From: Syntrophothermus lipocalidus DSM 12680
GTDB taxonomy: Bacteria; Bacillota; Syntrophomonadia; Syntrophomonadales; Syntrophothermaceae
Direction: 5' to 3'
Assembly: GCF_000092405.1 (NCBI RefSeq)
Contig: NC_014220.1
Location: forward strand, 1,798,001-1,862,000
DNA length: 64,000 nt
In this document: positions 1 to 64,000 of the stretch, one piece after another
Layout: each line of letters begins with the position of its first letter
How positions within the stretch are numbered: position 1 is the first letter of the stretch
Program-made: the position numbers and the translations under genes
The notes under the pieces: model-generated
What the model was told of the DNA's origin: nothing
What the model saw: the letters and a program-made list of their open reading frames with translations, nothing else
Database searches by the model: none

Positions 1-54
1 AGCACGGCTTTCAAGATTAGGAAAATGGACGGCCATATCGTTTACCAGGCCTGA
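1..54 (+). CDS. C-terminal tail of an upstream gene (partial)
   Basis: The first 17 codons read in frame 1 without a stop and end in a TGA at 52-54, directly before the AGGAGG of the next gene. This is what the 3' end of a preceding operon member would look like. The readable end is FKIRKMDGHIVYQA. It is too short to assign a family, and a second frame is also open here, so the call rests mainly on the tight TGA-to-ribosome-site arrangement. Confidence 0.35.
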   Translation, partial: STAFKIRKMDGHIVYQA

Positions 55-65
55 GGAGGTTCGTA

Positions 66-440
66 ATGGGCGGCAAGATTCTGGTGGCTGATGATTCGGA
101 AATGATTCGCAACTTTCACTCTTATATATTGAAAAGCGCCGGCTTTGATGTGGTAACCGCGGTAGATGGAGCTGATGCCTTGGAAAAGGCATACGGCTCA
201 TCCGCCCCCTGGGCCGTGGTAATTACCGACATCAACATGCCCAACCTGGATGGCTATGCCCTCATCGAGCATTTGCGCGGGGAACCGGAATTCGAAGACA
301 TCCCCATCATCATCGTTTCTACTGAAGACGAGTTAAAAGATAAGCAAAGAGGGTTCGAGGCCGGTGCCAACGCCTATCTGGTAAAACCGACCGACCCGGC
401 AACCTTGATCGAAATGATCAAAATGCTGATTGGAGCTTGA
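66..440 (+). CDS. cheY: CheY-like single-domain response regulator
   Basis: This 124-residue receiver domain has no output domain. It should be phosphorylated by the CheA encoded next and carry the signal to its target (flagellar motor, pilus motor or other). The acidic pocket is D9-D10, the phosphoacceptor is D55 (ITDINMPNLDG), the switch residues are S85/T86 and the conserved lysine is K107 (VKP). AGGAGG lies 7 bases before the ATG. The stop overlaps the cheA start by 4 bases (TTGA), so the two are translationally coupled. A second CheY lies at 10649, so the cluster has two competing or serial phosphoacceptors. The family is certain; the output is unknown. Confidence 0.93.
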   Translation: MGGKILVADDSEMIRNFHSYILKSAGFDVVTAVDGADALEKAYGSSAPWAVVITDINMPNLDGYALIEHLRGEPEFEDIPIIIVSTEDELKDKQRGFEAGANAYLVKPTDPATLIEMIKMLIGA

Positions 441-3136
441 AGGAAAAGCGAGGCGAAAAGAGAGTGAGGCTGACCTTTGAGCCTGACGATATAGACATAC
501 TCCAAGGCATAGTGGAGGAATCGAGCGAGCATCTTAGAGGCATTGAAGAAGGTATTCTGAGGCTAGAGGCAGACTTTGATCCTGAAACCGTAGACTCTGT
601 CTTTCGGGCCCTGCATTCGGTTAAAGGAGTAGCCGGGCTACTCGATCTCACGCCAATTAAAGATTGCGCCCACTGTCTAGAATCGATGCTGACGGATATC
701 CGCAAAGGCCTCTACATTCCGGACTCAGAAATAACCGACCTGCTCTTACGGGGAGTCGATGTTCTGCACCTGCAGCTGGCAGAGGTTGTGGCCCAGTTGC
801 AGGAGTTACAGGCGGATCCACCTCAGGAGCCCTTCGCCCTTAATATTCCCGACGCCGGGGGTAAGGAGTTGGCAGCAACAGTTGAAGAGATCCGTCTCCG
901 GCTCACCGGACAGTCTCAGCCTGAGCCTGATGAGGAGGCGAGGCCGGAGCAAAGCCCCGATTTTTCGTATCTACTCGATCAAATGCTCCCCGACTTTATT
1001 GATGAAACGGTAGAACACCTCAGCTCTGTAGAACATTACTGCGTGGAACTGGAAAAACACCCACAGGATCCGCAAATACTCAACTCTATCATGCGCAGCT
1101 TCCACAGCATCAAAGGAGGAGCCGGGGTCATAGCCAGCATGCGTCCTGACCAAGGAGAGAATGACCCGGTCAAACTTATCCGAGCCCTAACCCATGCGGC
1201 CGAAACCGTACTTCAATCTTATCTTGGCCAAAACCAACCTCTCTCGGAATCTATAGTTGATCTGGTCCTACAGGCAGTCGACAAGGTATCTGCCTTGGTT
1301 AAAACGCTGGGCGAGGGCGGGGAGCCGGATCCTTCGACACGAGATATCATCCAGCGGATGGAAATGGCAGCCAGGTGCGTCTCGAGCAGACGGAACGAGA
1401 CTGAAGAAAGCATGTCTACTAGGCCCTTCCTGGCCTCTAACCAACTGGCCGCGTTTATCAACATAGCCAACCAAGCCCTGGAATCCATAAAAGGCCTGCT
1501 GGATACCGCCCGCGAAGGATACCCTGTAAGAACTAACCGTTTCAGGCAGTACTCGCGGGCCCTAAAAAACCTCCATTCGAGCGCTCGCTACCTCGGATTT
1601 AATGAGCTGGCTGAAGAAGCGGCGACCCAGGCTCAGTTTGTCCGGACAGTTACACCGGAACGAGACGTGCTTACAGGTTCGATGCTGGAAAGGCTTCGGG
1701 CAGGATTTGAACGCTTGCTCTACCTGCTAGAGACCAAGGTGGCTGAGGTCGAGCGTATCATAGAGGACGTGCCGCTGGAGTACGCCGACAAACGACTGGG
1801 CGAGATCCTGGTCGAATCGGGTCTAGCCTCCCCCTCAGAAGTGGCTATGGCCCTCTCTAAGCAAGCAGTAGCCCGGGAAAAACAGCGGGAAACAGCAGAA
1901 GAAACCAGACCAGTTGGGGAAATTGCCGGGCAGTCGGTTAGGGTCAGCCAGGAAAAGCTGGACCGGCTCATGAACATGATAGGCGAACTCCTGATCTCCA
2001 AGAACAACATCCTGCACCTAGCCCGGAAGGTAAGCATGGAGTACAATCTGCCAGCCTTGTCCCGAGAGGTCAAAGCGGCAGCCATGGAAGTAGCCAGGAT
2101 CTCCGACGAACTGCAGGACGCCATCATGTCGGCCCGGATGATTCCGCTGCGCGTGCTTTTTCAAAGGTACCCCCGTACTATCCGCGACATTTCTCGTAAA
2201 TCGGGAAAGCAGGTGGACCTGGTGATCACGGGAGAAGACACTGAACTCGACAAAACCGTAATCGAAGCTATCAACGACCCGCTGGTCCACATGCTGCGCA
2301 ACGCGGTAGACCACGGGATAGAGCCTCCGGAAGAGCGAAAAGCTCTGGGCAAGCATCCCCAGGGTACTATTTCGATTCGTGCTTACTATCAAGGAGGGTA
2401 TGTCGTTATCGAAATATCCGATGACGGTAGAGGCCTCGACCCTGAACGCATCAAGCAGAAAGCCGTTGAAAAAGGACTGGTTCACCCTGTCCATGCGCAG
2501 ACCATGAGCCCTGAGGACCTTTACCAGTTCATCTTTGCCCCGGGGTTTAGCACCGCTCAAGAGGTTACCGAACTGTCCGGACGGGGCGTGGGGATGGACG
2601 TGGTAAAAAACAACATAGAGCGGCTGGGCGGGTTTATATATGTGGACAGCCAGCCAAGCGCTGGTACTACTTTTACCCTGAAGATACCGCTTTCCATGTC
2701 GATAATCCAGGGGTTGATGGTCGAAGCATTAGGCCAACGGTTCATCATAGCCTTGGACGCTATAGTGGAGACGGTGAAACTGCCATTAGCGTTCATCAGG
2801 AGTTACAAACAAAAGCTGGTAGCGGATATTCGCGGTCAGATCATCCCCCTAATCAGATTAGGCCAAGTGCTGGGAATAGAATCACCTTCCGATAGAAACG
2901 GCGTAGACCAGTCAGAAGACGGAAGGGTACCGATTGTAGTTCTGGACATAGACCGGGTTCGGGTAGGATTGATCGTCGACCGTTTTCAAAACCAGCAAGA
3001 ATTCGTCATCAAATCTCTGAGCGAAGAACTAGCCGGTCTCAAGGTTTACAGCGGAGCTACTATTCTGGGAGACGGTAGCGTGGTTCTAATCCTGAACCCT
3101 GTTCAACTCCTGCAACTTCACCTGACCGGCAGCTAG
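437..3136 (+). CDS. cheA: CheA histidine kinase with several HPt domains
   Basis: An 899-residue chemotaxis kinase. It has two clear phosphotransfer (HPt) domains with H60 (ALHSVKGVAGLL) and H223 (SFHSIKGGAG). A third, weaker HPt-like helix bundle is at about 330-440 with H380 (LKNLHSSARYLGF). A short RLGEILVESGLASPSEV segment at 453-469 resembles linkers seen in other long CheA proteins. The dimerisation helices lie at about 500-570. The HATPase domain has an N box (HMLRNAVDHGIE, 618-629), G1 (DDGRGLD) and G2 (GRGVGMDVV). A CheW-like P5 domain is at about 755-890. The TTG start overlaps the cheY stop. A GTG at 464 with GAGG upstream is an alternative start. Multi-HPt CheA proteins are typical of pilus-type or alternative-function systems as much as flagellar ones. 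Confidence 0.95.
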   Translation: MKEKRGEKRVRLTFEPDDIDILQGIVEESSEHLRGIEEGILRLEADFDPETVDSVFRALHSVKGVAGLLDLTPIKDCAHCLESMLTDIRKGLYIPDSEITDLLLRGVDVLHLQLAEVVAQLQELQADPPQEPFALNIPDAGGKELAATVEEIRLRLTGQSQPEPDEEARPEQSPDFSYLLDQMLPDFIDETVEHLSSVEHYCVELEKHPQDPQILNSIMRSFHSIKGGAGVIASMRPDQGENDPVKLIRALTHAAETVLQSYLGQNQPLSESIVDLVLQAVDKVSALVKTLGEGGEPDPSTRDIIQRMEMAARCVSSRRNETEESMSTRPFLASNQLAAFINIANQALESIKGLLDTAREGYPVRTNRFRQYSRALKNLHSSARYLGFNELAEEAATQAQFVRTVTPERDVLTGSMLERLRAGFERLLYLLETKVAEVERIIEDVPLEYADKRLGEILVESGLASPSEVAMALSKQAVAREKQRETAEETRPVGEIAGQSVRVSQEKLDRLMNMIGELLISKNNILHLARKVSMEYNLPALSREVKAAAMEVARISDELQDAIMSARMIPLRVLFQRYPRTIRDISRKSGKQVDLVITGEDTELDKTVIEAINDPLVHMLRNAVDHGIEPPEERKALGKHPQGTISIRAYYQGGYVVIEISDDGRGLDPERIKQKAVEKGLVHPVHAQTMSPEDLYQFIFAPGFSTAQEVTELSGRGVGMDVVKNNIERLGGFIYVDSQPSAGTTFTLKIPLSMSIIQGLMVEALGQRFIIALDAIVETVKLPLAFIRSYKQKLVADIRGQIIPLIRLGQVLGIESPSDRNGVDQSEDGRVPIVVLDIDRVRVGLIVDRFQNQQEFVIKSLSEELAGLKVYSGATILGDGSVVLILNPVQLLQLHLTGS

Positions 3137-3147
3137 GGAGGAAAACC

Positions 3148-3939
3148 ATGGCGGTAACTATCGTTGTTGCCAACCGCAAAGGAGGCAGCGGAAAAACCAC
3201 GACCACTGTCAACCTGGCCGACGGCCTTGCCCGCAGAGGGAAAAAGGTACTGGTGGTGGATGCCGATTCTCAGGCCCAGGCTACGGTAAGCATTGGGATA
3301 CTGCCCCACCGGTTGACCATGACCCTGTACGAACTACTGCACCTTGCGGCCAGTCCCCGGGGGTTGGGCAAGGAGCAAATAAACGAAACAGTTATCAGAA
3401 ACCAGAAACTCTTCGACCTCATCCCTTCTAAGCCGGATCTCTCGGCAGTTGAAGTGGAACTGGCAAATCAGACCGGACGCGAGTCCCTTTTAAAGGATCT
3501 GCTTTTGGATGTCATGGAAGACTACCAGTTCATACTCATCGACCTCCCCCCATCGCTGGGATTTGTGGCAGTAAACGGCCTCGTCGCTGCGGATTGGCTG
3601 GTAATACCTACGGAACCTTCATTTCTCTCGATGGACGGTCTGGCTCAGATGATGGGTATCCTGTACCGGGTCAATGCCGAGCTCAACCCGGGGTTACGCC
3701 TGATGGGAGTTCTCCCCGTCAAGTGCGACCTTCGAACCAACCTGGCTCGGAGCGTACTGGCGGAAATAAAAAACAATTTTGGGGAAGAAATGCTGCTCCC
3801 CCCCATACGAAATGATATCCGGTTAGCTGAAGCCCCGAGTTTTGGCAAGACCATATTCGAATACTCCCCAGCATCGCGGGGAGCTCAGGATTACGAAAAC
3901 CTGGTGGAAACCATCCTTTCTAGAAGTGGTGAACAATAG
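3148..3939 (+). CDS. ParA/MinD-type ATPase in the chemosensory operon
   Basis: This 263-residue deviant Walker A ATPase has KGGSGKTTT with the signature lysine K11 and P-loop K16, D38 in VVDADSQAQ and D132 in LIDLPPS. It resembles Soj/ParA and the chemotaxis-array relatives ParC and PpfA. Such proteins form ATP dimers that bind DNA or poles and position cargo. GGAGG precedes the ATG, and the gene sits 11 bases after cheA and abuts the next gene. The position inside a che operon, away from the chromosome origin, argues for positioning of a chemosensory cluster rather than chromosome segregation. That role is inferred. Confidence 0.88.
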   Translation: MAVTIVVANRKGGSGKTTTTVNLADGLARRGKKVLVVDADSQAQATVSIGILPHRLTMTLYELLHLAASPRGLGKEQINETVIRNQKLFDLIPSKPDLSAVEVELANQTGRESLLKDLLLDVMEDYQFILIDLPPSLGFVAVNGLVAADWLVIPTEPSFLSMDGLAQMMGILYRVNAELNPGLRLMGVLPVKCDLRTNLARSVLAEIKNNFGEEMLLPPIRNDIRLAEAPSFGKTIFEYSPASRGAQDYENLVETILSRSGEQ

Positions 3940-4323
3940 ATGGCAGGGAAAAAGAAACTGGGAATGGGGCTGGACCTGCTGCTGTCCTCGGTCCAATCCT
4001 CAGTTAATCAACCCGGGGGGATTGTTGATTGGAACCGCATCCAAAGTGTTTTCGACCAGGCCCGGCGCGAAGATGAAGCTGGAAACGTGTTTGAAGCGTA
4101 CTATCTTTACCGTCTGGCCAGCGACCTGGTTCGCGAAAAAGGCCCCGCGATAACCCCGGAGGCCAAAAGCCTGGCCTCTCAGTCCCTGAATAACGCTGCC
4201 GTCATCCTGTATGAACACGGTTACACAGCCCAGGCCCGCCGCTTGCTGGAAAAAGCAGTTCAGGTCTGCCCTGACAACCTTACTGCGCGTGATAACCTTA
4301 ACTCGCTCTTGCAAGGAGGCTAG
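3940..4323 (+). CDS. Small TPR-like protein with ParB-like N-terminal peptide
   Basis: A 127-residue protein whose ATG directly follows the ParA-like stop codon. The first residues (MAGKKKLGMGLDLLLSS) resemble the start of ParB/Spo0J proteins (K-GLG-KG-(I/L)-ALL), the segment that stimulates ParA ATPase. The DNA-binding ParB domains are absent. The rest is helical, and the last 45 residues look like a tetratricopeptide repeat (NNAAVILYEHGYTAQARRLLEKAVQVCPDN). I infer an adaptor linking the ParA-like ATPase to a cargo, perhaps the soluble receptors or the Hsp70 encoded next. The family itself is not one I recognise. Confidence 0.75.
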   Translation: MAGKKKLGMGLDLLLSSVQSSVNQPGGIVDWNRIQSVFDQARREDEAGNVFEAYYLYRLASDLVREKGPAITPEAKSLASQSLNNAAVILYEHGYTAQARRLLEKAVQVCPDNLTARDNLNSLLQGG

Positions 4324-4327
4324 AACA

Positions 4328-5818
4328 GTGATTGTGGGCATAGATCTAGGCACCACCAACTCTCTGGTAGCCTATATCAACCGGGAAGGCAAGCCGGAAA
4401 TCATCGTCAATGAGCGTGGGAGCCGATTGACACCTTCGGCCGTGTACTTCAAAACAGACCAGGAGGTCCTAGTAGGGGAGCTGGCTCGTTCCCAGATGGT
4501 CTTGAAAGCCGACCGGACGGTATGCTACATCAAGCGTCACATGGGTTCCGACTACCGGGTAAACATATCCGGGCGGGAGTACACTCCTATCGAGATCTCA
4601 GCCCTGGTGTTACGAAAACTTCGGCAGTACGCCGAAAAATACCTGGGCCAGCCCGTTGAGGCAGCGGTAGTCACCGTACCCGCCTATTTCAACGACAACC
4701 AGCGCCAGGCCACCCTGCAGGCGGGAAGGCTGGCGGGATTAAAGATATTGAAGCTGTTGAACGAGCCCACGGCCGCGGCCTTGGCCTACGGCCTGCAGTC
4801 GGGGGAAAAGGAACACGTCCTGGTGCTCGATATAGGAGGTGGTACCTTCGATATCACCCTTATGGAAAACGACGGTGGCACCTGCCGGGTGGTGGCGGTC
4901 GGGGGATGCACTACCCTGGGGGGGATCGATTTCGACAACCGGCTGATAAGGCACATTCTCGAAACTTTTAAGCAAACTCATGGGATAGATCTCGCTGCCG
5001 ACAAAGTAGCCTGCCAACAGGTTCAAATACACGCGGAACGGGCTAAGGTTGACCTGTCAACCGTAAACGAGTGCTCGGTTCTGATACCTTACATCACCAT
5101 GGGAACTGAAGGCCCGGTTCATCTCAACCAGACCATCCGTAGGGAAGAATTTGAGCACCTGGCAGATGACCTCTGGAACGAGATCAGTTCTCTTATCCTG
5201 CAAACCCTGCAGAAAGCGGAGGTTGGTCCCGACTGGGTGGATGTAATAGTTATGGCTGGCGGGGCCTCGCGGATGCCCGGATTCGAGCGGGTGGTACGGG
5301 AATTGTTCGGGCAGGTAGAAATAAAAAGCGATATCAATCCCGACGAAGTAGTAGCACTCGGAGCCGCCATAGAAGCTGGAATCCTGGCTGGCCAGGTCGA
5401 ACATATCGAACTCTACGATGTAACTTCCCACACCTTGGGCATTGAAGATGATATGGGGGAATTTGTCCCCATTATTCCAGCTAATACCCTCTATCCGGTA
5501 ACCAGGTCGCGCCTGTTTACCACAGTCGAAGACGATCAGGAGGAGGTGATAATTCACATCCTGCAGCGGGACGAACTCCAGTCCGAGGCTTCAGCAGCCG
5601 TATCCCTGGGCAAGTTTCACCTGGCTGGCATCCAGCAGGCTCCAGCCGGGGTGCCGTGCATCGAGGTAACTTTCACCATTGACCGCAACGGAGTTCTCGA
5701 GGTTGCCGCTCGGGACACGGAAACAGGTACGGAAAACCAAGTACAGATCACTGACGTGGCGTTTTCCGGCGGACACCCGGGTGAAAACCGCCGCGGGACT
5801 TCGCTAACGGTTATATGA
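4328..5818 (+). CDS. Lidless Hsp70 (DnaK-like) protein
   Basis: The GTG start at 4328 follows AGGAGG and gives VIVGIDLGTTNSLVAYI, the normal Hsp70 beginning. An open frame extends further upstream but overlaps the previous gene. The nucleotide-binding domain is complete: the LGTTNS phosphate loop, VTVPAYFND, NEPTAAALAYG, VLDIGGGTFDITL and MAGGASRMP. A beta substrate-binding domain follows (to about 480), and the protein ends at 496 residues. The usual 100-residue helical lid and tail are missing, against about 610 residues for DnaK. No grpE or dnaJ is adjacent. Its place between the ParA-adaptor pair and a soluble receptor suggests a dedicated role in receptor-array assembly or sensing. That is inference. 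Confidence 0.9.
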   Translation: MIVGIDLGTTNSLVAYINREGKPEIIVNERGSRLTPSAVYFKTDQEVLVGELARSQMVLKADRTVCYIKRHMGSDYRVNISGREYTPIEISALVLRKLRQYAEKYLGQPVEAAVVTVPAYFNDNQRQATLQAGRLAGLKILKLLNEPTAAALAYGLQSGEKEHVLVLDIGGGTFDITLMENDGGTCRVVAVGGCTTLGGIDFDNRLIRHILETFKQTHGIDLAADKVACQQVQIHAERAKVDLSTVNECSVLIPYITMGTEGPVHLNQTIRREEFEHLADDLWNEISSLILQTLQKAEVGPDWVDVIVMAGGASRMPGFERVVRELFGQVEIKSDINPDEVVALGAAIEAGILAGQVEHIELYDVTSHTLGIEDDMGEFVPIIPANTLYPVTRSRLFTTVEDDQEEVIIHILQRDELQSEASAAVSLGKFHLAGIQQAPAGVPCIEVTFTIDRNGVLEVAARDTETGTENQVQITDVAFSGGHPGENRRGTSLTVI

Positions 5819-5904
5819 GACCTGTTCGTATGCCGCTGGTATTCCAGTAGAAAGAAAAGCTCTCGGTAGGCGTGGTTATTTTTTAGAATTGAGGAGGGAG
5901 TCGA

Positions 5905-7842
5905 ATGGCTAGAAGATTGGAAACACCGCCCGGTGCCAAAACCGGATTGACCCTGAAGACCGACGAAGAAGATATATCCAAGAAGCGGGAACAGGCCCGC
6001 AGGATGGCTCAAGAAAAGGCCCGGGCCCGCACCCTGGCCAAGCAGCAGGCTATGGCCGAGAGAATCGCCACCGCTTCCGAACAACTCCTGGCAGGAGTAG
6101 AGGAGGCAACCGCATCAGCCCAGGAATTCGCCCGGATGATGACTGACTTAGCGGTACGCATGCAGCAAGTAGCGGAGATGTCTGAGTCCGTAAAACAGAC
6201 TGCTCAGGACGAAAGTAATGCGGCGCAGCAGGTCGTAGAGACTTTCGATATTCTCTATAAGATAACCCAGGAAGGTCTCGGCACCATGCGTGAGTCGGTG
6301 GCCGCCATGGAAAACATGCGCGCTCACCTGGTAGAAGCAGCAGAGAAAAACGCCCAGTCCGGCAAGCGCATTGCCGAGCTGGAAGAACAGTCCCGGCAGA
6401 TCGGAGACATCGTGCAGACTGTGGTCATGATCGCAGACCAGACCAACCTCCTGGCCTTGAACGCCGCTATTGAAGCAGCCCGCGCTGGAGAACACGGGCG
6501 TGGATTTGCGGTAGTAGCAGATGAAGTACGCAACCTGGCCGAGATTTCTGAAAGCGCAGCCCGGGATATCCGCGGAGTAGTGGAGGAAATTCGTAGTGGC
6601 GTGGATCAGGTAGTTAAAGATATAAACCAGGTAGTAGAAAGCTTCCAGGATATGCAACAGCGCACCGAGCATAATAACCAGGGGTTCCAGGGGGTAGCAC
6701 AGCGGTTTCAGCTCTACGGGGAAATACTGGCAAGGTTTTTGGATTTTTCAGGCCAGATGGACCGCACGGCCCAGGAAGTCCGTTCTGTCTGCGAATCCAT
6801 CGCCGCCAATACAGACCAGATCAGGGTAGGGTGTGAAGAGTCCACGAAAGCGGTGACCGAACAGAGCAAGGCACTGGCCGAGGTCAACCAGGCTACCCAC
6901 GAACTGGCGGAGATGGCGGATGAACTTAAGACATCTACGAACGTAAACAAATCAGCCGAGGAAGTGGCTGCCACTTCGGAACAGCTCTCCGCTAATATAG
7001 AAGAAATAAGCAGCTCCGCCAGTGAGATCGTGAGCTCTCTTAGCCAGATGACAAACGCCGCCAGCCTATCCGAAAAGGATGTCCAGAAGGTTGTAACCTT
7101 GGTACACACCAGCCAGGAACTCCTAGCCAAAATGAACGAGTGCATAACCCAGGCCAGTCAAACCTTAGGGGAATTGCAGCAGATATTAACCGACAGCCGT
7201 CAGGCAGCTCGTGCTGTGTGGAGGGACCTGCGCGAATGTATTGACTCGTATCAGGGAACCAACAGCTCCATTGAGACCCTCGAAGAAAAAATCCGGCGTA
7301 TTGAAAAGATTGTGGATACCATCGAAAACGTTTCTATCCAGACCAACATGCTGGCTGTCAACGGGTTCGTAGAGGCCGCAACTGCAGGCGAGCACGGTCG
7401 TGGATTCTCCGTAGTTGCCGGTGATATCCGTAACCTCGCCACCGAGTCGGCAGAAAATGCCGATAAGATCAAGGACCTGGTAAGGGACCTGCAGAAGCAG
7501 ATGAGCAAAGTTATCGCTGACCTGGGTCAGTCCGAAAGCGTATCCCGGCAAGCAGACGAAGCTATAGGGGTAGCTGCCAAGAAAAATGACGAAGTCGAAG
7601 AATCACTGGCCCAGATTACGCACCAGCGCGCCCAGGTAGGTAAAGCCGTAACTGATATCCGCAACGCGGTTGAGAAAGCCGAAAAACTGGTTGAGGCTTT
7701 GACCGAGATGATAACCGCAGGGTTTGCTGAAATACAAGCCGCTTCTCGCACGGCTGACGAGCAGGCCCGAGGGGTGGCAGAGCTTGCCAACTCCATTGAA
7801 GAAATAGCGTCTATCGCTGATGAGCTACAGGCAGGTCAATAA
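5905..7842 (+). CDS. Soluble chemoreceptor with two signalling hairpins
   Basis: A 645-residue methyl-accepting chemotaxis-type protein with no membrane segment. The N-terminus is charged and helical ([21 protein letters not shown]). A standard receptor tip lies around Q179 ([20 protein letters not shown], then [16 protein letters not shown]). A second, divergent tip lies around Q479 ([20 protein letters not shown], then [20 protein letters not shown]). Ordinary receptors have one tip, which binds CheA and CheW. The rest is predicted coiled coil, and no ligand-binding domain is recognisable. GAGGAGGGAG precedes the ATG. A close paralogue lies at 12798-14756. Confidence 0.92.
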
Positions 7843-7884
7843 ACGTTTATTACGAAAACATTAAAGCCAAAGGGGGGATAATAA

Positions 7885-9441
7885 GTGACCGACCAACAGG
7901 CAAACGCCTTAGTTCAGGATGAGATGCAGTTGGTCACCTTCGATCTCGAGCGGGAAAGCTTCGGAATCAATATTATGAACGTGCAGGAGATCATCCGCAC
8001 GCCCAACATAACGGTTATTCCGCAGGCCCCGCCCTATGTAGAAGGGGTAACTAACCTGCGGGGCAATATCCTTCCGGTTATCGACACCCGGGTTAAGTTC
8101 AACCTGCCTCCTCGCGAACGCGACGCCGCCAGCCGGGTAATAGTAGTAGATGTGAAAGGCAGGAAAATCGGGTTGAGCGTTGACGGAGTATCCGAGGTCC
8201 TCCGGGTTGAGAGTAACCAAATAGAGCCGGCCCCCGCCATGGTATCGGGTATCGAGACCAGTGCTATCTCTGGAATGGTCAAGATTAACGATGGAAAAAA
8301 ACTGGTCATGATCCTGGATGCCGTGCGCTTCTGTCAACTGGAAAGCGGCGAGGGACAGGATACCGCTGCCGCCCGGTTAACCAGGAGCGAAGCCGGTTTC
8401 AAGCAGGAGCAGGACAAGAAGCTGGAAGAAGTCCAGTTAGTTACTTTTGGGCTAGGAAAAGAAGAGTTTGCCCTTGAAATAGAACAGGTTCGGGAGATCA
8501 TCCGCTACCCGGAGATCGTGAAGGTCCCTAACGTTCCGGCCTACATCAAAGGAGTGATCTCCTTGCGCGACCGCCTGTTGCCTATCGTCGACATGCGGGT
8601 TAAGCTCGAAACCAGCAGTGATGAAGTTAGCGACACTACCAGGGTGGTAGTCGTCGATGTGGACAACATGCAGGTCGGATTAGTCGTGGACAAGGTCTAC
8701 GAAGTTACCCGCGTCCCCAAAGACACTATCTACCCGCCGCCTCAAGCCTTGACCACCGAGGGGCGGGAGCAGTTGAAGGGCATAGTCAGGCTAGATGACG
8801 GGAAGCGCATCATCATGCTCATTGATCCTTTCGACATCCTGACCAGGGAGGAAATCCGCGGGATATCCACCGTAGAAACGGCCGATGCAGAATCCATCGA
8901 AGAAGCCCCGGCTTTTCTAGACGGGATGGACGAAGAACAGATGGTAGTGTTCAAGCTGGCAGGCGAGCAGTACGGGGTACGCATCACCCAGGTACAGGAG
9001 ATCAACCGTCTGTCTAAGATCACTAAAGTGCCGCGGGCACCCAAATTCGTCGAAGGGGTCGTAAACCTGAGAGGAGATGTCATCCCGCTCATCGACCTGC
9101 GCAAGCGGTTTGAGATGGAGGAAAAAGAGTACAACGAGTTCACCCGCATCATAGTCAGCGATATAAACAACAAAAAGATAGGAATCATCGTGGACGAGGT
9201 CCTTGAGGTTTTGCGGGTACCCAAAAAGAACCTGGAAGAGGCTCCCGACATCATTCAAGGGAACCAGGCAGCCCGCTTTATGGAAGGCTTGGCCAACCTG
9301 GAGAACAGGATGATTATGCTTTTGAACCTGGAAAACATCCTGGTAGAGAAAGAGTGGCAGAAGCTGGCCGACCTCAGCCAGTCCCAGGCGGCGAAAAAGA
9401 CGACCCCAGTGAAACTCAAGAAGCAGGGTGGAAACGAGTAA
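7885..9441 (+). CDS. cheW: Triple-domain CheW scaffold protein
   Basis: This 518-residue protein consists of three CheW domains in series, at about 9-155, 180-325 and 350-500. Each has the hallmark pattern of a beta strand (QLVTFDL, QLVTFGL, MVVFKLA), a QEI/REI helix, and an xxGVxNLRGxxLPxID core. CheW couples receptor tips to CheA; three copies on one chain could bridge several receptor or kinase units. The GTG start follows AGGGGGG. The gene overlaps cheB by 14 bases. Ordinary single-domain CheW is encoded separately at 58703-59182. Confidence 0.92.
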   Translation: MTDQQANALVQDEMQLVTFDLERESFGINIMNVQEIIRTPNITVIPQAPPYVEGVTNLRGNILPVIDTRVKFNLPPRERDAASRVIVVDVKGRKIGLSVDGVSEVLRVESNQIEPAPAMVSGIETSAISGMVKINDGKKLVMILDAVRFCQLESGEGQDTAAARLTRSEAGFKQEQDKKLEEVQLVTFGLGKEEFALEIEQVREIIRYPEIVKVPNVPAYIKGVISLRDRLLPIVDMRVKLETSSDEVSDTTRVVVVDVDNMQVGLVVDKVYEVTRVPKDTIYPPPQALTTEGREQLKGIVRLDDGKRIIMLIDPFDILTREEIRGISTVETADAESIEEAPAFLDGMDEEQMVVFKLAGEQYGVRITQVQEINRLSKITKVPRAPKFVEGVVNLRGDVIPLIDLRKRFEMEEKEYNEFTRIIVSDINNKKIGIIVDEVLEVLRVPKKNLEEAPDIIQGNQAARFMEGLANLENRMIMLLNLENILVEKEWQKLADLSQSQAAKKTTPVKLKKQGGNE

Positions 9442-10501
9442 CGTGGTACGTGTACTGATTGTCGACGATTCGGCCCTTATGCGCAAAACTCTCCGGCAAA
9501 TCCTGGAACGGGATCCGGAGGTTGAAGTCGTGGCTGCAGCCCGGGACGGAGAGGATGCCGTAGCCAAAGCCCGGGAGTACCGCCCGGATGTTGTCACTAT
9601 GGACGTAAACATGCCCAAACAGGACGGCATCACTGCCCTTCAGTATATAGTCAATGAAGACATCTGCCCTGTCATAATGGTTTCTTCCCTCACCCAAGAA
9701 GGAGCAGTGACCACGTTTGAAGCCTTGGAACTGGGTGCGTTTGATTTCGTGGCTAAGCCGGGCGGTACTGTGTCATCCAACCTCGAAACAGTGGCCGATG
9801 AGCTAGTTACCAAGATTAAAGCAGCCGCCGGGTTGAAAAAGAGAAAGATCACCGCCCGCCTGTCAAGGGCCCGTCGCTCCCGTGGCAGGCAGGTTGTGAA
9901 GAAAACGGGAGATACTGCAAGCGGGGACATGAAGGCAGTGGCCATGGGTATATCGACCGGGGGCCCCAAGATGATTTATGAGGTCTTGCCCTCATTACCG
10001 GCCAACCTCAACGCGGCTGTGTTCCTGGTCCAGCACATGCCGCCTAACTTCACTTCGGCTTACGTCAAAAGGCTGAACGAACACTGCCAGTTGGAGGTGG
10101 TGGAAGCCGAGGCTGGCATGAAGGTACGGCCAGGTGTGGTTTATGTGGGACGAGGAGGACGGCATCTCAGCCTGGTGAAAAATTCGCTGGGAGAAGCGGT
10201 CATCCGGCTGCCATCCCAGCCACCTCACCATTTTATGCCTTCAGTGGGAGTCATGATGGAGGCAGTGTTGAAGGTTTTCGGGCCGAGGACCATAGGAGTG
10301 CTCATGACCGGTATGGGTGACGACGGGGCTGACGCTATGGTCAAAATCAGGCAGGGCGGAGGCCTGACTATCGCCGAATCGGAAGAGAGTGCCATCGTGT
10401 TCGGAATGCCTGGAGAGGCCATCAAGCGCGGCGGAGCCGAAATCGTGGTCCCCATATGGGACATAGCGGCTGAAATCGTGAAAGCGGTAGGAGTAGTTTA
10501 A
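9428..10501 (+). CDS. cheB: CheB protein-glutamate methylesterase
   Basis: A 357-residue two-domain enzyme that removes methyl groups from receptor glutamates and deamidates glutamines. The receiver domain has DD at 13-14 and phosphoacceptor D59. A basic linker (about 138-160) joins it to the esterase domain, which has catalytic S176 (GISTGGP), H203 (VQHMPP) and D299 (TGMGDDGAD). The GTG at 9428 overlaps the CheW stop. A GTG at 9443 would give a more typical CheB start (VVRVLIVDDS). No cheR methyltransferase gene is visible in the window, so its partner must lie elsewhere or upstream. Confidence 0.94.
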   Translation: METSNVVRVLIVDDSALMRKTLRQILERDPEVEVVAAARDGEDAVAKAREYRPDVVTMDVNMPKQDGITALQYIVNEDICPVIMVSSLTQEGAVTTFEALELGAFDFVAKPGGTVSSNLETVADELVTKIKAAAGLKKRKITARLSRARRSRGRQVVKKTGDTASGDMKAVAMGISTGGPKMIYEVLPSLPANLNAAVFLVQHMPPNFTSAYVKRLNEHCQLEVVEAEAGMKVRPGVVYVGRGGRHLSLVKNSLGEAVIRLPSQPPHHFMPSVGVMMEAVLKVFGPRTIGVLMTGMGDDGADAMVKIRQGGGLTIAESEESAIVFGMPGEAIKRGGAEIVVPIWDIAAEIVKAVGVV

Positions 10502-10503
10502 CA

Positions 10504-10627
10504 AGCCACAGATGCACACAGACCCGGCACTCAGCCAACCTAGCTTTCAACATGACATCCCGTCACAACAACGCTATACACTAGTCAGGGCTTGAGCTGA
10601 GTGCCGGGTCTGTGTCCATCTGTGGCT
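10504..10627. repeat. Long imperfect inverted repeat between cheB and cheY2
   Basis: Two 32-base arms (10504-10535 and 10596-10627) are inverted copies with a single mismatch, separated by a 60-base spacer. The outer part contains CCACAGATGCACACAGA, related to the CCACAGAT-type repeats at 26722 and around 40120-40196. It may be a small non-autonomous element or a dispersed structural repeat. It sits inside the operon, and transcription must pass through it. Confidence 0.8.
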
Positions 10628-10648
10628 GGCTCGAAGGTAGGAAGGAAG

Positions 10649-11050
10649 GTGGTTCTTACGAGAGGGATAAAACCGGACGGGAGTCCGATTAAGGTAATGG
10701 CAGTGGACGATTCGCCGGTAACCAGGAAGATGCTCAAAAAAGCGCTCGAGCCCGAAGGGTTCATTATTGTTGCCGAGGCTGGTAACGGGCGCGATGCCGT
10801 GGCCGCCTACGCCCAGGCCAACCCGGATGTCATCACCATGGACGTTACCATGCCCATAATGGACGGGCTAGAAGCCGCAGCCGCCATCAAGAAACTCAAC
10901 CCTTCCCAAAAAATAATAATGCTGAGCGCCATGGGCGATAAAGATATCGTGGCTGAAGCCCAGAGCCTGGGTATTACTGATTTCTGTACCAAGCCTTTTA
11001 AACCCGACGAAATTATCGGCAAGATTCTGAAAGTTTTAGCGGAAGGTTGA
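10649..11050 (+). CDS. cheY: CheY-like response regulator
   Basis: A 133-residue single receiver domain. The acidic pair is D20-D21 (AVDDSP), the phosphoacceptor is D65 (VITMDVTMP) and the conserved lysine lies in TKPFKP. I chose the GTG at 10649, preceded by GGTAGGAAGG. The open frame runs further upstream, but that part is encoded by the arm of an inverted repeat and is not typical of the family. Two CheX phosphatase genes follow, so this is the probable CheX substrate. The order cheB-cheY-cheX-cheX keeps phosphorylation and dephosphorylation functions together. Confidence 0.9.
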   Translation: MVLTRGIKPDGSPIKVMAVDDSPVTRKMLKKALEPEGFIIVAEAGNGRDAVAAYAQANPDVITMDVTMPIMDGLEAAAAIKKLNPSQKIIMLSAMGDKDIVAEAQSLGITDFCTKPFKPDEIIGKILKVLAEG

Positions 11051-11059
11051 GGTGATGAG

Positions 11060-11539
11060 GTGAGCTCCACAACCTACATCGTGCCCTTTATCAAAGCCGT
11101 GGCCAGTGTTTTCAAGGATATGTTGGGAATTGTCGTAACAAAAGGAGAACCAGTTGACGAAGGAGAAGAGTTTGGGTCACAAGGGTTTGCGGTGATCGTC
11201 GGCTTTACTGGCGGCTGGCGCGGCCGCTTTTTCCTGGACATGCCGCCCACAGCAGCGTTGAGATTGGCCAGTATCCTGACGGGCGAGGAATACGCCTCTC
11301 CAACCGAAGAAGAAGTCCTCCTGTCCGCTGCAGAGATAGGCAACGTGGTGTGCGGCAACGCCGTCACCGCCGTTAACGACGCTTACCCAGGCCTGAACAT
11401 CCGGTTGACCCCTCCCAGCGTCTTCGTGGGAGACGGCTTTAGCATGTTCAACGTCAGACTCAGCTCCTACTCCGTTTTGATGCAAACCGAAGCAGGGCCC
11501 ATCAAGATAAACGTAGCGGTAGAGGAGGGGAAAAGGTAG
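11060..11539 (+). CDS. cheX: CheX-type CheY-P phosphatase
   Basis: A 159-residue protein of the CheC/CheX/FliY phosphatase family. CheX proteins dephosphorylate CheY with a single E-x2-N active-site motif, seen here as EIGN in LLSAAEIGNVVCGNAV, followed by the family's proline (LTPPSVFVG). The fold signatures VIVGFTGGWRGRFFLDMP and INVAVEE match CheX. The GTG start sits 9 bases after the cheY2 stop, preceded by GAGGTGATGAG. The next gene is a paralogue, perhaps forming a homo- or heterodimer with it. Confidence 0.85.
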   Translation: MSSTTYIVPFIKAVASVFKDMLGIVVTKGEPVDEGEEFGSQGFAVIVGFTGGWRGRFFLDMPPTAALRLASILTGEEYASPTEEEVLLSAAEIGNVVCGNAVTAVNDAYPGLNIRLTPPSVFVGDGFSMFNVRLSSYSVLMQTEAGPIKINVAVEEGKR

Positions 11540-11540
11540 G

Positions 11541-12002
11541 ATGGATGTGAGGTATATCAACCCCTTCATTCAGGGACTCCTCGATGTCGTAGCCATGCTG
11601 GGAATGACGAGCATTGTCCGTACTGGATTAGGCAAGAAGACATACCTTCAAACTGAAAATGAGGTCAACATCATCATCGGGCTCACAGGAGAGGTTAAGG
11701 GAAATATCGTGTTCTCTATGCCGGAAGCCACCGCCAAGAACATTGCCTCAGCCATGATGGCGGGAGTCCCGGTGGAAAAGCTCGATCTCATATCAAAAAG
11801 CGCCCTGTGCGAACTGGCCAATATGATAGCAGGTAACTCCGCGGCCAAGCTGGAAGGGCTGGGCGTAAAATTCAATGTCACGCCCCCCACCTTGATTACC
11901 GGCAAGAACCTGCTCGCCCTTATCAGCCAGGTAGAAACCCTGGTCATCAATTTTGCGGGCAACGAAGGGCCCTTAGAGATGAACGTGGCCTTAGAAATGT
12001 GA
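11541..12002 (+). CDS. cheX: CheX-type CheY-P phosphatase (second copy)
   Basis: This 153-residue paralogue of the preceding gene starts one base after that gene's stop, with AGGAGGGG upstream. The E-x2-N motif is ELAN in ALCELANMIAGNSAAKLE, and the later segment NVTPPTLITGKN matches the CheX proline region. Two tandem cheX genes suggest either a heterodimer or separate specificity for the two CheY proteins of the cluster. This is the last gene of the operon, and a terminator follows. Confidence 0.85.
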   Translation: MDVRYINPFIQGLLDVVAMLGMTSIVRTGLGKKTYLQTENEVNIIIGLTGEVKGNIVFSMPEATAKNIASAMMAGVPVEKLDLISKSALCELANMIAGNSAAKLEGLGVKFNVTPPTLITGKNLLALISQVETLVINFAGNEGPLEMNVALEM

Positions 12003-12034
12003 GTTGCCTTCAAGCCTTGTCTGCCCAAAAAAAT

Positions 12035-12096
12035 GTTAACCGTCCGGCGCTCGTGCGTTGTTTCGCCTATCGCCGTGACCGGTTAACGCTTTTTTT
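12035..12096 (+). terminator. Rho-independent terminator of the chemosensory operon
   Basis: GTTAACCG (12035-12042) pairs with CGGTTAAC (12080-12087), with additional GGCG/CGCC pairing inside, and seven T follow (12090-12096). It lies 32 bases past the second cheX and before a gene on the opposite strand. Confidence 0.65.
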
Positions 12097-12121
12097 CTGT
12101 CTAAGTCTGCGTCTAACCATC

Positions 12122-12511
12122 TCAATCCTTTCTCTGCAGGGGCTTCCGCTTGATGCGCCGGTAGGTCATGGGAGTGATGCGCAACCCCGGTTTCAGTTCC
12201 CGGGCATACTCCGTTACCATTTCGTCGCTTCTAGTGATGGCCTGACCCGCCTTGTTTATAAGGTCAGATGCTGATTGGACTGTAGGATGAGCAGCAAACT
12301 CTTTTTGAGCAGTGCTCTTGACCGCCTGCCATTTTTCTCGGAGCATCCCGGTAGCCTTTTCAGTCTTGTTCGAAGCCCAGGCAGCCACGTTTCTCCCTCC
12401 CTCCCTGAGGGACACGCGATGCCTCTTAACGGCCCAAACCGCCACCGTTCCGAGCCCAGCTACCAGCATCACTTTCCACAGCCAAGACACCGGTCGTTCA
12501 TTTTTGGCCAT
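12122..12511 (-). CDS. Small single-span membrane protein of unknown function
   Basis: A 129-residue protein. A hydrophobic span at about 10-27 (LWKVMLVAGLGTVAVWAV) is followed by a basic, helical, alanine-rich region (MLREKWQAVKSTAQKEFAAH) and a very basic C-terminus (YRRIKRKPLQRKD). TTAGGAGGTGGAG precedes the ATG, which supports a real gene on the strand opposite its neighbours. It resembles YtxH-like membrane-anchored coiled-coil proteins in general make-up, but I cannot assign a family. It lies between the chemosensory operon and the second soluble receptor. Confidence 0.7.
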   Translation of the reverse strand: MAKNERPVSWLWKVMLVAGLGTVAVWAVKRHRVSLREGGRNVAAWASNKTEKATGMLREKWQAVKSTAQKEFAAHPTVQSASDLINKAGQAITRSDEMVTEYARELKPGLRITPMTYRRIKRKPLQRKD

Positions 12512-12797
12512 AGCTCCACCTCCTAACGACCTGACTGTGCTTAGTCTGCTCGGATTCTCAGCATAACATTCCCGACTTTAAAAAATTTGTTATCTAAAAC
12601 TTCCATGATTCTCCTTATAGGCATAAAACCACAAATTTTTTGATTATTTTTTTAGTTTTGGCAGGATAATTCGTCACAGCGTCAAAAGTATAAATGTAGC
12701 AAAAATGCTACGTTATTTCAAGACATATACTTGTTTTCTTTGCGGTCAATTCGGTGGCGAGGGAGGTAACAGACCATGCCGAGGAGGGGAAGAAATA

Positions 12798-14756
12798 ATG
12801 CGGAAACAGTTGGAAAAGCCACCGGGTTTGGACCCCGAGCCAACCTCTAGCAAAACCGGAATAGCTCTTAAACAAGATGAGACAGCGGAATTAGCCCGCA
12901 AGCGAGAGCAGGCTCGCAAAATGGCTCAGGAAAAGGCCAAGGCCCGTACCCTGGCCAAGCAGCAGGCCATGGCCGAACGCATTGCCGCATCATCACAGCA
13001 GCTTCTGGCCGCAGTTGAGGAAACCAACGCATCGGTCCAAGAGTTCGCGCGCCTTATGACCGAAGTGGCCTCTATGGGAAACGATGTCGGCCAAAACGCC
13101 GAGCAGATGCGAACCGGGGCTACCAGAGTCAATCAGGTTGTAGAAGAGTTCCACAAGAACTTACAGGTCCTCCACCAGTACGCTTTGAGCGGAGTGGAAG
13201 CAGCCGAGCGGTCGCGTAGAGGCATGGAGACCATGATGGACCAGATGAAGGAAGCCGTTGCCAAAAACCAGCAGTCGGGCCAGCGCATAAAAGAACTGGA
13301 AATTCAGTCTGAAAAAATCGGCGACATCGTGCAGGCGGTAGTGATGATTGCGGATCAGACTAACCTGTTGGCTCTGAACGCCGCTATTGAGGCTGCCCGG
13401 GCCGGTGAGCACGGGCGAGGGTTTGCGGTGGTAGCCGATGAAGTGAGAAACCTGGCTGAGATATCAGAAAGATCGGCCCGGGATATCCGGGGAGTAGTTG
13501 AAGAAATACGGTCAGTGGTTGAAGAAATAGTTAAGGACATAGGCGAGGTTGTAAACAACTTTGAACGTCTCCAGGACGAACTTGCCAACACCAACCAGGG
13601 CTTTGCCCAGGTAGGTCAGCTTTTCGCCCAGTATGCAAGCAAGATTGACGAAGCGGTTGCCGGAGGGGTAACGATGACCGGCAAAGCAGGCGAGCTACTG
13701 ACCTCGGGTGAGGGTATAGCCAGCGCCGCCCTTCAGATAGCCGGGGCGACGCAGGAGGCGGCTAAAGCTGTAGCCGAACAGACCAAAGCCTTGTCCGAAG
13801 TAACCGCCGCGACCCATGATCTGACCGACATGGCCGAGGAACTAAGGACCTCCACCAACATCAACAAATCGGCCGAAGAGATAGCGGCTACGGCCGAGCA
13901 GCTTTCTGCCAACATAGAGGAAATCAGTTCCTCGGCTACCCAAATAGCATCAGGCTTGAACGAGCTGACCCAAAGTGCTCGTATCGCGGTAGCAGAAGCC
14001 CGCAAGGCGCAGGATATCGGGCAAGACAGCCAGCAACTGGTAGAAACCATTGCCGAAATAAGTTCTGCTGCCGGGAACATCCACGCCGAGATAGCAGAGA
14101 CTCTAGAAGCCAGCCGGGCCAGTGCCCGGAAGGTATGGGCCGGGATCAGAGAAGGTATCGCCTCTTACAGCGCCACTAACTCCGCCGTAGCCTCTCTGCA
14201 AGACAAGATCCGCCGCATCGAGAAAATCGTCGATACCATCGAAAACGTTTCCATTCAGACCAACATGCTGGCCGTAAACGGGTTCGTAGAAGCCGCTACG
14301 GCCGGCGAGCACGGTCGGGGCTTTTCCGTGGTCGCGAACGACATCCGCAACCTGGCTACAGAGTCTGCCGAAAATGCGGATAAAATAAAGGACCTGGTGC
14401 GGGACATCCAGATTCAGATCGGCAAAGTTGTCGGCGACATCAGCCAGTCTGAAGCAGCTTGCCGCAAGGCCGATGAAACCGCCGGCATGGCGGCCAAGTC
14501 CAACCAGCAGGCCACCGATCAGGTAAACCAGATCGGTCAACTTCGAGTTCTCGTGGGCAAGAGCATATCGGAACTCGGAACAGTCGTGGCGCAAGGAACT
14601 GAAATTGCGACAGCCGCCGCCGACATTCTGGCTGCCGCTTTCAGTAAGGTAGAAGAAGCATCAGTCATCGCCCAGGAACAGGCCAAAGCTGTTCAAGAAC
14701 TTGCCAACTCCATCGAAGATATCGCTTCCATCGCCGATGAGATGCAGATGAATTAA
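12798..14756 (+). CDS. Second soluble chemoreceptor with two signalling hairpins
   Basis: This 652-residue paralogue of the receptor at 5905 has no membrane span. The N-terminus carries the same [20 protein letters not shown] helix. The first receptor tip is standard ([20 protein letters not shown]). The second is the same unusual variant ([20 protein letters not shown]). The ATG at 12798 follows GAGGAGGGGAAG. An upstream ATG in the same frame (12705) lacks a ribosome site and adds a cysteine-rich stretch with no counterpart in the paralogue. The 286 bases before the gene are AT-rich and should hold its promoter, but I see no convincing -35/-10 pair. Confidence 0.92.
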
Positions 14757-14760
14757 GCTT

Positions 14761-14826
14761 GGATCAGGGGGACGGTTCTTGTGGTTTATTTTTCAAAATA
14801 AACCACAAGAACCGTCCCCCTGATCC
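14761..14826. repeat. Perfect 32-bp palindrome with GGACGGTTC core
   Basis: Two 32-base arms, GGATCAGGGGGACGGTTCTT onward (14761-14792) and its exact reverse complement (14795-14826), are separated by two bases. Related palindromes occur at 61326-61366 and 61454-61502. Dispersed palindromes with this core are characteristic of REP-type elements mobilised by Y1 (IS200-like) transposases, though no such gene is in the window. Lying between two convergent genes, it may also act as a bidirectional terminator. Confidence 0.85.
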
Positions 14827-14835
14827 ACTGCACAT

Positions 14836-16128
14836 TTACCGGCCGGCAAAACGGGCGAGCTCCGCCCAGAAACCGGGATAGGATATGTTAACGGCTTCTG
14901 CCCCTTTGACTATGGTTTCCCCCTCGGCTACCAGCCCGGCGATACCCATGGCCATGGCAATGCGGTGATCCCCGTAGCTGTCCACCTTCGCCCCGGTAAG
15001 CCTGCCCTGCCCCCGAACATAAAACCCGTCCTCGGTCTCCTCTACCTCTACTCCGAGCCGGCGCAGGCAGGTGCAGACAGCCAGTATCCGGTCAGTTTCT
15101 TTAACCCTCAATTCCGACGCATCCCGTACAACCGATTCACCCCGAGCCATGGCCATAGCAACTGCCAGCACCGGAATTTCGTCAATTAGAGACGGTACAA
15201 TCTCCCCTGCCACGGTTGTGCCGATTAGGTTCCCAGCCGAGACCACCCGTATATCGGCTACCGGTTCGCCACCGACAACCCTCTGGTTCTGAAGTTCGAT
15301 TCTAGCACCCATAGAAGCAAGCACTCTTAGTACCCCGCTTCGCGTAGGGTTAACTCCTACCCCAGGGATTAGGACCTCTGACTCCGGAACCAGCGTCGCT
15401 GCCACTATCCAGAAAGCCGCGGATGAAATGTCGGCTGGAACGGACATATCAAAAGGTTCGAGCTCTCTTCCCGGTTGCAGCCGAATCACCCCGTTTTCGG
15501 CAAAAATCTCTGCCCCCATCCCTGCCAGCATCCGTTCCGTGTGGTCCCTTGAAGGCACCTTTTCCCTTACCACCGTCTCCCCTTCAACTCCCAAACCAGC
15601 TAAAAGAACAGCAGATTTGACCTGAGCGCTCGGCACCGGCAGGGTGTAGTCGATCCCTTTTAAGTTGCCCCCTCGAATAGCCAGCGGTGCAAGCCGGCCC
15701 CCGTCTCGTCCGTCGATGCGTGCTCCCATTAAACGCAGAGGTTCCACTACCCGAGCCATAGGGCGGGAGCGCAAGGATGAATCCCCGGTTAATACCGAAA
15801 AAAACGAGCAGGCCGATAGAGTTCCTGACATCAAGCGCATAGTTGTTCCGGAGTTCTCACAGTCCAGAATGTCTTCTGGCTGTAGAAATCCGCCTAGCCC
15901 GCGCCCTTCGATTATGAGGTCCTCGCCGTTGTCCATAATGTTAACCCCGAGTGCTCGCACGCACCGAACCGTGGCTAGTGTGTCTCGCGCCCGCAAGAAA
16001 TTCTTTACCCGGCTCTTTCCCTGAGCCAGGGCCGCCAGCATGACGCTGCGGTGCGATATCGATTTGTCTGCCGGCAGCGTAATAGTCCCCCTCAACCCCT
16101 TTGGGGCGCGACGTACAGTTACATCCAT
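14836..16128 (-). CDS. aroA: 3-phosphoshikimate 1-carboxyvinyltransferase (EPSP synthase)
   Basis: A 430-residue enzyme joining shikimate 3-phosphate and phosphoenolpyruvate in the chorismate pathway. The N-terminal LPADKSISHRS motif binds both substrates. NSGTTMRLMSG is the second family signature. YGDHRIAMA near the C-terminus holds the conserved catalytic and PEP-binding residues. The length is normal. It is the last gene of aroF-tyrA-aroA, 4 bases after tyrA. It is cytoplasmic. Confidence 0.97.
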   Translation of the reverse strand: MDVTVRRAPKGLRGTITLPADKSISHRSVMLAALAQGKSRVKNFLRARDTLATVRCVRALGVNIMDNGEDLIIEGRGLGGFLQPEDILDCENSGTTMRLMSGTLSACSFFSVLTGDSSLRSRPMARVVEPLRLMGARIDGRDGGRLAPLAIRGGNLKGIDYTLPVPSAQVKSAVLLAGLGVEGETVVREKVPSRDHTERMLAGMGAEIFAENGVIRLQPGRELEPFDMSVPADISSAAFWIVAATLVPESEVLIPGVGVNPTRSGVLRVLASMGARIELQNQRVVGGEPVADIRVVSAGNLIGTTVAGEIVPSLIDEIPVLAVAMAMARGESVVRDASELRVKETDRILAVCTCLRRLGVEVEETEDGFYVRGQGRLTGAKVDSYGDHRIAMAMGIAGLVAEGETIVKGAEAVNISYPGFWAELARFAGR

Positions 16129-16132
16129 CTGC

Positions 16133-17215
16133 TCACCTCATCCATGCTTTAATTCCCTGGTCCCGCAAGAGTTTCACTGCCTTCTCCCCATCTTCCACTG
16201 AAGGCACCCCTAAGCGTATGGTACCCCCGTCACCCTCGCGCACCCGTAAGATCTCGATGTCAACTATGTTTATCCCACCTTCACCTAGAACCGTACCCAG
16301 GTAACCTATCACCCCGGGACGGTCGAGCACCACAGTAATGATTTCGCAAGCACTGGGCAAAGCTCCTCTTGCCCCCCTTGGTACAGACTCCCGTAAAGCC
16401 TGAGCAGCTTGCAGTTCTTGCCTGAGTCGCTGGCGGTCAGCGGCAGCTATATACCCACGCAAGCGGTTCAATTCCCCGATAAAACCGTCCAGTTGGTCCA
16501 GTACCGCCTCCCGGTTAAACATGAAGATTTCCTCCCACATAGCCGGGTTAGACGATGCTACACGGGTTGTATCCCTAAAACCTCCTCCTGCTAGCCCGAG
16601 GGCCTCAGGCGCTTTCCCGGCCTGGTTTACCAAGGCCACCGCTGCCAGGTGCGGAAGATGGCTGGCCGTGGCTACCAGGCGGTCGTGTTGAGCCGCATCC
16701 ATTGTTATTATTTTCGCTCCGGTACAACTGATAAGCTGACTTAAGGTTTCGAACGGTCCGGATGGAGTGCCCGGTGGAAGCACCAGAACATACACCGCAT
16801 TCTCAAACAGGTACCTGTCTGCCCCTGCCAAACCTGTTCTCTCAGAGCCAGCCATAGGGTGGCCGCCGATGCCGTAAACCCCGCCGGGCAGCCACCGGCG
16901 AAACCATTCCATGACCACCTGTTTAACACTGCCCACATCGGTTACAACAGCCCCCGGCTTCAGGACCGGGGCAGCTTGTTTGATGACCTCCTCCAGCCGT
17001 TCTAGAGGACAGCACAGGAACACCACATCTGCGTTTTCGATTCCTGCCTCAAGCTTCTCCGTGCGGCGCACCGCCCCCAGAGCAACTGCCTCTTTCCCAA
17101 CATGGTCCTGGGGGTCAACCCCGATCAGCTCTTCAACCAAAGGTGAGTCCTTTAAAGCCAGCCCCAGCGATGCTCCTATGACCCCCAGCCCAACAATGGT
17201 AACCACAAAACCCAT
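16133..17215 (-). CDS. tyrA: Prephenate dehydrogenase with C-terminal ACT domain
   Basis: This 360-residue NAD-dependent enzyme converts prephenate to 4-hydroxyphenylpyruvate for tyrosine. It has an N-terminal Rossmann motif (GLGVIGASLG) and the signature GGHPMAGSERTG. The C-terminal ACT domain (about 290-358, VVLDRPGVIGYLGTVLGEGG) probably gives feedback control by an aromatic amino acid. It lies between aroF and aroA, so tyrosine-branch and common-pathway genes are expressed together. Confidence 0.95.
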   Translation of the reverse strand: MGFVVTIVGLGVIGASLGLALKDSPLVEELIGVDPQDHVGKEAVALGAVRRTEKLEAGIENADVVFLCCPLERLEEVIKQAAPVLKPGAVVTDVGSVKQVVMEWFRRWLPGGVYGIGGHPMAGSERTGLAGADRYLFENAVYVLVLPPGTPSGPFETLSQLISCTGAKIITMDAAQHDRLVATASHLPHLAAVALVNQAGKAPEALGLAGGGFRDTTRVASSNPAMWEEIFMFNREAVLDQLDGFIGELNRLRGYIAAADRQRLRQELQAAQALRESVPRGARGALPSACEIITVVLDRPGVIGYLGTVLGEGGINIVDIEILRVREGDGGTIRLGVPSVEDGEKAVKLLRDQGIKAWMR

Positions 17216-17254
17216 TCTGCCTTCCCCCTCGGCCTAACTTATACCCGGCCTTGC

Positions 17255-18268
17255 TCAAGAAGCGCAGGAAACCGCCTCAAAGACACGCCTCACATTCTCC
17301 ATCATGCGCTCGAAGTTGGAGGGAGTCAGCGACTGGGGCCCATCCGAGAGGGCTTCAGACGGGTTCTGATGGACTTCGACCATCAGCCCATCACATCCCG
17401 CCGCTACAGCCGCGCAGGCCATAGGTCCTACCAGCTTCCACTTGCCGGTCCCGTGACTGGGGTCGACCAGAACCGGAAGGTGGGTCAGCTGTTTTACCAG
17501 AGGCACCGCTGCCAGGTCCAGGGTATTGCGGGTGTAGGTCTCAAAAGTCCTGATTCCCCGCTCACACAAAATGACGTTGGTGTTGCCGCTAGAAATAATG
17601 TATTCTGCTGCCATGAGCCATTCCTCGATGGTAGCGGAGGGCCCCCGTTTTAAAACTACTGGGCTCTTGATTTTACCTACTTCCCTCAACAAAAAGAAAT
17701 TCTGCATGTTCCTGGCGCCGATTTGCAGCACGTCGACGTATTCGCAGACAGTGGAAACCAGCCGCGGATCCATAACTTCCGTAATCACGGGCAGCCCTGT
17801 TAACTGCCTGGCCTCCCGCAGTATCTTCAGCCCCTCTTCTTCCAGCCCCTGGAAAGAGTAGGGCGAAGTACGGGGTTTAAAAGCCCCTCCCCGCAGCACA
17901 GTGGCCCCTGCTGCCTTGACCATTTCCGCAACCTCCAAGAACCCTTCCCTGGATTCCACCGCACAGGGCCCGGCTATAACCTGAAGCTCTCCTCCACCTA
18001 TTTCTACGTCACCTACTCTCACTACGGTGTCTTCTCCCTTGAACTCCCGCGAACACAGCTTGAAAGGCTTCAATATTGGGACTACCCTCTCCACTCCGGA
18101 CAAAGTCGCCAAAGATTCCATCAAAGCCGCATCGCGGTCACCGATAGCCCCAATTATGGTCCTTTCTACGCCCTGCGACAAGTGAGTAGAAAACCCCCTG
18201 TCTTTTAGTTTTTCCTCCACCCTCCTGACCTGCTCCGGGGTGGCACTCTTTTCCATTACAATAACCAT
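17255..18268 (-). CDS. aroF: DAHP synthase with N-terminal regulatory domain
   Basis: This 337-residue enzyme catalyses the first step of aromatic biosynthesis, joining PEP and erythrose 4-phosphate. The first ~70 residues ([20 protein letters not shown]) form a ferredoxin-like/ACT-type regulatory domain, as in the Thermotoga-type enzymes. The barrel follows, with [46 protein letters not shown] and DPSHGTGK. It is the first gene of aroF-tyrA-aroA. A shorter paralogue without the regulatory domain is at 21969-22799. Confidence 0.96.
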
Positions 18269-18370
18269 CCTGCCTTCCTCCTCCGTTGACTGTTTAGAAA
18301 ATGAGTTACATACATACGTGCTTGTCGCAAACTAAGACAGATGCTGATTAACAAACCATCCTCCCATTCT

Positions 18371-18410
18371 CAATTCCTAATTCTTAATTCTTAATTCTTA
18401 ATTCTCAATT
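18371..18410. repeat. Heptanucleotide tandem repeat (AATTCTT)
   Basis: About five imperfect copies of AATTCTT lie in the aroF leader. On the transcribed (minus) strand the unit reads AAGAATT. Similar 7-base arrays are at 24858, 26772 and 53464. Confidence 0.85.
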
Positions 18411-18449
18411 GATATAGCCCCATCCTACCTACCTCCTCTAGCCTAAAAT

Positions 18450-18502
18450 AAAAAAATACCACCCGGCAGGAATCCGCCAAATGGTACCCTTTGCCACCAT
18501 CT
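18450..18502 (-). promoter_or_regulatory. Attenuator-like leader: terminator with competing hairpin
   Basis: On the minus strand a 13-bp stem (18457-18469 with 18474-18486, loop of four) is followed by seven U residues, a classical terminator about 180 bases before aroF. Immediately upstream, AGATGGT (18496-18502) can pair with ACCATTT (18479-18485), which uses part of the terminator's first arm. The two structures are mutually exclusive, as expected for attenuation. I could not find a convincing T-box sequence or a leader peptide, so the signal is unknown. It could also simply end an upstream transcript. Confidence 0.5.
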
Positions 18503-18835
18503 GATTCCCTACCGTCCTACCTACCTGCTCAGTAACCTAACTAGCCATCCTACGTTTATAACTTAGCACAGAGCAGCGTCAAAATCAATGGTCCGATCCC
18601 TTCCAGCTTCCGGAAGCAAAAGCTTGAATCTGGTCGCCCATAGCTGTCCGGTCCGCCCAGATCCGGGCTGAATACAGGCTGCGCACGCCCGATGCCATAC
18701 AGTTGGCTACAGCCGTCGAAAGCCAGGCAACCTTGTTCGTTACGAACGACTTAAAGTTACCCGGAAAAGTGGGCCCATTGACGGTTCTCTTTCTCAAAGA
18801 TTATTTGAAGAATTGAAAAGAAATCCGATCTTGGC
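18503..18835. other. Stretch without a confident gene
   Basis: About 330 bases upstream of the aroF leader. A minus-strand open frame of 70 codons (18585-18797, TTG start, VAWLSTAVANCMASGVRSLY) has protein-like composition but no ribosome binding site. It could be a remnant or part of a structured leader. Nothing else is recognisable. Confidence 0.3.
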
Positions 18836-18865
18836 TTGCATCACTTATCCCGATAAGATTATAAT
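18836..18865 (+). promoter_or_regulatory. Sigma-A-type promoter of the zur-znu operon
   Basis: TTGCAT (18836-18841) and TATAAT (18860-18865) are separated by 18 bases. Transcription would begin near 18872, just before the palindromic operator. Confidence 0.65.
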
Positions 18866-18876
18866 GTTCTTAAAAT

Positions 18877-18891
18877 TAAGAATGATTCTTA
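18877..18891 (+). promoter_or_regulatory. Fur-family operator (7-1-7 palindrome)
   Basis: TAAGAATGATTCTTA is a perfect 7-1-7 inverted repeat, the classical shape of Fur/Zur/PerR boxes. It lies between the predicted transcription start and the ribosome binding site of the Fur-family gene, so it should mediate autorepression and repression of the zinc uptake genes. Confidence 0.75.
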
Positions 18892-18908
18892 TTTAGGAGG
18901 CTCTATCA

Positions 18909-19325
18909 TTGGATGCCCTGCTTCAGCAATTAAGTGCGAACGGCTACAAGATTACTCCCCAACGGCGCCTGATACTCGAAATGCTGCGCGAAAACCGGCA
19001 TGCCAGCGCCGAAGATATCTGTGCCATGTTAAAGCAAAAAGAACCTAACATCTCGCTGGGAACCGTCTACCGCAACCTTGCCCTCTTGATGCGGCTACGC
19101 ATTGTTACTGCCGTTGATTTTCGCGACGGGCGCGCGCGGTATGAGCTCAACGACTCCCATCACCATCATTTGGTTTGTATGAGGTGCGGCAAACTCGTGG
19201 AGTTTCCCGGTTGTGACCTTAAGAATGTCCTCGGGGATGCCGCGGAAAAAGTTAATTTCCGGGTAATTGACCACAGCCTCGAAGTCTTCGGTTATTGTGG
19301 AAAATGTTGTGGGTGTTCGCCGTAG
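18909..19325 (+). CDS. zur: Fur-family metalloregulator, probably Zur
   Basis: A 138-residue repressor with an N-terminal winged helix (KITPQRRLILEMLRENRHAS, LGTVYRNLALL) and a C-terminal dimerisation domain. The metal ligands are visible: the histidine cluster HHHH next to CMRC, and a second cysteine pair at the end (CGKCC). The structural zinc site is typical of Fur proteins. A TTG start follows AGGAGG. Zinc-type specificity is inferred because the next genes encode a zinc ABC transporter; sequence alone cannot separate Zur from Fur. Confidence 0.85.
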   Translation: MDALLQQLSANGYKITPQRRLILEMLRENRHASAEDICAMLKQKEPNISLGTVYRNLALLMRLRIVTAVDFRDGRARYELNDSHHHHLVCMRCGKLVEFPGCDLKNVLGDAAEKVNFRVIDHSLEVFGYCGKCCGCSP

Positions 19326-19378
19326 TGCTTTTTCTCTAGCACCGCTGAGACTATGTAGTTGTGGAAAAGGAAGGCCTG

Positions 19379-20335
19379 ATGAAGTTGAGAAAACTTTACT
19401 CTGTCGTTTCTTTGGTCCTGATTGCCGTTTTGGCATGCTCGCTGACCGGTTGTAAAGACTCTTCCCAAACCTCAAATCAATACCCGCTTTCTTCAAAGAT
19501 CACCGTATATGCTACTCTATATCCGGTCTACGATTTTACCAAAAAAATCGGCGGTGATCGGGTAAGTGTAAGATGCATGGTCCCGCCGGGAGCGGATCCT
19601 CACTCCTGGGAGCCGTCACCCCAGGACTTGGCTGAACTGCAAAGGGCGCAGGTCTTGGTATATAACGGCGCCGGCATGGAGCCTTGGATCGACAAGGTTT
19701 TGGGGGCCTTGGACACAAAGTCGATGGTGGTTGTCGAAGCTACCCGTGGTTTGCCCTTGCTGCCCGCTGATACCACCCATAGTGATACCCACCCTCACGA
19801 CCAGGATTGGGACCCTCACGTGTGGCTGGACCCGGTTTTGGCCCAGGACATGGCAAAGAATATCGCCAGCGGCTTATCGACCGCCGACCCGAAGAACCGC
19901 GGGTTTTACGAGAAGAACTGCGCCCAGCTGGTTCAGAAACTAGAGAACCTGGACAGGGCCTATCGTGCTGTTATCGAAAAGTGTCAAAAACACGACATAG
20001 TCGTAACCCACCAGGCCTTCGGGTATATGGCCCGCCGTTACGGGTTGAATCAGCAGGCTCTGATGGGGGTTTCTGCCGAAGCTGAGCCGACCCCTTCTGC
20101 CATGGCACGAATAACCGAGTTCTGTCGTAGAAACGACGTGCATTACATATTTTTTGAAAAGACGACTACTCCCCGCTTAGCCCAGGTGATAGCTGAGGAA
20201 ACTGGTGCCAAGGTTCTGGTTCTGGATCCGCTAGGCACTCTGACCGAGGAACAGCTGAAGGCTGGCGAAGACTATTTTTCCATCATGTACTCGAATCTGG
20301 AGAATTTGAGAATGGCACTGGGGTATGAGCCATGA
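19379..20335 (+). CDS. znuA: Zinc/manganese ABC transporter substrate-binding lipoprotein
   Basis: A 318-residue cluster A-I metal-binding protein. A signal peptide ends in the lipobox LTGC, so the mature protein is lipid-anchored outside the membrane. A His/Asp-rich loop (DTTHSDTHPHDQDWDPHVWL) points to zinc. Other family motifs are PPGADPHSWEPSPQD and VVTHQAFGYMARRYGL. I chose the ATG at 19379, with AAGGAAGG upstream and a normal signal peptide start, over a GTG 18 bases earlier. Its stop overlaps znuC. Confidence 0.92.
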   Translation: MKLRKLYSVVSLVLIAVLACSLTGCKDSSQTSNQYPLSSKITVYATLYPVYDFTKKIGGDRVSVRCMVPPGADPHSWEPSPQDLAELQRAQVLVYNGAGMEPWIDKVLGALDTKSMVVVEATRGLPLLPADTTHSDTHPHDQDWDPHVWLDPVLAQDMAKNIASGLSTADPKNRGFYEKNCAQLVQKLENLDRAYRAVIEKCQKHDIVVTHQAFGYMARRYGLNQQALMGVSAEAEPTPSAMARITEFCRRNDVHYIFFEKTTTPRLAQVIAEETGAKVLVLDPLGTLTEEQLKAGEDYFSIMYSNLENLRMALGYEP

Positions 20336-21078
20336 ACAACGTGGCAATAGAACTTCACGATGTACATTTCAGTTACGGTCATCACCAGATATTGAAAGGC
20401 GTGGACCTCAAAGTCTACTCCGGAGACTTCGTCGGCGTAATCGGTGCTAACGGGTCGGGCAAGAGCACTTTGATCAAAATCATCGTGGGGCTGCTCAAAC
20501 CGCAGTCAGGGCTGGTAAAACTGCTGGGTAAGGATTTAGCCCACTTCAATGAATGGCACCGTATCGGCTATCTATCACAAAAAGCTTCTTTTTTCAATCC
20601 GAGTTTCCCTGCCACAGTTCAGGAGATCGTGCGCAATCACTTCCTGGTTCAGGCCAGCCTGAGCAGGAAACTGGACCAAAGCGGGGCAAAGACCAAAGTT
20701 GAACGGGCTTTAGCCTTAACTGGTCTTTCTGGTCTCCGCCATCAAATGGTCGGCGAGCTGTCAGGCGGCCAGCAACAGCGGGTATTCCTGGCCCGGGTCT
20801 TGGTCAGCGAACCGGAAATCTTGCTTTTGGACGAGCCCTTGGTCGGTATCGATGCCGGTTCGCAAGAGCTTTTCTGTTCTTCTCTAGAATACTTTAACCG
20901 GGAACTCGGAATTACCGTACTCATGGTAACCCATAACCCGGAGCCGGTGGCCGACTTGATAAATCGGCTGGCCTGCCTGGAAGAAGGGCATCTTTTCGTG
21001 CATGACAGCCCGGAAGAGATCAAGCACGAACTGCAGCCGCACCGGCATGTCAAACAAACAATGTTTTTACAACCTTAG
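20332..21078 (+). CDS. znuC: Zinc ABC transporter ATPase
   Basis: A 248-residue ABC ATPase. Walker A is GANGSGKST, the signature is LSGGQQQR, Walker B is ILLLDEPLVG and the switch histidine lies in VTHNPEP. The ATG overlaps the znuA stop (ATGA), so the two genes are coupled. It powers the permease encoded next. Confidence 0.93.
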   Translation: MNNVAIELHDVHFSYGHHQILKGVDLKVYSGDFVGVIGANGSGKSTLIKIIVGLLKPQSGLVKLLGKDLAHFNEWHRIGYLSQKASFFNPSFPATVQEIVRNHFLVQASLSRKLDQSGAKTKVERALALTGLSGLRHQMVGELSGGQQQRVFLARVLVSEPEILLLDEPLVGIDAGSQELFCSSLEYFNRELGITVLMVTHNPEPVADLINRLACLEEGHLFVHDSPEEIKHELQPHRHVKQTMFLQP

Positions 21079-21160
21079 CCTAAACCGGGTCTTCCTTCAA
21101 AGAATCGTCCTCGAGCGGAATAACCAATAGCCTGAACTTTTCGTGAGGGAGAAGATCGCG

Positions 21161-21961
21161 TTGGAAATGCTACATTATACTTTTATGCAGCGGGCAGTAT
21201 GGGCCGGAATCGTGGTAGGAATAATATGCCCGTTAATCGGGATAGTTTTGGTCCTGCGCCGCCTGTCGCTCATCGGCGATGCTCTGGCCCACGTATCCTT
21301 AGCCGGGGTTGCCTTCGGTCTCGTAGCCGGCATTAACCCGACCGCCGCTGGCCTGGTTTTTTCAGGGATCGGAGCATTCGGTATCGAATACCTACACCGG
21401 TTCTACCGCAGGTATGCCGAACTGTCCCTGGCCATCATCATCGCCGCCGGAATGAGCCTAGCCGTCGTCCTCATCAGCCTAGGTCGGGGAACAACAGCCA
21501 CGGTTTTGAGCTTCCTTTTTGGCAGCATAGTCGCTCTCAGCGGTTTTGACATCTACATAATAACCGCGGTTGGCTTAACGGTAGCTATACTGGTTTCACT
21601 GCTTTACCGCCAGCTGTTTTACATCTGCTTTGATGAAGAGGCGGCTACCGTGGCCGGCATCCCGGTAACCAAAATCAATCTCTTCTTTACTTTCATGGTG
21701 GCAATGACGGTAGCCGTTTCCATGAGAATTGTGGGAGCCCTCTTGGTTTCATCGCTTATGATCGTTCCGGTCGCCGCCAGCATTCAGCTGGCCCGCAGTT
21801 TCCGGTCAGCTGTGGCGATCTCCGTGACAGTGGCATTAATCAGCGTGATGATAGGGATAACCTTGGCCTTTTATCTGGACCTGCCGCCCGGGGCAGCAGT
21901 AATCCTGACCTCTCTCTTTCTCCTCGCTCTCGCCATTTTCATTAAACGTTTTTTTAGTTAG
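21161..21961 (+). CDS. znuB: Zinc ABC transporter permease
   Basis: An ABC-3 family permease of about 266 residues with roughly eight hydrophobic spans. It contains [20 protein letters not shown], the conserved family motif near the start. I favour the TTG at 21161, where GAGGGAG lies 8 bases upstream and the protein begins [12 protein letters not shown] as in relatives. A GTG at 21143 has no ribosome site. The 82 bases after znuC contain no terminator. It converges with aroF2, with only 7 bases between the stops. Confidence 0.9.
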
Positions 21962-21968
21962 CCCGCTG

Positions 21969-22799
21969 TCATATCTTTTTCCCTTCTACCTCGGCCAGCT
22001 TCTTTATGTCCTCCAAGAGAACCGCAAAGTTTTCTAGAGTTAGTGACTGTTTGCCGTCGGAAAGAGCGCATTCTGGACACTGGTGGACTTCAATCATCAC
22101 ACCGTCGGCCCCGGCGGCTATAGCGGCCTTGGCCACCGGGCGCACCATCTTCCACCTACCGGTAGCGTGGCTGGGATCTACGATAATCGGGAGATGAGAC
22201 AATTCCTTAATCATGGACACTGCTCCGATGTCTACGGTGTTGCGGGTATAGTTTTCAAAGGTGCGGATGCCGCGCTCGCACAAGATAACCCGCGGGTTAC
22301 CGGCAGCCATGATGTACTCCGCCGCCAACAACCACTCTTCCATGGTGGCGGCAAATCCACGTTTAAGTATCACCGGCTTGTCGGTCCTGCCTACCTCCTG
22401 CAGCAAAGAGAAGTTCTGCATGTTACGGCTTCCTACCTGAAGAACGTCCACATAGCCCTGTACAAGCTCGACATCCCGGGTATCGAGTACCTCGGTGACC
22501 ACCGGTACTCCCGTAATTTTTTTGGCCTCTGCTAGGATCTTGAGGCCCTCTTCTCCTAAGCCGGCAAACGAATACGGGGAAGTCCTCGGTTTGAAAGCCC
22601 CCCCTCGCAGGAGATGCACCCCCATGTCCGCCAAAATCCGAGCGATATCGAGATACTCCTCTCGTCCTTCTACCGCACAGGGCCCGGCTATGACGGTACA
22701 GTAACCCTCCCCTATCTTAACCGTACCTCGCGAACTGTTTATTTCAATCAGGGTGTCCCCCTCATGACTTTCTCTGGCCGCTAGCTTAAAAGGTTTCAT
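21969..22799 (-). CDS. aroF: DAHP synthase without regulatory domain
   Basis: A 276-residue paralogue of the enzyme at 17255, with the full barrel motifs ([44 protein letters not shown]). It begins at the position where the other enzyme's regulatory domain ends ([10 protein letters not shown] versus [10 protein letters not shown]), so it should not share that feedback control. It is the last gene after trpA, 50 bases downstream, and is probably co-transcribed with the trp genes. It would supply chorismate precursors when tryptophan genes are on. Confidence 0.94.
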
Positions 22800-22848
22800 A
22801 TCCCATTCCCCCAGTTTATATTCTACCCCACCGCAAAACCGGTGAGAA

Positions 22849-23631
22849 CTATCTTAAGGCCTGCTTAAGGTTTCTAGCCAAAGCGCTCAGTTCCGAAAGA
22901 AGCCGTGTCTTGTCATCTGAGTTTTCCTCTATGATGCGTACCAACGCACTCCCCACCACTACTAGGTCTGCGTAGTCTTTTATTCTAGCCACCTGAGCTC
23001 CAGACGAGATTCCAAACCCGACCGCCAATGGATGAGATGTGCGAGCCCTGACCCGGCTCAGATAATCTGTGAGGTCGGGCAACCGGTCGCGCTCGCCGGT
23101 AACTCCTGCCACCGATACGCAGTATATGAAACTCCGCGCGTAGTGGTCGGCTCTGGCCATACGCTGTTCGTCAGCTGTCGGGGCCAGCATCGGGATGATG
23201 TCTACATCAATTTGGTCGTATTTTTCCCGCTCCTCCAACGGGAGATCCGGTATAATAACTGCCGAAGCTCCGGCTGTCTCAAGCTCCCGGGCAAACACTT
23301 CAACTCCCCTTCGCAGAATAGGGTTGAAATATGAAAACATCACCAACGGTAGCGAGCAATTGTCGTGAACCGCTCGCACAAACTCTAACGCCTTCGTCAT
23401 GTTCATCCCTCGTTCCACCCCGCGAAAGTGAGCCCTTTCAATAACCTCACCATCGGCAATCGGGTCAGCGTATGGAACGCCGATTTCGAGGATGTCACAA
23501 CCGGCTTCCTCCAGGGCTTTCGCACACTCGACCGCTGTAGCGAAATCAGGTTCACACGCCATCATGAAGCCTATGAGGCCTTTTTCTTCCCGTTCTTTCA
23601 ATTGCCTTAACCTCAGCTCTAAACGGTTCAC
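22849..23631 (-). CDS. trpA: Tryptophan synthase alpha subunit
   Basis: A 260-residue TIM barrel that cleaves indole-3-glycerol phosphate to indole and passes it to TrpB. The active-site residues lie in [14 protein letters not shown] (catalytic Glu and Asp) and [12 protein letters not shown]. The GTG start overlaps the trpB stop (GTGA), which keeps the two subunits in balance. Confidence 0.96.
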
Positions 23632-24815
23632 GGCCTCACCCCCTCGAGTATGGCAGCCACCGTCTCCACGTCCTTGTCGCCCCGCCCCGACAGGTTCACT
23701 ACAATGCAGTCGTCCCGGGAAAGAGTCGGGGCTATTTTTGTCGCATAGGCCACGGCATGAGCGCTTTCAAGGGCAGGAATAATCCCCTCCATCCGGCTCA
23801 AAGTCAGGAAAGCCGACAGGGCTTCTTCATCGGTCACGCTGGTGTACTCTACCCGTCCCGAGTCTTTTAGATACGAGTGTTCTGGCCCTACCCCGGGGTA
23901 ATCCAACCCAGCAGAAACAGAATGCGTAGGCAGCACCTGCCCTTCTTCGTCCTGCAGTACAGTGCTTAGAGCACCGTGGAGCACCCCTCGGGACCCGCGG
24001 TTCAAGGTAGCGGCGTGCTGCCCGGTGTCCAAACCCAGGCCGCCCGCCTCCACACCGACTAGCCGCACGTCGTCTTGTAAGAATTCGTAGAATATGCCCA
24101 TGGCATTGCTCCCACCCCCTACACAAGCGATGATGTACTGAGGCAGCTTGCCCTCTTCTTCAAGTATCTGCCGGCGCAGTTCCCTGCCGATGATAGACTG
24201 GAAATCCCGTACAATCATGGGGTAAGGGTGTGGTCCCACCACGGATCCGATGAGGTAATGGGTATAGTCGCTGCTCGCGATGTAGTCGCGGAAGGCCTCG
24301 TCCGTGGCTTCTTTCAAGGTCTGGGATCCTTTCGCCACCGCCTTGACTTCAGCGTTCAAAGCCTTCATCCGGAAAACGTTGAGCCTCTGCCGTTCCATAT
24401 CCCTGGCTCCCATGTAAACGGTGCAGGATAGGCCCAGTACGGCCGCCGCTGTAGCCGTGGCCACTCCGTGCTGGCCAGCCCCGGTTTCCGCTATGACTCT
24501 GGTCTTCCCCATCTTTTTTGCCAACAGAGCTTGGCCCATGGTGTTATTTATTTTATGGGAGCCGGTGTGGTTGAGGTCCTCCCGCTTGAGGTAGATCCTG
24601 GCTCCCCCCAGCTCCCGGCTCAGCCTTTTGGCAAAATGCAGTCCCGAAGGCCGTCCCACGTACTGGTGTAGATAGTAAGAGAGTTCTCTCTTAAAATCCA
24701 GGTCATCTTTCAGCTTTTCGTATTCGCGAGCCAGTTCCTCTAGTACCGGCATCAGGGTCTCCGGCACGTACCGTCCCCCGTATTCTCCGTAGTAGCCTTT
24801 TTCGTCAGGGTACAC
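23628..24815 (-). CDS. trpB: Tryptophan synthase beta subunit
   Basis: A PLP enzyme of about 395 residues that condenses indole and serine. It has the PLP-lysine motif [19 protein letters not shown] and the phosphate-binding [11 protein letters not shown] chose the GTG at 24815 ([18 protein letters not shown]), 10 bases after GGAGG. The open frame extends to an ATG at 24860, but that part begins inside a tandem repeat and has no ribosome site. trpF, which commonly precedes trpB, is absent. Confidence 0.95.
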
Positions 24816-24857
24816 CTTCCATGTACCTCCTCTCCTACTGTTCAGAACCCGCAATAT

Positions 24858-24899
24858 CATTCTTCATTCTTCATTCTTCATTCTTCATTCTTCATTCTT
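24858..24899. repeat. Heptanucleotide tandem repeat (CATTCTT x6)
   Basis: Six perfect copies of CATTCTT lie between trpC and trpB and run into the end of trpC. On the coding strand (AAGAATG) the array provides the last trpC codons and its TGA stop. It occupies the place where trpF usually lies. Confidence 0.95.
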
Positions 24900-25664
24900 C
24901 CAATACCAGGCTAGTTCTCCGGTTTTAGCAGCAACATCAGTAGCCGTCACTAAAGCCTCACCCACCAGAGCAGCGGAGAACCCGTATTGTTCCAACATCA
25001 GCATGTCCTCCACTGTCCGGATACCGCTTTCGGCAATACACTGCACCTTGTTTGCAACCAACCCCACCAGCTCAAGGCAAACCCGGGTATCCACCGTAAA
25101 ATCTTTCAGGTTACGGTTGTTTATACCGATAATCCGGGTTGGCGTATCCAAGGCCATCTCTAATTCGTACCGGTCATGAACCTCGACCACCGGTTCAATC
25201 CCCAGTTGTTGCGCCGTTTCCACAAACAGCGGGAGATCCTTCGGCAAGAGGTGAGCGATAAGGAGCACCGCGTCCGCTCCCAAAAGCCTGGTCTCATACA
25301 GTTGCCTGAGGTCTATTATGAAGTCTTTGCGCAAGACCGGCAAGCTCACGCGAGACTTAACCTTCTGAATTAGGAATGGGCTCCCTTCAAAGTACCTCTC
25401 TTCGGTTATTACTGAAATGGCTTTAGCCCCATTTTGCTCGTATAATACCGGAAGTTGATCGAACCTAGTCTCAGATATTAACCTGCCTTTGACCGGAGAA
25501 GCCTTCTTTGCCTCGGCAATCAAAGAAACCCTTCCGTTAACATTTAAGGCCTCGGCAAATTCCCTCAACGGCGGTAACACCTCTGCTGCTTGAAACGTCT
25601 CCATTATATCTTTTCCATGAGAACGAATCTGTTCCTGCTTATGCCTGACGATCTCGTCTAACAT
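24885..25664 (-). CDS. trpC: Indole-3-glycerol-phosphate synthase
   Basis: A 259-residue TIM barrel that closes the indole ring of CdRP. The motifs are LIAEAKKASPVKGR (catalytic Lys), VLRKDFIID, IGINNRNLKDF and CIAESGI. The ATG overlaps the trpD stop by 7 bases. The last residues (KNEE) and the stop codon are encoded by a 7-base tandem repeat, so the C-terminus is slightly remodelled but the length is normal. Confidence 0.96.
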   Translation of the reverse strand: MLDEIVRHKQEQIRSHGKDIMETFQAAEVLPPLREFAEALNVNGRVSLIAEAKKASPVKGRLISETRFDQLPVLYEQNGAKAISVITEERYFEGSPFLIQKVKSRVSLPVLRKDFIIDLRQLYETRLLGADAVLLIAHLLPKDLPLFVETAQQLGIEPVVEVHDRYELEMALDTPTRIIGINNRNLKDFTVDTRVCLELVGLVANKVQCIAESGIRTVEDMLMLEQYGFSAALVGEALVTATDVAAKTGELAWYWKNEE

Positions 25665-26680
25665 CGGCCCACCCGGCTTTCCTGACTGTACCGCACCAGT
25701 TGTCTAAGCTTTTCTTGAGCCCGGCCAGAGTCGATAGCTTCTGCCGCCATCCTTATACCTGAATCTAAATCCCTAACTTTTTCTGCCACCATCAAAGCCG
25801 CTCCCGCGTTAACCAGAACCATCTCCCGAGCCGGGCCCGGTTTTCCAGCCAATACTTCCCTCACTATGCGCGCGTTGTGAACTGCATCCCCTCCCCGTAC
25901 TCCCTGGTCCTGGTACTCGTTGACGGCTCCGCCCCTGATGATACGGCCCGGAACAATGGATTCACCTTCAACCTTCGCCATTTGGGTAACGCCCACATGC
26001 GCTATCTCATCCATGCCGTTCTCCGCATGGACAACCAGGGCCTGCTTGCGTCCTAACCTGGCCAGGGCTTCGGCCACAGGTTGGATCATGTCCTCGTCGG
26101 CCACACCCATTAACTGGTACGTCGGGCAAAACGGGTTTATCAAAGGCCCAAGGAAATTGAAGGCCGTAGCTATCCCTAAACTGCGGCGCATAGGGCCAAA
26201 GTGCTTCATTACCGGGTGAAAACCAGGAGCGAACAAGAAAGCTAATCCTATTTCTTCTAATAGCATCCTGGCTTCGTCCAGGCTTAGGTCAACCCGAACT
26301 CCCAAAGCCTCCAGAACATCAGCGCTTCCTGCCTGACTGGTGACAGCTCGGTTTCCGTGCTTTGCCACCGGTACCCCGCAGGCGGCGCAGACAATGGCTG
26401 CCGCTGTTGAAACATTAAATGTCCCGCAACCGTCGCCCCCAGTGCCACAGGTATCGAGCAATCCCTCCATACCCTCGTGTTTTATAGCTCGGTCCAGCAA
26501 GGCCCGGGCAAACCCAAACAACTCCTCCCCGCTTTCTTTCCGCAAGCGCAGGGCTGCAAACAAGGCCGCTACTTGACTCTCTGCTACTTCCGTATCTAAC
26601 ATCAAGTTGATGACCTCATAGGCCTCGCTGCTGGTCAAATAATCGCCGTCAACTACCTTTTTCAGATACTTGATAAACAT
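25658..26680 (-). CDS. trpD: Anthranilate phosphoribosyltransferase
   Basis: A 340-residue enzyme that transfers phosphoribose from PRPP to anthranilate. The glycine-rich PRPP motif is DTCGTGGDGCGTFNVSTAAA, followed by KHGNRAVTSQAGSADVLEALG. The ATG at 26680 is preceded by GAGGAGGAGAG. An earlier in-frame TTG at 26698 lies inside the GAG-rich leader and is unlikely to be used. Confidence 0.96.
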   Translation of the reverse strand: MFIKYLKKVVDGDYLTSSEAYEVINLMLDTEVAESQVAALFAALRLRKESGEELFGFARALLDRAIKHEGMEGLLDTCGTGGDGCGTFNVSTAAAIVCAACGVPVAKHGNRAVTSQAGSADVLEALGVRVDLSLDEARMLLEEIGLAFLFAPGFHPVMKHFGPMRRSLGIATAFNFLGPLINPFCPTYQLMGVADEDMIQPVAEALARLGRKQALVVHAENGMDEIAHVGVTQMAKVEGESIVPGRIIRGGAVNEYQDQGVRGGDAVHNARIVREVLAGKPGPAREMVLVNAGAALMVAEKVRDLDSGIRMAAEAIDSGRAQEKLRQLVRYSQESRVGRC

Positions 26681-26683
26681 TGT

Positions 26684-26706
26684 CTCTCCTCCTCTCAACT
26701 CGTCTC
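26684..26706 (-). promoter_or_regulatory. GAG-repeat array over the trpD ribosome site (TRAP-like)
   Basis: On the minus strand five GAG triplets occur at an exact 5-base period, the last overlapping the trpD ribosome binding site. TRAP (MtrB) binds GAG/UAG triplets separated by two or three bases and blocks translation when such sites cover a ribosome site. Only five triplets are present (eleven is ideal), and the region is purine-rich anyway, so this is suggestive. Confidence 0.45.
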
Positions 26707-26721
26707 GTCTTTGTTTAATAG

Positions 26722-26744
26722 GCCACAGATAAACACAGATGTAT
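26722..26744. repeat. CCACAGAT-type dispersed repeat
   Basis: CCACAGATAAACACAGATG in the trpG-trpD gap matches the arms of the repeats at 10504-10627 and the degenerate copies around 40120-40196. Confidence 0.55.
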
Positions 26745-26771
26745 CATTTACGCTGACTCGCACTCAAATAC

Positions 26772-26807
26772 CATTCTTAATCCTTCATTCTTAATCCTTC
26801 ATTCTCA
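26772..26807. repeat. Heptanucleotide-type array overlapping the trpG end
   Basis: Alternating CATTCTT and AATCCTT units give a 14-base period. On the coding strand the array supplies the last codons of trpG and its TAA stop (26791-26793). Confidence 0.85.
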
Positions 26808-27378
26808 ACTGCCCCACGCACTTGAGGAAATTCGCGATAATCGTTTTACCGCATTCAGTAGCTATAGACTCGGGGTGAAACTGCACGCCCTCTACCGGAA
26901 AATGACGGTGCCTGATTCCCATAACTTCCCCTTGTTCGGAGTAGGCCGAAACTTCGAGACATACAGGCAGAGTAGTCGCGTCAACCACCAATGAATGGTA
27001 CCGGGCGGCTATGAAAGGACTCTTCATCCCGGCCAGCATCCCCCGCCCGTCATGGTATATTGTCGAGACCTTGCCGTGCATCGTCCTCCAGTTTATCCGT
27101 ACATCCCCCCCAAAAGCTCGCGCAATGGCCTGATGCCCCAGACATACTCCCAAAATCGGGAATACCCCACTGAAGGCCCTTATCAGACTCAGGGTTATCC
27201 CTGCTTGGTCCGGATTTCCGGGGCCTGGAGATATAACCACTCCCTGAGGCTGCATTTTTTCGATGTCGCTCAATTCCAACTCATCGTTCTTGGCCACTCG
27301 CACTTCTGCTCCCTGTTCTTCCAGGTACTGTACCAAGTTGTAAGTAAAAGAGTCATAATTATCGATTACGAGTATCAT
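26791..27378 (-). CDS. trpG: Anthranilate synthase glutamine amidotransferase
   Basis: A 195-residue class I amidotransferase that feeds ammonia to TrpE. Family motifs are IDNYDSFTYNL, the nucleophile in GVCLGHQAI, and the His-Glu pair in VQFHPESI. The ATG overlaps the trpE stop (ATGA). It may also serve PabB for folate, as in other Firmicutes. The C-terminal residues (LRMKD) come from a tandem repeat. Confidence 0.96.
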   Translation of the reverse strand: MILVIDNYDSFTYNLVQYLEEQGAEVRVAKNDELELSDIEKMQPQGVVISPGPGNPDQAGITLSLIRAFSGVFPILGVCLGHQAIARAFGGDVRINWRTMHGKVSTIYHDGRGMLAGMKSPFIAARYHSLVVDATTLPVCLEVSAYSEQGEVMGIRHRHFPVEGVQFHPESIATECGKTIIANFLKCVGQLRMKD

Positions 27379-28868
27379 TGCTCCCCCTCCGCCCTCACCA
27401 CAGCTTGCATCAAAGCTCTTGCCTTGTTAACGGTTTCCTGGTATTCGTTCTCCGGAACTGAGTCCGCTACTATCCCGGCCCCGGCTTGAAGGTAACAGTG
27501 TTCTCCCCGAAATAGCACCGATCTTATCGTAATACAGGAGTCCAGGTTACCATCTAATCCGACGTAGCCGACCGCTCCTCCATACGGGCCTCGAGGACCT
27601 TTTTCCAGGTTATTAATTATCTCCATCGCCCTGCGCTTCGGGGCCCCGGTCAGGGTACCGGCTGGGAAGCAGGCCTGCAAAGCGGCCAGGCTGTCAAGAC
27701 CTTCTCGCAAACGGCCCTGGACCTTTGAAACCAGATGCACCACGTGAGAATAAGCTTCGAGCTTCATAAACTCAACCACCTCAACCGTTCCCGGCCGGCT
27801 CACCTTCCCGATATCGTTGCGGCCCAGGTCAACCAGCATCAGGTGCTCTGCTCTCTCCTTCTCGTCCCTAACCAGCTCTCGGCGCAAAGCATCATCTAGC
27901 TTTTCATCTCCAGTAACGGGCCTGGTCCCCGCGATCGGCCTAGTTTGCACTACATCACCCTCAACTTTAACCAGCATTTCTGGAGATGACCCTACCAAGG
28001 TCATCGAAGGAAATCCCAAGTAAAACATGTAGGGAGAAGGATTCACGTGCCGCAACTCAGCATACACCCCTAAGGGACTAGCCCGGGTCCGCTTTTTCCA
28101 ACACTGAGAAAGAACAATCTGAAAGGCATCTCCAATCCGGATGTATTCCTTGGCCTGTCGTACCATATCGATGAACTGGTCGTAACTGGTGTTGCTGATG
28201 AATCCCGCGTCAGGATTACCCGTAACTTTCCTTCTGCAATGTGTTACCGGCACCGTGTCTTGGCTCAAAGACAACCCCGCAACGACCTGTTCCAACTTGG
28301 CCACCGCCCCCTCCCTTTCCTGGATGCTGTTCGGGTAAAAGCTACGAACCCGCACCTGGTCAGTATAACGGTCATGAACCACCGTAACTCCGGGGAAGAA
28401 AAATGCGGCGTCTGGCCCTGAAGACAAGGAGACACTCCTTCGAGGTATTTTTTCCTGTTCTAAGCCGATGTCATAACCCCAGAAGCCTACGAGGCCGCCT
28501 GTAAATCCGCTTGCAGGTGCTGTCAGGTGCACCACACTCTGAGCAGCTAAAAAAGCCCTAAGGTAAGTAAATAGCTCACCTTGTTCCTCGTAGCACCGGT
28601 TGTCAGTTGTAACACTGAGTTTCCCTTGGCTGTACTCCACGACCAGCAAAGGGTCAAGCCCCAGGATGGAATACCTCGCATTTTCACCCTCAGTCAAACT
28701 TTCCAGGAAAAACAGGGGTTGACTCCGACTCTTCCCGGCCATCGCCGAAAAATAGCGGTAGAGGTCAAAACCAGGTAAGAACAACTCTTTTTCAGTATAG
28801 TGAAAGGCAGAAAAATCAAAACCGGCACCCAGGTGAGTGCCGGCACAAATGTTCCGGTCTCCTCTCAT
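27375..28868 (-). CDS. trpE: Anthranilate synthase component I
   Basis: A 497-residue chorismate-binding enzyme that makes anthranilate with TrpG. C-terminal motifs are [44 protein letters not shown] and the end [23 protein letters not shown] marks the anthranilate/ADC synthase family; the trp context decides for TrpE rather than PabB. The ATG at 28868 lies within a GAG-repeat array, and a terminator-like hairpin falls in codons 9-19. A TTG at 28784 just past the hairpin could be an alternative start, though no good ribosome site is seen there. Confidence 0.93.
28811..28843 (-). terminator. Terminator-like hairpin at the start of trpE
   Basis: On the minus strand CCGGCAC (28837-28843) pairs with GTGCCGG (28822-28828) across an 8-base loop, followed by TTTTGATTTTT. 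An upstream CCGG can pair with the same arm to give a weak alternative hairpin. Together with the GAG array just upstream it has the layout of a trp attenuator, although it lies within the apparent trpE coding region. Confidence 0.45.
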
Positions 28869-28892
28869 CTCGGTCTCTCCTCTCCTCGTCTC
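28859..28892 (-). promoter_or_regulatory. GAG-repeat array over the trpE start (TRAP-like site)
   Basis: Seven GAG triplets with spacers of 2, 2, 2, 3, 2 and 2 bases cover the ribosome binding site and the ATG of trpE; an eighth lies at 28899-28901. This spacing is the hallmark of TRAP binding sites in Bacillus trp leaders and at genes whose translation TRAP blocks. No mtrB gene is in the window, so the regulator is not proven. Confidence 0.55.
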
Positions 28893-28973
28893 TTCGCCCT
28901 CGTCTGATCTTCAATTGTCTTACAGGCTATTCTCTGCTCACCAGCATGTCAAAGCTGATCTCATCTGCATTTT

Positions 28974-29003
28974 AGTCTATTTCCCCCACACCTCTCTTGT
29001 CAA
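28974..29003 (-). promoter_or_regulatory. Probable promoter of the trp operon
   Basis: On the minus strand TTGACA (28998-29003) and TAGACT (28974-28979) are 18 bases apart. This gives a leader of about 100 bases before trpE that contains the GAG array. Confidence 0.6.
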
Positions 29004-29400
29004 GTCCTAAGTGTAAAAGTACAAAAATCGAATCACACGCAGCTTTTCCGTCCCCTGTGTTAGAATTTGGAGCTATGTCTTGCTGCAGCCGGACGTTTCC
29101 GTTTGTGCTCGTCACTTTTCACCCATGGCTATGACCTTATGTCTAATGATCCTTACCTTTTCTCCATACGCTTGTTTGGTAGCGATAAGGCTCATCTGCA
29201 CCTAACGAGCTATACGATATACACAATATAGTCTCAGCCGTGTCAGGTCAATAAGAATCTCTTTTAAGACATTTTCAATAGCTATTCCTCGTCCAGTTTG
29301 TCAATTCTCAAGCTTCCAGCCTGTAACGGCCTTGCGGTAAACGGGTTTTTGCTGACCACCAAGCGTGACAGACAACCGTCGCCTGGTACGTTTTTTCTTC
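29004..29400. other. Intergenic stretch, nothing recognised
   Basis: About 400 bases between the divergent trp and ytrA promoters. No open frame with a ribosome site, no strong hairpin and no repeat was found. It may hold upstream regulatory sites. Confidence 0.5.
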
Positions 29401-29429
29401 TTGACTAGCACGGCTGGCAGACATACAAT
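29401..29429 (+). promoter_or_regulatory. Promoter of the GntR/ABC operon
   Basis: TTGACT (29401-29406) and TACAAT (29424-29429) are separated by 17 bases, placing transcription start just before a palindromic operator. Confidence 0.55.
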
Positions 29430-29442
29430 AAAACTGTATCAA

Positions 29443-29465
29443 CTGTATTAGTTTATATAATACAG
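29443..29465 (+). promoter_or_regulatory. Palindromic operator for the YtrA-type regulator
   Basis: CTGTATTA and TAATACAG form a perfect 8-7-8 inverted repeat directly before the GntR gene's ribosome site. A half-site copy (CTGTATC) sits 9 bases upstream. The position fits autorepression of the operon. Confidence 0.65.
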
Positions 29466-29477
29466 AAGGAGGTGCCT

Positions 29478-29852
29478 ATGTTTCAGCTGGACTTTCGGGA
29501 TCGTCGACCTTTGTATGAACAGATCAAAGAAAGAATTAAGACACTCATCATCAGCGGAGTCTTGAAACCTGATGAACGGATACCCTCGGTGCGCGAACTG
29601 GCCCAGTCGCTCACCGTAAACCCCAACACCATTCAAAAAGCATACAAAGACCTGGAAGCTGAGGGTTTCATCTACTCCATCAGGGCCAAAGGCAGCTTTG
29701 TCAGCCCGCTCGACGTGTCAGTCCATCATCCGCGCCGGGAAGAGCTGTTGCAGGAACTTAAAAAAATCGCAGGCGAATTGATGTATCTAAACGTACCGAT
29801 CGAACAGCTTTTGAGTATCATTCAGGCCATCTACGAAAAGAGGGAGGTATGA
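29478..29852 (+). CDS. GntR-family (YtrA-type) transcriptional repressor
   Basis: A 124-residue regulator with a winged helix (PLYEQIKERIKTLIISGVLK; RIPSVRELAQSLTVNPNTIQ) and the short C-terminal helix pair of the YtrA subfamily, with no ligand-binding domain. YtrA proteins repress adjacent ABC exporters and often respond to cell-wall antibiotics. The ATG at 29478 follows AGGAGG. A GTG six bases earlier overlaps that site and is less likely. Confidence 0.9.
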   Translation: MFQLDFRDRRPLYEQIKERIKTLIISGVLKPDERIPSVRELAQSLTVNPNTIQKAYKDLEAEGFIYSIRAKGSFVSPLDVSVHHPRREELLQELKKIAGELMYLNVPIEQLLSIIQAIYEKREV

Positions 29853-29856
29853 CCGC

Positions 29857-30756
29857 GTGATCGAAGTTAGAGGGCTCAGTAAGAGCTTCGGACAACTTAA
29901 AGCCCTGGATAACGTCGACATCACTGTTAACAAAGGGTCGGTTTATGGCTTATTAGGCCCGAACGGCGCCGGAAAAACTACACTCATCAAACACCTGGTT
30001 GGAGTCTATCGCCAGGATGCGGGATCAGTTACCATCGACGGTCAACCGGTTTACGAGAATATGGCAGTTAAGTCTTTCTTGGTTTACATCCCCGATGAAC
30101 TCTTTTTCTTTTCGGAGTACAGCATAGCGGAGACGGCGAGGTTTTACGCCAGCCTATATCCCGGCTGGGATTGGGAAAGATTCCATCGGCTGAAGCAAGT
30201 ATTCGCCATCGATATCGACAGGAGAATCTCGCGCTTGTCACGGGGTATGCAAAAGCAGGTTGCCTTCTGGCTAGGCATTTGTGCTTCGCCCCGGGTCATG
30301 ATTCTGGATGAACCGGTAGACGGCCTTGACCCGGTAATGCGCAAGAAGGTGTGGAGCTTGGTGCTGCAAGACGTGGCCGAACGCGAAACCACGGTGCTGG
30401 TTTCCTCCCATAACCTGCGGGAATTAGAAGATGTGTGCGATTACATAGGTATACTGCATAACGGGAAAATCCTTGTGGAAAAAGACCTCGATGATCTGAA
30501 AACCGACATCCACAAACTTCAGGTGGCTTTTGCGGGGGAGGCACCTCGTGAGCTGCCTTCGACCGGAACGATTTTGCACCGTGAACAAAACGGGAGCATC
30601 GTCCTTATGGTTGTGAAAGGCGACAAAGAGAATATCCTGTCCGAGGTTCGACGAGCCAGCCCTGTTATCCTGGATGTCCTGCCCCTTACACTCGAGGAAA
30701 TATTCATTTATGAACTGGGAGGGATCGGATATGACATTAAGAGCGTTCTTATTTAA
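29857..30756 (+). CDS. ABC transporter ATPase (YtrB/BcrA-like)
   Basis: A 299-residue ATPase. Walker A is GPNGAGKTT, the signature is the variant LSRGMQKQ common to YtrB-type exporters, Walker B is VMILDEPVDGLDP and the switch His lies in VSSHNLRELED. The C-terminal extension (220-299) is typical of drug or lantibiotic export ATPases. The GTG start lies 4 bases after the regulator's stop. The gene's end overlaps the permease by 26 bases. Confidence 0.9.
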   Translation: MIEVRGLSKSFGQLKALDNVDITVNKGSVYGLLGPNGAGKTTLIKHLVGVYRQDAGSVTIDGQPVYENMAVKSFLVYIPDELFFFSEYSIAETARFYASLYPGWDWERFHRLKQVFAIDIDRRISRLSRGMQKQVAFWLGICASPRVMILDEPVDGLDPVMRKKVWSLVLQDVAERETTVLVSSHNLRELEDVCDYIGILHNGKILVEKDLDDLKTDIHKLQVAFAGEAPRELPSTGTILHREQNGSIVLMVVKGDKENILSEVRRASPVILDVLPLTLEEIFIYELGGIGYDIKSVLI

Positions 30757-32728
30757 CAGGGGTCTGGTTGCCAGTGATCTCAAGAGGTTCTGGTGGGTCA
30801 GCGCCGCCTACGGCCTGTGTCTGTTGTTGATCCTGCCTTTTCACCATGTGATACAAGGTGTTCAGGCCGATGACTTGTGGGTCAAACAGGCTTTACAGAG
30901 GTCGCTGGACATTTTTTCTGGTCAGAGCGGGATGCAGATCATCCTGATCTGTACCGTTCCCGTCGTTCTGGCTGTGCTGCTGTTCCGTTACCTCCACGAC
31001 AGCCGGGCGGTAGCTGTAATGCACAGCTTACCTTTGAACCGCCGTACACTTTTTTGCAGCCACGCAGCCGCCGGACTGTTTCTTATTCTTTTGCCCGTCC
31101 TCATTACTGGATTTGTATTGATGATTCTTAATGCCACTACTGAACTAAAGGAGCTCTATTCCCTCTTGGACATCCTGCGATGGGCTGGTTTGACGGCGTT
31201 GCTCGCTGCTCTAATGTTTTCGATTACAGTCTTTGTGGGGATGTTTACCGGTAACACCTTTGCCCATGTGGCCTTTACTTATATACTCCAGCTTTTGCCT
31301 ACCGGTTTGGTGATACTGCTGGACGAAAACCTCCGTAAGTTAGTCTACGGGTACGCGAGCACCGGACTCCCCGGTGAATTCCGGTACAATTTCCCTTTGG
31401 TTATGCTTGCCGGATATCACGGCAACGATTTTTTCACCGCCGGTACCGTAATAGCATACCTCACGGCTGCCGTTCTTTTTCTGGCAGTAGCCGGGTACGT
31501 CTACCGGCTAAGGCCTTCGGAAGCAGCCGGTGAAGTCGTGGCCTTTTCCGTAATCCGACCCGTTTTCAAGTACGGCGTAACCTTCTGCACCATGCTGCTG
31601 GCGGGCCTGTACTTTGCCAGCGTGTACGGTGATAACTATGCCCTTATTGTTTTCGGGTATGTGCTCGGTTCTCTGTTAGGGTATCTAACGGCTGAGGTCC
31701 TGTTGCGGAAGTCTTGGCAGGTTTGGTCCGGTTACAAAGGGTATGTGGCCTATGCCGTGGTCATAACGGTCCTGCTGGTCGGAATCGCCACCGACGTTAC
31801 CGGCTATGTTCACCGGGTTCCTGACCCCGAGAAGGTGAAAAAGGTCTACTTTGGAACCAACATAAATGAATGGATACAGCTGGAGAAACGTAAGAATTTG
31901 CAAGGATTAGGCGTCAAATACGAAAAAACTTACTTCTTCCAGGACGACGCTAATATAAGAAACATAGTATTGTTACATCACCAATTGTTAAAGACACCCC
32001 ACAGTAAAGAAGGGACGATCCGCTACATCGCCTATACTTTGGATAACGGTGACTACTTAATACGCCAGTACTACGTTGATGAAAAACGTCATGCTTCCAT
32101 CCTCAAACCGATATACGAGTCACTAGAATACAAGAAGGCGCGGTTCCCCGTGGTGACTCAGAATCCCGACAACATTAAGCTGGTTGAAATTAAGGATGTT
32201 CGAACCTCCAAAGGCCCGGTCATTTTGACTCAGAAACCCGAAATCAAAGAATTTGTTGCTCGTTTGAAGCAAGACATACTCAATACGACCTTCGAAGATT
32301 TGGTCTCCGATAGGGAAGACAACGTGTACATTAACATCGTAGATATCAAGGGGAACTCGGTGGAGTACGCTTTGCGCGAAGGGTACCGCTCGGTTACTGC
32401 GTGGCTCAAAGATAAGGGGTATTATGAGGATATAGTACTGTTTCCACAAGAAGTAGACCGTGTCATCCTTGAGCGGACCGTGTTTCCTGAAGAAAGTAAA
32501 AGCAACGAACCGAACCGAGGAGCAAAGCGGGTTGAAGTGACAGACAGCAAACTCATACAAGAATTGCTCACCATTAACGGGCCACAAACTTTTGCCAGTC
32601 CGGAGAGAATGATCAGAGCAACGTTTTATGGTAGAACAAACGGACGTGCTTTTCAGTTTGAGCGGGTTATATACCGAGACTGGCCGGTTTCGAAGTCACT
32701 GGGCGAATGTCTGAAACAACTTGACTAA
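30731..32728 (+). CDS. ABC exporter permease with long C-terminal domain
   Basis: A 665-residue membrane protein. The first ~370 residues contain about ten hydrophobic spans (starting FWWVSAAYGLCLLLILPFHH). A hydrophilic region of about 290 residues follows the last span near TDVTGYVHRVPDPEKV and resembles the DUF6449-type domain attached to some YtrC/YtrD-like permeases; it is probably extracellular. The ATG at 30731 follows GGGAGGG. Its position after the ATPase and YtrA-type repressor suggests export or sensing of a cell-envelope compound. The substrate is unknown. Confidence 0.82.
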   Translation: MTLRAFLFNRGLVASDLKRFWWVSAAYGLCLLLILPFHHVIQGVQADDLWVKQALQRSLDIFSGQSGMQIILICTVPVVLAVLLFRYLHDSRAVAVMHSLPLNRRTLFCSHAAAGLFLILLPVLITGFVLMILNATTELKELYSLLDILRWAGLTALLAALMFSITVFVGMFTGNTFAHVAFTYILQLLPTGLVILLDENLRKLVYGYASTGLPGEFRYNFPLVMLAGYHGNDFFTAGTVIAYLTAAVLFLAVAGYVYRLRPSEAAGEVVAFSVIRPVFKYGVTFCTMLLAGLYFASVYGDNYALIVFGYVLGSLLGYLTAEVLLRKSWQVWSGYKGYVAYAVVITVLLVGIATDVTGYVHRVPDPEKVKKVYFGTNINEWIQLEKRKNLQGLGVKYEKTYFFQDDANIRNIVLLHHQLLKTPHSKEGTIRYIAYTLDNGDYLIRQYYVDEKRHASILKPIYESLEYKKARFPVVTQNPDNIKLVEIKDVRTSKGPVILTQKPEIKEFVARLKQDILNTTFEDLVSDREDNVYINIVDIKGNSVEYALREGYRSVTAWLKDKGYYEDIVLFPQEVDRVILERTVFPEESKSNEPNRGAKRVEVTDSKLIQELLTINGPQTFASPERMIRATFYGRTNGRAFQFERVIYRDWPVSKSLGECLKQLD

Positions 32729-32756
32729 CACTGAAAGCGCACCTGACAAACAGCCG

Positions 32757-32789
32757 GCAAGGCCGGGAGGTTGCTGCTTCCGGCCTTGC
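32757..32789. terminator. Hairpin between convergent genes
   Basis: GCAAGGCCGG (32757-32766) pairs with CCGGCCTTGC (32780-32789). The T tract is short on the plus strand (CAATATTTT). It probably ends the exporter operon and possibly tupA from the other side. Confidence 0.6.
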
Positions 32790-32827
32790 TCAATATTTTA
32801 ATGCAAATCAAGAACCATCCCCTGTAA

Positions 32828-33670
32828 CTATTTGGCATCGGGGATAAAGAGCGATTTACCGAACTTATCGCGGCCAAAGGAAGCTATCACAGATTGTCCT
32901 TTTTCTCCAGTAATAAATTTTATGAATTGCGTGGCAGCTTTGTAGTGAACATTCTTGTGCTTCTCTGGATTCACGGCTATCACGGAATAAGGATTAGACA
33001 AGGCCTTATCCCCTTGCACCATTACTTCCAGCTGCAGTTTTGGAGCCATACTGAGGTATGTGGCTTCGTCTGTCAGGGTGTAAGCTCCCAGCTCACTAGC
33101 CATCAATAGGGTATCGCCCATACCCTGTCCTGACTCCACGTACCAGTCCCCTTGGGGTTTCACTCCCGCCTTTTCCCACAATCCCAGCTCTTTTTTGTGG
33201 GTTCCGGAATCATCACCGCGCGAAATGAACTTGGCCTTCCTCTCTGCTATGGTTCGGAAAGCCTTTGAAGCGTCTTTACTCCCTTTTACCCCAGCCGGGT
33301 CGCTCTTCGGCCCCACGATCAAAAATACGTTGTGCATGACCGGCTTCCGGTCCACGCCGTACCCTCCATCAACAAACTCCTGCTCAGCTTGAGGCGAGTG
33401 CACCAGTAGCACGTCGGCGTCACCTCGTTTCCCTAACTCCATTGCCTGACCGCTTCCTACTGCTATTACTTTTACCTTTATGCCAGTTTCTTTTTCAAAA
33501 GCGGGAACCAACACGTCGAGCAACCCTGAATCTTGAGTACTGGTAGTAGTGGCCAATGTCAGACTCTTTTCTTCGGGCGAACCGCTAACCAGAAACCATA
33601 TTGTCCCTAATACAATAATAACCAAAGCTATCAAAGTCAAATTTCGGGCTCGTCTTACTTCAACCACCAT
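32828..33670 (-). CDS. tupA: Tungstate ABC transporter substrate-binding protein
   Basis: A 280-residue extracytoplasmic protein. An N-terminal hydrophobic anchor (11-29) lacks a lipobox cysteine. The mature part begins with TTTSTQDSG, the TTTS oxyanion-binding motif typical of TupA, followed by GSGQAMELGKRGDADVLLVH. The family separates tungstate from molybdate with high affinity. AGGAGTGAG precedes the ATG. A structured leader with its own terminator precedes it, so it can be controlled separately from tupBC. Confidence 0.92.
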   Translation of the reverse strand: MVVEVRRARNLTLIALVIIVLGTIWFLVSGSPEEKSLTLATTTSTQDSGLLDVLVPAFEKETGIKVKVIAVGSGQAMELGKRGDADVLLVHSPQAEQEFVDGGYGVDRKPVMHNVFLIVGPKSDPAGVKGSKDASKAFRTIAERKAKFISRGDDSGTHKKELGLWEKAGVKPQGDWYVESGQGMGDTLLMASELGAYTLTDEATYLSMAPKLQLEVMVQGDKALSNPYSVIAVNPEKHKNVHYKAATQFIKFITGEKGQSVIASFGRDKFGKSLFIPDAK

Positions 33671-33757
33671 TTTCTCACTCCTTCTCTTTCTTTCTTAACC
33701 CCTGTTTTGCCATTAAAAGGCTTGTCCTGTCGCTGGTCCAATCCCAAATCCAGCGAC

Positions 33758-33793
33758 AAAAAAAGCCAGGCCCAAGGAAAGCCTAGCCTGGTC
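33758..33793 (-). terminator. Leader terminator before tupA
   Basis: On the minus strand GACCAGGCTAGGC (33781-33793) and GCCTGG (33765-33770) form a stem followed by seven U. It lies between the proposed aptamer and tupA. A second hairpin (GTCGCTGG/CCAGCGAC) lies just downstream at 33727-33758. Confidence 0.6.
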
Positions 33794-33795
33794 GC

Positions 33796-33925
33796 GATCG
33801 CACCCGCATAAGCAGCCCTCCTTTCCAAACGGGAGGCATGAGCGTTTCCCCTCATACCCTATCGGCTCAGGGACCATAGCTTCCGCCTTAGGTCGCGAGA
33901 GCTCGGAGAACAGTTGTTAATTTAT
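33796..33925 (-). promoter_or_regulatory. Candidate molybdenum/tungsten cofactor riboswitch
   Basis: The minus-strand leader is rich in stems: CCTCC/GGAGG around 33820-33835, GAGG/GAAA-loop elements around 33845-33855, and GACC/GGTCC pairs. The Moco/Tuco riboswitch class occurs upstream of molybdate and tungstate transport genes and has similar GAAA loop and GC-rich arms. The match is from memory and the structure was not modelled. Position upstream of tupA with a terminator between them supports a riboswitch of some kind. Confidence 0.5.
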
Positions 33926-33938
33926 TTTGTTCGTCCCT

Positions 33939-33966
33939 GTACATATGTTTCTCTATAACTTGACAA
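33939..33966 (-). promoter_or_regulatory. Possible tupA promoter
   Basis: On the minus strand TTGTCA (33961-33966) and TGTACA (33939-33944) are 16 bases apart, just upstream of the structured leader. The -10 match is poor. Confidence 0.35.
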
Positions 33967-33989
33967 AATCCTTCCTCGCTTGATCATCC

Positions 33990-34721
33990 TTAATAAACCA
34001 TGGTACCGTTCAAAAATTGAACTGTTTTAATATCTTTGGGACTATTAAAAAATCCTACCGTGTCTTGGTGCTCTATTATCCTGCCTTCGTGCAGAAGCAC
34101 TACCTCGTGGGCAAGTCTCTTGGCCTGAAACAGGTTGTGCGTAACCATTATCACTGTAGCTCTGTATTCCTCGCGACAGCCCTTTATTATGTTCTCCAAA
34201 GCCTGGACACTCGCCGGATCGAGGTTGGCCGTAGGCTCGTCCAAGAGCAGCACGCGGGGGCGTAAGGCCAAGGCTCTGGCCAGGGCAACCCGTTGCGCTT
34301 CGCCGCTCGATAGTTTGTGAGCCGGGCGGCGGGCGAAATCGAGCATACCTACAAAGCGTAAAGCTTCGGTGACTTTATCCCTCAATTCCCTGCCCGCGAT
34401 ATTTCTCAACCTTAACCCGTAAGCAACATTCTCAAACACGTTGGTACGGAACATGTAAGGCCTTTGGAAAACCATACACATTTCCCGAGATAACGCCAGT
34501 CTGGTCCTCTCCGAGTGGTCGACATCTACTTCCATAAATCTTATCTTACCCGAATCAGGAGGCAACAGGAGGTTGAGAACGCGCAAAAGCGTGGTCTTGC
34601 CGGCACCGTTAGGTCCCAAAATCGCGTAAATCCTGTCCGGGTACAGTGTGAGCTCGGAAATGTCGAGAACGGTGCGGCTTCCGAATCGCTTGGTAATCCC
34701 CGCCAGCTCGAACAGTTTCAT
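33990..34721 (-). CDS. tupC: Tungstate ABC transporter ATPase
   Basis: A 243-residue ATPase. Walker A is GPNGAGKTT (K42), the signature is LSSGEAQRVALARA, Walker B is LLLDEPTANLDP and the switch His lies in VTHNLFQAKRLA. AGGGGTGAAAAG precedes the ATG. It lies 82 bases after tupB and upstream of the separately led tupA. Confidence 0.9.
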   Translation of the reverse strand: MKLFELAGITKRFGSRTVLDISELTLYPDRIYAILGPNGAGKTTLLRVLNLLLPPDSGKIRFMEVDVDHSERTRLALSREMCMVFQRPYMFRTNVFENVAYGLRLRNIAGRELRDKVTEALRFVGMLDFARRPAHKLSSGEAQRVALARALALRPRVLLLDEPTANLDPASVQALENIIKGCREEYRATVIMVTHNLFQAKRLAHEVVLLHEGRIIEHQDTVGFFNSPKDIKTVQFLNGTMVY

Positions 34722-34803
34722 CTTTTCACCCCTGAATTCCGCCTAAAACCGACCATGTCGGTTTAAAACCGCCCATACATCTTCCTACCAGCAACAACCC
34801 GAT

Positions 34804-35481
34804 TCAACCGGAGCTGAATTCGTCGGTTTTGAGCAAAGCCACCGAACTTACCAAAAAAGAAACAATCAATAATATCAAGCCCAGGGCCACTGCCAGGTCA
34901 AAGTTACCCTGGCGCGTTTCTAACATTATGGCGGTTGTCAATACCCTTGTCTGGTGCCTTATGTTCCCCCCCACCAGCATAACCGCACCCACCTCGGCCA
35001 AGGCCCTTCCGAATCCGGTCATCACCGCCGCTATTATGCCGGTTCGGGCCTCCTGCACTACCGCCCAATTACCTTGCCACCGGCTGGCCCCCAAACTGAG
35101 TGCAGTTTCAAATATGAGCCGCTCTCGACCAGCTATCGCTGCTGCAGTAAGCCCTGTAACTATAGGAAGTACGAGCACAAACTGGGCGCTGATCATAGCC
35201 CAGGGTGTAAAGAGAAGCCCCAAACTCCCCAAAGGACCGCTTCGAGACAGCAAGATATATATCAGCAGCCCTGCCAGCACTGGAGGCAACGCCATCAGGG
35301 TATAAATAACACGTAAGAAGACCTGTTTTCCTTTAAAATTTCTCATTCCCAGCCAAGTTCCCAGGGGTATCCCTGCTAATGACCCAAGAATGGTAGCGGA
35401 ACCTGATACCACGAGGGACAACCGGACTATTTCTAAGATTTCATTCTTTTCTGTAGCCAAAAAAGGGATTACGGTGTCCAT
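34804..35481 (-). CDS. tupB: Tungstate ABC transporter permease
   Basis: A 225-residue permease of the molybdate/tungstate type with five to six spans and the EAA-like loop FETALSLGASRWQGNW. The ATG at 35481 follows GGAGG. The open frame extends upstream through a terminator hairpin and has no ribosome site there. A leader with a terminator precedes it. Confidence 0.9.
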   Translation of the reverse strand: MDTVIPFLATEKNEILEIVRLSLVVSGSATILGSLAGIPLGTWLGMRNFKGKQVFLRVIYTLMALPPVLAGLLIYILLSRSGPLGSLGLLFTPWAMISAQFVLVLPIVTGLTAAAIAGRERLIFETALSLGASRWQGNWAVVQEARTGIIAAVMTGFGRALAEVGAVMLVGGNIRHQTRVLTTAIMLETRQGNFDLAVALGLILLIVSFLVSSVALLKTDEFSSG

Positions 35482-35515
35482 CTTGATTCCTCCGCTGAGA
35501 TTGACCGCTTCCGCG

Positions 35516-35557
35516 CAAAAAAACCAGGCCAGATAGGATGCTCGCCCCAAGCCTGGT
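35516..35557 (-). terminator. Leader terminator before tupB
   Basis: On the minus strand ACCAGGC (35551-35557) pairs with GCCTGGT (35523-35529), followed by a run of T. The sequence resembles the tupA leader terminator (both start GACCAGGCT and end in GCCTGG plus T run), which suggests common control. Confidence 0.65.
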
Positions 35558-35591
35558 CACGAGCCGCGACTTCAGCCGGCTTTCTTCACTT

Positions 35592-35620
35592 ATTCAACCT
35601 CATTTGTTATCTTCCGTCAA
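35592..35620 (-). promoter_or_regulatory. Promoter of tupBC
   Basis: On the minus strand TTGACG (35615-35620) and TTGAAT (35592-35597) are 17 bases apart. The leader of about 100 bases contains the terminator hairpin. Confidence 0.5.
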
Positions 35621-35622
35621 GT

Positions 35623-36126
35623 TTGCATGTGCTTTTAGGAACATTTCTTTTCAAGGCAATTTTTTCAGTCGTTATTGTCAACATCATGCGGGGGGCCCCC
35701 GGCCTGGGCGGCATCCATCCCTCGCAAGCCGATTATTTCCAATCGGTTAAAGGCGGAGGCCACGGAGATTACCGGCTGATCGTTCTCGCCCCCTCATCGG
35801 TTCAAGAACTCATTGACCATACCATCCTGGCTTTCGAATTGGCCGAAACCTACCGTACTCCAGTGGTCGTTTTCGGCGACGCCATGATGGGCCAGATGAT
35901 GGAACCCGTGCTCATGCCCGAAGCCGAACTCCCGCCTCCTAACCGGCCCTGGGCCACCACTGGTATGGAAGGACGTGAACCCAACATAGTCCACACCCTG
36001 TATCTTCCGGCAGATAAACTGGAAGCTCACTGCAACCGGTTGTTTGCCAAATACAGGGAAATCGAGCAAAAAGAAAAACGCAGCATTAAGAAGAAATGGG
36101 ACTGCAGAATAAAACGGTCGGCGTAG
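35623..36126 (+). pseudogene. Remnant of 2-oxoacid:ferredoxin oxidoreductase alpha subunit
   Basis: This stretch encodes a fragment matching residues ~99-238 of the intact 352-residue alpha subunit at 44052-45110 (VVIVNIMRGAPGLGGIHPSQ against [20 protein letters not shown]). The N-terminal third, including the YPITPQSE segment, and the C-terminal third are missing. Homology starts near 35660, next to the tupB promoter on the other strand, and ends near 36085. At that point the frame runs into unrelated codons (KKKWDCRIKRSA). A deletion appears to have fused it to the beta-subunit remnant in another frame. Confidence 0.85.
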
Positions 36127-36731
36127 GGTCAGTTGGTTGCGGCGTCTTTTCCTATGAATACTTCAACTTCGACGGCGTAGGTCCTTCCCACGGGCGGGCC
36201 CCGGCGGTAGCTACCGGGGTCAAGCGAGTTCTGCCTGACCGCCTGGTGTTCACTTACCAAGGCGACGGCGACCTAGCAGCTATTGGGACCACAGAAATGG
36301 TGCATTCTGCGGTACGCGGTGAGAACATAACCATTATCTTCATCAACAACACCCTCTATGGTATGACTGGCGGACAAATGGCCCCCACCACGTTGATGGG
36401 GCAGGTAACCACGACCACACCCACAGGGCGAGGCAGACAGCAAGGCTTTCCTTTCCGGGTTTGTGAGATGCTAGCAACAGCCGAAGGAGCAGCATATATT
36501 GCAAGGGTGGCCTTATATAATCCTGTCCAGGTTAACCGGGCTAAAAAGGCTATTCGCCGAGCCTTCGAAACTCAGATGGCAGGACTCGGCTTCAGCCTAG
36601 TTGAAGTTCTTTCAGCCTGTCCCACCAACTGGGGCTTAACTCCATTGGAGGCCCTAAAGTTCGTTGAGGAAAAAATGGTTCCCGTATACCCCTTGGGAGA
36701 GTTCAAAGTGCCTGAAGAGGTGAAATCATGA
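36096..36731 (+). pseudogene. Remnant of 2-oxoacid:ferredoxin oxidoreductase beta subunit
   Basis: This matches the intact beta subunit (43315-44055) from its residue ~37 to the end. The missing N-terminus carried WHYCPGCGH, two of the iron-sulfur cysteines. A further cysteine is replaced (VGVGSVGCG instead of VGVCPVGCA). The TPP/Mg motif GDGDLAAIG and NNTLYGMTGGQ remain. Without the cluster ligands it should not work as a normal electron-transferring subunit. The stop overlaps the start of the gamma gene. Confidence 0.85.
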
Positions 36732-37273
36732 TGAAAAAAGAATTCTTGATTGCCGGCTTCGGTGGCCAGGGCGTTTTGTCGATGGGCCTTTTTCTCGCAT
36801 ACGGAGGGATCGCGGAAGGGAAGAAAGTCACCTATGTCCCGTCTTACGGAGCTGAAATGAGGGGAGGCACCGCCAACTGCCTGGTCATCCTCTCGGATAG
36901 GGACATCAGTTCCCCCCTGATCTCCGATCCTGGTATCGTAGTCGCCATGAATCAGCCTTCTCTCGCCAAGTTTGAGCCGGTTGTACGGCCCGGGGGAGTC
37001 CTACTCATCAACTCCTCCCTAGCCCACCGCCCGGCCGAGCGGCAGGACATAACCTCTTATTCGATTCCGGCCCAGGAAATCGCCAACCAGGTTGGACTGC
37101 CGCGAGGAGCCAACATGGTCATGCTGGGAGCCTTGCTAGAAATCAGTAAAGTGCTCGATTTTGCCGCCAGCGAAGACTACCTGGTTAAAACCTTTCGTGG
37201 TAAGTATCTTAACATGATGCCCCTCAACCTCGCAGCAATGGAAGCCGGAGCCCAATTCATTCGTAACTTTTAG
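36728..37273 (+). CDS. 2-oxoacid:ferredoxin oxidoreductase gamma subunit (orphaned copy)
   Basis: A full-length 181-residue gamma subunit, closely similar to the one at 42767-43312 (FGGQGVLSMGLFLAYGGIAE; YVPSYGAEMRGGTANCLV). The ATG is preceded by GAAGAGGTGAAATC. Its own alpha and beta partners are decayed, so it is either a non-functional leftover that has not yet collected mutations or it can assemble with the intact complex. Confidence 0.85.
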   Translation: MMKKEFLIAGFGGQGVLSMGLFLAYGGIAEGKKVTYVPSYGAEMRGGTANCLVILSDRDISSPLISDPGIVVAMNQPSLAKFEPVVRPGGVLLINSSLAHRPAERQDITSYSIPAQEIANQVGLPRGANMVMLGALLEISKVLDFAASEDYLVKTFRGKYLNMMPLNLAAMEAGAQFIRNF

Positions 37274-37332
37274 TAACAAACCAAAAACGCAAAGAGGAGA
37301 CGGTCTTTGATTAATCGTCCCCTGTTAGCACG

Positions 37333-38835
37333 CTAACCACTAAGTATATCTAGCACTACGTTCGCCATCTCTTCGGGCAATACCTTACGGTAGTGTCTGA
37401 TAGGTCTGGTTTCAAGCCCCTGCAAGCCCTTCGGGATGGACAGGTTACATTTTTCTGACAGCAGTCGTGATAGACCAAATTCGTCATGCTCTGCGGCTAT
37501 CTCCATGCCGAAGACAGCTTCAGCTACGCTTCCGGCAAACTTGAATGGACTGGCCGTAGAAGCTATAACGGTGGGAGTAGTGTCCCCAGTAACCCTTACA
37601 TACCGGTCGTAGACCTTCTTGCCTACCGCCGTATGGGTGTCTAAGAGATAACCATATGTGTTGTAAGTATCGCGGATAGTTGCCTTCGTTTCTTCATCGG
37701 TTGCAAAATCGCTCCAGAAAGAATTCTGAATCCTCTCCAGAACCCAGGAGTCCACTTCATATCTCCCCCGCTCCCGCAGGCTGTCCATCCAGTCCCGCAC
37801 CTTTTGATCATTGTGTTCTGTAATCTCGTATAGGAGCCTTTCCAGGTTGCTCGATATCAGAATATCCATTGAAGGCGAGATGGTCTTTTTGAAAGACCGG
37901 TTACGGTCATAAACTCCGCTATTTATGAAATCGGTCAAAACATTGTTGGCATTAGCCGCGCATATCAGCTTGTTTATGGGCAAACCCATCTGTTTCGAAT
38001 AGAACGCTGCCAAAATGTTGCCGAAGTTGCCGGTGGGAACCACGAAGTTGACTGGCATTCCTTCTTCTATGACGTCCGCGCTTACGAGATCAAGGTAAGC
38101 AGAAATATAATATACTACCTGTGGAACCAGGCGCCCCCAGTTAATAGAGTTGGCCGAAGAAAATTTTATCCCTCGCACCGCCATTGCCGTCTCCAGACCC
38201 TGGTTCTGGAACATGGCTTTGACCCCGTTCTGGGCGTCATCGAAGTTGCCCTCCACAGCAACCACATGCACGTTGGACCCTTCCTGGGTTACCATCTGCC
38301 GCTCCTGGACCTGGCTCACCCCTTGAGCCGGATAAAAAACGATGATACTGGTCCCTGGCACGTCTTTGAATCCTTCCAAGGCCGCTTTGCCTGTATCGCC
38401 AGAAGTTGCTACCAACACAGCGATGTGGGCCTTTTCTCCCGTTTTACGGGTACTGGCAGTGAGCAGGTGCGGCAAAAGCTGCAAGGCCATGTCTTTAAAA
38501 GCGCAGGTCGGGCCATGCCAGAGCTCTAAGATGTAGGTACTGTTGTCGAGCCTGGCCACTGGAGCGACATGAGGATGGTCGAATCTTTCGGGGCTGTAAG
38601 CAGCGTCGACGTATTCCTTGATCTCTTTCTCCAAGAAATCGGTCAAAAACTTGGTTAAAACCATTACAGCCCTTTCCTGGTAATTCATTCCACGCATCGC
38701 TGCTAGTTCGTCGCATTTCAGGCGAACTTCTTCTTCGGGAACGAACAATCCGCCGTCAGGAGCTATACCCAACTTTATAGCCTCAGCTGAACTTACGGGT
38801 TGCGCTTGGCCTCTTGTGCTCACATACTTCATCAT
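37333..38835 (-). CDS. thrC: Threonine synthase
   Basis: A 500-residue PLP enzyme making threonine from O-phosphohomoserine. Motifs are the N-terminal STRGQ, the PLP-lysine region GPTCAFKDMALQLLP, SGDTGKAALEG and PTGNFGNILAAFYS. The length fits the longer class of threonine synthases. It stands alone, with no thrB or hom next to it. Confidence 0.95.
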   Translation of the reverse strand: MMKYVSTRGQAQPVSSAEAIKLGIAPDGGLFVPEEEVRLKCDELAAMRGMNYQERAVMVLTKFLTDFLEKEIKEYVDAAYSPERFDHPHVAPVARLDNSTYILELWHGPTCAFKDMALQLLPHLLTASTRKTGEKAHIAVLVATSGDTGKAALEGFKDVPGTSIIVFYPAQGVSQVQERQMVTQEGSNVHVVAVEGNFDDAQNGVKAMFQNQGLETAMAVRGIKFSSANSINWGRLVPQVVYYISAYLDLVSADVIEEGMPVNFVVPTGNFGNILAAFYSKQMGLPINKLICAANANNVLTDFINSGVYDRNRSFKKTISPSMDILISSNLERLLYEITEHNDQKVRDWMDSLRERGRYEVDSWVLERIQNSFWSDFATDEETKATIRDTYNTYGYLLDTHTAVGKKVYDRYVRVTGDTTPTVIASTASPFKFAGSVAEAVFGMEIAAEHDEFGLSRLLSEKCNLSIPKGLQGLETRPIRHYRKVLPEEMANVVLDILSG

Positions 38836-39071
38836 TTAAAACCTCCCTGCCATACTTATAGCCGAAAGCGGTTCAATTTACAACCAGTGATCTCGGCCAA
38901 CCACCTGATTCTTTGGGCCCGAGGGCCGGCAACTATTCCGAACACAGCCTGGAGTTGACCACCACCGTCACAAATTGCCATACTTGTGGTATGGGACGGC
39001 AACATGATGGGCAATGATTTGGAACCGATAGCAAGGAGACAAAACGGGTAAACAGTTGAAAATGCGGGGGT

Positions 39072-39911
39072 ATGCAAGTGAAGGCTAACTTAAGAATCGG
39101 GATCTGCCAGATGATGGTCGTTGACGACAAGGAGAGCAATCTGAGAAAGGCGCGGGAAATGATCCGCAAAGCATCACGTCAAGGATGTAACCTGGTTGTA
39201 CTACCGGAGATGTTTAACTGCCCTTACGAAAGCATGGCTTTCCCATCTTATGCCGAGCCAATCCCTAACGGTGAGACCTCGTTACTGCTGTCTAGAACTG
39301 CACGTGATGAACACATCTATCTGGTGGGAGGATCTATACCAGAAATCGACTCCGGCGGTCGCATCTTCAACTCGTGTCCGGTCTTTGGTCCCGATGGGCA
39401 GTTTCTCGGCTGTCACCGCAAAGTCCATTTGTTCGATGTAGACCTGGAGAGCGGGCTTTCCTTTCGAGAATCCGACACTCTGAAAGCGGGGAACAATCTG
39501 ACCATTATACCCACACCAGCGGCTACCCTGGGGATACTCATCTGCTATGATATCCGTTTCCCCGAACTGAGCCGCCTGCTATCGCTGTCCGGTGTTCAGG
39601 TGCTCGTGGTACCTGCCGCCTTCAACACGACTACCGGGCCTGCTCACTGGGAGATCCTGCTCCGAACCCGAGCCATCGACAACCAGGTATTCGTGGTAGG
39701 AGCCGCCCCAGCCACTAATCCCGTCGCTAGCTACCATGCCTGGGGCCATTCCATGGTAGTAGACCCGTGGGGATCCGTGCTCGCCTCGACTGGTAGCACA
39801 GAAACCGTCCTGTGGGCAGACCTAGATCTCAGCCGCATCGAACAGGTGCGCAAAGCCCTTCCCCTGCTTCGTCATCGCCGCACCGATTTGTACACATTGA
39901 AAAGACGCTGA
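39072..39911 (+). CDS. Carbon-nitrogen hydrolase (omega-amidase-like)
   Basis: A 279-residue nitrilase-superfamily amidase with the Glu-Lys-Cys triad at E46 (LPEMFNCPYE), K117 (HRKVHLFD) and C158 (LICYDIRFPEL). The sequence is close to the Nit2/omega-amidase branch, which hydrolyses alpha-ketoglutaramate or alpha-ketosuccinamate to the keto acid and ammonia. GGGGGT precedes the ATG. It is a single gene; the 160 bases before the next repeat block show nothing else. The exact substrate is not determined by sequence. Confidence 0.9.
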   Translation: MQVKANLRIGICQMMVVDDKESNLRKAREMIRKASRQGCNLVVLPEMFNCPYESMAFPSYAEPIPNGETSLLLSRTARDEHIYLVGGSIPEIDSGGRIFNSCPVFGPDGQFLGCHRKVHLFDVDLESGLSFRESDTLKAGNNLTIIPTPAATLGILICYDIRFPELSRLLSLSGVQVLVVPAAFNTTTGPAHWEILLRTRAIDNQVFVVGAAPATNPVASYHAWGHSMVVDPWGSVLASTGSTETVLWADLDLSRIEQVRKALPLLRHRRTDLYTLKRR

Positions 39912-40117
39912 CTTACGCAGACGTATATAAAAAACAAATATATTTATGACTTTTTAGGGCTTTGCCCTGACCCTAATGGCCCTAAAAAATAGTGCAGTAC
40001 CCCTTTTTCACATGCAGTGCATGGGCCAAGTACTCATTACAAAAAACCACACGCAGGACATGGATTCTGTTATTGACTGTTTCAATAAAGAAATTCAGAG
40101 TTATATTCTTCTGCGAT

Positions 40118-40196
40118 TAAAAATCTGCGTCAATCTGCGTTCAGCAAACAAAAATCTGTGCTAATCTGCGCCCATCAGTGTTCATCTGTGGCTGAG
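40118..40196. repeat. Degenerate CCACAGAT/ATCTGCG repeat block
   Basis: Imperfect tandem copies of AATCTGCGTC/AATCTGTGCT end in TTCATCTGTGGC, in the gap before aroH. They belong to the same family as the arms at 10504-10627 and the copy at 26722. The flanking bases 39912-40117 contain no recognisable gene. Confidence 0.65.
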
Positions 40197-40199
40197 GCT

Positions 40200-40565
40200 T
40201 TACCCGCTGATGTCTGTGCGCAGGCACTTGGCCCCGCGCAGATACACGTGTCTCACATCCTGTATCGCAAGTCTCGTATTCGCCAGCATCAGCACCCGGA
40301 TGCACCGAGGCAAAGCCTCCGCAACTGCCATTTCCTGACAACACAGCAAAGGGATGTGGTTCCAACCCATCTTGCGTGCGGCTACCGCTGGGTAAGCTGA
40401 GGACAAATCCTTCGTGGCAGTAAAAATCACGGCAACCACATCGTCTAACTCAATCTCATTCCGTTTGACAATTTCATGCAAGAGCTCTGTAGCGGCTTCC
40501 GTGATGTCCTCGGGACAGTCACGCTCGACCGTAGTAGCTCCTCTTATACCCCTCACCACCAACAT
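40200..40565 (-). CDS. aroH: Chorismate mutase (AroH type)
   Basis: A 121-residue monofunctional chorismate mutase converting chorismate to prephenate. Family motifs are VRGIRGATTVERD, IFTATKDLSSAYPAVAAR and the C-terminal PRCIRVLML, with the active-site arginines in RGIRG and RCIRVLM. It forms a trimer in known relatives. It complements tyrA in this window. It lies downstream of a HutP-like gene on the same strand. Confidence 0.95.
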   Translation of the reverse strand: MLVVRGIRGATTVERDCPEDITEAATELLHEIVKRNEIELDDVVAVIFTATKDLSSAYPAVAARKMGWNHIPLLCCQEMAVAEALPRCIRVLMLANTRLAIQDVRHVYLRGAKCLRTDISG

Positions 40566-40608
40566 TCCACCATCCTACCCTTCCCACCTGGTTTGCTTTG
40601 CAAAGCCA

Positions 40609-41028
40609 TCACGGTACAGCCCGGTGGCCCAGTCCGATCGCCACCTCATCCAGATGCAACAATCCAATACCCAAGAATATGGCCACGCTGATATGGTCTT
40701 GGTACCTGGCAATACCTATCTTCCCTCCTACGTTCAGGCCCAAGGCCTTGGGAATTATCTGGCTTATAGCTTCTCTCGTAGCCCCTGCTACCGCGCCTTC
40801 GTCAGGATGAGTGTCTTTGATTACTCCTTCTCTTTTAGCCGCTACCACTGCCCTTTCTACTATCTTGCTCACCGAGTATATGAATTCTCCTCCATAGTCC
40901 ACCGCCACAGCCCTGATGCTTTTCTCCTCCCACAGTCGCTTTTTGAGTTCCATCTCTTCACTCCGGGTCGCAGTCAGAGCCATCTTTATCGCTGCGGCTG
41001 CCACTGCCTTACTACCAGTCTCGACCAT
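40609..41028 (-). CDS. HutP-like RNA-binding regulator
   Basis: A protein of about 139 residues whose C-terminal half (GKIGIARYQDHISVAIFLGI, then GLLHLDEVAIGLGHRAV) matches the HutP fold, in which an L-histidine-dependent antiterminator binds RNA. The segment THPDEGAVAGATREAI also fits. No hut genes are nearby, and many Clostridia carry HutP homologues of unknown role. I chose the ATG at 41028 with GGAAGAGG upstream; another ATG lies 21 bases earlier. Confidence 0.75.
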   Translation of the reverse strand: MVETGSKAVAAAAIKMALTATRSEEMELKKRLWEEKSIRAVAVDYGGEFIYSVSKIVERAVVAAKREGVIKDTHPDEGAVAGATREAISQIIPKALGLNVGGKIGIARYQDHISVAIFLGIGLLHLDEVAIGLGHRAVP

Positions 41029-41149
41029 CCTCTTCCCCCTTTGCAACAAATTCCTCGAGTTGCAGGGCCCCCTTTCGGTTTAAATCAACATATTCTTGCT
41101 GTGATGGTTGTTATCCTGCTTCACGCGTAGGGAAGATATTCACATGACC

Positions 41150-41650
41150 TTATTTTACTATCACTTTGCCGACCATAACCATCCCTTGGTTAGAAGTAAA
41201 AACCTGATGCAGCGAAGGAGTAGCCAAATTCCTAGATACCCCGGTGATTTCAAACGTGACCGGGAAGTTATAGTAGGTCGAATCTATCTCCACCACATCC
41301 CCGCCCATCACCCTCACTTCTACGGTTTTTGAAGAAAAACTGGCCACCTCTTCGTTATTCACCAACACCTTGGCCTTCGCTAGAGCAGAATAGTCTTTTA
41401 ACGAAATGGTCAGTTTACCCCATGGGGAGTAACCCTCTGCTCCCTCCCTTTTCTTATTCACTGCGGTCTTCTCCGAATTCACATTACCCGCAGGGTATTC
41501 GATGCTTTGTCCTTCCAAGCGTTCACCCAGACTCAGGTAAAAACGCAAGGGCTCCTTGGTCATCATGGCCTGGACCACCACCAAGGCTACTACCCCTAAG
41601 ACAACCCCCCGGATCAGGTACTTCTCCACTTTGTCCAGGAGTTGCTTCAA
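41150..41650 (-). CDS. Membrane-anchored protein of unknown function
   Basis: This 166-residue protein has one span at about 13-31 (LIRGVVLGVVALVVVQAMM), a charged linker (50-75) and a C-terminal beta-rich domain (KLTISLKDYSALAKAKVLVN; VVEIDSTYYNFPVTFEITGV). It is probably anchored with the C-terminal domain outside. It lies 65 bases downstream of larB. I do not recognise the family. Confidence 0.75.
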   Translation of the reverse strand: MKQLLDKVEKYLIRGVVLGVVALVVVQAMMTKEPLRFYLSLGERLEGQSIEYPAGNVNSEKTAVNKKREGAEGYSPWGKLTISLKDYSALAKAKVLVNNEEVASFSSKTVEVRVMGGDVVEIDSTYYNFPVTFEITGVSRNLATPSLHQVFTSNQGMVMVGKVIVK

Positions 41651-41715
41651 GCTATCATCTCCCGCTTGCAGCTTTTTGCTTTATGTTATGCCTGCAAGCA
41701 AAAGATTATCCCTGG

Positions 41716-42504
41716 CTAGTCCTCGGCTGACTTCAATATGGAGAAAGCTAAAGCTGCAGCTCCGAAGCCGTTATCAATATTGACCACGCCCACACCCGTA
41801 GCACAAGTGTTCAGCATGGATAAAAGTGCAGACAGTCCACCAAAATTGGCACCGTATCCGACGCTGGTAGGAACTGCCACCACCGGCCGCCGGGTCAAAC
41901 CCCCGACCACACTGGCCAAAGCTCCTTCCATCCCAGCCACGACGATAAGAACCCGGGCTTCGTTGATGTCCTCCAAGCGGTCAAACAGCCGGTGAATCCC
42001 GGCCACTCCCACATCGTAGATGCGAACTACCTCCGCTCCCATCAACTCGAGACTAATAGCCGCTTCCTCCGCCACCGGCAGGTCAGAAGTTCCCGCAGTT
42101 ACCACCGCCACTTTTCCTGCCCTAGGAAAGTCCTTTTTTTTGACTGTTATCAGGCGGGCTACAGGGTGGAAGACCGCATCTCTTACCTCATTCTTCACCA
42201 CGTCAAAAACCTCTTCCGTGGCGCGAGTTGCCAGTACGTTGGTACCTTGCGCTGCCAGTTTGTTAAAGATTACCGCTATCTGTTCCGGAGTCTTGCCCGG
42301 GCAAAATATAACCTCGGGGAAAACATCTCTTACTCCCCGGTGATAATCGATCTTGGCAAACCCTAGGTCTTCATAAGGAAGCAGCTTCAACTGCGACAAC
42401 GCCTCTTCCACTGTGACCCGACCCGTGGCTACCTCCTCCAACAATACCCTCAAGCGCTCTTTGTCCACCCGCCGTACCCCCTCCCCAAAATAATACCGTC
42501 CCAC
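41716..42504 (-). CDS. larB: LarB, pyridinium biscarboxylate synthase (nickel pincer cofactor)
   Basis: A 262-residue protein of the PurE-like family. LarB carboxylates and hydrolyses nicotinic acid adenine dinucleotide in the first step of nickel-pincer cofactor synthesis. The C-terminal PurE-like core is visible: VVTAGTSDLPVAEEAA, VVAGMEGALASVVGGL, VPTSVGYGANFGGLSALLSM, NTCATGVGVVNIDNGFGA. The GTG start follows GGAAGGTGA. larC and larE are not in the window. Confidence 0.92.
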   Translation of the reverse strand: MGRYYFGEGVRRVDKERLRVLLEEVATGRVTVEEALSQLKLLPYEDLGFAKIDYHRGVRDVFPEVIFCPGKTPEQIAVIFNKLAAQGTNVLATRATEEVFDVVKNEVRDAVFHPVARLITVKKKDFPRAGKVAVVTAGTSDLPVAEEAAISLELMGAEVVRIYDVGVAGIHRLFDRLEDINEARVLIVVAGMEGALASVVGGLTRRPVVAVPTSVGYGANFGGLSALLSMLNTCATGVGVVNIDNGFGAAALAFSILKSAED

Positions 42505-42544
42505 TCACCTTCCAGTCACATAATTAAATCAATCACATAAACAA

Positions 42545-42587
42545 TCAACCTTTTGCGCCTACGCTACGATTCAGCACAAAAGGTTGA
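42545..42587. terminator. Hairpin downstream of the oxidoreductase operon
   Basis: TCAACCTTTTG (42545-42555) and CAAAAGGTTGA (42577-42587) form an 11-bp stem with a 21-base loop. No U tract is present on either side, so its role is uncertain. The 180 bases between it and the oxidoreductase gamma gene hold nothing recognisable. Confidence 0.4.
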
Positions 42588-42766
42588 CCGGCCTAACCCC
42601 ACCAATTTCTTGACTTGTATTCTTCACAAGCAGTTCCGATGATAATTGTGAAGCCATTTTCGAAAAAGCTTTGGTAAAGAAGAAATTGCCGAAGCAAGCC
42701 GGTTATCGATCCCCGATGAGGCTAAGCCTAAACACACAATTTTCAGTTACCTGCCGGCGCCGGTTG

Positions 42767-43312
42767 TTACCAGTTATTACGAGCATACTCTACTCCTACC
42801 AAAAAGGCCTGCCTGTTTTCCTCAATCATCTGCTTGCGTTTGCCCTTGAAAATAGCGTCAAAACTATTGGCGACTGAATCCAGGTTAACGATTCCGGTTC
42901 TGGCAATGTAAGCCCCCAGGATTATCATGTTAGCCCCCCGAGCAAAACCGTGTTCCTCTGCCAATTGGTTGAGCGGCAGCGAATACACTTCAATATCCTG
43001 CCTTACCGGCATTCGGTCCACCAGCGAAGTGTTAACCACTAAAACCCCACCTGGTTGCACACTGTTCTCAAACCGGTCTAGCGAAGGACGATTCAGTATG
43101 ATCGAATGCAAAGGGCTGTCGGTTAACGGTGAGCTTATATAGCTGTCGGAAATGGTCACTATGCAGTTGGCAGTACCACCCCTCATTTCTGCGCCGTAGG
43201 AGGGAACGTAGGACACGTTCATCCCTTCTAGCATCGCCGCGTGAGTAAGAAATAGGCCTATGAATAGAACCCCCTGCCCGCCAAAACCTGCTACTAAGAC
43301 CTGCTTCTCCAC
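42767..43312 (-). CDS. korC: 2-oxoacid:ferredoxin oxidoreductase gamma subunit
   Basis: A 181-residue gamma subunit (FGGQGVLFIGLFLTHAAM, YVPSYGAEMRGGTANCIV). It is the last of the genes delta-alpha-beta-gamma, 2 bases after beta. The complex oxidatively decarboxylates a 2-oxoacid to an acyl-CoA and reduces ferredoxin. Four-subunit enzymes of this type act on 2-oxoglutarate or branched-chain 2-oxoacids; I cannot tell which. Confidence 0.9.
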   Translation of the reverse strand: MEKQVLVAGFGGQGVLFIGLFLTHAAMLEGMNVSYVPSYGAEMRGGTANCIVTISDSYISSPLTDSPLHSIILNRPSLDRFENSVQPGGVLVVNTSLVDRMPVRQDIEVYSLPLNQLAEEHGFARGANMIILGAYIARTGIVNLDSVANSFDAIFKGKRKQMIEENRQAFLVGVEYARNNW

Positions 43313-43314
43313 GT

Positions 43315-44055
43315 CTAACCCTCCTTAACTTTAAGGTCGCCCAAAGGGTAGTACGGAATCATGTTATCCTCCAGCCACTTCATAGCCTCAACCGCTCCCA
43401 ATCCCCAGTTGGTGGGACAGGTTGAAAGAATTTCGACCAGAGAAAACCCTGTTCCTTGCAATTGGACCTCAAAAGCCTTCTTGATGGCCCGCTTGGCCCG
43501 AACTACGTTGGCGGGATTGTTGATGGCCACACGGCTGACGTAGGCCGCTCCCTCAAATGGAGCCAGTATTTCTGCTATTCTAATCGGATACCCTTCCCGA
43601 TCCTTGTCACGCCCGTAAGGCGAAGTGGTGGTGACCTGTCCTAACAGAGTAGTCGGTGCCATCTGCCCCCCGGTCATCCCGTATACAGTGTTGTTTACGA
43701 AAAAGACGCTGATCCGCTCCCCTCTTGACGCGGCGTGCACTATCTCTGCCATACCAATAGAAGCCAGATCCCCGTCTCCTTGATACGTAAAAACCACCCT
43801 ATCTTTCAGCACCCTTTTCAGACCTGTGGCTACCGCCGGGGCTCGTCCATGAGCAGCTTCTAACATGTCGCAGTTGAAATAATCGTAAGCCAAAACCGCG
43901 CAGCCTACCGGACACACCCCCACTGTCTTTTCTCGAATGCCTAGTTCGTCCATCGACTCGGCTATAAGCCTGTGGATAATGCCGTGACCACATCCCGGAC
44001 AATAATGCCAGAGCTTGCCGGTCAAACTCTCCGGCTTCTGGAACACCTTTTTCAT
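43315..44055 (-). CDS. korB: 2-oxoacid:ferredoxin oxidoreductase beta subunit
   Basis: This 246-residue TPP-binding subunit has [10 protein letters not shown] (cluster cysteines C19 and C22), VGVCPVGC (C48 and C52), the TPP/Mg motif GDGDLASIG and [11 protein letters not shown]. It transfers electrons from the TPP adduct to the iron-sulfur centres. The ATG overlaps the alpha stop by 4 bases. A decayed paralogue lacking the cysteines is at 36096. Confidence 0.93.
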
Positions 44056-45110
44056 ACAAGCCCCCCCTTTGCTGCCACGTTCATAATCGCTGCCTCTACT
44101 TCCCGAGGACTAGGAATAACCCCTACTCGCCCGTAGAAGTCCACGGGGGCTCGACCGTTTACCGCCAGTCGCACGTCTTCGATCATCTGCCCCATGTTGA
44201 TTTCCACCGTCATAAACATCTTAGCCGTATCCAAGCACTGCTTTATCGTATCGTCGGGGAAAGGCCACAGGGTAATAGGACGAACCAACCCCACCTTTAA
44301 CCCTTTACTTCTCAGTTCGGTGACCGCCTTCTTGACCACCCGCGATAACAACCCGAAGGCAACCACCACCAGCTCCGCGTCTTCGGTCATAAAGGATTCG
44401 GCTCTCTTTTCTTCAGCGCGTATTCGCGCGTATTTTTGCTGCAGGTGAAGATTCCGCATTTCCAGCTCATCGGGTGGCAGGTGCAGGGTGTTCACTATGT
44501 TGGGACTCCGGCCGGCGCAACCGGTAGTAGCCCAGGGCTTCGCGTACTGCTCGACTATCGGTTCACGTACCTCAACTGGTTCCATCATCTGCCCCAACAT
44601 GCCTTCGCTCATGATCATGACCGGTGACCGGTGCCGGTCTGCCAAGTCAAAAGCCAAAAGAGCGAAATCCATCATGTCCTGCACGCTGGAAGGGGCCAAT
44701 ACTATTAAATGGTAATCCCCGTGCCCTCCTCCTTTGCAGGCTTGGAAATAGTCGGATTGAGCAGGTTGGATTCCCCCGAGTCCCGGCCCGCCTCGGGATA
44801 TGTTAGCAATCACGCAAGGCAGTTCCGCCTCCGCGATAAAAGAGATGCCCTCTTGTTTTAGACTGATACCGGGGCCTGACGATCCTGTCATCACCCGGGC
44901 TCCCGCAGCCGCTCCCCCGTAGACCATGTTTATAGCTGCCAGCTCGCTTTCAGCCTGCAGGAAAACCCCGCCCACTTGGGGCAACCGACGAGCCAGGTAT
45001 TCCGCTACCTCACTCTGGGGAGTGATGGGATAGCCAAAAAAATACCTGCATCCGGCTATGACTGCTCCTTCTCCCAAAGCCTCGTTGCCTTTCATCAAAA
45101 CCTTGGCCAT
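44052..45110 (-). CDS. korA: 2-oxoacid:ferredoxin oxidoreductase alpha subunit
   Basis: A 352-residue alpha subunit with [49 protein letters not shown] and the C-terminal [10 protein letters not shown] segment. Together with beta it forms the active site. The ATG at 45110 is preceded by AAAGGGAGTGATGAC; the frame extends upstream into the ferredoxin-like gene but without a ribosome site. A fragmentary paralogue lies at 35623. Confidence 0.93.
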
Positions 45111-45114
45111 GTCA

Positions 45115-45330
45115 TCACTCCCTTTCCACTTCGATAACCAGATCTGGGCACATGCGGGCGCAGATCGCACAGCCGTTGCAGTTTTCCGGGTTAACCGCGC
45201 TGGCCGGGTGATACCCCAGACTGTTTATCCTGATCTTGTCGATGCCTATGACACCTTTAGGACAAAAGTGCACGCAAAGCTCGCACGCTTTGCACCGTCC
45301 TTCATCAAACAAAACTCTCCCCTGGGCCAT
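45115..45330 (-). CDS. korD: 2-oxoacid:ferredoxin oxidoreductase delta (ferredoxin) subunit
   Basis: A 71-residue 2[4Fe-4S] protein with CKACELCVHFCP and CNGCAICARMCP. It serves as the internal electron carrier of the complex. The ATG at 45330 follows AGGAGGAGAC. It is the first subunit gene after the P-loop gene and lies 4 bases before korA. Confidence 0.92.
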   Translation of the reverse strand: MAQGRVLFDEGRCKACELCVHFCPKGVIGIDKIRINSLGYHPASAVNPENCNGCAICARMCPDLVIEVERE

Positions 45331-45349
45331 AACTTGTCTCCTCCTCATG

Positions 45350-46015
45350 CTATAACCATTCCGGCCGCAAATAAAGCGTTAAGGGTTTGACCTCCGTGTC
45401 CGGTAACCGAACTCGAACCGCTTCGTAAAAGCAGTTCTCTACTACCAAGAAAACTACTGGTAAATTCATCCCCTGGGCATATTCCCGTACCCGTTCATGC
45501 CCGGAAATAATAATCTCCACGTCGGTATCGCCAGCCAGGTTAGGGTTGCTCACTATTCCGGTAAACCGCAGCCGCGAAGCCCTCTCCAAAGCATCTTTCA
45601 GCTCCGCAACCGCACCCAGTTCCCTCGCAAAAGAACGGTATGGATTAACAACCAAAAACATCTTGTAAGGACGGTCACGCATATAGGGACGAAGATATCC
45701 CAAGACCTGTGCTCCTACCTCATCGCCTCCCACATCCAGCACCATCTCGTTTTCCATTCCGAGGTAACCCACTATTTCGGGCGGCACCTGAGGCACGTCC
45801 CCGAAACGAAGCCGCTCCACAGGAGCCAGCAGTTTCACCCGGTTTACGCTTAATACCTTTTCCAATTCCCGCGAGCAGAAGTAGGGGTTTACCATGTCCA
45901 GGTCAGCCAAAACCACCTGCTCGCAGCTACGAACCAACTTCAGAGCATAATTCAGAGCGGTCTCGCTCTTACCGCTCCCAAACCCGCCGGCAAATATAGT
46001 GATATTGCCCAACAC
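45350..46015 (-). CDS. P-loop NTPase linked to the oxidoreductase operon
   Basis: A 221-residue MinD/ArsA-like P-loop protein with GGFGSGKSE (Walker A, K16), VVLADLDMVNPYF (switch I) and MVLDVGGDEVGAQVLGYL (switch II). It lies 20 bases upstream of korD on the same strand and is probably the first gene of this operon. It may act in cluster or cofactor insertion, activation or regulation of the oxidoreductase. I know of no defined function; the role is inferred from position. Confidence 0.8.
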   Translation of the reverse strand: MLGNITIFAGGFGSGKSETALNYALKLVRSCEQVVLADLDMVNPYFCSRELEKVLSVNRVKLLAPVERLRFGDVPQVPPEIVGYLGMENEMVLDVGGDEVGAQVLGYLRPYMRDRPYKMFLVVNPYRSFARELGAVAELKDALERASRLRFTGIVSNPNLAGDTDVEIIISGHERVREYAQGMNLPVVFLVVENCFYEAVRVRLPDTEVKPLTLYLRPEWL

Positions 46016-46201
46016 CTCTACCTTCCCGAATCCCTAATACTAATCGATAATATAGAATACATTACCCGCAAAAGCAACATGAAATTGCCGGGTTCGACTT
46101 TACCCGTCGAGCCAAAAAAATCGGCGCCAAGACTGGTGACCCGGCAGGACAAGTGCATTACAATGAAGTATAAGTAGATAAACGTCTTGGGGAGGATCGT
46201 A

Positions 46202-49200
46202 ATGTCTTCAGAACAAAGCGCAATTCTGGAAGCCTTATTTGATCAAAGCATAGAAGAAGCAGCAAAACAAGTGCAGACGATGCAGGACGTCGACCTCATC
46301 ATCGGTATACCCTTTTACAACGAAAAAGAAGTCCTGCCTGAGGTCTTGGCCCTGGTACAAAAAGGCCTTCAAGATATCGAGCCTCTTAGGGCTGCCCTTC
46401 TCCTCTGTGTAGGGGATCCGGCTGGAGCTGAAGTGCTGGAAGTAATCAACCAGGCAGGCTTGAACGTTCCTTTTTGCGGGTTCCTGATGAAACCCGGTAT
46501 CAACGGACGGGGATCAAGTATCAGGGCCATAATTGAGATAGCGAACCTGCTTACAGCCGACTTGGTCATACTAGCTGCCGACCTTAAGCAAGAAGGATTG
46601 CGGGGTTTTCAACCCGACTGGATTCGCCGTTTGCTGACACCTATAAGAGAAGAACACGATCTGGCCGTAGGTAATTTCGAACGGCATCACTTCGAAGATG
46701 TCATCGGAGGGCTCTTCGCGGCTCCTTTGCTTGAAACCTATTACGGCTACCGGTTTCAAGATCCCTTGAGCGGTGTCTACGCCATGTCCCACGATCTAGT
46801 AGAAAACTATGCTATAGAAATCAAGTTTTGGACTGACATCACCCAGGGTTACGGCATCGACCCCTGGCTAGTCACCCGAGCTATTATTTGGAATAAGAAA
46901 ATTTGCGAAGTCAAGCTCGGAGCCAAACTGGCCGCTGCTTCCCTGGAAAAAGTTAACTACGTCTTCAAAGAAACCGCGGCTTCGCTCTTTACTTGCTTAA
47001 AGAAAGATGAAGACTACTGGACCGCTCGCCCGAGTTCCATAGCTCGAACTCCCGACATATCCGGGTGCGAATATCGCGACACTCCTTATGCAGCGTCTTT
47101 TTCTCTGCGAGACCTCGTTTTGACTTTCAAGCGCAGTTTCAATCACTACAATGTTCTTTACCGAAAAACTCTGCCTCAAGAAGTGTACAACGTTTTAGAA
47201 AAAATAGTTTATACGCCTACCAGAGACTTTAACCACACTGACCCGGTGTGCAGTTTCAACGCCAACATCTGGGCTCAGCTGGTCAACCGTTTCCTTATCC
47301 ATTACTGGTTTGACAACGGCATACAGCGGGATGACATTTTGAACGCCCTCACCTTCGCCTTTGACGGCAGGCTGGCCTGCTTTGTCTCAGAGTTAACAGA
47401 AATAGAAGAATCCTTTGGTAAGACCGCGGTCCCGGTTAGCTTACCGACCTTCATGAAAGCGGCAGCTAACGCCTTGAAAACCCAGCAAAGCGATGAATTT
47501 CGCGAACTGAAAGAAGACTTTACGAAAACTTGGTTGGAAAAAGCCCAAGAGATAAAACCTCCACTGACCCCAACTTATTACTTAGAGTTTATCCCCGGCA
47601 TGCCGGTCATCTTGCCTAAACGAATCGAAGGCAGGGGCGGCCGGGTCGTCTGGACGGAAGGTGTGTTCAATAGACTGCAAAACAAGTACCAGGATGCTTT
47701 TAACCGGTTTATCACTTCCGGCCTAGGGCTAGCACAAGATGCGGATCCCGGTACCATCGTCCGGGCTCTACGGGATTTTATGTACGAATTAGAAATAGTC
47801 TTAGAGCGCATGATTCCGGGAGATCTCTACGCCGAGGAAGGAGCAGAAGCAGTGGTACAAGGCATCTTCGGGTTGATGCCCATACCTAAGATGTTCAGCA
47901 TCAAGACCGATGTCTTCAAAGAAATGCTGCTCCGTTTTCCGCCGCTCAACGTCATCATTCCTGCCGGCTTCAAGACAGCCCGCGAGCTCATAGATAACAT
48001 GGATGCCCGTGATGCTACCAGCCTGGCCAATCTTATGGAAAACAGGAAATACGTGGACCGGGCCTTGTTGTGGATTCTGGACAACATTACGCCTGAGGAC
48101 ATGGCTGAGGTTGACATCAAGCCGATTGTCCTGGGGAGCAAGGTTCTGGGAGGAACAGTTCGTCAGGGCAGCATTTCTGATATCAACAAGATTACAACCC
48201 GCATAACTGTTAACCCCTTGAGCAAAGGACTAGGTGGCGAATTTCCGCGGCTGCGATACTGCCTGCATATATTGCGACACATAATGATAGCCCAAAACTA
48301 TTCTCTGCTCTGGAAAACGTATGCACGTGAAAAGAAAAACCTCGGTGAGAAAATCCGGAACTCCTTGATCGGTCGCTATCAGACCGACGCCTTTTCTGCT
48401 CACAATATTTTCGAGAATTCCCATCACCGGGCTTTGGTGAACATGCTAAGAGAACTGGCGCAAAAGCTGTGTACCCAAGATCAACTCGACAACGCGCGTG
48501 CCCTCGAGTTGATGGCTGAAAGCTATGGACTCAGCCAGATTCTTGATGATGGTACTTTCCTTCCCTGTTCTGCCTGGACCTGGGCCAGTTACAGTTATAA
48601 AGGAGGCAAAGGGATACCAACTCCTCTTTCCAGCCACGTAGAGGAAAAATGGTTCAACCATGACCTGCTCGAAGATATTTATAGTGAACTCGGCTATGAC
48701 GTGCAGGACATCATGCAACTGACGGTCCAACTCATCGGTGAAGGTAAAGCCAGCGAAAACTTGTTACAAGCACTGGTTGGCGGCATACCCAAAGACGTAA
48801 TAGTGGTACCACAGGAAATGGCAGATTATCCTCCAGCCAAGCCCCTGGTGAGATACGAAGGCAACCCCATCCTTTCTCCCATAAAAGACCATCCTTGGGA
48901 AAGCAAATACGTCCTCAATGCCGGTACCTTCCGTCTCAAAGATAAAGTCTATATCCTCTACCGGGCTTACGGAGATGATGAGGTATCGCGTATCGGGCTG
49001 GCAATATCTGAAGGTTATAACATCCTGGAAAGGCTGCCCGAACCGGTATACTTCCCGGCTGATGCCAAAGAGAAAAAGGGATGTGAAGACCCGAGGGTAG
49101 TAGTCATCGATAACGAGCTGTACATGGTATACACCGCTTATGACGGCCAGATTGCCCAGATCGCCGCGGCCTCCATCAGCCTGGACGACTTTCTGAACCG

Positions 49201-49804
49201 CCGTTTTGACCGTTGGAAACGAATTGGCCTGGCTTTCGAAGATATATGGAATAAAGACGCCATTATATTCCCGGAAAAGATAAATAACAAGTACGTTATT
49301 TATCACCGAATCGAGCCCAGCGTATGGGTCTCTTACATGGATGAACTGGCCTTCCCAGTTCCGAAAGAGAAACATGCCATCATATTCGGTCCGCGCTCCG
49401 GGCGGATGTGGGACTCTCTGAAGATCGGAGCGGGGACTCAGCCCATTAAGACCAGATACGGATGGTTGATGATCTACCACGGGGTAGATCGTAATCGGGT
49501 TTATCGTCTGGGAGTAATACTGGTGGATCACAACAACCCCGCGCGGGTTCTGTACCGTTCACCCAACCCCATACTTTCCCCCGAAACCGAATATGAAATA
49601 GGCAAACCGGGAGAATCGTGGGTCCCGAATGTCGTTTTCACCTGCGGAGCTGTTCCGGTAGAGGATAAACCTGTTCTCGGTGCCGAAGACGAAATCCTCG
49701 TATACTACGGCGCTGCCGATACGCACGTCTGTGTAGCTTCCGGTAAGGTCGGAGATCTTATTCCGGAGCCGGTGAGAAAATCCATTACCTGTTCGGTAGT
49801 CTAA
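46202..49804 (+). CDS. Glycosyltransferase fused to GH130-type mannoside phosphorylase domain
   Basis: A 1200-residue protein. Residues ~30-330 resemble a GT-A transferase of the mannosylglycerate/glucosyl-3-phosphoglycerate synthase kind (LIIGIPFYNEKEVLPEVLAL; AADLKQEG where a DxD is expected; GYGIDPWLVTRAI). Residues ~330-870 are helical and unassigned. Residues ~875-1190 match GH130 (YEGNPILSPIKDHPWESKYV, LYRAYGDDEVSRIGLAIS, GCEDPRVVVIDNELYMVYTA followed by YD, the expected catalytic Asp). GH130 enzymes phosphorolyse or hydrolyse beta-mannosides. The ATG at 46202 follows GGGGAGG. It is monocistronic. It may make and recycle a mannose-containing solute; the product is unknown. Confidence 0.88.
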   Translation: MSSEQSAILEALFDQSIEEAAKQVQTMQDVDLIIGIPFYNEKEVLPEVLALVQKGLQDIEPLRAALLLCVGDPAGAEVLEVINQAGLNVPFCGFLMKPGINGRGSSIRAIIEIANLLTADLVILAADLKQEGLRGFQPDWIRRLLTPIREEHDLAVGNFERHHFEDVIGGLFAAPLLETYYGYRFQDPLSGVYAMSHDLVENYAIEIKFWTDITQGYGIDPWLVTRAIIWNKKICEVKLGAKLAAASLEKVNYVFKETAASLFTCLKKDEDYWTARPSSIARTPDISGCEYRDTPYAASFSLRDLVLTFKRSFNHYNVLYRKTLPQEVYNVLEKIVYTPTRDFNHTDPVCSFNANIWAQLVNRFLIHYWFDNGIQRDDILNALTFAFDGRLACFVSELTEIEESFGKTAVPVSLPTFMKAAANALKTQQSDEFRELKEDFTKTWLEKAQEIKPPLTPTYYLEFIPGMPVILPKRIEGRGGRVVWTEGVFNRLQNKYQDAFNRFITSGLGLAQDADPGTIVRALRDFMYELEIVLERMIPGDLYAEEGAEAVVQGIFGLMPIPKMFSIKTDVFKEMLLRFPPLNVIIPAGFKTARELIDNMDARDATSLANLMENRKYVDRALLWILDNITPEDMAEVDIKPIVLGSKVLGGTVRQGSISDINKITTRITVNPLSKGLGGEFPRLRYCLHILRHIMIAQNYSLLWKTYAREKKNLGEKIRNSLIGRYQTDAFSAHNIFENSHHRALVNMLRELAQKLCTQDQLDNARALELMAESYGLSQILDDGTFLPCSAWTWASYSYKGGKGIPTPLSSHVEEKWFNHDLLEDIYSELGYDVQDIMQLTVQLIGEGKASENLLQALVGGIPKDVIVVPQEMADYPPAKPLVRYEGNPILSPIKDHPWESKYVLNAGTFRLKDKVYILYRAYGDDEVSRIGLAISEGYNILERLPEPVYFPADAKEKKGCEDPRVVVIDNELYMVYTAYDGQIAQIAAASISLDDFLNRRFDRWKRIGLAFEDIWNKDAIIFPEKINNKYVIYHRIEPSVWVSYMDELAFPVPKEKHAIIFGPRSGRMWDSLKIGAGTQPIKTRYGWLMIYHGVDRNRVYRLGVILVDHNNPARVLYRSPNPILSPETEYEIGKPGESWVPNVVFTCGAVPVEDKPVLGAEDEILVYYGAADTHVCVASGKVGDLIPEPVRKSITCSVV

Positions 49805-49825
49805 CTAATAAATAAAAATGACATA

Positions 49826-49856
49826 CCAGGAGATACTCGATCCGAGTATCTCCTGG
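49826..49856. terminator. Perfect hairpin between convergent genes
   Basis: CCAGGAGATACTCG (49826-49839) pairs perfectly with CGAGTATCTCCTGG (49843-49856) across a 3-base loop. T-rich sequence follows on both strands after several bases, so it is probably a bidirectional terminator. Confidence 0.7.
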
Positions 49857-49887
49857 CTGTGTCTTCCCGTTTTGCATTCGGATTCGT

Positions 49888-50742
49888 TTACAAAAGAAAG
49901 CAGCTTTCGTCAGCCAGAATTTCGCTCAGCCTAGCCATCATCTCTTCGACACTCTTGTCTGAGAGCCCCAGCGCGTGTAATGTACTGAACTCAAATGAAT
50001 AATCGAGTCCGTCCACCCCTAAACCTATCCCCATCATCATGACCATAGCATCAGCTAAATGAACAATCGAGGTTAAAGTAGAATTAATACGGGCGGCACC
50101 CGGCGAGTGATGACAAGCTATGGCTTCCACCAATCCGTCAGGGAGGTTCCACTTTTCTGCAATCCGAGAGCCGACCTGGGCGTGGTTAAACCCCAGGATC
50201 TTCTCCTCCGCTTCTATAAACGAGGTTCCATTCTTTTGAACACTGTCGATGACCTCCTGATATGCCTCCTGTAGGTGGCGGTTAAGTATAACCTTGCCTA
50301 TATCGTGGAGCAAGCCGGCCGTATATGCCTCTTCCTGGTTCCTGAACTTTACGGTTCTCGCTATCATCCGGCAAGAAATGGCTACCGCCTGGGAATGACG
50401 CCAAAGCTCTCCCGCCGGCAGCGCGTAGCCTTGCACTTCCCGATTCAAGACCTCACTAACAGAAGCAGCAAGAGCAAGACTCTTGATAGTTTGGAAACCG
50501 AGGAGTACCGTAGCTTCCGTTACAGTCCTTATCCTCCGTGGAAACCCGTAATACGCCGAGTTGGCCAACCTCAAAACCTTGGCGGTGAGTCCCTGATCCT
50601 GGGTTATCACCCGGTTGACGTCTTCAGCAGTCGAATCGGGATCTTCGGTAAGCTTAATAACCTGGATAGTCACGCTGGGCAAGGCCGGTATGTCATCTAC
50701 CGAGGCCACCAGTTGTTCCAGTGTGATGTTCGTCATCGCCAT
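49888..50742 (-). CDS. HDOD-domain signalling protein
   Basis: A 284-residue protein that is one HDOD domain (IPALPSVTIQVIKLTEDPDS; ITQDQGLTAKVLRLANSAYY) with HD-like residues in GLLHDIGKVILNRH. HDOD proteins appear in chemotaxis, c-di-GMP and developmental signalling as probable protein-interaction modules. AGCTAGGGGA precedes the ATG. It lies 4 bases after the next upstream gene on the same strand, so the two are probably co-transcribed. Confidence 0.88.
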   Translation of the reverse strand: MAMTNITLEQLVASVDDIPALPSVTIQVIKLTEDPDSTAEDVNRVITQDQGLTAKVLRLANSAYYGFPRRIRTVTEATVLLGFQTIKSLALAASVSEVLNREVQGYALPAGELWRHSQAVAISCRMIARTVKFRNQEEAYTAGLLHDIGKVILNRHLQEAYQEVIDSVQKNGTSFIEAEEKILGFNHAQVGSRIAEKWNLPDGLVEAIACHHSPGAARINSTLTSIVHLADAMVMMMGIGLGVDGLDYSFEFSTLHALGLSDKSVEEMMARLSEILADESCFLL

Positions 50743-50746
50743 TCCC

Positions 50747-51208
50747 CTAGCTTCTCTCTAACTTTCTCCTCATATACACCTTAAACTCTCTAAGTGCCTC
50801 ATTAGCCTTGAAAAGCAACCTTTCCATATCATACCTGGTCAAAACTGCCTGATCCGGTTCCAGCACCTCCACTTTACGAAACTCTTCTTTCACTATAAAA
50901 CGAAGGGCATCGTCTAAACTGTCAGCCCAGAAGGTTATATTAGCCGGAGCAAACCCCACCGTTTGCCCAGAAAACTCATCCATCACCGTATACACGTCCG
51001 GGCTTAAATCAATATCTTCAATATGAATGCCCTGGAACGGAACATTACGCAGAAAAGCTACCTTCTGTTCTCGCACCTCTTCCGCGACCTGTTCCGCGCT
51101 CTTGCCGCCGAAAAGCTTTCCGGCCCGTACCCCCTTGTAATCGAAACGAACTCTAATTCTCAGACCCTCCACCTGTCCCTCGTCACCTGCCTTGATGTTT
51201 TTCTCCAA
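50747..51208 (-). CDS. Conserved-looking protein of unknown function
   Basis: A 153-residue soluble protein. It has a beta strand pair at the start (LRIRVRFDYKGVRAG), a helix (SAEQVAEEVREQKVAFLRNV), acidic IHIEDIDLSPDVYTVMDEF and a basic C-terminal helix (KANEALREFKVYMRRKLE). I do not recognise the family. It lies directly upstream of the HDOD gene in the same orientation and may function with it. Confidence 0.7.
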   Translation of the reverse strand: MEKNIKAGDEGQVEGLRIRVRFDYKGVRAGKLFGGKSAEQVAEEVREQKVAFLRNVPFQGIHIEDIDLSPDVYTVMDEFSGQTVGFAPANITFWADSLDDALRFIVKEEFRKVEVLEPDQAVLTRYDMERLLFKANEALREFKVYMRRKLERS

Positions 51209-51288
51209 AACAAAGTGCTTGACCGATATGTGTCCAATTAGTGTACTTCGAGAAAAAAATCCATTTGTCCTTCCGTTTTCGAAGCGTT

Positions 51289-52038
51289 CTATCTAATTTG
51301 TCCTTTTGCTAGGTTCTGTAAATATTCCACCTCATCCTTGGTCAAATAGCGAAATTCCCCGGGCCGTAACCCATCTAGGGTTAGGTCGCCAAACCTGGTC
51401 CGTTTCAAGGCAACGACAGGATGTCCTACGGAAGCGCACATCTTCTTCACCTGGCGCTTTCGCCCCTCATGAATCCTTATTTCCATTAACGTCCGATCCT
51501 TTCGCTTTGCTAGTACTCTAACCTTAGCCGGGGCTGTCTTAACCGCGTCAATTATTACCCCTGCTCTAAGCCGTTCTATCGCCTTGCGGCTGACCATCCC
51601 CTGAACCCAAGCTTCGTACACTTTTTCTATCTCAAAGCGGGGGTGCGTCATCAGATGGGTAAAATCACCGTCATTTGAAAGCAAAAGCAGGCCCTCGGTA
51701 TCATAATCCAACCTCCCGACCGGGTACACCCGTTGGGTCACGCCCCTTAATAAGTCTACTACCGTGGGTCGCCCGTGGGTATCGGCCAAAGTACATAGAT
51801 AACCTGAAGGCTTGTTCAGTAAAATGTAGACAGGCTCCTCCCTGTGCAAAAGCCACCCATCCAGTTCCACTTGGTCTTTCTCTTCGTTTATTACAAATCC
51901 TAACTCCCTGACCACCCGGCCGTTGACCTTAACCCTTCCCGCTTGAATCAAGGTTTCAGCCTTGCGACGCGAGGTTATACCTGCAGCCGCCAAGTACCTA
52001 GCTAAACGCAACCGGTCCCGTTCACCCCTTATCCGCAC
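51289..52038 (-). CDS. rluB: 23S rRNA pseudouridine synthase (RluB/RsuA family)
   Basis: A 249-residue enzyme with an N-terminal S4 RNA-binding domain (RLARYLAAAGITSRRKAETL) and the RsuA-type catalytic domain. The catalytic Asp lies in VYPVGRLDYDTEGLLLLSND. IRIHEGRKRQVKKM is the C-terminal signature. It probably modifies 23S rRNA (RluB), although RluE/F-like specificity cannot be excluded. The start codon is GTG, overlapping the stop of the preceding small gene by one base. Confidence 0.92.
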   Translation of the reverse strand: MRIRGERDRLRLARYLAAAGITSRRKAETLIQAGRVKVNGRVVRELGFVINEEKDQVELDGWLLHREEPVYILLNKPSGYLCTLADTHGRPTVVDLLRGVTQRVYPVGRLDYDTEGLLLLSNDGDFTHLMTHPRFEIEKVYEAWVQGMVSRKAIERLRAGVIIDAVKTAPAKVRVLAKRKDRTLMEIRIHEGRKRQVKKMCASVGHPVVALKRTRFGDLTLDGLRPGEFRYLTKDEVEYLQNLAKGQIR

Positions 52039-52229
52039 TAGTTAGCCCATTGTTTAGATGCAAAAAACGCTTTTAGATCAGACACCGGAATGTGAATAAG
52101 GTTATCCTGGTCAATAACCGCCAATACCGCCACATCACGCCCCGACGGCTCTTCTTTATAAATATTCACTATACACACGGTCATCTGAACCCCATCTAAG
52201 TAAACGGTAAACAGATCCCCTTTATCCAT
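52038..52229 (-). CDS. Small protein of unknown function
   Basis: A 63-residue protein with alternating beta-type residues (DKGDLFTVYLDGVQMTVCIV; VAVLAVIDQDNLIHIPVSDL). GTGGAGGGATAC precedes the ATG at 52229, which overlaps the end of the amidohydrolase gene by 8 bases. It is probably a real operon member. No family recognised. Confidence 0.65.
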   Translation of the reverse strand: MDKGDLFTVYLDGVQMTVCIVNIYKEEPSGRDVAVLAVIDQDNLIHIPVSDLKAFFASKQWAN

Positions 52230-53373
52230 GACAAGTATCCCTCCACAGCCGCCCACCCACCAGTACGGCTTCAGCTCTGGCTTTGATTTCCAGTGGATGG
52301 TGGGAAAAAATCACAATATCCGCCTTTTTCCCTTCCTCAATCGTGCCTATTTCGTCTTGCATCCCCAATATGACAGCTGCCCGAGAAGTAATCGCCGCCA
52401 TCGCAACCTCTTCATCCAGTCCTTCCCTTACCGCCAGTCCCGCGCAAACGCTCAAATACTGAATGGGAATTACCGGGTGGTCCGTAATAAAGCAAAACTC
52501 GACCCCGGCCTCGTGAAGGCGCCGCGCGTTTCTGAACGAAACCTCCTTCAGCTCCACTTTCGCCCGATTGACCAAAAGCGGGCCCAATGCCACCTTTACT
52601 CCTCTTGCCGCCAGCTCGTCAGCTACCATGAAAGCCTCGGTTCCGTGCTGTATGACCATATCAATCCCGAACTCGTCCTTCAAACGCAAAGCAGTCAAAA
52701 TATCATCCGCTCGGTGAACATGTATATAAAGAGGCATTTTCCCCTGTAACACTTTACCCAAAGGCATTTGCTCGAATTCGTCTTTGGCTTTCAAGTCCTT
52801 AGGCTGATCTAATGACTTGGCCGCAACATAGAACGCTTCCCTTAACATGGCAGCGCTGGCCATGCGGGTACGCGGGGCCTTGTTCTGGGATCCGTAGACT
52901 CTTTTGGGGTTTTCTCCCAGCGCCGCCTTTAAGCCCCAAGAACTGCGGTAAACCATATCCAAAGGTCTGGGGCCCCAAGTCTTGAGCAAAGCCGCCTGCC
53001 CCCCGATAACGTTGGCACTTCCCGGCAATACCAAGACCGTTGTCACTCCGGCACGAACCGCATCGGTAAACCCGATATCCCAAAAATTGATGCCGTCCAA
53101 GGCCATAAGGTACGGAGTCAGAGGGTCTGTGGTTTCGTTCAGGTCATCCCCTTCCACCCGGTAGACTTCTTCCTCCAATCCCAGGTGGCAGTGGGCGTCG
53201 ATCAGCCCTGGGCACACGTGCTTATCAGCCGCCTCTATGACCTCGCATCCCGCGGGAATCTCCACGTCGAAGCCAACTGCCTTTATCCGGTCTCCGTCAA
53301 TCAAAACAGTCGCATTGTTCAGGACCCCGGCAGCTGACATCGTATAAACCCTACCCCCACGTATCGCTAGCAT
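52222..53373 (-). CDS. Amidohydrolase family protein (imidazolonepropionase-like)
   Basis: A 383-residue metal-dependent hydrolase with the metal-binding DAHCHLG, further ligands in HVHRAD and QHGTEA, and ITDHPVIP holding the catalytic Asp. The composite beta domain is present at both ends (AIRGGRVYTMSAAGVLNNAT; GTIEEGKKADIVIF). The sequence belongs to the imidazolonepropionase/isoaspartyl-dipeptidase-like branch. With no hut gene nearby, the substrate is uncertain. Confidence 0.88.
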   Translation of the reverse strand: MLAIRGGRVYTMSAAGVLNNATVLIDGDRIKAVGFDVEIPAGCEVIEAADKHVCPGLIDAHCHLGLEEEVYRVEGDDLNETTDPLTPYLMALDGINFWDIGFTDAVRAGVTTVLVLPGSANVIGGQAALLKTWGPRPLDMVYRSSWGLKAALGENPKRVYGSQNKAPRTRMASAAMLREAFYVAAKSLDQPKDLKAKDEFEQMPLGKVLQGKMPLYIHVHRADDILTALRLKDEFGIDMVIQHGTEAFMVADELAARGVKVALGPLLVNRAKVELKEVSFRNARRLHEAGVEFCFITDHPVIPIQYLSVCAGLAVREGLDEEVAMAAITSRAAVILGMQDEIGTIEEGKKADIVIFSHHPLEIKARAEAVLVGGRLWRDTCHG

Positions 53374-53463
53374 CCCAAACCTCCCGCATACTTTATCCTA
53401 TGAAAACTTGAAAACTGTCTTTCCCCGGTTCGCCCCAAAACCCGCTCCCAAAAACCGGCCTTA

Positions 53464-53502
53464 TAATTCTTAATTCTTAATTCTTAATTCTTAATTCTTA
53501 AT
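53464..53502. repeat. Heptanucleotide tandem repeat (AATTCTT x5)
   Basis: Five copies of AATTCTT. On the minus strand they supply the last codons (KN) and the TAA stop of the amidotransferase gene at 53491. Confidence 0.95.
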
Positions 53503-54189
53503 CCTTTCTCGGCCAGCATCGACCAACGCCTTGAACAGATTTTCCGAGACTTTATCCGTCATCAACTCCGGATGCCACTGCACCCCAAGAATAAAACGGT
53601 GGCATACCGACTCTACCGCTTCTATCACTCCGTCACAAGCAGTCGCAGATATGATGAGATTTTCTCCGATTTCTCGCACTGCTTGGTGATGAAAACTATT
53701 CACCCTTAAAGTATCACTACCAGAAATGCGATACAAGCGGGTGTCCCTTACTACCAATATACCATGAAAAGCGTGACTTGGGGGCGCTTTCTGCTGGTGG
53801 GAAATTCCTCCCGCCAAATGTTGGTACAGACTCCCTCCAAAAGCGACGTTTATGACCTGAGCCCCGCGGCATATTCCCAAAACAGGCAAATCCTCTTCCA
53901 TAGCGCACTTCATCAAGGCCAGTTCAAACTCATCTCTTGTTGGATCCACTGTTCCTAAATCAGGATGCGGCTCTTCGCCCCAGTTAACTGGATCAACATC
54001 CCCACCCCCGGCTAGGAGCAAGCCATGACAAGTTTCCTTGTATTCCGTTATAACATCTCTGTCATTCGTCGGCGGCAGGATTACAGGCACACCCCCGGCG
54101 TTCAGTATCTTGTCTATGTAGTCCCTTCTCAGGTAATGACGGTTTTCGTCCGGCTCAAAAGAGCAAGTGATCCCTATTCTTACCCCCAA
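53491..54189 (-). CDS. Class I glutamine amidotransferase-like hydrolase (PuuD family)
   Basis: A 232-residue peptidase C26 family enzyme with the nucleophile in GICRGAQVINV, the catalytic His-Glu in VQWHPELM and LAGGGDVDPVNWGEE near the N-terminus. Relatives cleave gamma-glutamyl-GABA or other gamma-glutamyl amides. Only the hydrolase domain is present. The last two residues and the stop lie in a tandem repeat. Confidence 0.9.
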   Translation of the reverse strand: MGVRIGITCSFEPDENRHYLRRDYIDKILNAGGVPVILPPTNDRDVITEYKETCHGLLLAGGGDVDPVNWGEEPHPDLGTVDPTRDEFELALMKCAMEEDLPVLGICRGAQVINVAFGGSLYQHLAGGISHQQKAPPSHAFHGILVVRDTRLYRISGSDTLRVNSFHHQAVREIGENLIISATACDGVIEAVESVCHRFILGVQWHPELMTDKVSENLFKALVDAGRERIKN

Positions 54190-54237
54190 TCGGTATTCCT
54201 CCCCGAAACTAGCTTACAACCGTTCTGAATAAACAGC

Positions 54238-54261
54238 GAAACAGGCGTTACTGCCTGTTTC
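54238..54261 (-). terminator. Probable terminator after mazF
   Basis: GAAACAGGC (54238-54246) and GCCTGTTTC (54253-54261) form a 9-bp stem with a 6-base loop downstream of mazF. The following T tract on the minus strand is short. Confidence 0.55.
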
Positions 54262-54288
54262 CTCTCATTTCATTCTTATGTAGATAAA

Positions 54289-54645
54289 TTAGGCATCGAC
54301 CAATCCCAAGCTTATTTCCAAGGCGTGATTCACTTTGGCCATGGTCTCTTCATCCAAAAAGGCAATCCGTTGTTTGAGCCTGGTCTTGTCGATAGTGCGT
54401 ATCTGTTCTCCCAGTATGACCGAATCTTTGTCCAGACCGTATTTTGCGGCCCGAAGTTCCACATGCGTAGGCAGCTTGGCCTTGTTTATCTGCGATGTAA
54501 TAGCTAACACGATGGTGGTAGGACTATACTGATTACCTATATCGTTCTGAACTACGAGAACCGGTCTGATCCCTCCTTGCTCTGAGCCGACGACCGGGTT
54601 GAGTTGGGCAAAATAGACTTCACCACGCTTTATTGTCAAACCCAT
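54289..54645 (-). CDS. mazF: MazF/EndoA endoribonuclease toxin
   Basis: A 118-residue mRNA interferase with [32 protein letters not shown] (active-site Arg) and AITSQI (active-site Thr). The ATG at 54645 overlaps the antitoxin stop by one base. Its place downstream of alr is the usual Firmicutes EndoA location, so it is probably a chromosomal, stable toxin-antitoxin pair. Confidence 0.94.
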
Positions 54646-54926
54646 CACTCCGTTATTAACCTTTCTAAACATTGTATCAGGGCCTCGTAATCAGCCGAGG
54701 AACACTCACAAGCGAGGGTCAGGTTTATATCGGCCATCTCCATGTATCCTTTTTTCATCTGCTCGTTAATAAGTCTTTTCCTGCGCTCCCCCAGGTACAT
54801 CCTGAGGGCTTCGCGGATAATCTCGCTTCGGTTTTTGCTCTCGGCAACGTAGATGTCCTCCAGCTCCAGTAATAGGTTTTCCGGTACGGTGATCATTATC
54901 CTTCTCGAGGCCGACAAACCGAGCAC
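54645..54926 (-). CDS. mazE: Ribbon-helix-helix antitoxin (EndoAI/MazE type)
   Basis: A 93-residue antitoxin with an N-terminal ribbon-helix-helix ([37 protein letters not shown]) and an acidic C-terminus that should wrap the toxin. GTG start with GGGGG upstream. It directly precedes mazF and follows alr, 77 bases away. Confidence 0.9.
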
Positions 54927-55003
54927 CCCCTAAGGCTGATACGCGCACTATGAGTGATATTAATTATTATACCGGTCGCCAGTTAAGGTCGCAAATCCAA
55001 TAA

Positions 55004-56143
55004 TTACAACTTACTCCGCTTGTAAATGCGGGGTATGCGCGGCCCTAACATACACACGATTTCGTAGTTGATAGTTCCGATGAGGGAGGCCAGCTCATCG
55101 GCAGTAACACCGTCCTCCGGCCGTCCAAATAAGATAACTTCATCCCCTTCTCTGACCCCCTCGACCTCCGAAACGTCAAACATGCACTGGTCCATGCATA
55201 TTCTCCCTATGCCGCAAACCCGCTTTCCCCTTACCACCGCGTGTACCTTGCCGGAAAGTAACCGACTATACCCATCAGCATAACCGATAGGAACCGTAGC
55301 CACCTTCGTGGTACGGGTTGTAATGTAAGTACACCCGTAGCTAACGGCATGGCCTGGAGGCAGGTCTTTCAGCATCACAATCCGGCTGAGAAGCCGCATA
55401 GCCGGGATGAGGTTTAAGCATCGGTTCGCCACTTCATCCGAAGGCCACAGCCCGTAAACGCTTATGCCCGGTCTCACTAAGTCGAGATGCGCTGATGGTA
55501 AATCGATTAAAGCCGCGCTGTTGGCCGCGTGTTTTAAAGGAATTTTAACCCCTTTTTGTTCGAGTTCACCCACAAAGTCCAGAAAACGCCGGAGCTGCCA
55601 TTCGGTATAGCTCTTGTCAGCGGCGTCGGCTGCGGCAAAATGGGTAAAAATCCCTTCTACCTCTAGTCCCGGCAGGCGAAGAAATTCCTCGATGTCCGCC
55701 AATGCTCTTTCATCTGGATAAAATCCCAGCCGTCCCATGCCGGTGTCGATCTTGATGTGAATGTACCCGGGCTTCTGCAGCTTGCAGGCAACTCGGGAAA
55801 CGGCTTCGGCCAGACGCCGGTCAAAACAGGTAAGCCGCACCCCCTGTTTAACCGCCTCTTGGGCCCCTTCCTCGGAGGTAGCGCCCAGCACCAGAATTCT
55901 AGGTCTATTAATCCCGGCTTCTTTGAGCAGGAGCGCTTCGTCCAAAAGAGCCACAGCTAAGAACTCGGCCCCTTCCTCTACACATGTCCTGGCAACCTCC
56001 AGAATCCCGTGCCCGTACGCGTTAGCCTTCACAACCGGCATCAAGCGAGCTGTCCCTACAAGCAGGTTTCTCAATTCTTTTAGGTTGTGGGCTACAGCCC
56101 CCAAGTCTACCTCTGCCCAGGTTGGTCTTGCCAGATGCATCAT
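55004..56143 (-). CDS. alr: Alanine racemase
   Basis: A 379-residue PLP enzyme making D-alanine for peptidoglycan. The PLP lysine is K39 (VVKANAYGHG). The catalytic Tyr region is AVSYGCTYI, and LVRPGISVYG is the family motif. The ATG overlaps the CBS-protein stop by 4 bases, tying it to the upstream genes. Confidence 0.96.
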   Translation of the reverse strand: MMHLARPTWAEVDLGAVAHNLKELRNLLVGTARLMPVVKANAYGHGILEVARTCVEEGAEFLAVALLDEALLLKEAGINRPRILVLGATSEEGAQEAVKQGVRLTCFDRRLAEAVSRVACKLQKPGYIHIKIDTGMGRLGFYPDERALADIEEFLRLPGLEVEGIFTHFAAADAADKSYTEWQLRRFLDFVGELEQKGVKIPLKHAANSAALIDLPSAHLDLVRPGISVYGLWPSDEVANRCLNLIPAMRLLSRIVMLKDLPPGHAVSYGCTYITTRTTKVATVPIGYADGYSRLLSGKVHAVVRGKRVCGIGRICMDQCMFDVSEVEGVREGDEVILFGRPEDGVTADELASLIGTINYEIVCMLGPRIPRIYKRSKL

Positions 56144-56589
56144 GATCTTGCCAATGCCCTCACCACGTCATTTCTGGTCACTATCCCTACCACCTTGCCG
56201 TCGCGCACCACCGGAACCCTGTTGATAGATTTTGCCGTCATCAGCCGAGCAATATCGAACAGTGGAGTATCCTCATCTACTGCTGCAACCTGTGTGGTCA
56301 TGATATCTTTGACCTTGGAAGCCGTGAACCTCTTTAGCTCCTCATTAAACCGGCGCGGGCTCTGCAGAAAGATGATGCTGTCGAACAACGTGATGTAAAA
56401 GGGCAATTCGAGATCACGGGCTTTGATCATGAGGTCACTTTCCGTGACCACCCCAACCAGCTTTCCGGCGTCATCCACAACTGGGACCCCGCTGATCCGG
56501 TTGTCGGCCAAAATCTTAGCCACTTCTTCTACACTTTGTTCCGGCCGGACAGTTATAACCTCTTTGGTCATTATGTCTTTCGCTTTCAA
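56140..56589 (-). CDS. CBS-domain protein
   Basis: A 149-residue protein made of two CBS domains (KDIMTKEVITVRPEQSVEEV; SGVPVVDDAGKLVGVVTESD; VKDIMTTQVAAVDEDTPLFD; INRVPVVRDGKVVGIVTRND). CBS pairs bind adenine nucleotides and act as sensors. It sits between nnr and alr; its target is unknown. Confidence 0.92.
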   Translation of the reverse strand: MKAKDIMTKEVITVRPEQSVEEVAKILADNRISGVPVVDDAGKLVGVVTESDLMIKARDLELPFYITLFDSIIFLQSPRRFNEELKRFTASKVKDIMTTQVAAVDEDTPLFDIARLMTAKSINRVPVVRDGKVVGIVTRNDVVRALARS

Positions 56590-56628
56590 TTTAAGACCCC
56601 TTTTCTAAAGAATATTACTTAGGCACCT

Positions 56629-58182
56629 TCATCTTGACTCGAAAGCCTTCAAAACCGCTGGGATATAATGCACGATATCCATAGCATTCAACCCCCGTTC
56701 CCCTTTTTCTTTCTTGGCTTCGTCTCCGGCTTTCCCGTGAACGTAAACACCTGAAATCGCTGCCTGGTCAGGTAGCAGGCCCTGGGCCATAAAACCGGCA
56801 ATTATCCCGCTTAATACGTCACCGCTCCCAGCCGTAGCCATACCGGGATTTCCCGTAACATTTACATATACATCCCCGCCGGGAGTGGCTATGACCGTGT
56901 TGTGCCCTTTAAGTACCAGGGTTACTCCCCATTCGGAAGCAAACCCACGGGCTACTTCCAAACGATCCGCCTGGATCTCGGCTACACTGAGTCCTGAGAG
57001 ACCGGACATTTCTCCTGGATGAGGTGTAAGGATTACCGGGATTTGACGGTCCTTAAGAACGCCCAGGTCTTCTGCTAAAGCATTCAACCCGTCAGCATCT
57101 ATGATTACCGGTACCCCCGCTGTCTCAAGTACAAACCTGATCACGGCTCTGGCTTCAGGGTACCTCCCCATTCCCGGTCCCGCCACGCAAACCGATGTCC
57201 TCTCCAACAAACTCTGCAGAGCCGGAAGGGCCTCCAGTGAGATGGTCTTGAGCGAAGTCTCGGGCAAAGGAGTAGTCATCACCTCTATCAACCTGCTCTC
57301 TATCGCTGGCTGCAAAGATTGGGGTACCGCGGCTGTCACCAATCCGGCCCCGCTGCGCAGTGCGGCCTCGGCTGCCATAACTACAGCCCCAGTAAGTCCT
57401 ACCGAACCCCCAACTACCAAAACATGTCCAAAACTTCCCTTGTGAGTCTCTGCTGGTCGCGGTAGAAACCAAGGAGCCACCCAATCCTCAGTTACCAGGT
57501 TAGTCTTGATATTCGGGGCCTCCAGCAAACAGCGGGGGATGGATATATCGCCTACGGTCAACATACCGGTATAGCTCCGCCCGGGCTCCAAGAAAAAAGC
57601 CTTCTTGGGCAAAGCCATGGTAACCGTCCAGGTCGCCCGGATTGCCTCTCCCCGAACCTTACCTGTATCAGCTTCTACTCCCGAAGGAATATCGACCGCC
57701 ACCACCGGCTTCCCTGACTGGTTGACCATTTTCACTACCTCGGACTCCAGGGAAGGCATCTCCCCGTGAAACCCGATACCATAGATGGCATCTACCACCA
57801 GGTCGCATCCAGACAGCGGCGCGAGCAACCCCTGCAATTCACCCGTGTCTGATACCACGAAAACCCGGTCACTGATGCTTTGAAGTATGCGGAAATTCAA
57901 GGCCGCGTCAGGAGTCAATTTCGATGGATCTCCAAGCAGGAAAGTATCCACGTGAAAACCGCTGTTGATAAGGTGCCGGGAAACAACAAAGCCATCACCC
58001 CCGTTATTGCCTTTACCGGCTATTACCACCACCTGGGGCAGCTTGATGCCCGCTAAAGCAGTCTGTACTGCCTCAACCACCCTTAACCCGGCGTTTTCCA
58101 TCAAAACTATACTGGGAATGTGAAATTCGGTTGAAGCGCGCCGGTCTAAATCCCTCATCTCTTGTGCTGATACTATTTTCAA
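56629..58182 (-). CDS. nnr: Bifunctional NAD(P)HX epimerase/dehydratase
   Basis: A 517-residue fusion. The N-terminal epimerase (YjeF_N) has VVIAGKGNNGGDGFVVSRHL. The C-terminal ADP/ATP-dependent dehydratase carries GMGRYPEARAVI, LTPHPGEMSGL, VVKGHNTV-type and GNPGMATAGSGDVLSGIIAG motifs. It repairs hydrated NADH and NADPH. TTG start with GGAGGGG upstream. Confidence 0.95.
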   Translation of the reverse strand: MKIVSAQEMRDLDRRASTEFHIPSIVLMENAGLRVVEAVQTALAGIKLPQVVVIAGKGNNGGDGFVVSRHLINSGFHVDTFLLGDPSKLTPDAALNFRILQSISDRVFVVSDTGELQGLLAPLSGCDLVVDAIYGIGFHGEMPSLESEVVKMVNQSGKPVVAVDIPSGVEADTGKVRGEAIRATWTVTMALPKKAFFLEPGRSYTGMLTVGDISIPRCLLEAPNIKTNLVTEDWVAPWFLPRPAETHKGSFGHVLVVGGSVGLTGAVVMAAEAALRSGAGLVTAAVPQSLQPAIESRLIEVMTTPLPETSLKTISLEALPALQSLLERTSVCVAGPGMGRYPEARAVIRFVLETAGVPVIIDADGLNALAEDLGVLKDRQIPVILTPHPGEMSGLSGLSVAEIQADRLEVARGFASEWGVTLVLKGHNTVIATPGGDVYVNVTGNPGMATAGSGDVLSGIIAGFMAQGLLPDQAAISGVYVHGKAGDEAKKEKGERGLNAMDIVHYIPAVLKAFESR

Positions 58183-58194
58183 CGCTGTCCCCTC

Positions 58195-58566
58195 CTACCC
58201 TATACGGGCTACAACTACAGCAATCGCATTTTCCCGAGTATGAGAAAGACTGACATCTATCTCCCTTAGCTCGACCTCCCAAGCCTTCTCCCGAGCCCCG
58301 CCATACAAATTTAACTCAGGCTTACCGCCTGGGCCCACTCCAACTTCGACCTCAGTAAACCTGACCTGACTTGACAGCCGGGGATGAAGCTTATGGAAAG
58401 CCTCCTTGGCCGCCCACCGCGCCGCCAAAGAAGGATAAGGATTTTTTTTCGAATAACAGTAGGATAATTCCGATTCGGTATAAACCCTTTTTAGGAAACG
58501 CGGTGTTCGCGTTGCAGCCCGCTCGATGCGGCTAATTTCGGTAATATCTACTCCCACCAAAAGCAA
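58195..58566 (-). CDS. acpS: Holo-[acyl-carrier-protein] synthase
   Basis: A 123-residue phosphopantetheinyl transferase that activates acyl carrier protein. Motifs are GVDITEISRIERA (Mg-binding Asp) and ARWAAKEAFHKL (Glu, Lys). The frame begins at a TTG with GAGGGACG upstream; a second TTG six bases on is possible. First gene of acpS-nnr-CBS-alr-mazE-mazF. Confidence 0.94.
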   Translation of the reverse strand: MLLVGVDITEISRIERAATRTPRFLKRVYTESELSYCYSKKNPYPSLAARWAAKEAFHKLHPRLSSQVRFTEVEVGVGPGGKPELNLYGGAREKAWEVELREIDVSLSHTRENAIAVVVARIG

Positions 58567-58612
58567 AAAACCACGTCCCTCTTTTTCTAAAATTATTTAT
58601 CAATCATCTCCA

Positions 58613-58643
58613 AAATAAAAGCCCCGAATACCATTTTCAGGGC
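58613..58643 (-). terminator. Terminator downstream of cheW
   Basis: On the minus strand GCCCTGAA and TTCGGGGC form an 8-bp stem (58636-58643 with 58621-58628) with a 7-base loop, then TTTTATTTT. It separates cheW from acpS. Confidence 0.7.
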
Positions 58644-58702
58644 AGAAAACCTGTCTTTCATAGGTTTCTCTAACAATTACTGTAATGCCATGTAGATTTC
58701 TT

Positions 58703-59182
58703 TTAAGCTTTAGCTGCATCAAGAGCCTCCAGCTCCCGCTTTTCTGTTTCGGTAAGGATCTTAGTCATGTCCAGCATTATCAGCAACCGGTTGTCAAGTT
58801 TGCCAACACCCGTAAGATATTCTGCCGTTATTCCTCCTATAATGGCAGGCGGCGGCTCAATGTTGGAAAGTGGTAACCGTAAAACCTCAGTCACCTCGTC
58901 CACCACTATGCCAACCGTCTGCCCCCCTACTTCCACTACTATGATACGGCTGTCGTCCGTCTGTTCGGCCGTAGTCATAGCGAAGCGCTTCTTGAGATCT
59001 ATGACCGGTATTATATTCCCTCTCAGGTTAATGATGCCTTCGACAAAATCAGGGACTTGAGGTAGTTTGGTAGGTTTCGTGAGACGGTTGATCTCCTGGA
59101 CCTGGGTAATCGGCACCCCGTATTCACACACGTTGTCCCCAGCCCGTAAAGTGAATACCACCAGTTGAATCTCTTCTGCCAT
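58703..59182 (-). CDS. cheW: CheW coupling protein
   Basis: This single-domain CheW of 159 residues has a core QLVVFTLRAGDNVCEYGVPI, VEGIINLRGNIIPVIDLKKR and VGIVVDEVTEVLRL. It couples chemoreceptors to CheA. GGGAGGGAG precedes the ATG. It stands apart from the main cluster but near the membrane receptor at 61712, and it is closest in sequence to the third domain of the triple CheW. Confidence 0.95.
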   Translation of the reverse strand: MAEEIQLVVFTLRAGDNVCEYGVPITQVQEINRLTKPTKLPQVPDFVEGIINLRGNIIPVIDLKKRFAMTTAEQTDDSRIIVVEVGGQTVGIVVDEVTEVLRLPLSNIEPPPAIIGGITAEYLTGVGKLDNRLLIMLDMTKILTETEKRELEALDAAKA

Positions 59183-59622
59183 CGTATCTCCCTCCTGTTT
59201 TCTGTTTGAGCCCGCCGGTTTAAAGCCTCAAATTGCACCTACATCCTTTATGCTATTTTACTATTTATTCGATACTATCCGTTAATCTTCCTGTTCTCAA
59301 TCAGATTTTCTAAGTCAGGCCCGTATCCATTTCCCGCTGACCTTTGTCGTCGATCTCCCGCGTAGGACCGCTTCAGCAGTCTCTTTTCTCGGAGTTCCCA
59401 TCTGGGTTATGCTTTTTATTTTCCCTCGAAGGAAAAATAGAATGATTGCCGAATAATCATAATTGATTACTGATTCCAGTTGTCCGATTTCTGCCCTTGG
59501 AAGAAGAATGCATTCGCAGCTCGGTTTGCAGCACGTCGATAATGAGAGGAGGTGGCTTGGGGAACCGCAACAAGTTGGGATAAGAGTATGCAAGAAAAAG
59601 ATGTAGAGCTTTGGGGAGTGGT
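59183..59622. other. Divergent intergenic region
   Basis: About 440 bases between cheW (minus) and the reductase gene (plus), which must hold both promoters; I see no strong consensus pair. A minus-strand open frame of 28 codons at 59315-59401 (ATG, ending in TGA) has no strong ribosome site and may be a remnant. Confidence 0.4.
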
Positions 59623-60633
59623 ATGTGTATGGCGGGGGAAAACACTTTTAGGGCTATAGTTGTGGATCAAGTCGACGGGAAGATAGTCGCCGAGATCAAG
59701 CAGTTGACCGTCGATGATCTTCCACCGGAAGACGTGCTCATTAAAGTGGACTACTCAACAGTCAATTTCAAAGAAGGCCTGGGTTTCGCGGGACGAAACA
59801 AGATTTTTCGCAAGTTCCCTATGGTGCCAGGGCTAGATCTCGCTGGAACCGTCGTGGAATCAGCTTCTCCTGACTTCAAACCCGGGGACCAGGTTATACT
59901 GAACGGTTGGAGTGTCGGCGAAAGATATTGGGGAGGTTACTCCCAGATGGCCCGGATCAAGTCCAACTTCCTCATCCCGCTTCCGAAAGGTATGGACACC
60001 AAGAAGGCCATGCAAATAGGAACCGCCGGGTATACCGCGATGCTCTGCGTCATGACCCTGGAGGAAGCCGGAGTTACCCCGGACAAGGGTCCGGTCATCG
60101 TAACCGGGGCAGCAGGAGGAGTAGGAAGCAACGCGGTCGCCATCCTGGCCAACCTGGGATATCACGTAGTAGCCCTCACCAAGCCGGACCAAGAGCACAC
60201 TCACGGTTTCTTAAAGGAGATCGGAGCCAAAGAGTGCATATCAGGTCCCGAGTGGTCTGAGGAACCGAGTCCCCTGGAGCACCAACGGTGGGCCGGAGCG
60301 GTGGACACCGTGGGAAGTGTAGTTCTGTCCCGACTCTTGTCAGAGATGAATTACGGAGGTTGCGTTGCTGCCTGCGGACTGGCCGGGGGACACAACTTCA
60401 AGACCACTGTTATGCCCTTCATTCTGCGCGGGGTTAGCCTCAGAGGCGTGGACTCGGTCTGGTGCCCAAACCCCAGGAGGATAGCCGCCTGGGATCGCCT
60501 GGTAACCGACATGCCTGATTCTTCGCTGGAGAGGATAAACAAGCTCATTTCGCTGGAAGAAGTCCTGCATTACGTGAAGGAGATCCTAGAAGGAAGAGTG
60601 TACGGGCACCTGGTCGTCGACGTGAACAAGTGA
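59623..60633 (+). CDS. AcuI/YhdH-like acrylyl-CoA reductase or quinone oxidoreductase
   Basis: A 336-residue medium-chain dehydrogenase/reductase. Its N-terminal domain lacks the zinc ligands (DYSTVNFKEGLGFAG). The NADPH-binding domain has VTGAAGGVGSNAVAILANLG. VCPNP-type motif (DSVWCPNPRR) and GRVYGHLVVDVN at the end fit the YhdH/AcuI branch, whose members reduce acrylyl-CoA to propionyl-CoA. The ATG at 59623 follows GGGGAG. It is followed by a MaoC-like gene 113 bases on. Confidence 0.85.
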   Translation: MCMAGENTFRAIVVDQVDGKIVAEIKQLTVDDLPPEDVLIKVDYSTVNFKEGLGFAGRNKIFRKFPMVPGLDLAGTVVESASPDFKPGDQVILNGWSVGERYWGGYSQMARIKSNFLIPLPKGMDTKKAMQIGTAGYTAMLCVMTLEEAGVTPDKGPVIVTGAAGGVGSNAVAILANLGYHVVALTKPDQEHTHGFLKEIGAKECISGPEWSEEPSPLEHQRWAGAVDTVGSVVLSRLLSEMNYGGCVAACGLAGGHNFKTTVMPFILRGVSLRGVDSVWCPNPRRIAAWDRLVTDMPDSSLERINKLISLEEVLHYVKEILEGRVYGHLVVDVNK

Positions 60634-60746
60634 CAGGAGTAAGAAAGTAGTACCTAGAGCGCTCATCGAGAGACGTCCGGAAACATCCGGTACAAGCATG
60701 CCGTATGTTGTTTATTTTTTAATCAAATGGGAGGGAGTTGAATAAG

Positions 60747-61205
60747 ATGAGTAACGTGATTCCTGCCGGGACCAAGATCCCTTGCCGGGTCAGCCGCACC
60801 CTCGATGTCGGCGATTTTTCCATCCTGCACCAGCTCACCTGGTTTAACATGGCCGTCCACAGCAACTCCGAGTACGCCAAAGGAACATGGTTCAAGGAGC
60901 GTTCCTTGGCCGCCCCGGTCATATTTGTCGTGGCCGACGGACTAGTCCACAATGCCGATACGGTGGCCGAGCTCTTGGGCAACTACGGCTACGAGATTTA
61001 CGCCTACGTAGGGATCGACAACGTCAAGGTCACCAAGCCAGTCCTTTTCGGCGACACACTAACGGCCCAGGCCGAAGTAGTCGATTTCCGCTCGACCAAG
61101 AACCCCGACATGTTCCTCTTCATTTACCACAACAAAACTTATAACCAGCGCAACGAGCAGGTAATCGAGTATACCAGCAGCATGTTGGTCAAGAAAAAGG
61201 CCTAG
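60747..61205 (+). CDS. MaoC-like hotdog dehydratase
   Basis: A 152-residue hotdog-fold protein (SILHQLTWFNMAVHSNSEYA; KPVLFGDTLTAQAEVVDFRS) of the MaoC/(R)-hydratase family, which hydrates or dehydrates enoyl-CoA thioesters. The catalytic Asp/His pattern is not clearly recognisable, so it may be a divergent member. I chose the ATG at 60747, 10 bases after GGAGGGAG; a TTG at 60738 is an alternative. Context with an AcuI-like reductase suggests a short acyl-CoA pathway. Confidence 0.8.
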   Translation: MSNVIPAGTKIPCRVSRTLDVGDFSILHQLTWFNMAVHSNSEYAKGTWFKERSLAAPVIFVVADGLVHNADTVAELLGNYGYEIYAYVGIDNVKVTKPVLFGDTLTAQAEVVDFRSTKNPDMFLFIYHNKTYNQRNEQVIEYTSSMLVKKKA

Positions 61206-61284
61206 GGTTTTAGAGAGCAACCGCCAATCAGGAACTGCCACATAAAAGACAGAGGCAGAAAACGCAAACTGAGATAGGATTTTG

Positions 61285-61317
61285 GGGCCGTCAGCACAGT
61301 ATGTCTGCTTGCGGCCC
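61285..61317 (+). terminator. Possible terminator after the MaoC-like gene
   Basis: GGGCCG (61285-61290) and CGGCCC (61312-61317) close an imperfect stem including CAGCA/TGCTT, followed by TTGTTATT. Confidence 0.5.
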
Positions 61318-61325
61318 TTGTTATT

Positions 61326-61366
61326 GACATATTGACACAAGGGGACGGTTCTTCCGTGTCAATGTC
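61326..61366. repeat. Stem-loop with GGGGACGGTTCTTCC loop
   Basis: GACATATTGACAC (61326-61338) pairs with GTGTCAATGTC (61356-61366), leaving AAGGGGACGGTTCTTCC in the loop. It shares the core of the palindromes at 14761 and 61454 and has the layout of a REP element. Confidence 0.75.
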
Positions 61367-61412
61367 TAAGCCTCACGGACAAGGTGGAATGGCAAGCCGG
61401 TTATCTGGATTT

Positions 61413-61443
61413 GGGGCCGCACGTCTGGCGCGGCCCCTTTTTT
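61413..61443 (+). terminator. Rho-independent terminator
   Basis: GGGGCCG (61413-61419) pairs with CGGCCCC (61431-61437), followed by six T. Confidence 0.75.
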
Positions 61444-61453
61444 ACATAGAAGC

Positions 61454-61502
61454 GGACGGTTCCTGCGGTTTATTGTCAGAAAATAAACCGCAGGAACCGT
61501 CC
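61454..61502. repeat. 21-bp palindrome with GGACGGTTC core
   Basis: GGACGGTTCCTGCGGTTTATT (61454-61474) and its reverse complement (61482-61502) are separated by 7 bases. The sequence is a variant of the palindrome at 14761-14826. Confidence 0.85.
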
Positions 61503-61711
61503 CCCTGGTTGCCCCTTGTGGGCAAGAAGGCTGTGGGTCCAGGTAACACGGTCTCTATATTATGCATCCCCTGGTATTACCGAGCCATATGAGGCTCTGA
61601 CAACATAATTGAAAAAAGAATTTCTTTGTGAAGGATTTACCAAAATGTTGTCGAATTAACTGGAAAACAGTACCTTTGTCCCATGACCTGGGCCTTGAAG
61701 GAGGTATTTTG

Positions 61712-63439
61712 ATGAATTGGCTGCGTAACCTACCTACCATGACCAAAATGATGCTGGCCAGCACCCTTATGGTGGTGCTCATCGGTGTGGTAGGAGGCGT
61801 GGGGTGGAACGGGATGTCGAACATCCAAAAGCACCTGCAGACCTTATACGAAGATCGGTTCGTCCCCACTCTGGATCTTGCCACAGCCAGCGAGGCGGTC
61901 AAAGCCCTGAGAGGCGATTTATGGAAAGCCCAAGGATCGACCAGCGAGACCATGAGGAATGAAGCCTTCGACCAGCTGAAATCCGATTTCGAAACCCTAG
62001 ACCGAGCTTTAGGCGCTTACGGGCAAAGCCGTATGACCGAGCGCGAAAAGGAGCTTTTTAACCAGGTAAGGGCTAACATGGCCCAGTACCGCAAGGTGGC
62101 CGAGCCTTTCGCCGGGATGTTCGGGCCCGGTTATACCGCGGAGCAGAGGGACAAATACCTTACCGAGGTGGTCCGCCCCTACCGCGAAGCTGCTGAACAG
62201 AGCATGGCTGACCTCTACCAACTCAGCCGGGAAATGGCTAGCCAGTTGCGGCAACAGGCAGAAGAGAACTATGCTAATTCGACAAAGTTCATAATAGTTT
62301 TTACCCTGGTAGTTCTCGTAGCGGCCTTCGGGAGCGGTATCGGTATCGGAAGAGTGATAGCCGTGCCTTTGAAAACCGCAGTCGGGCAGCTTCAAACGGT
62401 GGCCCAAGGGGACCTAAGCCAGGAAGTTCCTCCGTCCCTGGTTGAACGCAAAGACGAGATCGGCGATGTGGGCCGGGCCTTGCAGGTCATGACTGCAGAA
62501 CTGCGAAAGCTTATGCGGGAGGTAGTAAGTAGTGCTCAGGAAGTGGCAGCTTCGAGCCAGCAGCTGTCCGCCACCTCTGAGAACGTCTCCGCCAACATGG
62601 AGGAGGTATCGGCTTCGGTTGAAGAAATAACCGCGGGGCTCCAGACGGTTTCTGCCTCGGTAGAAGAGATCACTGCCTCCAGCGAAGAGATGACCGCTTC
62701 GTTGAACCAGTTGGCAGCGGAAGCTAAGAAGGGAGCGGAAACTTCAACCGTTGTTGAAGAGAGAGCCAGGTCCGTCCAGCAGCAAGCCCAAGCATCACGT
62801 AGTGAAGCTCATTCCATTTATCGAGACATAGAAGAGAAGGTGGCGTTGGCGGTCAAAGAAGCGGAAATCGTGACCGAGATAACCTCTTTGGCCGACTCCA
62901 TCGCCGGGATTGCTGCCCAGACCAACCTCCTGGCCCTAAATGCTGCTATCGAAGCCGCCCGGGCCGGGGAGCAGGGCCGCGGCTTTGCGGTAGTAGCTGA
63001 GGAAGTGAGGAAACTGGCGGAAGAAACCTCTACCTCCGTCGCCGGCATCAAGAGCCTGACCGACAACGTGACCCATTCCATCGAAAGCCTGGTGTCGCAC
63101 GTCAGCGAGCTGTTATCCTTCGTCACGGAAAAAGTCATCAAGGACTACGACCAGCTGGCAACTGTTGGCGAGCAGTATGCCCAGGATGCGTGTACGTTTA
63201 ACAGCCTTTCGGTCCAAACCGCGAACATGAGCGGGCAGGTCCTGGCCACCGTCACCGAAGTAGCCAAAGCTATAGAGTCGGTAGCCCAGACCATGGATGA
63301 GAGCACCAAATCGGCATCCGAAATCGCTAAAGCGACGGAAACCACTACGGCATCGGTGGTGCAGGTAGCAGAAGCGGCCGCCCGCTTAGCCGAGACCGCC
63401 CAAACCTTAAATCAATCGGTGTCTCGCTTCCGGCTTTAG
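61712..63439 (+). CDS. Membrane methyl-accepting chemotaxis protein
   Basis: A 575-residue receptor. The first span is at about 11-32 and the second at about 186-210, enclosing a four-helix-bundle sensor domain. A HAMP domain follows ([20 protein letters not shown]), then the signalling domain with a single standard tip ([20 protein letters not shown]). The ATG at 61712 follows AAGGAGG; the frame extends 28 codons upstream without a ribosome site. Ligand unknown. Confidence 0.93.
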
Positions 63440-63534
63440 GAACAGGTGAGGATTTGAGATTCTCGAATCGCGTCTTTGGTCACGGGCATCACCCATATTC
63501 CTTGCCAAGAGGTTGGCCTTTACTCGAAGACTCG

Positions 63535-64000
63535 TTAATAGGTGGTAAAGAACTCTACGAGCTTACCCACCACCTTCCGGTCAAACTGGTAACCGGAGTT
63601 GTGCTTCAACTCCTCCAGCGCTTGTTTGACATTTTTAGGTTTGGAACGATAAGAACGATAGCTGACCATGGCATCGAGCGCGTCGGCCACGGCGACAATT
63701 CTTGCAGCCAAGGGAATCTCAGTACCGGACATGCCGTAAGGATATCCTTTCCCATCAACACGTTCGTGGTGGAATTCGACGACATCCAGAACTACCTGTT
63801 TTTCTGTTTCAGGCACGTTCTTCATGATGGAAAGCGCGATTTCCCTACCGAGGGAAGGATGTCGTTGCATCATCGCCCGTTCTTCGGGTGTCAGCGCACC
63901 GGTCTTATGCAACACGATTTTCGGTATTGCCGTCTTGCCCAGGTCATGGATCAAGGCTCCTAAATAGACATATTGAGCTGCGTCAGAAGGGAGACGCAAC
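63535..64000 (-). CDS. HD-GYP domain protein (partial, continues past the window end)
   Basis: The visible part is the C-terminal 155 residues of an HD-GYP phosphodiesterase, with GALIHDLGKTAIPKIVLHK (HD) and HHERVDGKGYPYG (GYP motif). HD-GYP proteins degrade cyclic di-GMP and other cyclic dinucleotides. The first helix of the domain is missing at the window edge, so the gene extends beyond 64000; the TTG at 63997-63999 is not its start. Confidence 0.85.
   Translation of the reverse strand, partial: LRLPSDAAQYVYLGALIHDLGKTAIPKIVLHKTGALTPEERAMMQRHPSLGREIALSIMKNVPETEKQVVLDVVEFHHERVDGKGYPYGMSGTEIPLAARIVAVADALDAMVSYRSYRSKPKNVKQALEELKHNSGYQFDRKVVGKLVEFFTTY

Follow-up and report, generated by a model that had tools for sequence, protein, structure and literature searches.

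The window analysed here, a stretch of 64,000 nucleotides from the Syntrophothermus lipocalidus DSM 12680 genome, carries a chemosensory cluster in the order cheR, cheY, cheA, parA, a TPR-like gene, hsp70, dosM-1, cheW3, cheB, a second cheY, two cheX-like genes and dosM-2 (Table 1). The cheR gene lies at the left window edge (genome positions 1797443-1798030), preceded by a frame that by eye resembles HEAT repeats, and the interval 9428-12002 of the window holds cheB, the second cheY and the two cheX-like genes. For hsp70 the true start probably lies downstream of the start of the open frame, because the Pfam match begins only at residue 41; the start of dosM-2 is placed at 12798 rather than 12705, a choice backed by the conserved N-terminus.

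Table 1. Features of the chemosensory cluster, in window coordinates
Feature	Position	Strand	Basis
CheY-like response regulator	66..440	+	Pfam
cheA (Hpt, dimerisation, ATPase, CheW-like domain)	437..3136	+	Pfam
ParA-like ATPase	3148..3939	+	Pfam
Small TPR-like protein	3940..4323	+	Weak TPR match, below Pfam cut-off
Hsp70 (DnaK-like) open frame	4211..5818	+	Pfam match from residue 41
dosM-1, soluble double-tip chemoreceptor, 645 aa	5905..7842	+	Pfam; HMM match to 108-member family
Tip 1 of dosM-1 (residues 179-205), canonical MCP hairpin	6439..6519	+	Translation; Tsr numbering from PDB alignment
Predicted midpoint helix break of dosM-1 (residues 344-346), equidistant from both tips	6934..6942	+	AlphaFold2, alignment, hydrophobic phase
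Tip 2 of dosM-1 (residues 479-505), variant hairpin NGF/EAAT	7339..7419	+	Translation, family alignment
cheW3, three concatenated CheW domains	7885..9441	+	Pfam
NLRG motif, CheW3 domain 1 (Arg aligned to R62 of E. coli CheW)	8053..8064	+	
SLRD, variant motif of CheW3 domain 2 (CheW3 residues 226-229)	8560..8571	+	
NLRG motif, CheW3 domain 3	9064..9075	+	
cheB methylesterase with receiver domain	9428..10501	+	Pfam
CheX-like phosphatase	11060..11539	+	Pfam
dosM-2, second double-tip chemoreceptor, 652 aa	12798..14756	+	Pfam, tip motifs
Tip 1 of dosM-2	13356..13436	+	Translation
Tip 2 of dosM-2 (variant)	14256..14336	+	Translation

The two dosM genes encode soluble receptors, and in translation each has a canonical tip followed exactly 300 residues further on by a variant one, which bears out the earlier note, where a standard tip and, roughly 300 residues later, a variant had been read in both. 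Pfam places two stretches of MCPsignal (PF00015) in each receptor; no second Pfam family that might provide a sensory domain rose above the cut-off in either, and the AlphaFold2 models are all-helical. The closest named relatives belong to the Syntrophomonadaceae. A third copy of dosM lies outside the window, at about 610.9-612.9 kb of the same 2,405,559-base genome (locus L204, 7395-9434), with the same variant tip (NGF...EAAT) and a tip spacing of 301. Within about 7 kb on each side of it, no frame of at least 110 amino acids matched the che proteins of the window, and as judged from these surroundings the third copy is an orphan. In its tip 2 the conserved Gly390 is replaced by Ala (EAATAAEHG).

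From the Pfam architecture, the neighbouring cheR, cheY, cheA, cheB and cheX genes and the definition in the literature, the window receptors are identified as DosM, the double-signalling-domain receptor of the F9 chemosensory class, encoded beside CheW3. The signature of that class is a receptor with two tandem signalling domains together with a concatenated triple CheW, the pair being DosM and CheW3 (PMC9321776). Both window receptors have the two tandem MCP signalling domains, the triple CheW adjoins the receptor, as it does in 42 of the 46 named loci of relatives, and cheA, cheY, cheB and cheR are all in the cluster. DosM of Vibrio cholerae (VC1403), like F9 DosM generally, is described as the same kind of soluble chain, with two tandem signalling domains, usually without a sensor domain and likewise encoded with a triple-domain CheW, and it is reported to be the scaffold of a two-layer cytoplasmic array (PMC9321776, PMC7534058); the likeness drawn here is to that description. 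According to a review and a tomography paper, the V. cholerae protein is an extended rod with a signalling domain at either end, and its array has two CheA/CheW layers 35 nm apart (PMC7534058, PMC3964821). Neither the double tip nor its link with two layers is new, then, and the window genes are members of that kind; the proposal in the earlier note that a chain with two tips could span two kinase layers matches what reviews say of V. cholerae DosM (PMC7534058). Two things set the present genes apart from known DosM: tip 2 of the Syntrophomonadaceae copies has Phe383 and Thr388 in addition, and this genome has two cluster copies plus the orphan, with genes for ParA, a TPR-like protein and Hsp70 in the cluster.

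The sample of the family draws on the 46 named loci, of which many are truncated, on searches of genomes from several phyla, on fetched stretches and on 10 of 22 plasmid records. In all, 189 rows matched the family HMM. Removing duplicates left 120, and 560 or more of the 644 columns were filled in 108 of them; only these 108, taken as full-length, are counted below. The full-length DosM from the 10 plasmid records enter the counts and the covariation and are absent from the alignments used for folding. The genome searches scored only small numbers of candidates in each genome (3 to 9 for the phylum samples), so additional copies may be undercounted. Among the titles of the DosM records are Syntrophomonas, Acetobacterium, Heliobacterium, Thermodesulfobacterium, Thermodesulfovibrio and Bryobacterales, and also Aerophobetes, Thermovirga, Azospirillum, Methylosinus and Sphaerotilus. 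In Syntrophomonas wolfei subsp. methylbutyratica (L033, 9956-11921) and one other genome (L119), dosM is split into two frames.

With residues numbered as in E. coli Tsr, by alignment to PDB chains, the two tips differ consistently across the family. Position 382 is Ala in all 108 copies of tip 1 and Gly in all 108 copies of tip 2, and position 402, which is Glu in 104 and Thr in 4 of the first tips, is Asp in every second tip. At position 373 an Asp (107, with 1 Glu) in tip 1 stands against Ile (86), Val (17), Thr (4) or Met (1) in tip 2, and at position 380 an invariant Leu (108) stands against Val (98), Leu (6), Ile (3) or Arg (1). Two further positions vary within tip 2: 381 is Asn in 61, Ser in 37 and Thr in 10, and 388 is Arg in 85, Thr in 20 and Gly in 3. 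Tip 1 is invariant over 376-390 save for one alignment gap at 378. Tip 2 departs from the canonical combination N381, A382, R388 and E402, of which we take Arg388 and Asn381 to be trimer contacts, and it retains E385, A387, G393, G395, F396 and V399 (108 of 108 each), G390 (107) and R404 (100). According to a simulation paper, E402 makes a trimer-stabilising salt bridge with R404 (PMC6746300).

These counts revise one claim of the earlier note and uphold another. Substitution of NGF and AAT for the usual NAA and AAR was the change that the note had picked out, and as a definition of the variant it was rejected: Phe383 and Thr388 occur in only 20 of the 108 proteins, always together, and on the sequences sampled are a refinement of the Syntrophomonadaceae, the family-wide changes being Gly382, Val380, Ile/Val373 and Asp402. 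The accompanying claim, that the variant tip is under selection and has not decayed, holds for the signature in this wider form, which is conserved in 108 of 108. When the tip-2 signature was searched alone as DNA, 41 matches were found in 34 of the 398 genomes of the phylum (30 checked as loci, 11 by coordinates); 40 fell in double-tip receptors, far more than chance would give, and one, by eye, in a dxs-like frame. Among the 26 distinct frames in the sample with a single tip match, 8 carry Gly382, and all 8, when the list was read by eye, were DosM that are truncated, split between frames or only half recognised. The difference between the tips, which runs through the whole family, adds to what is known of DosM.

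The geometry of the chain is fixed. The tips are 300 residues apart in 101 of 108 proteins and 301 in the other 7, so that in the 101 the midpoint lies 150 residues from each; the C-terminal arm is 150 residues long in 84 and 149-154 in the others, and no insertion or deletion was seen in alignment columns 257-434 among the 108 sequences. The midpoint mostly reads S-T-[DN], with Ser344 and Thr345 in 88 of 108 each and Asp or Asn at 346 in 89. AlphaFold2, run with alignments of 26 and 81 sequences, breaks the helix at 344-346 both times (mean pLDDT 89.2 and 89.7; pTM 0.62 and 0.65). Moreover, the hydrophobic face turns by about 90 degrees across the midpoint, as against a median of 11 and a 90th percentile of 30 within the arms, a phase shift that favours a genuine interruption over a single straight helix; the calculation also contradicts a reading by eye in which the heptad ran on across the midpoint. 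The DosM chain consists of four helical arms of about 150 residues each, running N-arm, tip 1, arm, break, arm, tip 2, C-arm.

That the second segment folds as a receptor hairpin, a supposition on which the earlier note depended, is also what the models predict. The hairpin of the soluble chemoreceptor of Thermotoga maritima (PDB 3g67/3g6b), which is likewise a soluble receptor hairpin but has a single hairpin and a single tip per chain, matches residues 388-599 of the first model (hairpin B) over 212 residues with an rmsd of 3.0, and hairpin A of the second model with an rmsd of 2.3. A designed single-chain bundle aligns with the second model between residues 53 and 636 (194 residues, rmsd 1.8). 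The match ranges, from which the geometry was judged, imply that both models place the two hairpins side by side; single-chain input favours such self-folding and cannot show a dimer. The VIA-align lists contain many unrelated long helical bundles, among them TTYH and ClyA-type proteins, and these say only that the model is a compact bundle; a search of viral structures returned long-helix noise only.

As to length, the helix rise is 0.148 nm per residue, and an extended DosM chain could span about 44 nm; the cytoplasmic fragments of E. coli receptors amount to about 2 x 130 residues end to end. Layers of such E. coli fragments lie 31 nm apart, those of V. cholerae 35 nm (PMC3964821). By proportion, the 300-residue spacing fits the observed sandwich, but this is no more than a consistency check, and it fits an extended and a folded chain alike.

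The adjoining CheW3 has an asymmetry of its own. Matches were obtained in 156 frames (duplicates included), and the 77 distinct proteins with exactly three motif matches were counted. Domain 1 has NLRG in 76 of 77 and domain 3 has N[LIM]RG in all 77, while domain 2 keeps the Asn in 10 and the Gly in 15. The Arg of domain 2 is present in 77 of 77, a figure partly set by the search pattern, which admits only R/K/H at that position; proteins whose middle domain fails the pattern were left out, and the deviation of domain 2 is therefore probably understated. The role of the corresponding Arg62 of E. coli CheW is described in PMC3828127. The protein is that of the F9 class, the same three CheW domains next to dosM, and it is the domain-2 asymmetry that is measured here. 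Since the triple CheW is present in 42 of the 46 loci and its own middle domain is variant, it is a good candidate for the partner of tip 2; that domain 2 would be the one that reads tip 2 is put forward as a hypothesis.

Whether the two hairpins of DosM pack against each other was approached through covariation in the 108 sequences, for which the effective number (Neff) is about 61. Averaged mutual information has maxima at the registers expected inside hairpin A (position sum about 390) and inside hairpin B (about 990); at the cross register (about 690), which sets hairpin A against hairpin B, it peaks just as strongly. Within 4 residues of register, the entropy-matched mean z of the cross arms is 0.285 for the N-arm paired with the C-arm and 0.300 for the pair of inner arms, compared with 0.276 and 0.247 for the within-hairpin controls by the same measure; the diagonal pairings of same positions are lower, at 0.184 and 0.249. 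Simulation of 60 alignments along the tree, with site rates and composition matched, gave cross-arm maxima of 0.085 and 0.095. Random subsampling, repeated 60 times, put the best shift of the cross arms no more than 4 residues from register in 60 and 51 cases; the corresponding counts were 55 and 54 for the controls and 58 and 58 for the diagonals. When cross-hairpin pairs are ranked by mutual information, the top 100 include 13 that are no further than 4 residues from the antiparallel register, where 3.2 are expected. The cross signal survives entropy matching, reweighting and regression on heptad phase; under the coarsest sequence weighting the best shifts move by 2-3 residues.

Gene conversion between the halves was considered as the cause and rejected, because the two halves of one chain are no more alike (identity 0.313) than halves compared across near relatives (0.318). 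Swapping hairpin B for that of near relatives lowers the cross signal to 0.212 and 0.192, but one of the controls also drops, to 0.160. Selection by distance from the tip, acting without contact, may be an alternative source of the cross covariation. A second method supports the coupling in part only. In reduced-alphabet mean-field DCA, which is too weak to name individual contacts, one cross pair reaches a z of 4.4 at register, equal to its control, with a maximum of 4.7 at a shift of +14; the other is weak (2.3, with control B at 1.9), and the top-ranking single cross pairs show no enrichment on register (3 of 100 against 3.2 expected). Leaving out the NGF/T clade (88 sequences remaining) gave cross z values of 3.5 and 1.2 with controls of 3.0 and 1.7, and leaving out the SGA/TGA clade (73 remaining) gave 4.1 and 2.0 with controls of 4.0 and 2.6; on the SGA/TGA clade alone (35 sequences) nothing clear was found in either controls or cross pairs.

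Since the covariation across the hairpins is about as strong as that within them and lies beyond the phylogenetic null, we infer that the tip-1 hairpin probably, by a modest balance of the evidence, packs against the tip-2 hairpin in one bundle, formed either by antiparallel chains or by one chain. The bundle would be the receptor four-helix bundle, and every receptor end would offer the baseplate one canonical and one variant tip. The version we prefer, as a tentative choice made because it fits the reported rods that span two layers, is an antiparallel dimer that always matches a canonical tip from one chain with a variant tip from the other. Two extended chains would then form a rod of about 44 nm with identical mixed tips at both ends, and such a rod would hold two CheA/CheW layers to each other, in keeping with the account that reviews give of V. 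cholerae DosM. Within a trimer of receptor dimers, each dimer has one subunit at the axis and a peripheral one that is able to meet CheA/CheW (PMC4692393). With mixed tips, the inner, trimer-forming role and the outer role of binding kinase and CheW could be split between the two tip types, and the partner suited to them could be CheW3, in which a single domain is variant.

What the earlier note implied was that tip 1 lies at one end and tip 2 at the other, as in a parallel homodimer of extended chains in which each tip meets its own kind and whose two baseplates would be chemically different. The description of V. cholerae in a review can be counted in favour of such a dimer, the tips are distinguishable and so would allow two different layers, and the DCA backing for cross-hairpin contact is partial. 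Set against this, in a parallel dimer of the ordinary MCP kind the two hairpins of one chain would have no contact, and no cross-hairpin covariation is predicted away from the midpoint; yet by mutual information the cross signal matches the one within hairpins and is positive in all three bins of height, although it is weak near the tips, and weakest there. The covariation thus disfavours the parallel arrangement, which we regard as possible but doubtful.

The covariation fits equally well a chain that folds at its midpoint into a four-helix bundle of about 22 nm with both tips at the same end. This cis pseudo-dimer would be a natural single-chain receptor dimer, and the two layers would then be joined base to base. 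It agrees with the helix break that AlphaFold2 places at 344-346, with match ranges that imply a compact bundle and with the broken hydrophobic phase. A precedent exists in the engineered single-chain Tsr dimers, which can function in E. coli and likewise hold two receptor signalling domains in one chain, but are artificial, membrane-bound and built from two Tsr subunits (PMC4692393). The would-be turn, however, is mostly S-T-[DN], without Gly or Pro and without length variation in 108 sequences, and folding in cis does not by itself explain the two-layer bridging reported for V. cholerae DosM. We consider this arrangement unlikely.

The earlier note had also suggested that tip 2 might bind some other partner, such as the Hsp70 or the ParA adaptor. 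Tip 2 would in that case be off the CheA/CheW interface and would bind Hsp70, ParA or the TPR protein, whose genes lie beside dosM in the window; Thr388, moreover, replaces an arginine kept in 85 of 108 second tips. But among the named loci (many truncated) Hsp70 is found in 14 of 46 and ParA in 17 of 46, and since no full-length DosM in the sample lacks the variant tip, both are poor candidates and were rejected as general partners of tip 2. Tip 2 also keeps E385, A387, G390, G393, G395, F396, V399 and R404, as a tip facing CheA/CheW would. Binding to such a partner is accordingly very improbable. That tip 2 is a degenerate duplicate kept for length only, as its departure from consensus at several otherwise conserved positions might suggest, is hardly credible for a hairpin that has its own signature in 108 of 108 proteins and in three paralogues of this genome.

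Should the antiparallel dimer with its mixed tips be correct, receptor arrays would have evolved a genetically encoded asymmetric receptor unit. In normal receptor dimers identical subunits play two parts, which are for that reason hard to separate by mutation; if a canonical tip meets a variant one in the DosM bundle, the two parts have already been separated by nature, and positions 373, 380, 382, 383, 388 and 402 would point to contacts that are dispensable on one side. Such a pairing would answer, too, the question of how the scaffold is constructed in the two-layer array of the F9 class, which is poorly understood, and it predicts layers that are chemically the same. In the literature searched, which did not extend to the main DosM paper, no description was found of the tip-2 signature, of the CheW3 domain-2 signature or of mixed-tip pairing, and the novelty of the pairing idea is not secure. 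A 2022 survey, whose analysis yielded no variation mediating F-class hybrids, addresses a separate question (PMC9321776).

A last observation concerns the genes for ParA, the small TPR-like protein and Hsp70, which are embedded in the F9 cluster of the window (3148-5818). Hsp70 is also encoded near dosM in two Deltaproteobacteria MAGs (loci L037 and L043), and ParA is found near dosM in several other phyla and on a Methylosinus plasmid; the links of Hsp70 and ParA to dosM may extend beyond this family.

Follow-up and report, generated by a model that had tools for sequence, protein, structure and literature searches.

A GT-A glycosyltransferase–GH130 fusion in Syntrophothermus lipocalidus, a candidate enzyme of beta-1,2-oligomannan turnover

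The locus and its reading frame

The window analyzed here, a stretch of 64,000 nucleotides from the Syntrophothermus lipocalidus genome, carries a plus-strand gene for a protein composed of a GT-A glycosyltransferase domain with an altered active site, a middle domain and a GH130 phosphorylase domain (Table 1). The frame is open from 46187 to 49804, and the ATG at 46202 yields 1200 residues. Upstream, on the opposite strand, lie a gene for a 221-aa protein and a 2-oxoacid:ferredoxin oxidoreductase cluster; downstream, an HDOD gene on the opposite strand converges on the fusion. The two convergent genes are separated by an inverted repeat followed, on the minus strand, by a T-rich tail, so the fusion probably forms a separate transcription unit. 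The divergently transcribed 221-aa protein (45350-46015, minus strand) has a P-loop-like start, GGFGSGKSETALNYA, and no Pfam match. The host strain TGB-C1, with a genome of 2,405,559 bp, grows at 55 C on crotonate and fatty acids (PMC3035303).

Table 1. Features of the fusion gene, its flanks and the cluster around the second genomic copy (locus L062, numbered separately)
Feature	Position	Strand	Remarks
Ribosome binding site GGGGAGG	46189..46195	+	read from sequence; precedes ATG 46202
CDS, three-domain fusion	46202..49804	+	1200 aa, ATG start
MGS/GpgS-like GT-A domain, residues 1-300	46202..47101	+	motifs PFYNEK, NGRG, AADL, DPLSG, GYGIDPW
DxD remnant A-A-D, residues 125-127	46574..46582	+	A125 at GpgS Asp134/MgS Asp100; D127 = Asp136/Asp102 (metal)
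Helical extension, residues 301-444	47102..47533	+	least conserved part; common to free-standing GT homologues
Middle domain, residues 445-880	47534..48841	+	mostly helical; no known relative by sequence or fold
GH130 beta-propeller phosphorylase domain, residues 881-1195	48842..49786	+	profile, sequence and fold matches
E-D-P-R, residues 962-965	49085..49096	+	D963 = candidate catalytic acid (BT3780 Asp142); D963 46/46
K1018 of NKDA	49253..49255	+	probably beta-1,2 specificity Lys (BT3780 Lys199); motif alignment
Inverted repeat, 14-15 bp	49825..49857		terminator-like hairpin between fusion and convergent HDOD gene
ManC-like gene	L062:11161-12228
Phosphomannomutase gene	L062:12432-13808
Small glycosidase-like gene	L062:4717-6027

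The joining of a GT-A and a GH130 domain on one chain of 1200 residues, proposed in an earlier note on this DNA, is borne out by the open frame and by homologues that align end to end: the alignment contains 46 full-length sequences, and homologues are 37-65% identical to the window protein. The artefactual joining of adjacent genes by a frameshift or misassembly has a negligible probability and is refuted by dozens of independent assemblies in which a frame of ~1200 aa is open; shorter copies end at the contig edge where contigs were checked. Forms without the GT domain were also sought, and the short copies whose contigs were fetched run into contig ends.

An intact phosphorylase behind a domain without known relatives

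The C-terminal domain passes the Pfam cut-off for GH130 (PF04041, residues 906-1186, E 4.7e-53, 180.6 bits against a gathering score of 26). Its nearest relatives by sequence are Teth514_1789 and Teth514_1788 (PDB 7fip E 2e-60, 9fj8 E 1e-51), the latter also being the nearest by fold search. Residues E962, D963, R965, K1018, H1035, R1036, Y1092, H1093, Y1169 and D1173 are identical in all 46 sequences of the full-length alignment, and N906, R921 and K1074 are likewise unchanged throughout. In GH130 enzymes the Asp of the D963-type motif is the sole candidate acid, and a Lys in the +1 site marks beta-1,2 specificity (PMC4599007). The NKDA motif with K1018 aligns to the NKDA of both Teth514 beta-1,2 phosphorylases, whereas the beta-1,4 enzyme TM1225 has NRNG at this position; similarly, the fusion has ED-PR as in beta-1,2 enzymes, and TM1225 has YD-PR. 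From these motifs, K1018 is probably the equivalent of BT3780 Lys199. The set D963, R1036, K1074 and H1093, present in 46/46 and matched in 7fip, marks the domain as a phosphorylase rather than a hydrolase, with presumed contacts to phosphate. Judged by its residues, the GH130 site is intact, in agreement with the phosphorylase assignment made earlier, and the phosphorylase step of the fusion is well supported.

The Teth514 enzymes of Thermoanaerobacter sp. X-514 resemble the fusion in GH130 subtype, in catalytic and +1-site motifs and in being cytoplasmic, but they are free-standing proteins of ~300 aa accompanied by sugar ABC importer genes, with neither a GT-A nor a middle domain (PMC4264767). 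The NCBIfam equivalog for beta-1,2-mannobiose phosphorylase (NF052550) scores 250.3 bits, below its cut-off of 450, so the exact GH130 substrate may differ. This missed cut-off, together with the weak resemblance of neighboring GT4 transferases to exopolysaccharide transferases, would fit action on another beta-mannoside, such as one capping a glycolipid, a wall glycan or a component of spores, in the course of envelope glycan recycling. We regard such a role as doubtful: the top GH130 relatives act on beta-1,2-mannan, the +1-site Lys is present, and inspection by eye finds no signal peptide or membrane segment in the fusion.

The middle region, undescribed according to the earlier note, is placed here at residues 445-880, for which sequence and profile searches find no Pfam, NCBIfam or PDB match. 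Folded alone, the region is predicted to be mostly helical with moderate confidence (pLDDT 72, pTM 0.74), and a PDB fold search with this model finds no match (best E 0.49), a failure to which model quality may have contributed in part. The full-length AlphaFold model (pLDDT 62, pTM 0.39) is too weak for domain packing. The most conserved stretch of the middle domain extends from SAHNIFEN..HHR to GIPTPLSSHVEEKWFNHD. Across 299 genomes of the phylum, all matches besides the free-standing GT homologues lie in fusion-length frames or fragments of them, and the middle domain occurs only in the fusion.

A glycosyltransferase domain with an altered donor site

The N-terminal ~440 residues have the GT-A fold of mannosylglycerate synthase (MGS) and GpgS, as the earlier note had suspected. 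The GT-A model, of modest quality, matches mannosylglycerate synthase 2bo7 by fold (E 6e-6), in keeping with GT78/GT81, and Pfam GT2 is hit below threshold (E 0.12 for the whole window protein; E<=0.1 in 24/40 family members). The MGS_GT profile (PF21969) matches nothing in the S. lipocalidus genome, but it matches nothing in the controls either and so says nothing about the domain. Free-standing homologues of the GT domain, found in four genomes at 23-28% identity, match GpgS (NCBIfam PRK13915 E 8e-13; PDB 7p5l E 4e-8) and thereby form a bridge from the fusion to GT78 and GT81. These free-standing transferases (L055:8413-9696, L057:2880-4190, L054 and L056) have an intact DSD, and in some loci stand beside genes for a LacI-type regulator and a solute-binding protein.

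With MGS of Rhodothermus marinus (GT78) and GpgS (GT81) the fusion shares the GT-A fold, a helical C-terminal part and several donor-site positions: E41, R103, D127, L189 and D220 align at GpgS Glu54, Lys114, Asp136, Leu209 and Glu232, which are donor-site residues (PMC2581804). Unlike these enzymes, it has two further domains attached and lacks both the first Asp of the DxD motif and the metal-binding His. In 45/46 sequences E, A, T, S or some other residue stands in place of the first Asp, so that the window copy reads A125-A-D127, and the His (MgS His217, GpgS His258) is gone from all aligned fusions, the window copy included, where LGAKLAAAS stands instead of LGVRAHRN. The GT-A domain may therefore be inactive. 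Loss of catalytic residues in either domain, the event named earlier as fatal to the enzymatic reading, has spared GH130 but does affect the GT-A domain, whose remaining Asp is moreover lost in many homologues.

We compared the GT domains of 86 copies: the 46 aligned sequences and 40 further domains from the class. They fall into two lineages, type I with AADL and D127 kept, and a paralogous sister lineage, type II, with SANM, SAHM or SAKM and D127 lost. D127 is Asp in 50/86 and lost in 36/86, the losses requiring at least four changes on a tree of the 46 sequences (built by a quick method, with long branches flagged). In about two dozen genomes of the class the sole copy found is without D127. 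Where the GH130 domains of D127-less copies were checked (alignment A1 sequences L053, L058 and L062-L065), the catalytic residues examined are kept except for one D1019N and two R1102S. Loss of the GT site in type II suggests that the conserved job of the fusion needs no metal-dependent transferase in every copy.

S. lipocalidus has two copies. The window copy is type I with D127 present, and stands alone, outside the mannan cluster; a paralogous fusion at 788-792 kb (L062:7335-10967) has a degenerate GT site and lies inside a mannose gene cluster. In the second copy NGRG, D127 and the NE of PFYNEK are lost. The median identity of its GT domain to the family is 32%, against 48% for the window copy, whereas for the middle and GH130 domains the two copies are conserved to about the same degree. 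This difference indicates steady constraint on the middle domain and the phosphorylase, and none of the kind on the transferase site.

The GT-A domain could accordingly be dead throughout, serving only as a sugar-nucleotide sensor or scaffold on a regulated phosphorylase. The replaced first Asp, the absent His, the repeated loss of D127, the genomes with D127-less copies alone and the drift of the paralogue all speak for this possibility, which we nevertheless find rather unlikely. D127 persists in the window copy, and most type II copies keep E41, GRG and GYG-D-W, a conservation for which a plain relic would have no use. Several GT-A families, besides, function without a DxD motif. The transferase step of the fusion is uncertain.

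Build-and-break on a single chain, as the earlier note envisaged, holds for the breaking, by GH130, but finds little backing for the building of the same bond. MGS and GpgS, the closest GT relatives, are retaining enzymes that form alpha bonds, and GpgS Glu232 sits, in the structure, where inverting GT-A enzymes have their catalytic base (PMC2581804). If the GT-A domain were retaining as well, it would form alpha bonds that GH130, which cuts beta bonds, could not cleave, leaving priming as the simplest catalytic role. The alignment of D220 with the base position of inverting enzymes would also allow for inversion, and profile searches bring up dolichol-phosphate mannose synthase among other inverting GT2 enzymes. 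Together with the fixation of the fusion and the proximity of GDP-mannose genes, these points are compatible with a synthase-phosphorylase pair in which GT-A makes the very beta-1,2-mannosyl bond that GH130 phosphorolyses. Given the retaining, alpha-forming nature of the closest fold and of the bridging homologues, and the incomplete donor site, we consider such a pair quite improbable.

Comparable enzymes are the mannogen transferase-phosphorylases of Leishmania (GT108; Sernee 2019, cited in PMC8950772). They are GH130-like propellers using GDP-mannose and mannose 1-phosphate, and would resemble the fusion, if its GT is active, in carrying out beta-1,2-mannan chemistry from a nucleotide sugar and mannose 1-phosphate on one polypeptide. 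As described there, one propeller domain does both in GT108, whereas the fusion has two unrelated domains and a third (PMC8950772).

Gene neighborhoods, distribution and proposed role

The usual neighbors of the fusion in the class are genes for GDP-mannose, for GT4 transferases or for a free GH130, and in several Desulfotomaculia-type loci the free GH130 belongs to the operon of the fusion. The homologue loci that we read include mannose-1-phosphate guanylyltransferase in 17 cases, phosphomannomutase in 16, GT4 in 12, and in 27 a GT4 together with a GH127-like alpha/alpha domain, either in one gene or split over two. The second S. lipocalidus copy adjoins genes for mannose-1-phosphate guanylyltransferase, phosphomannomutase, a GT4 and a small glycosidase-like protein. 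The GT4 of this cluster (L062:6006-7364) carries a C-terminal cupin of the mannose-6-phosphate isomerase type (PF01050). The Teth514 cluster is similar in containing mannose-1-phosphate guanylyltransferase, GT4 and glycosidase genes (PMC4264767). These neighborhoods of homologues lend weight to the connection with beta-1,2-mannan and GDP-mannose drawn in the earlier note.

Counted by hand from matches with E < 1e-40, a GT4/GH127-like gene or pair lies within 5 kb of 31/55 fusion loci, and such genes are present in 43 of the 48 genomes with the fusion but in only 50 of the other 350 (Fisher p 5e-26, for a species sample and ignoring kinship). The GH127-like domain, a sub-threshold Pfam match fused to or beside GT4 (L087:5664-6827; L003:11594-12682; L005:5667-7961), repeatedly accompanies both the fusion and free GH130 across the phylum. 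It is unrelated to the middle domain of the fusion (hhalign probability 0.2%).

The fusion is present in 48/398 genomes of the phylum, and four more have the free-standing GT homologue. Within the class, it is found in 55/63 genomes, 33/35 good ones and 27/29 genera. A GTDB-wide pattern scan returned only close relatives, all from Firmicutes but for one sequence labelled Deltaproteobacteria (L020), with a Peptococcaceae-type operon and fusion; since it groups within the Peptococcaceae clade and has the operon of that clade, it is probably a misbinned contig. The viral contigs searched contain no relatives, and in plasmid records only the GH130 part was matched, without a fusion. We found no paper on a GT-A/middle/GH130 fusion in the open literature. 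The altered GT-A domain, the relative-less middle domain and the intact GH130 on one chain suggest that these microbes form and reuse an internal mannose polymer so far unreported in them.

On balance, we favor the reading that the fusion is a cytosolic enzyme turning over an endogenous beta-1,2-linked oligomannan. The architecture, the intact GH130 site, the altered GT site, the distribution and the gene context are observed; we infer the direction, the substrate, the activity of the GT-A domain and the role of the middle domain. GH130 would reversibly transfer single mannoses from alpha-mannose 1-phosphate to the non-reducing end of a beta-1,2-mannan chain, high phosphate favoring chain breakdown and high mannose 1-phosphate favoring extension. 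Mannose 1-phosphate is one step from GDP-mannose, to which it would be linked by two enzymes whose genes lie near many homologues, the guanylyltransferase and the phosphomannomutase. The type I GT-A domain of the window copy, which retains D127, is most likely still able to bind a nucleotide sugar, GDP-mannose being the probable one, and may either start chains on a small acceptor or add a residue; in type II it would have turned into a binding module that is non-catalytic or needs no metal. The most likely task of the middle domain is to keep the primer or growing chain in place between the two sites.

In Thermoanaerobacter the Teth514 enzymes were proposed to salvage imported oligomannan, and the source of the beta-1,2-mannan was unknown (PMC4264767). 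In S. lipocalidus the substrate is probably endogenous, since crotonate and fatty-acid use is reported and the genome has two GH130 genes, both of them the fusions, and no other GH130. Of the products suggested in the earlier note, a cyclic mannan is without evidence, and a compatible solute of the salt type is unlikely in an organism reported at <0.5% NaCl.

A bolder form of the oligomannan-turnover reading, which we offer as speculation and think unlikely in full, makes the fusion self-sufficient: it would synthesize the primer, hold the chain and act as a reversible polymerase-phosphorylase. Its product, an intracellular beta-1,2-mannan so far unreported, would then serve the syntrophic class as a core reserve or thermoprotectant, and the middle domain would be a new primer-carrying fold. 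A phosphorolytic mannan cycle would allow activated sugar to be stored and regained with no ATP spent on rephosphorylation, and the class with the fusion in nearly all of its good genomes includes syntrophic fatty-acid oxidizers living near the energy limit. Of further interest are the conserved 440-residue domain, for which no relatives are known, and the natural series of intact and decayed GT-A domains that the family offers on an unchanged phosphorylase.
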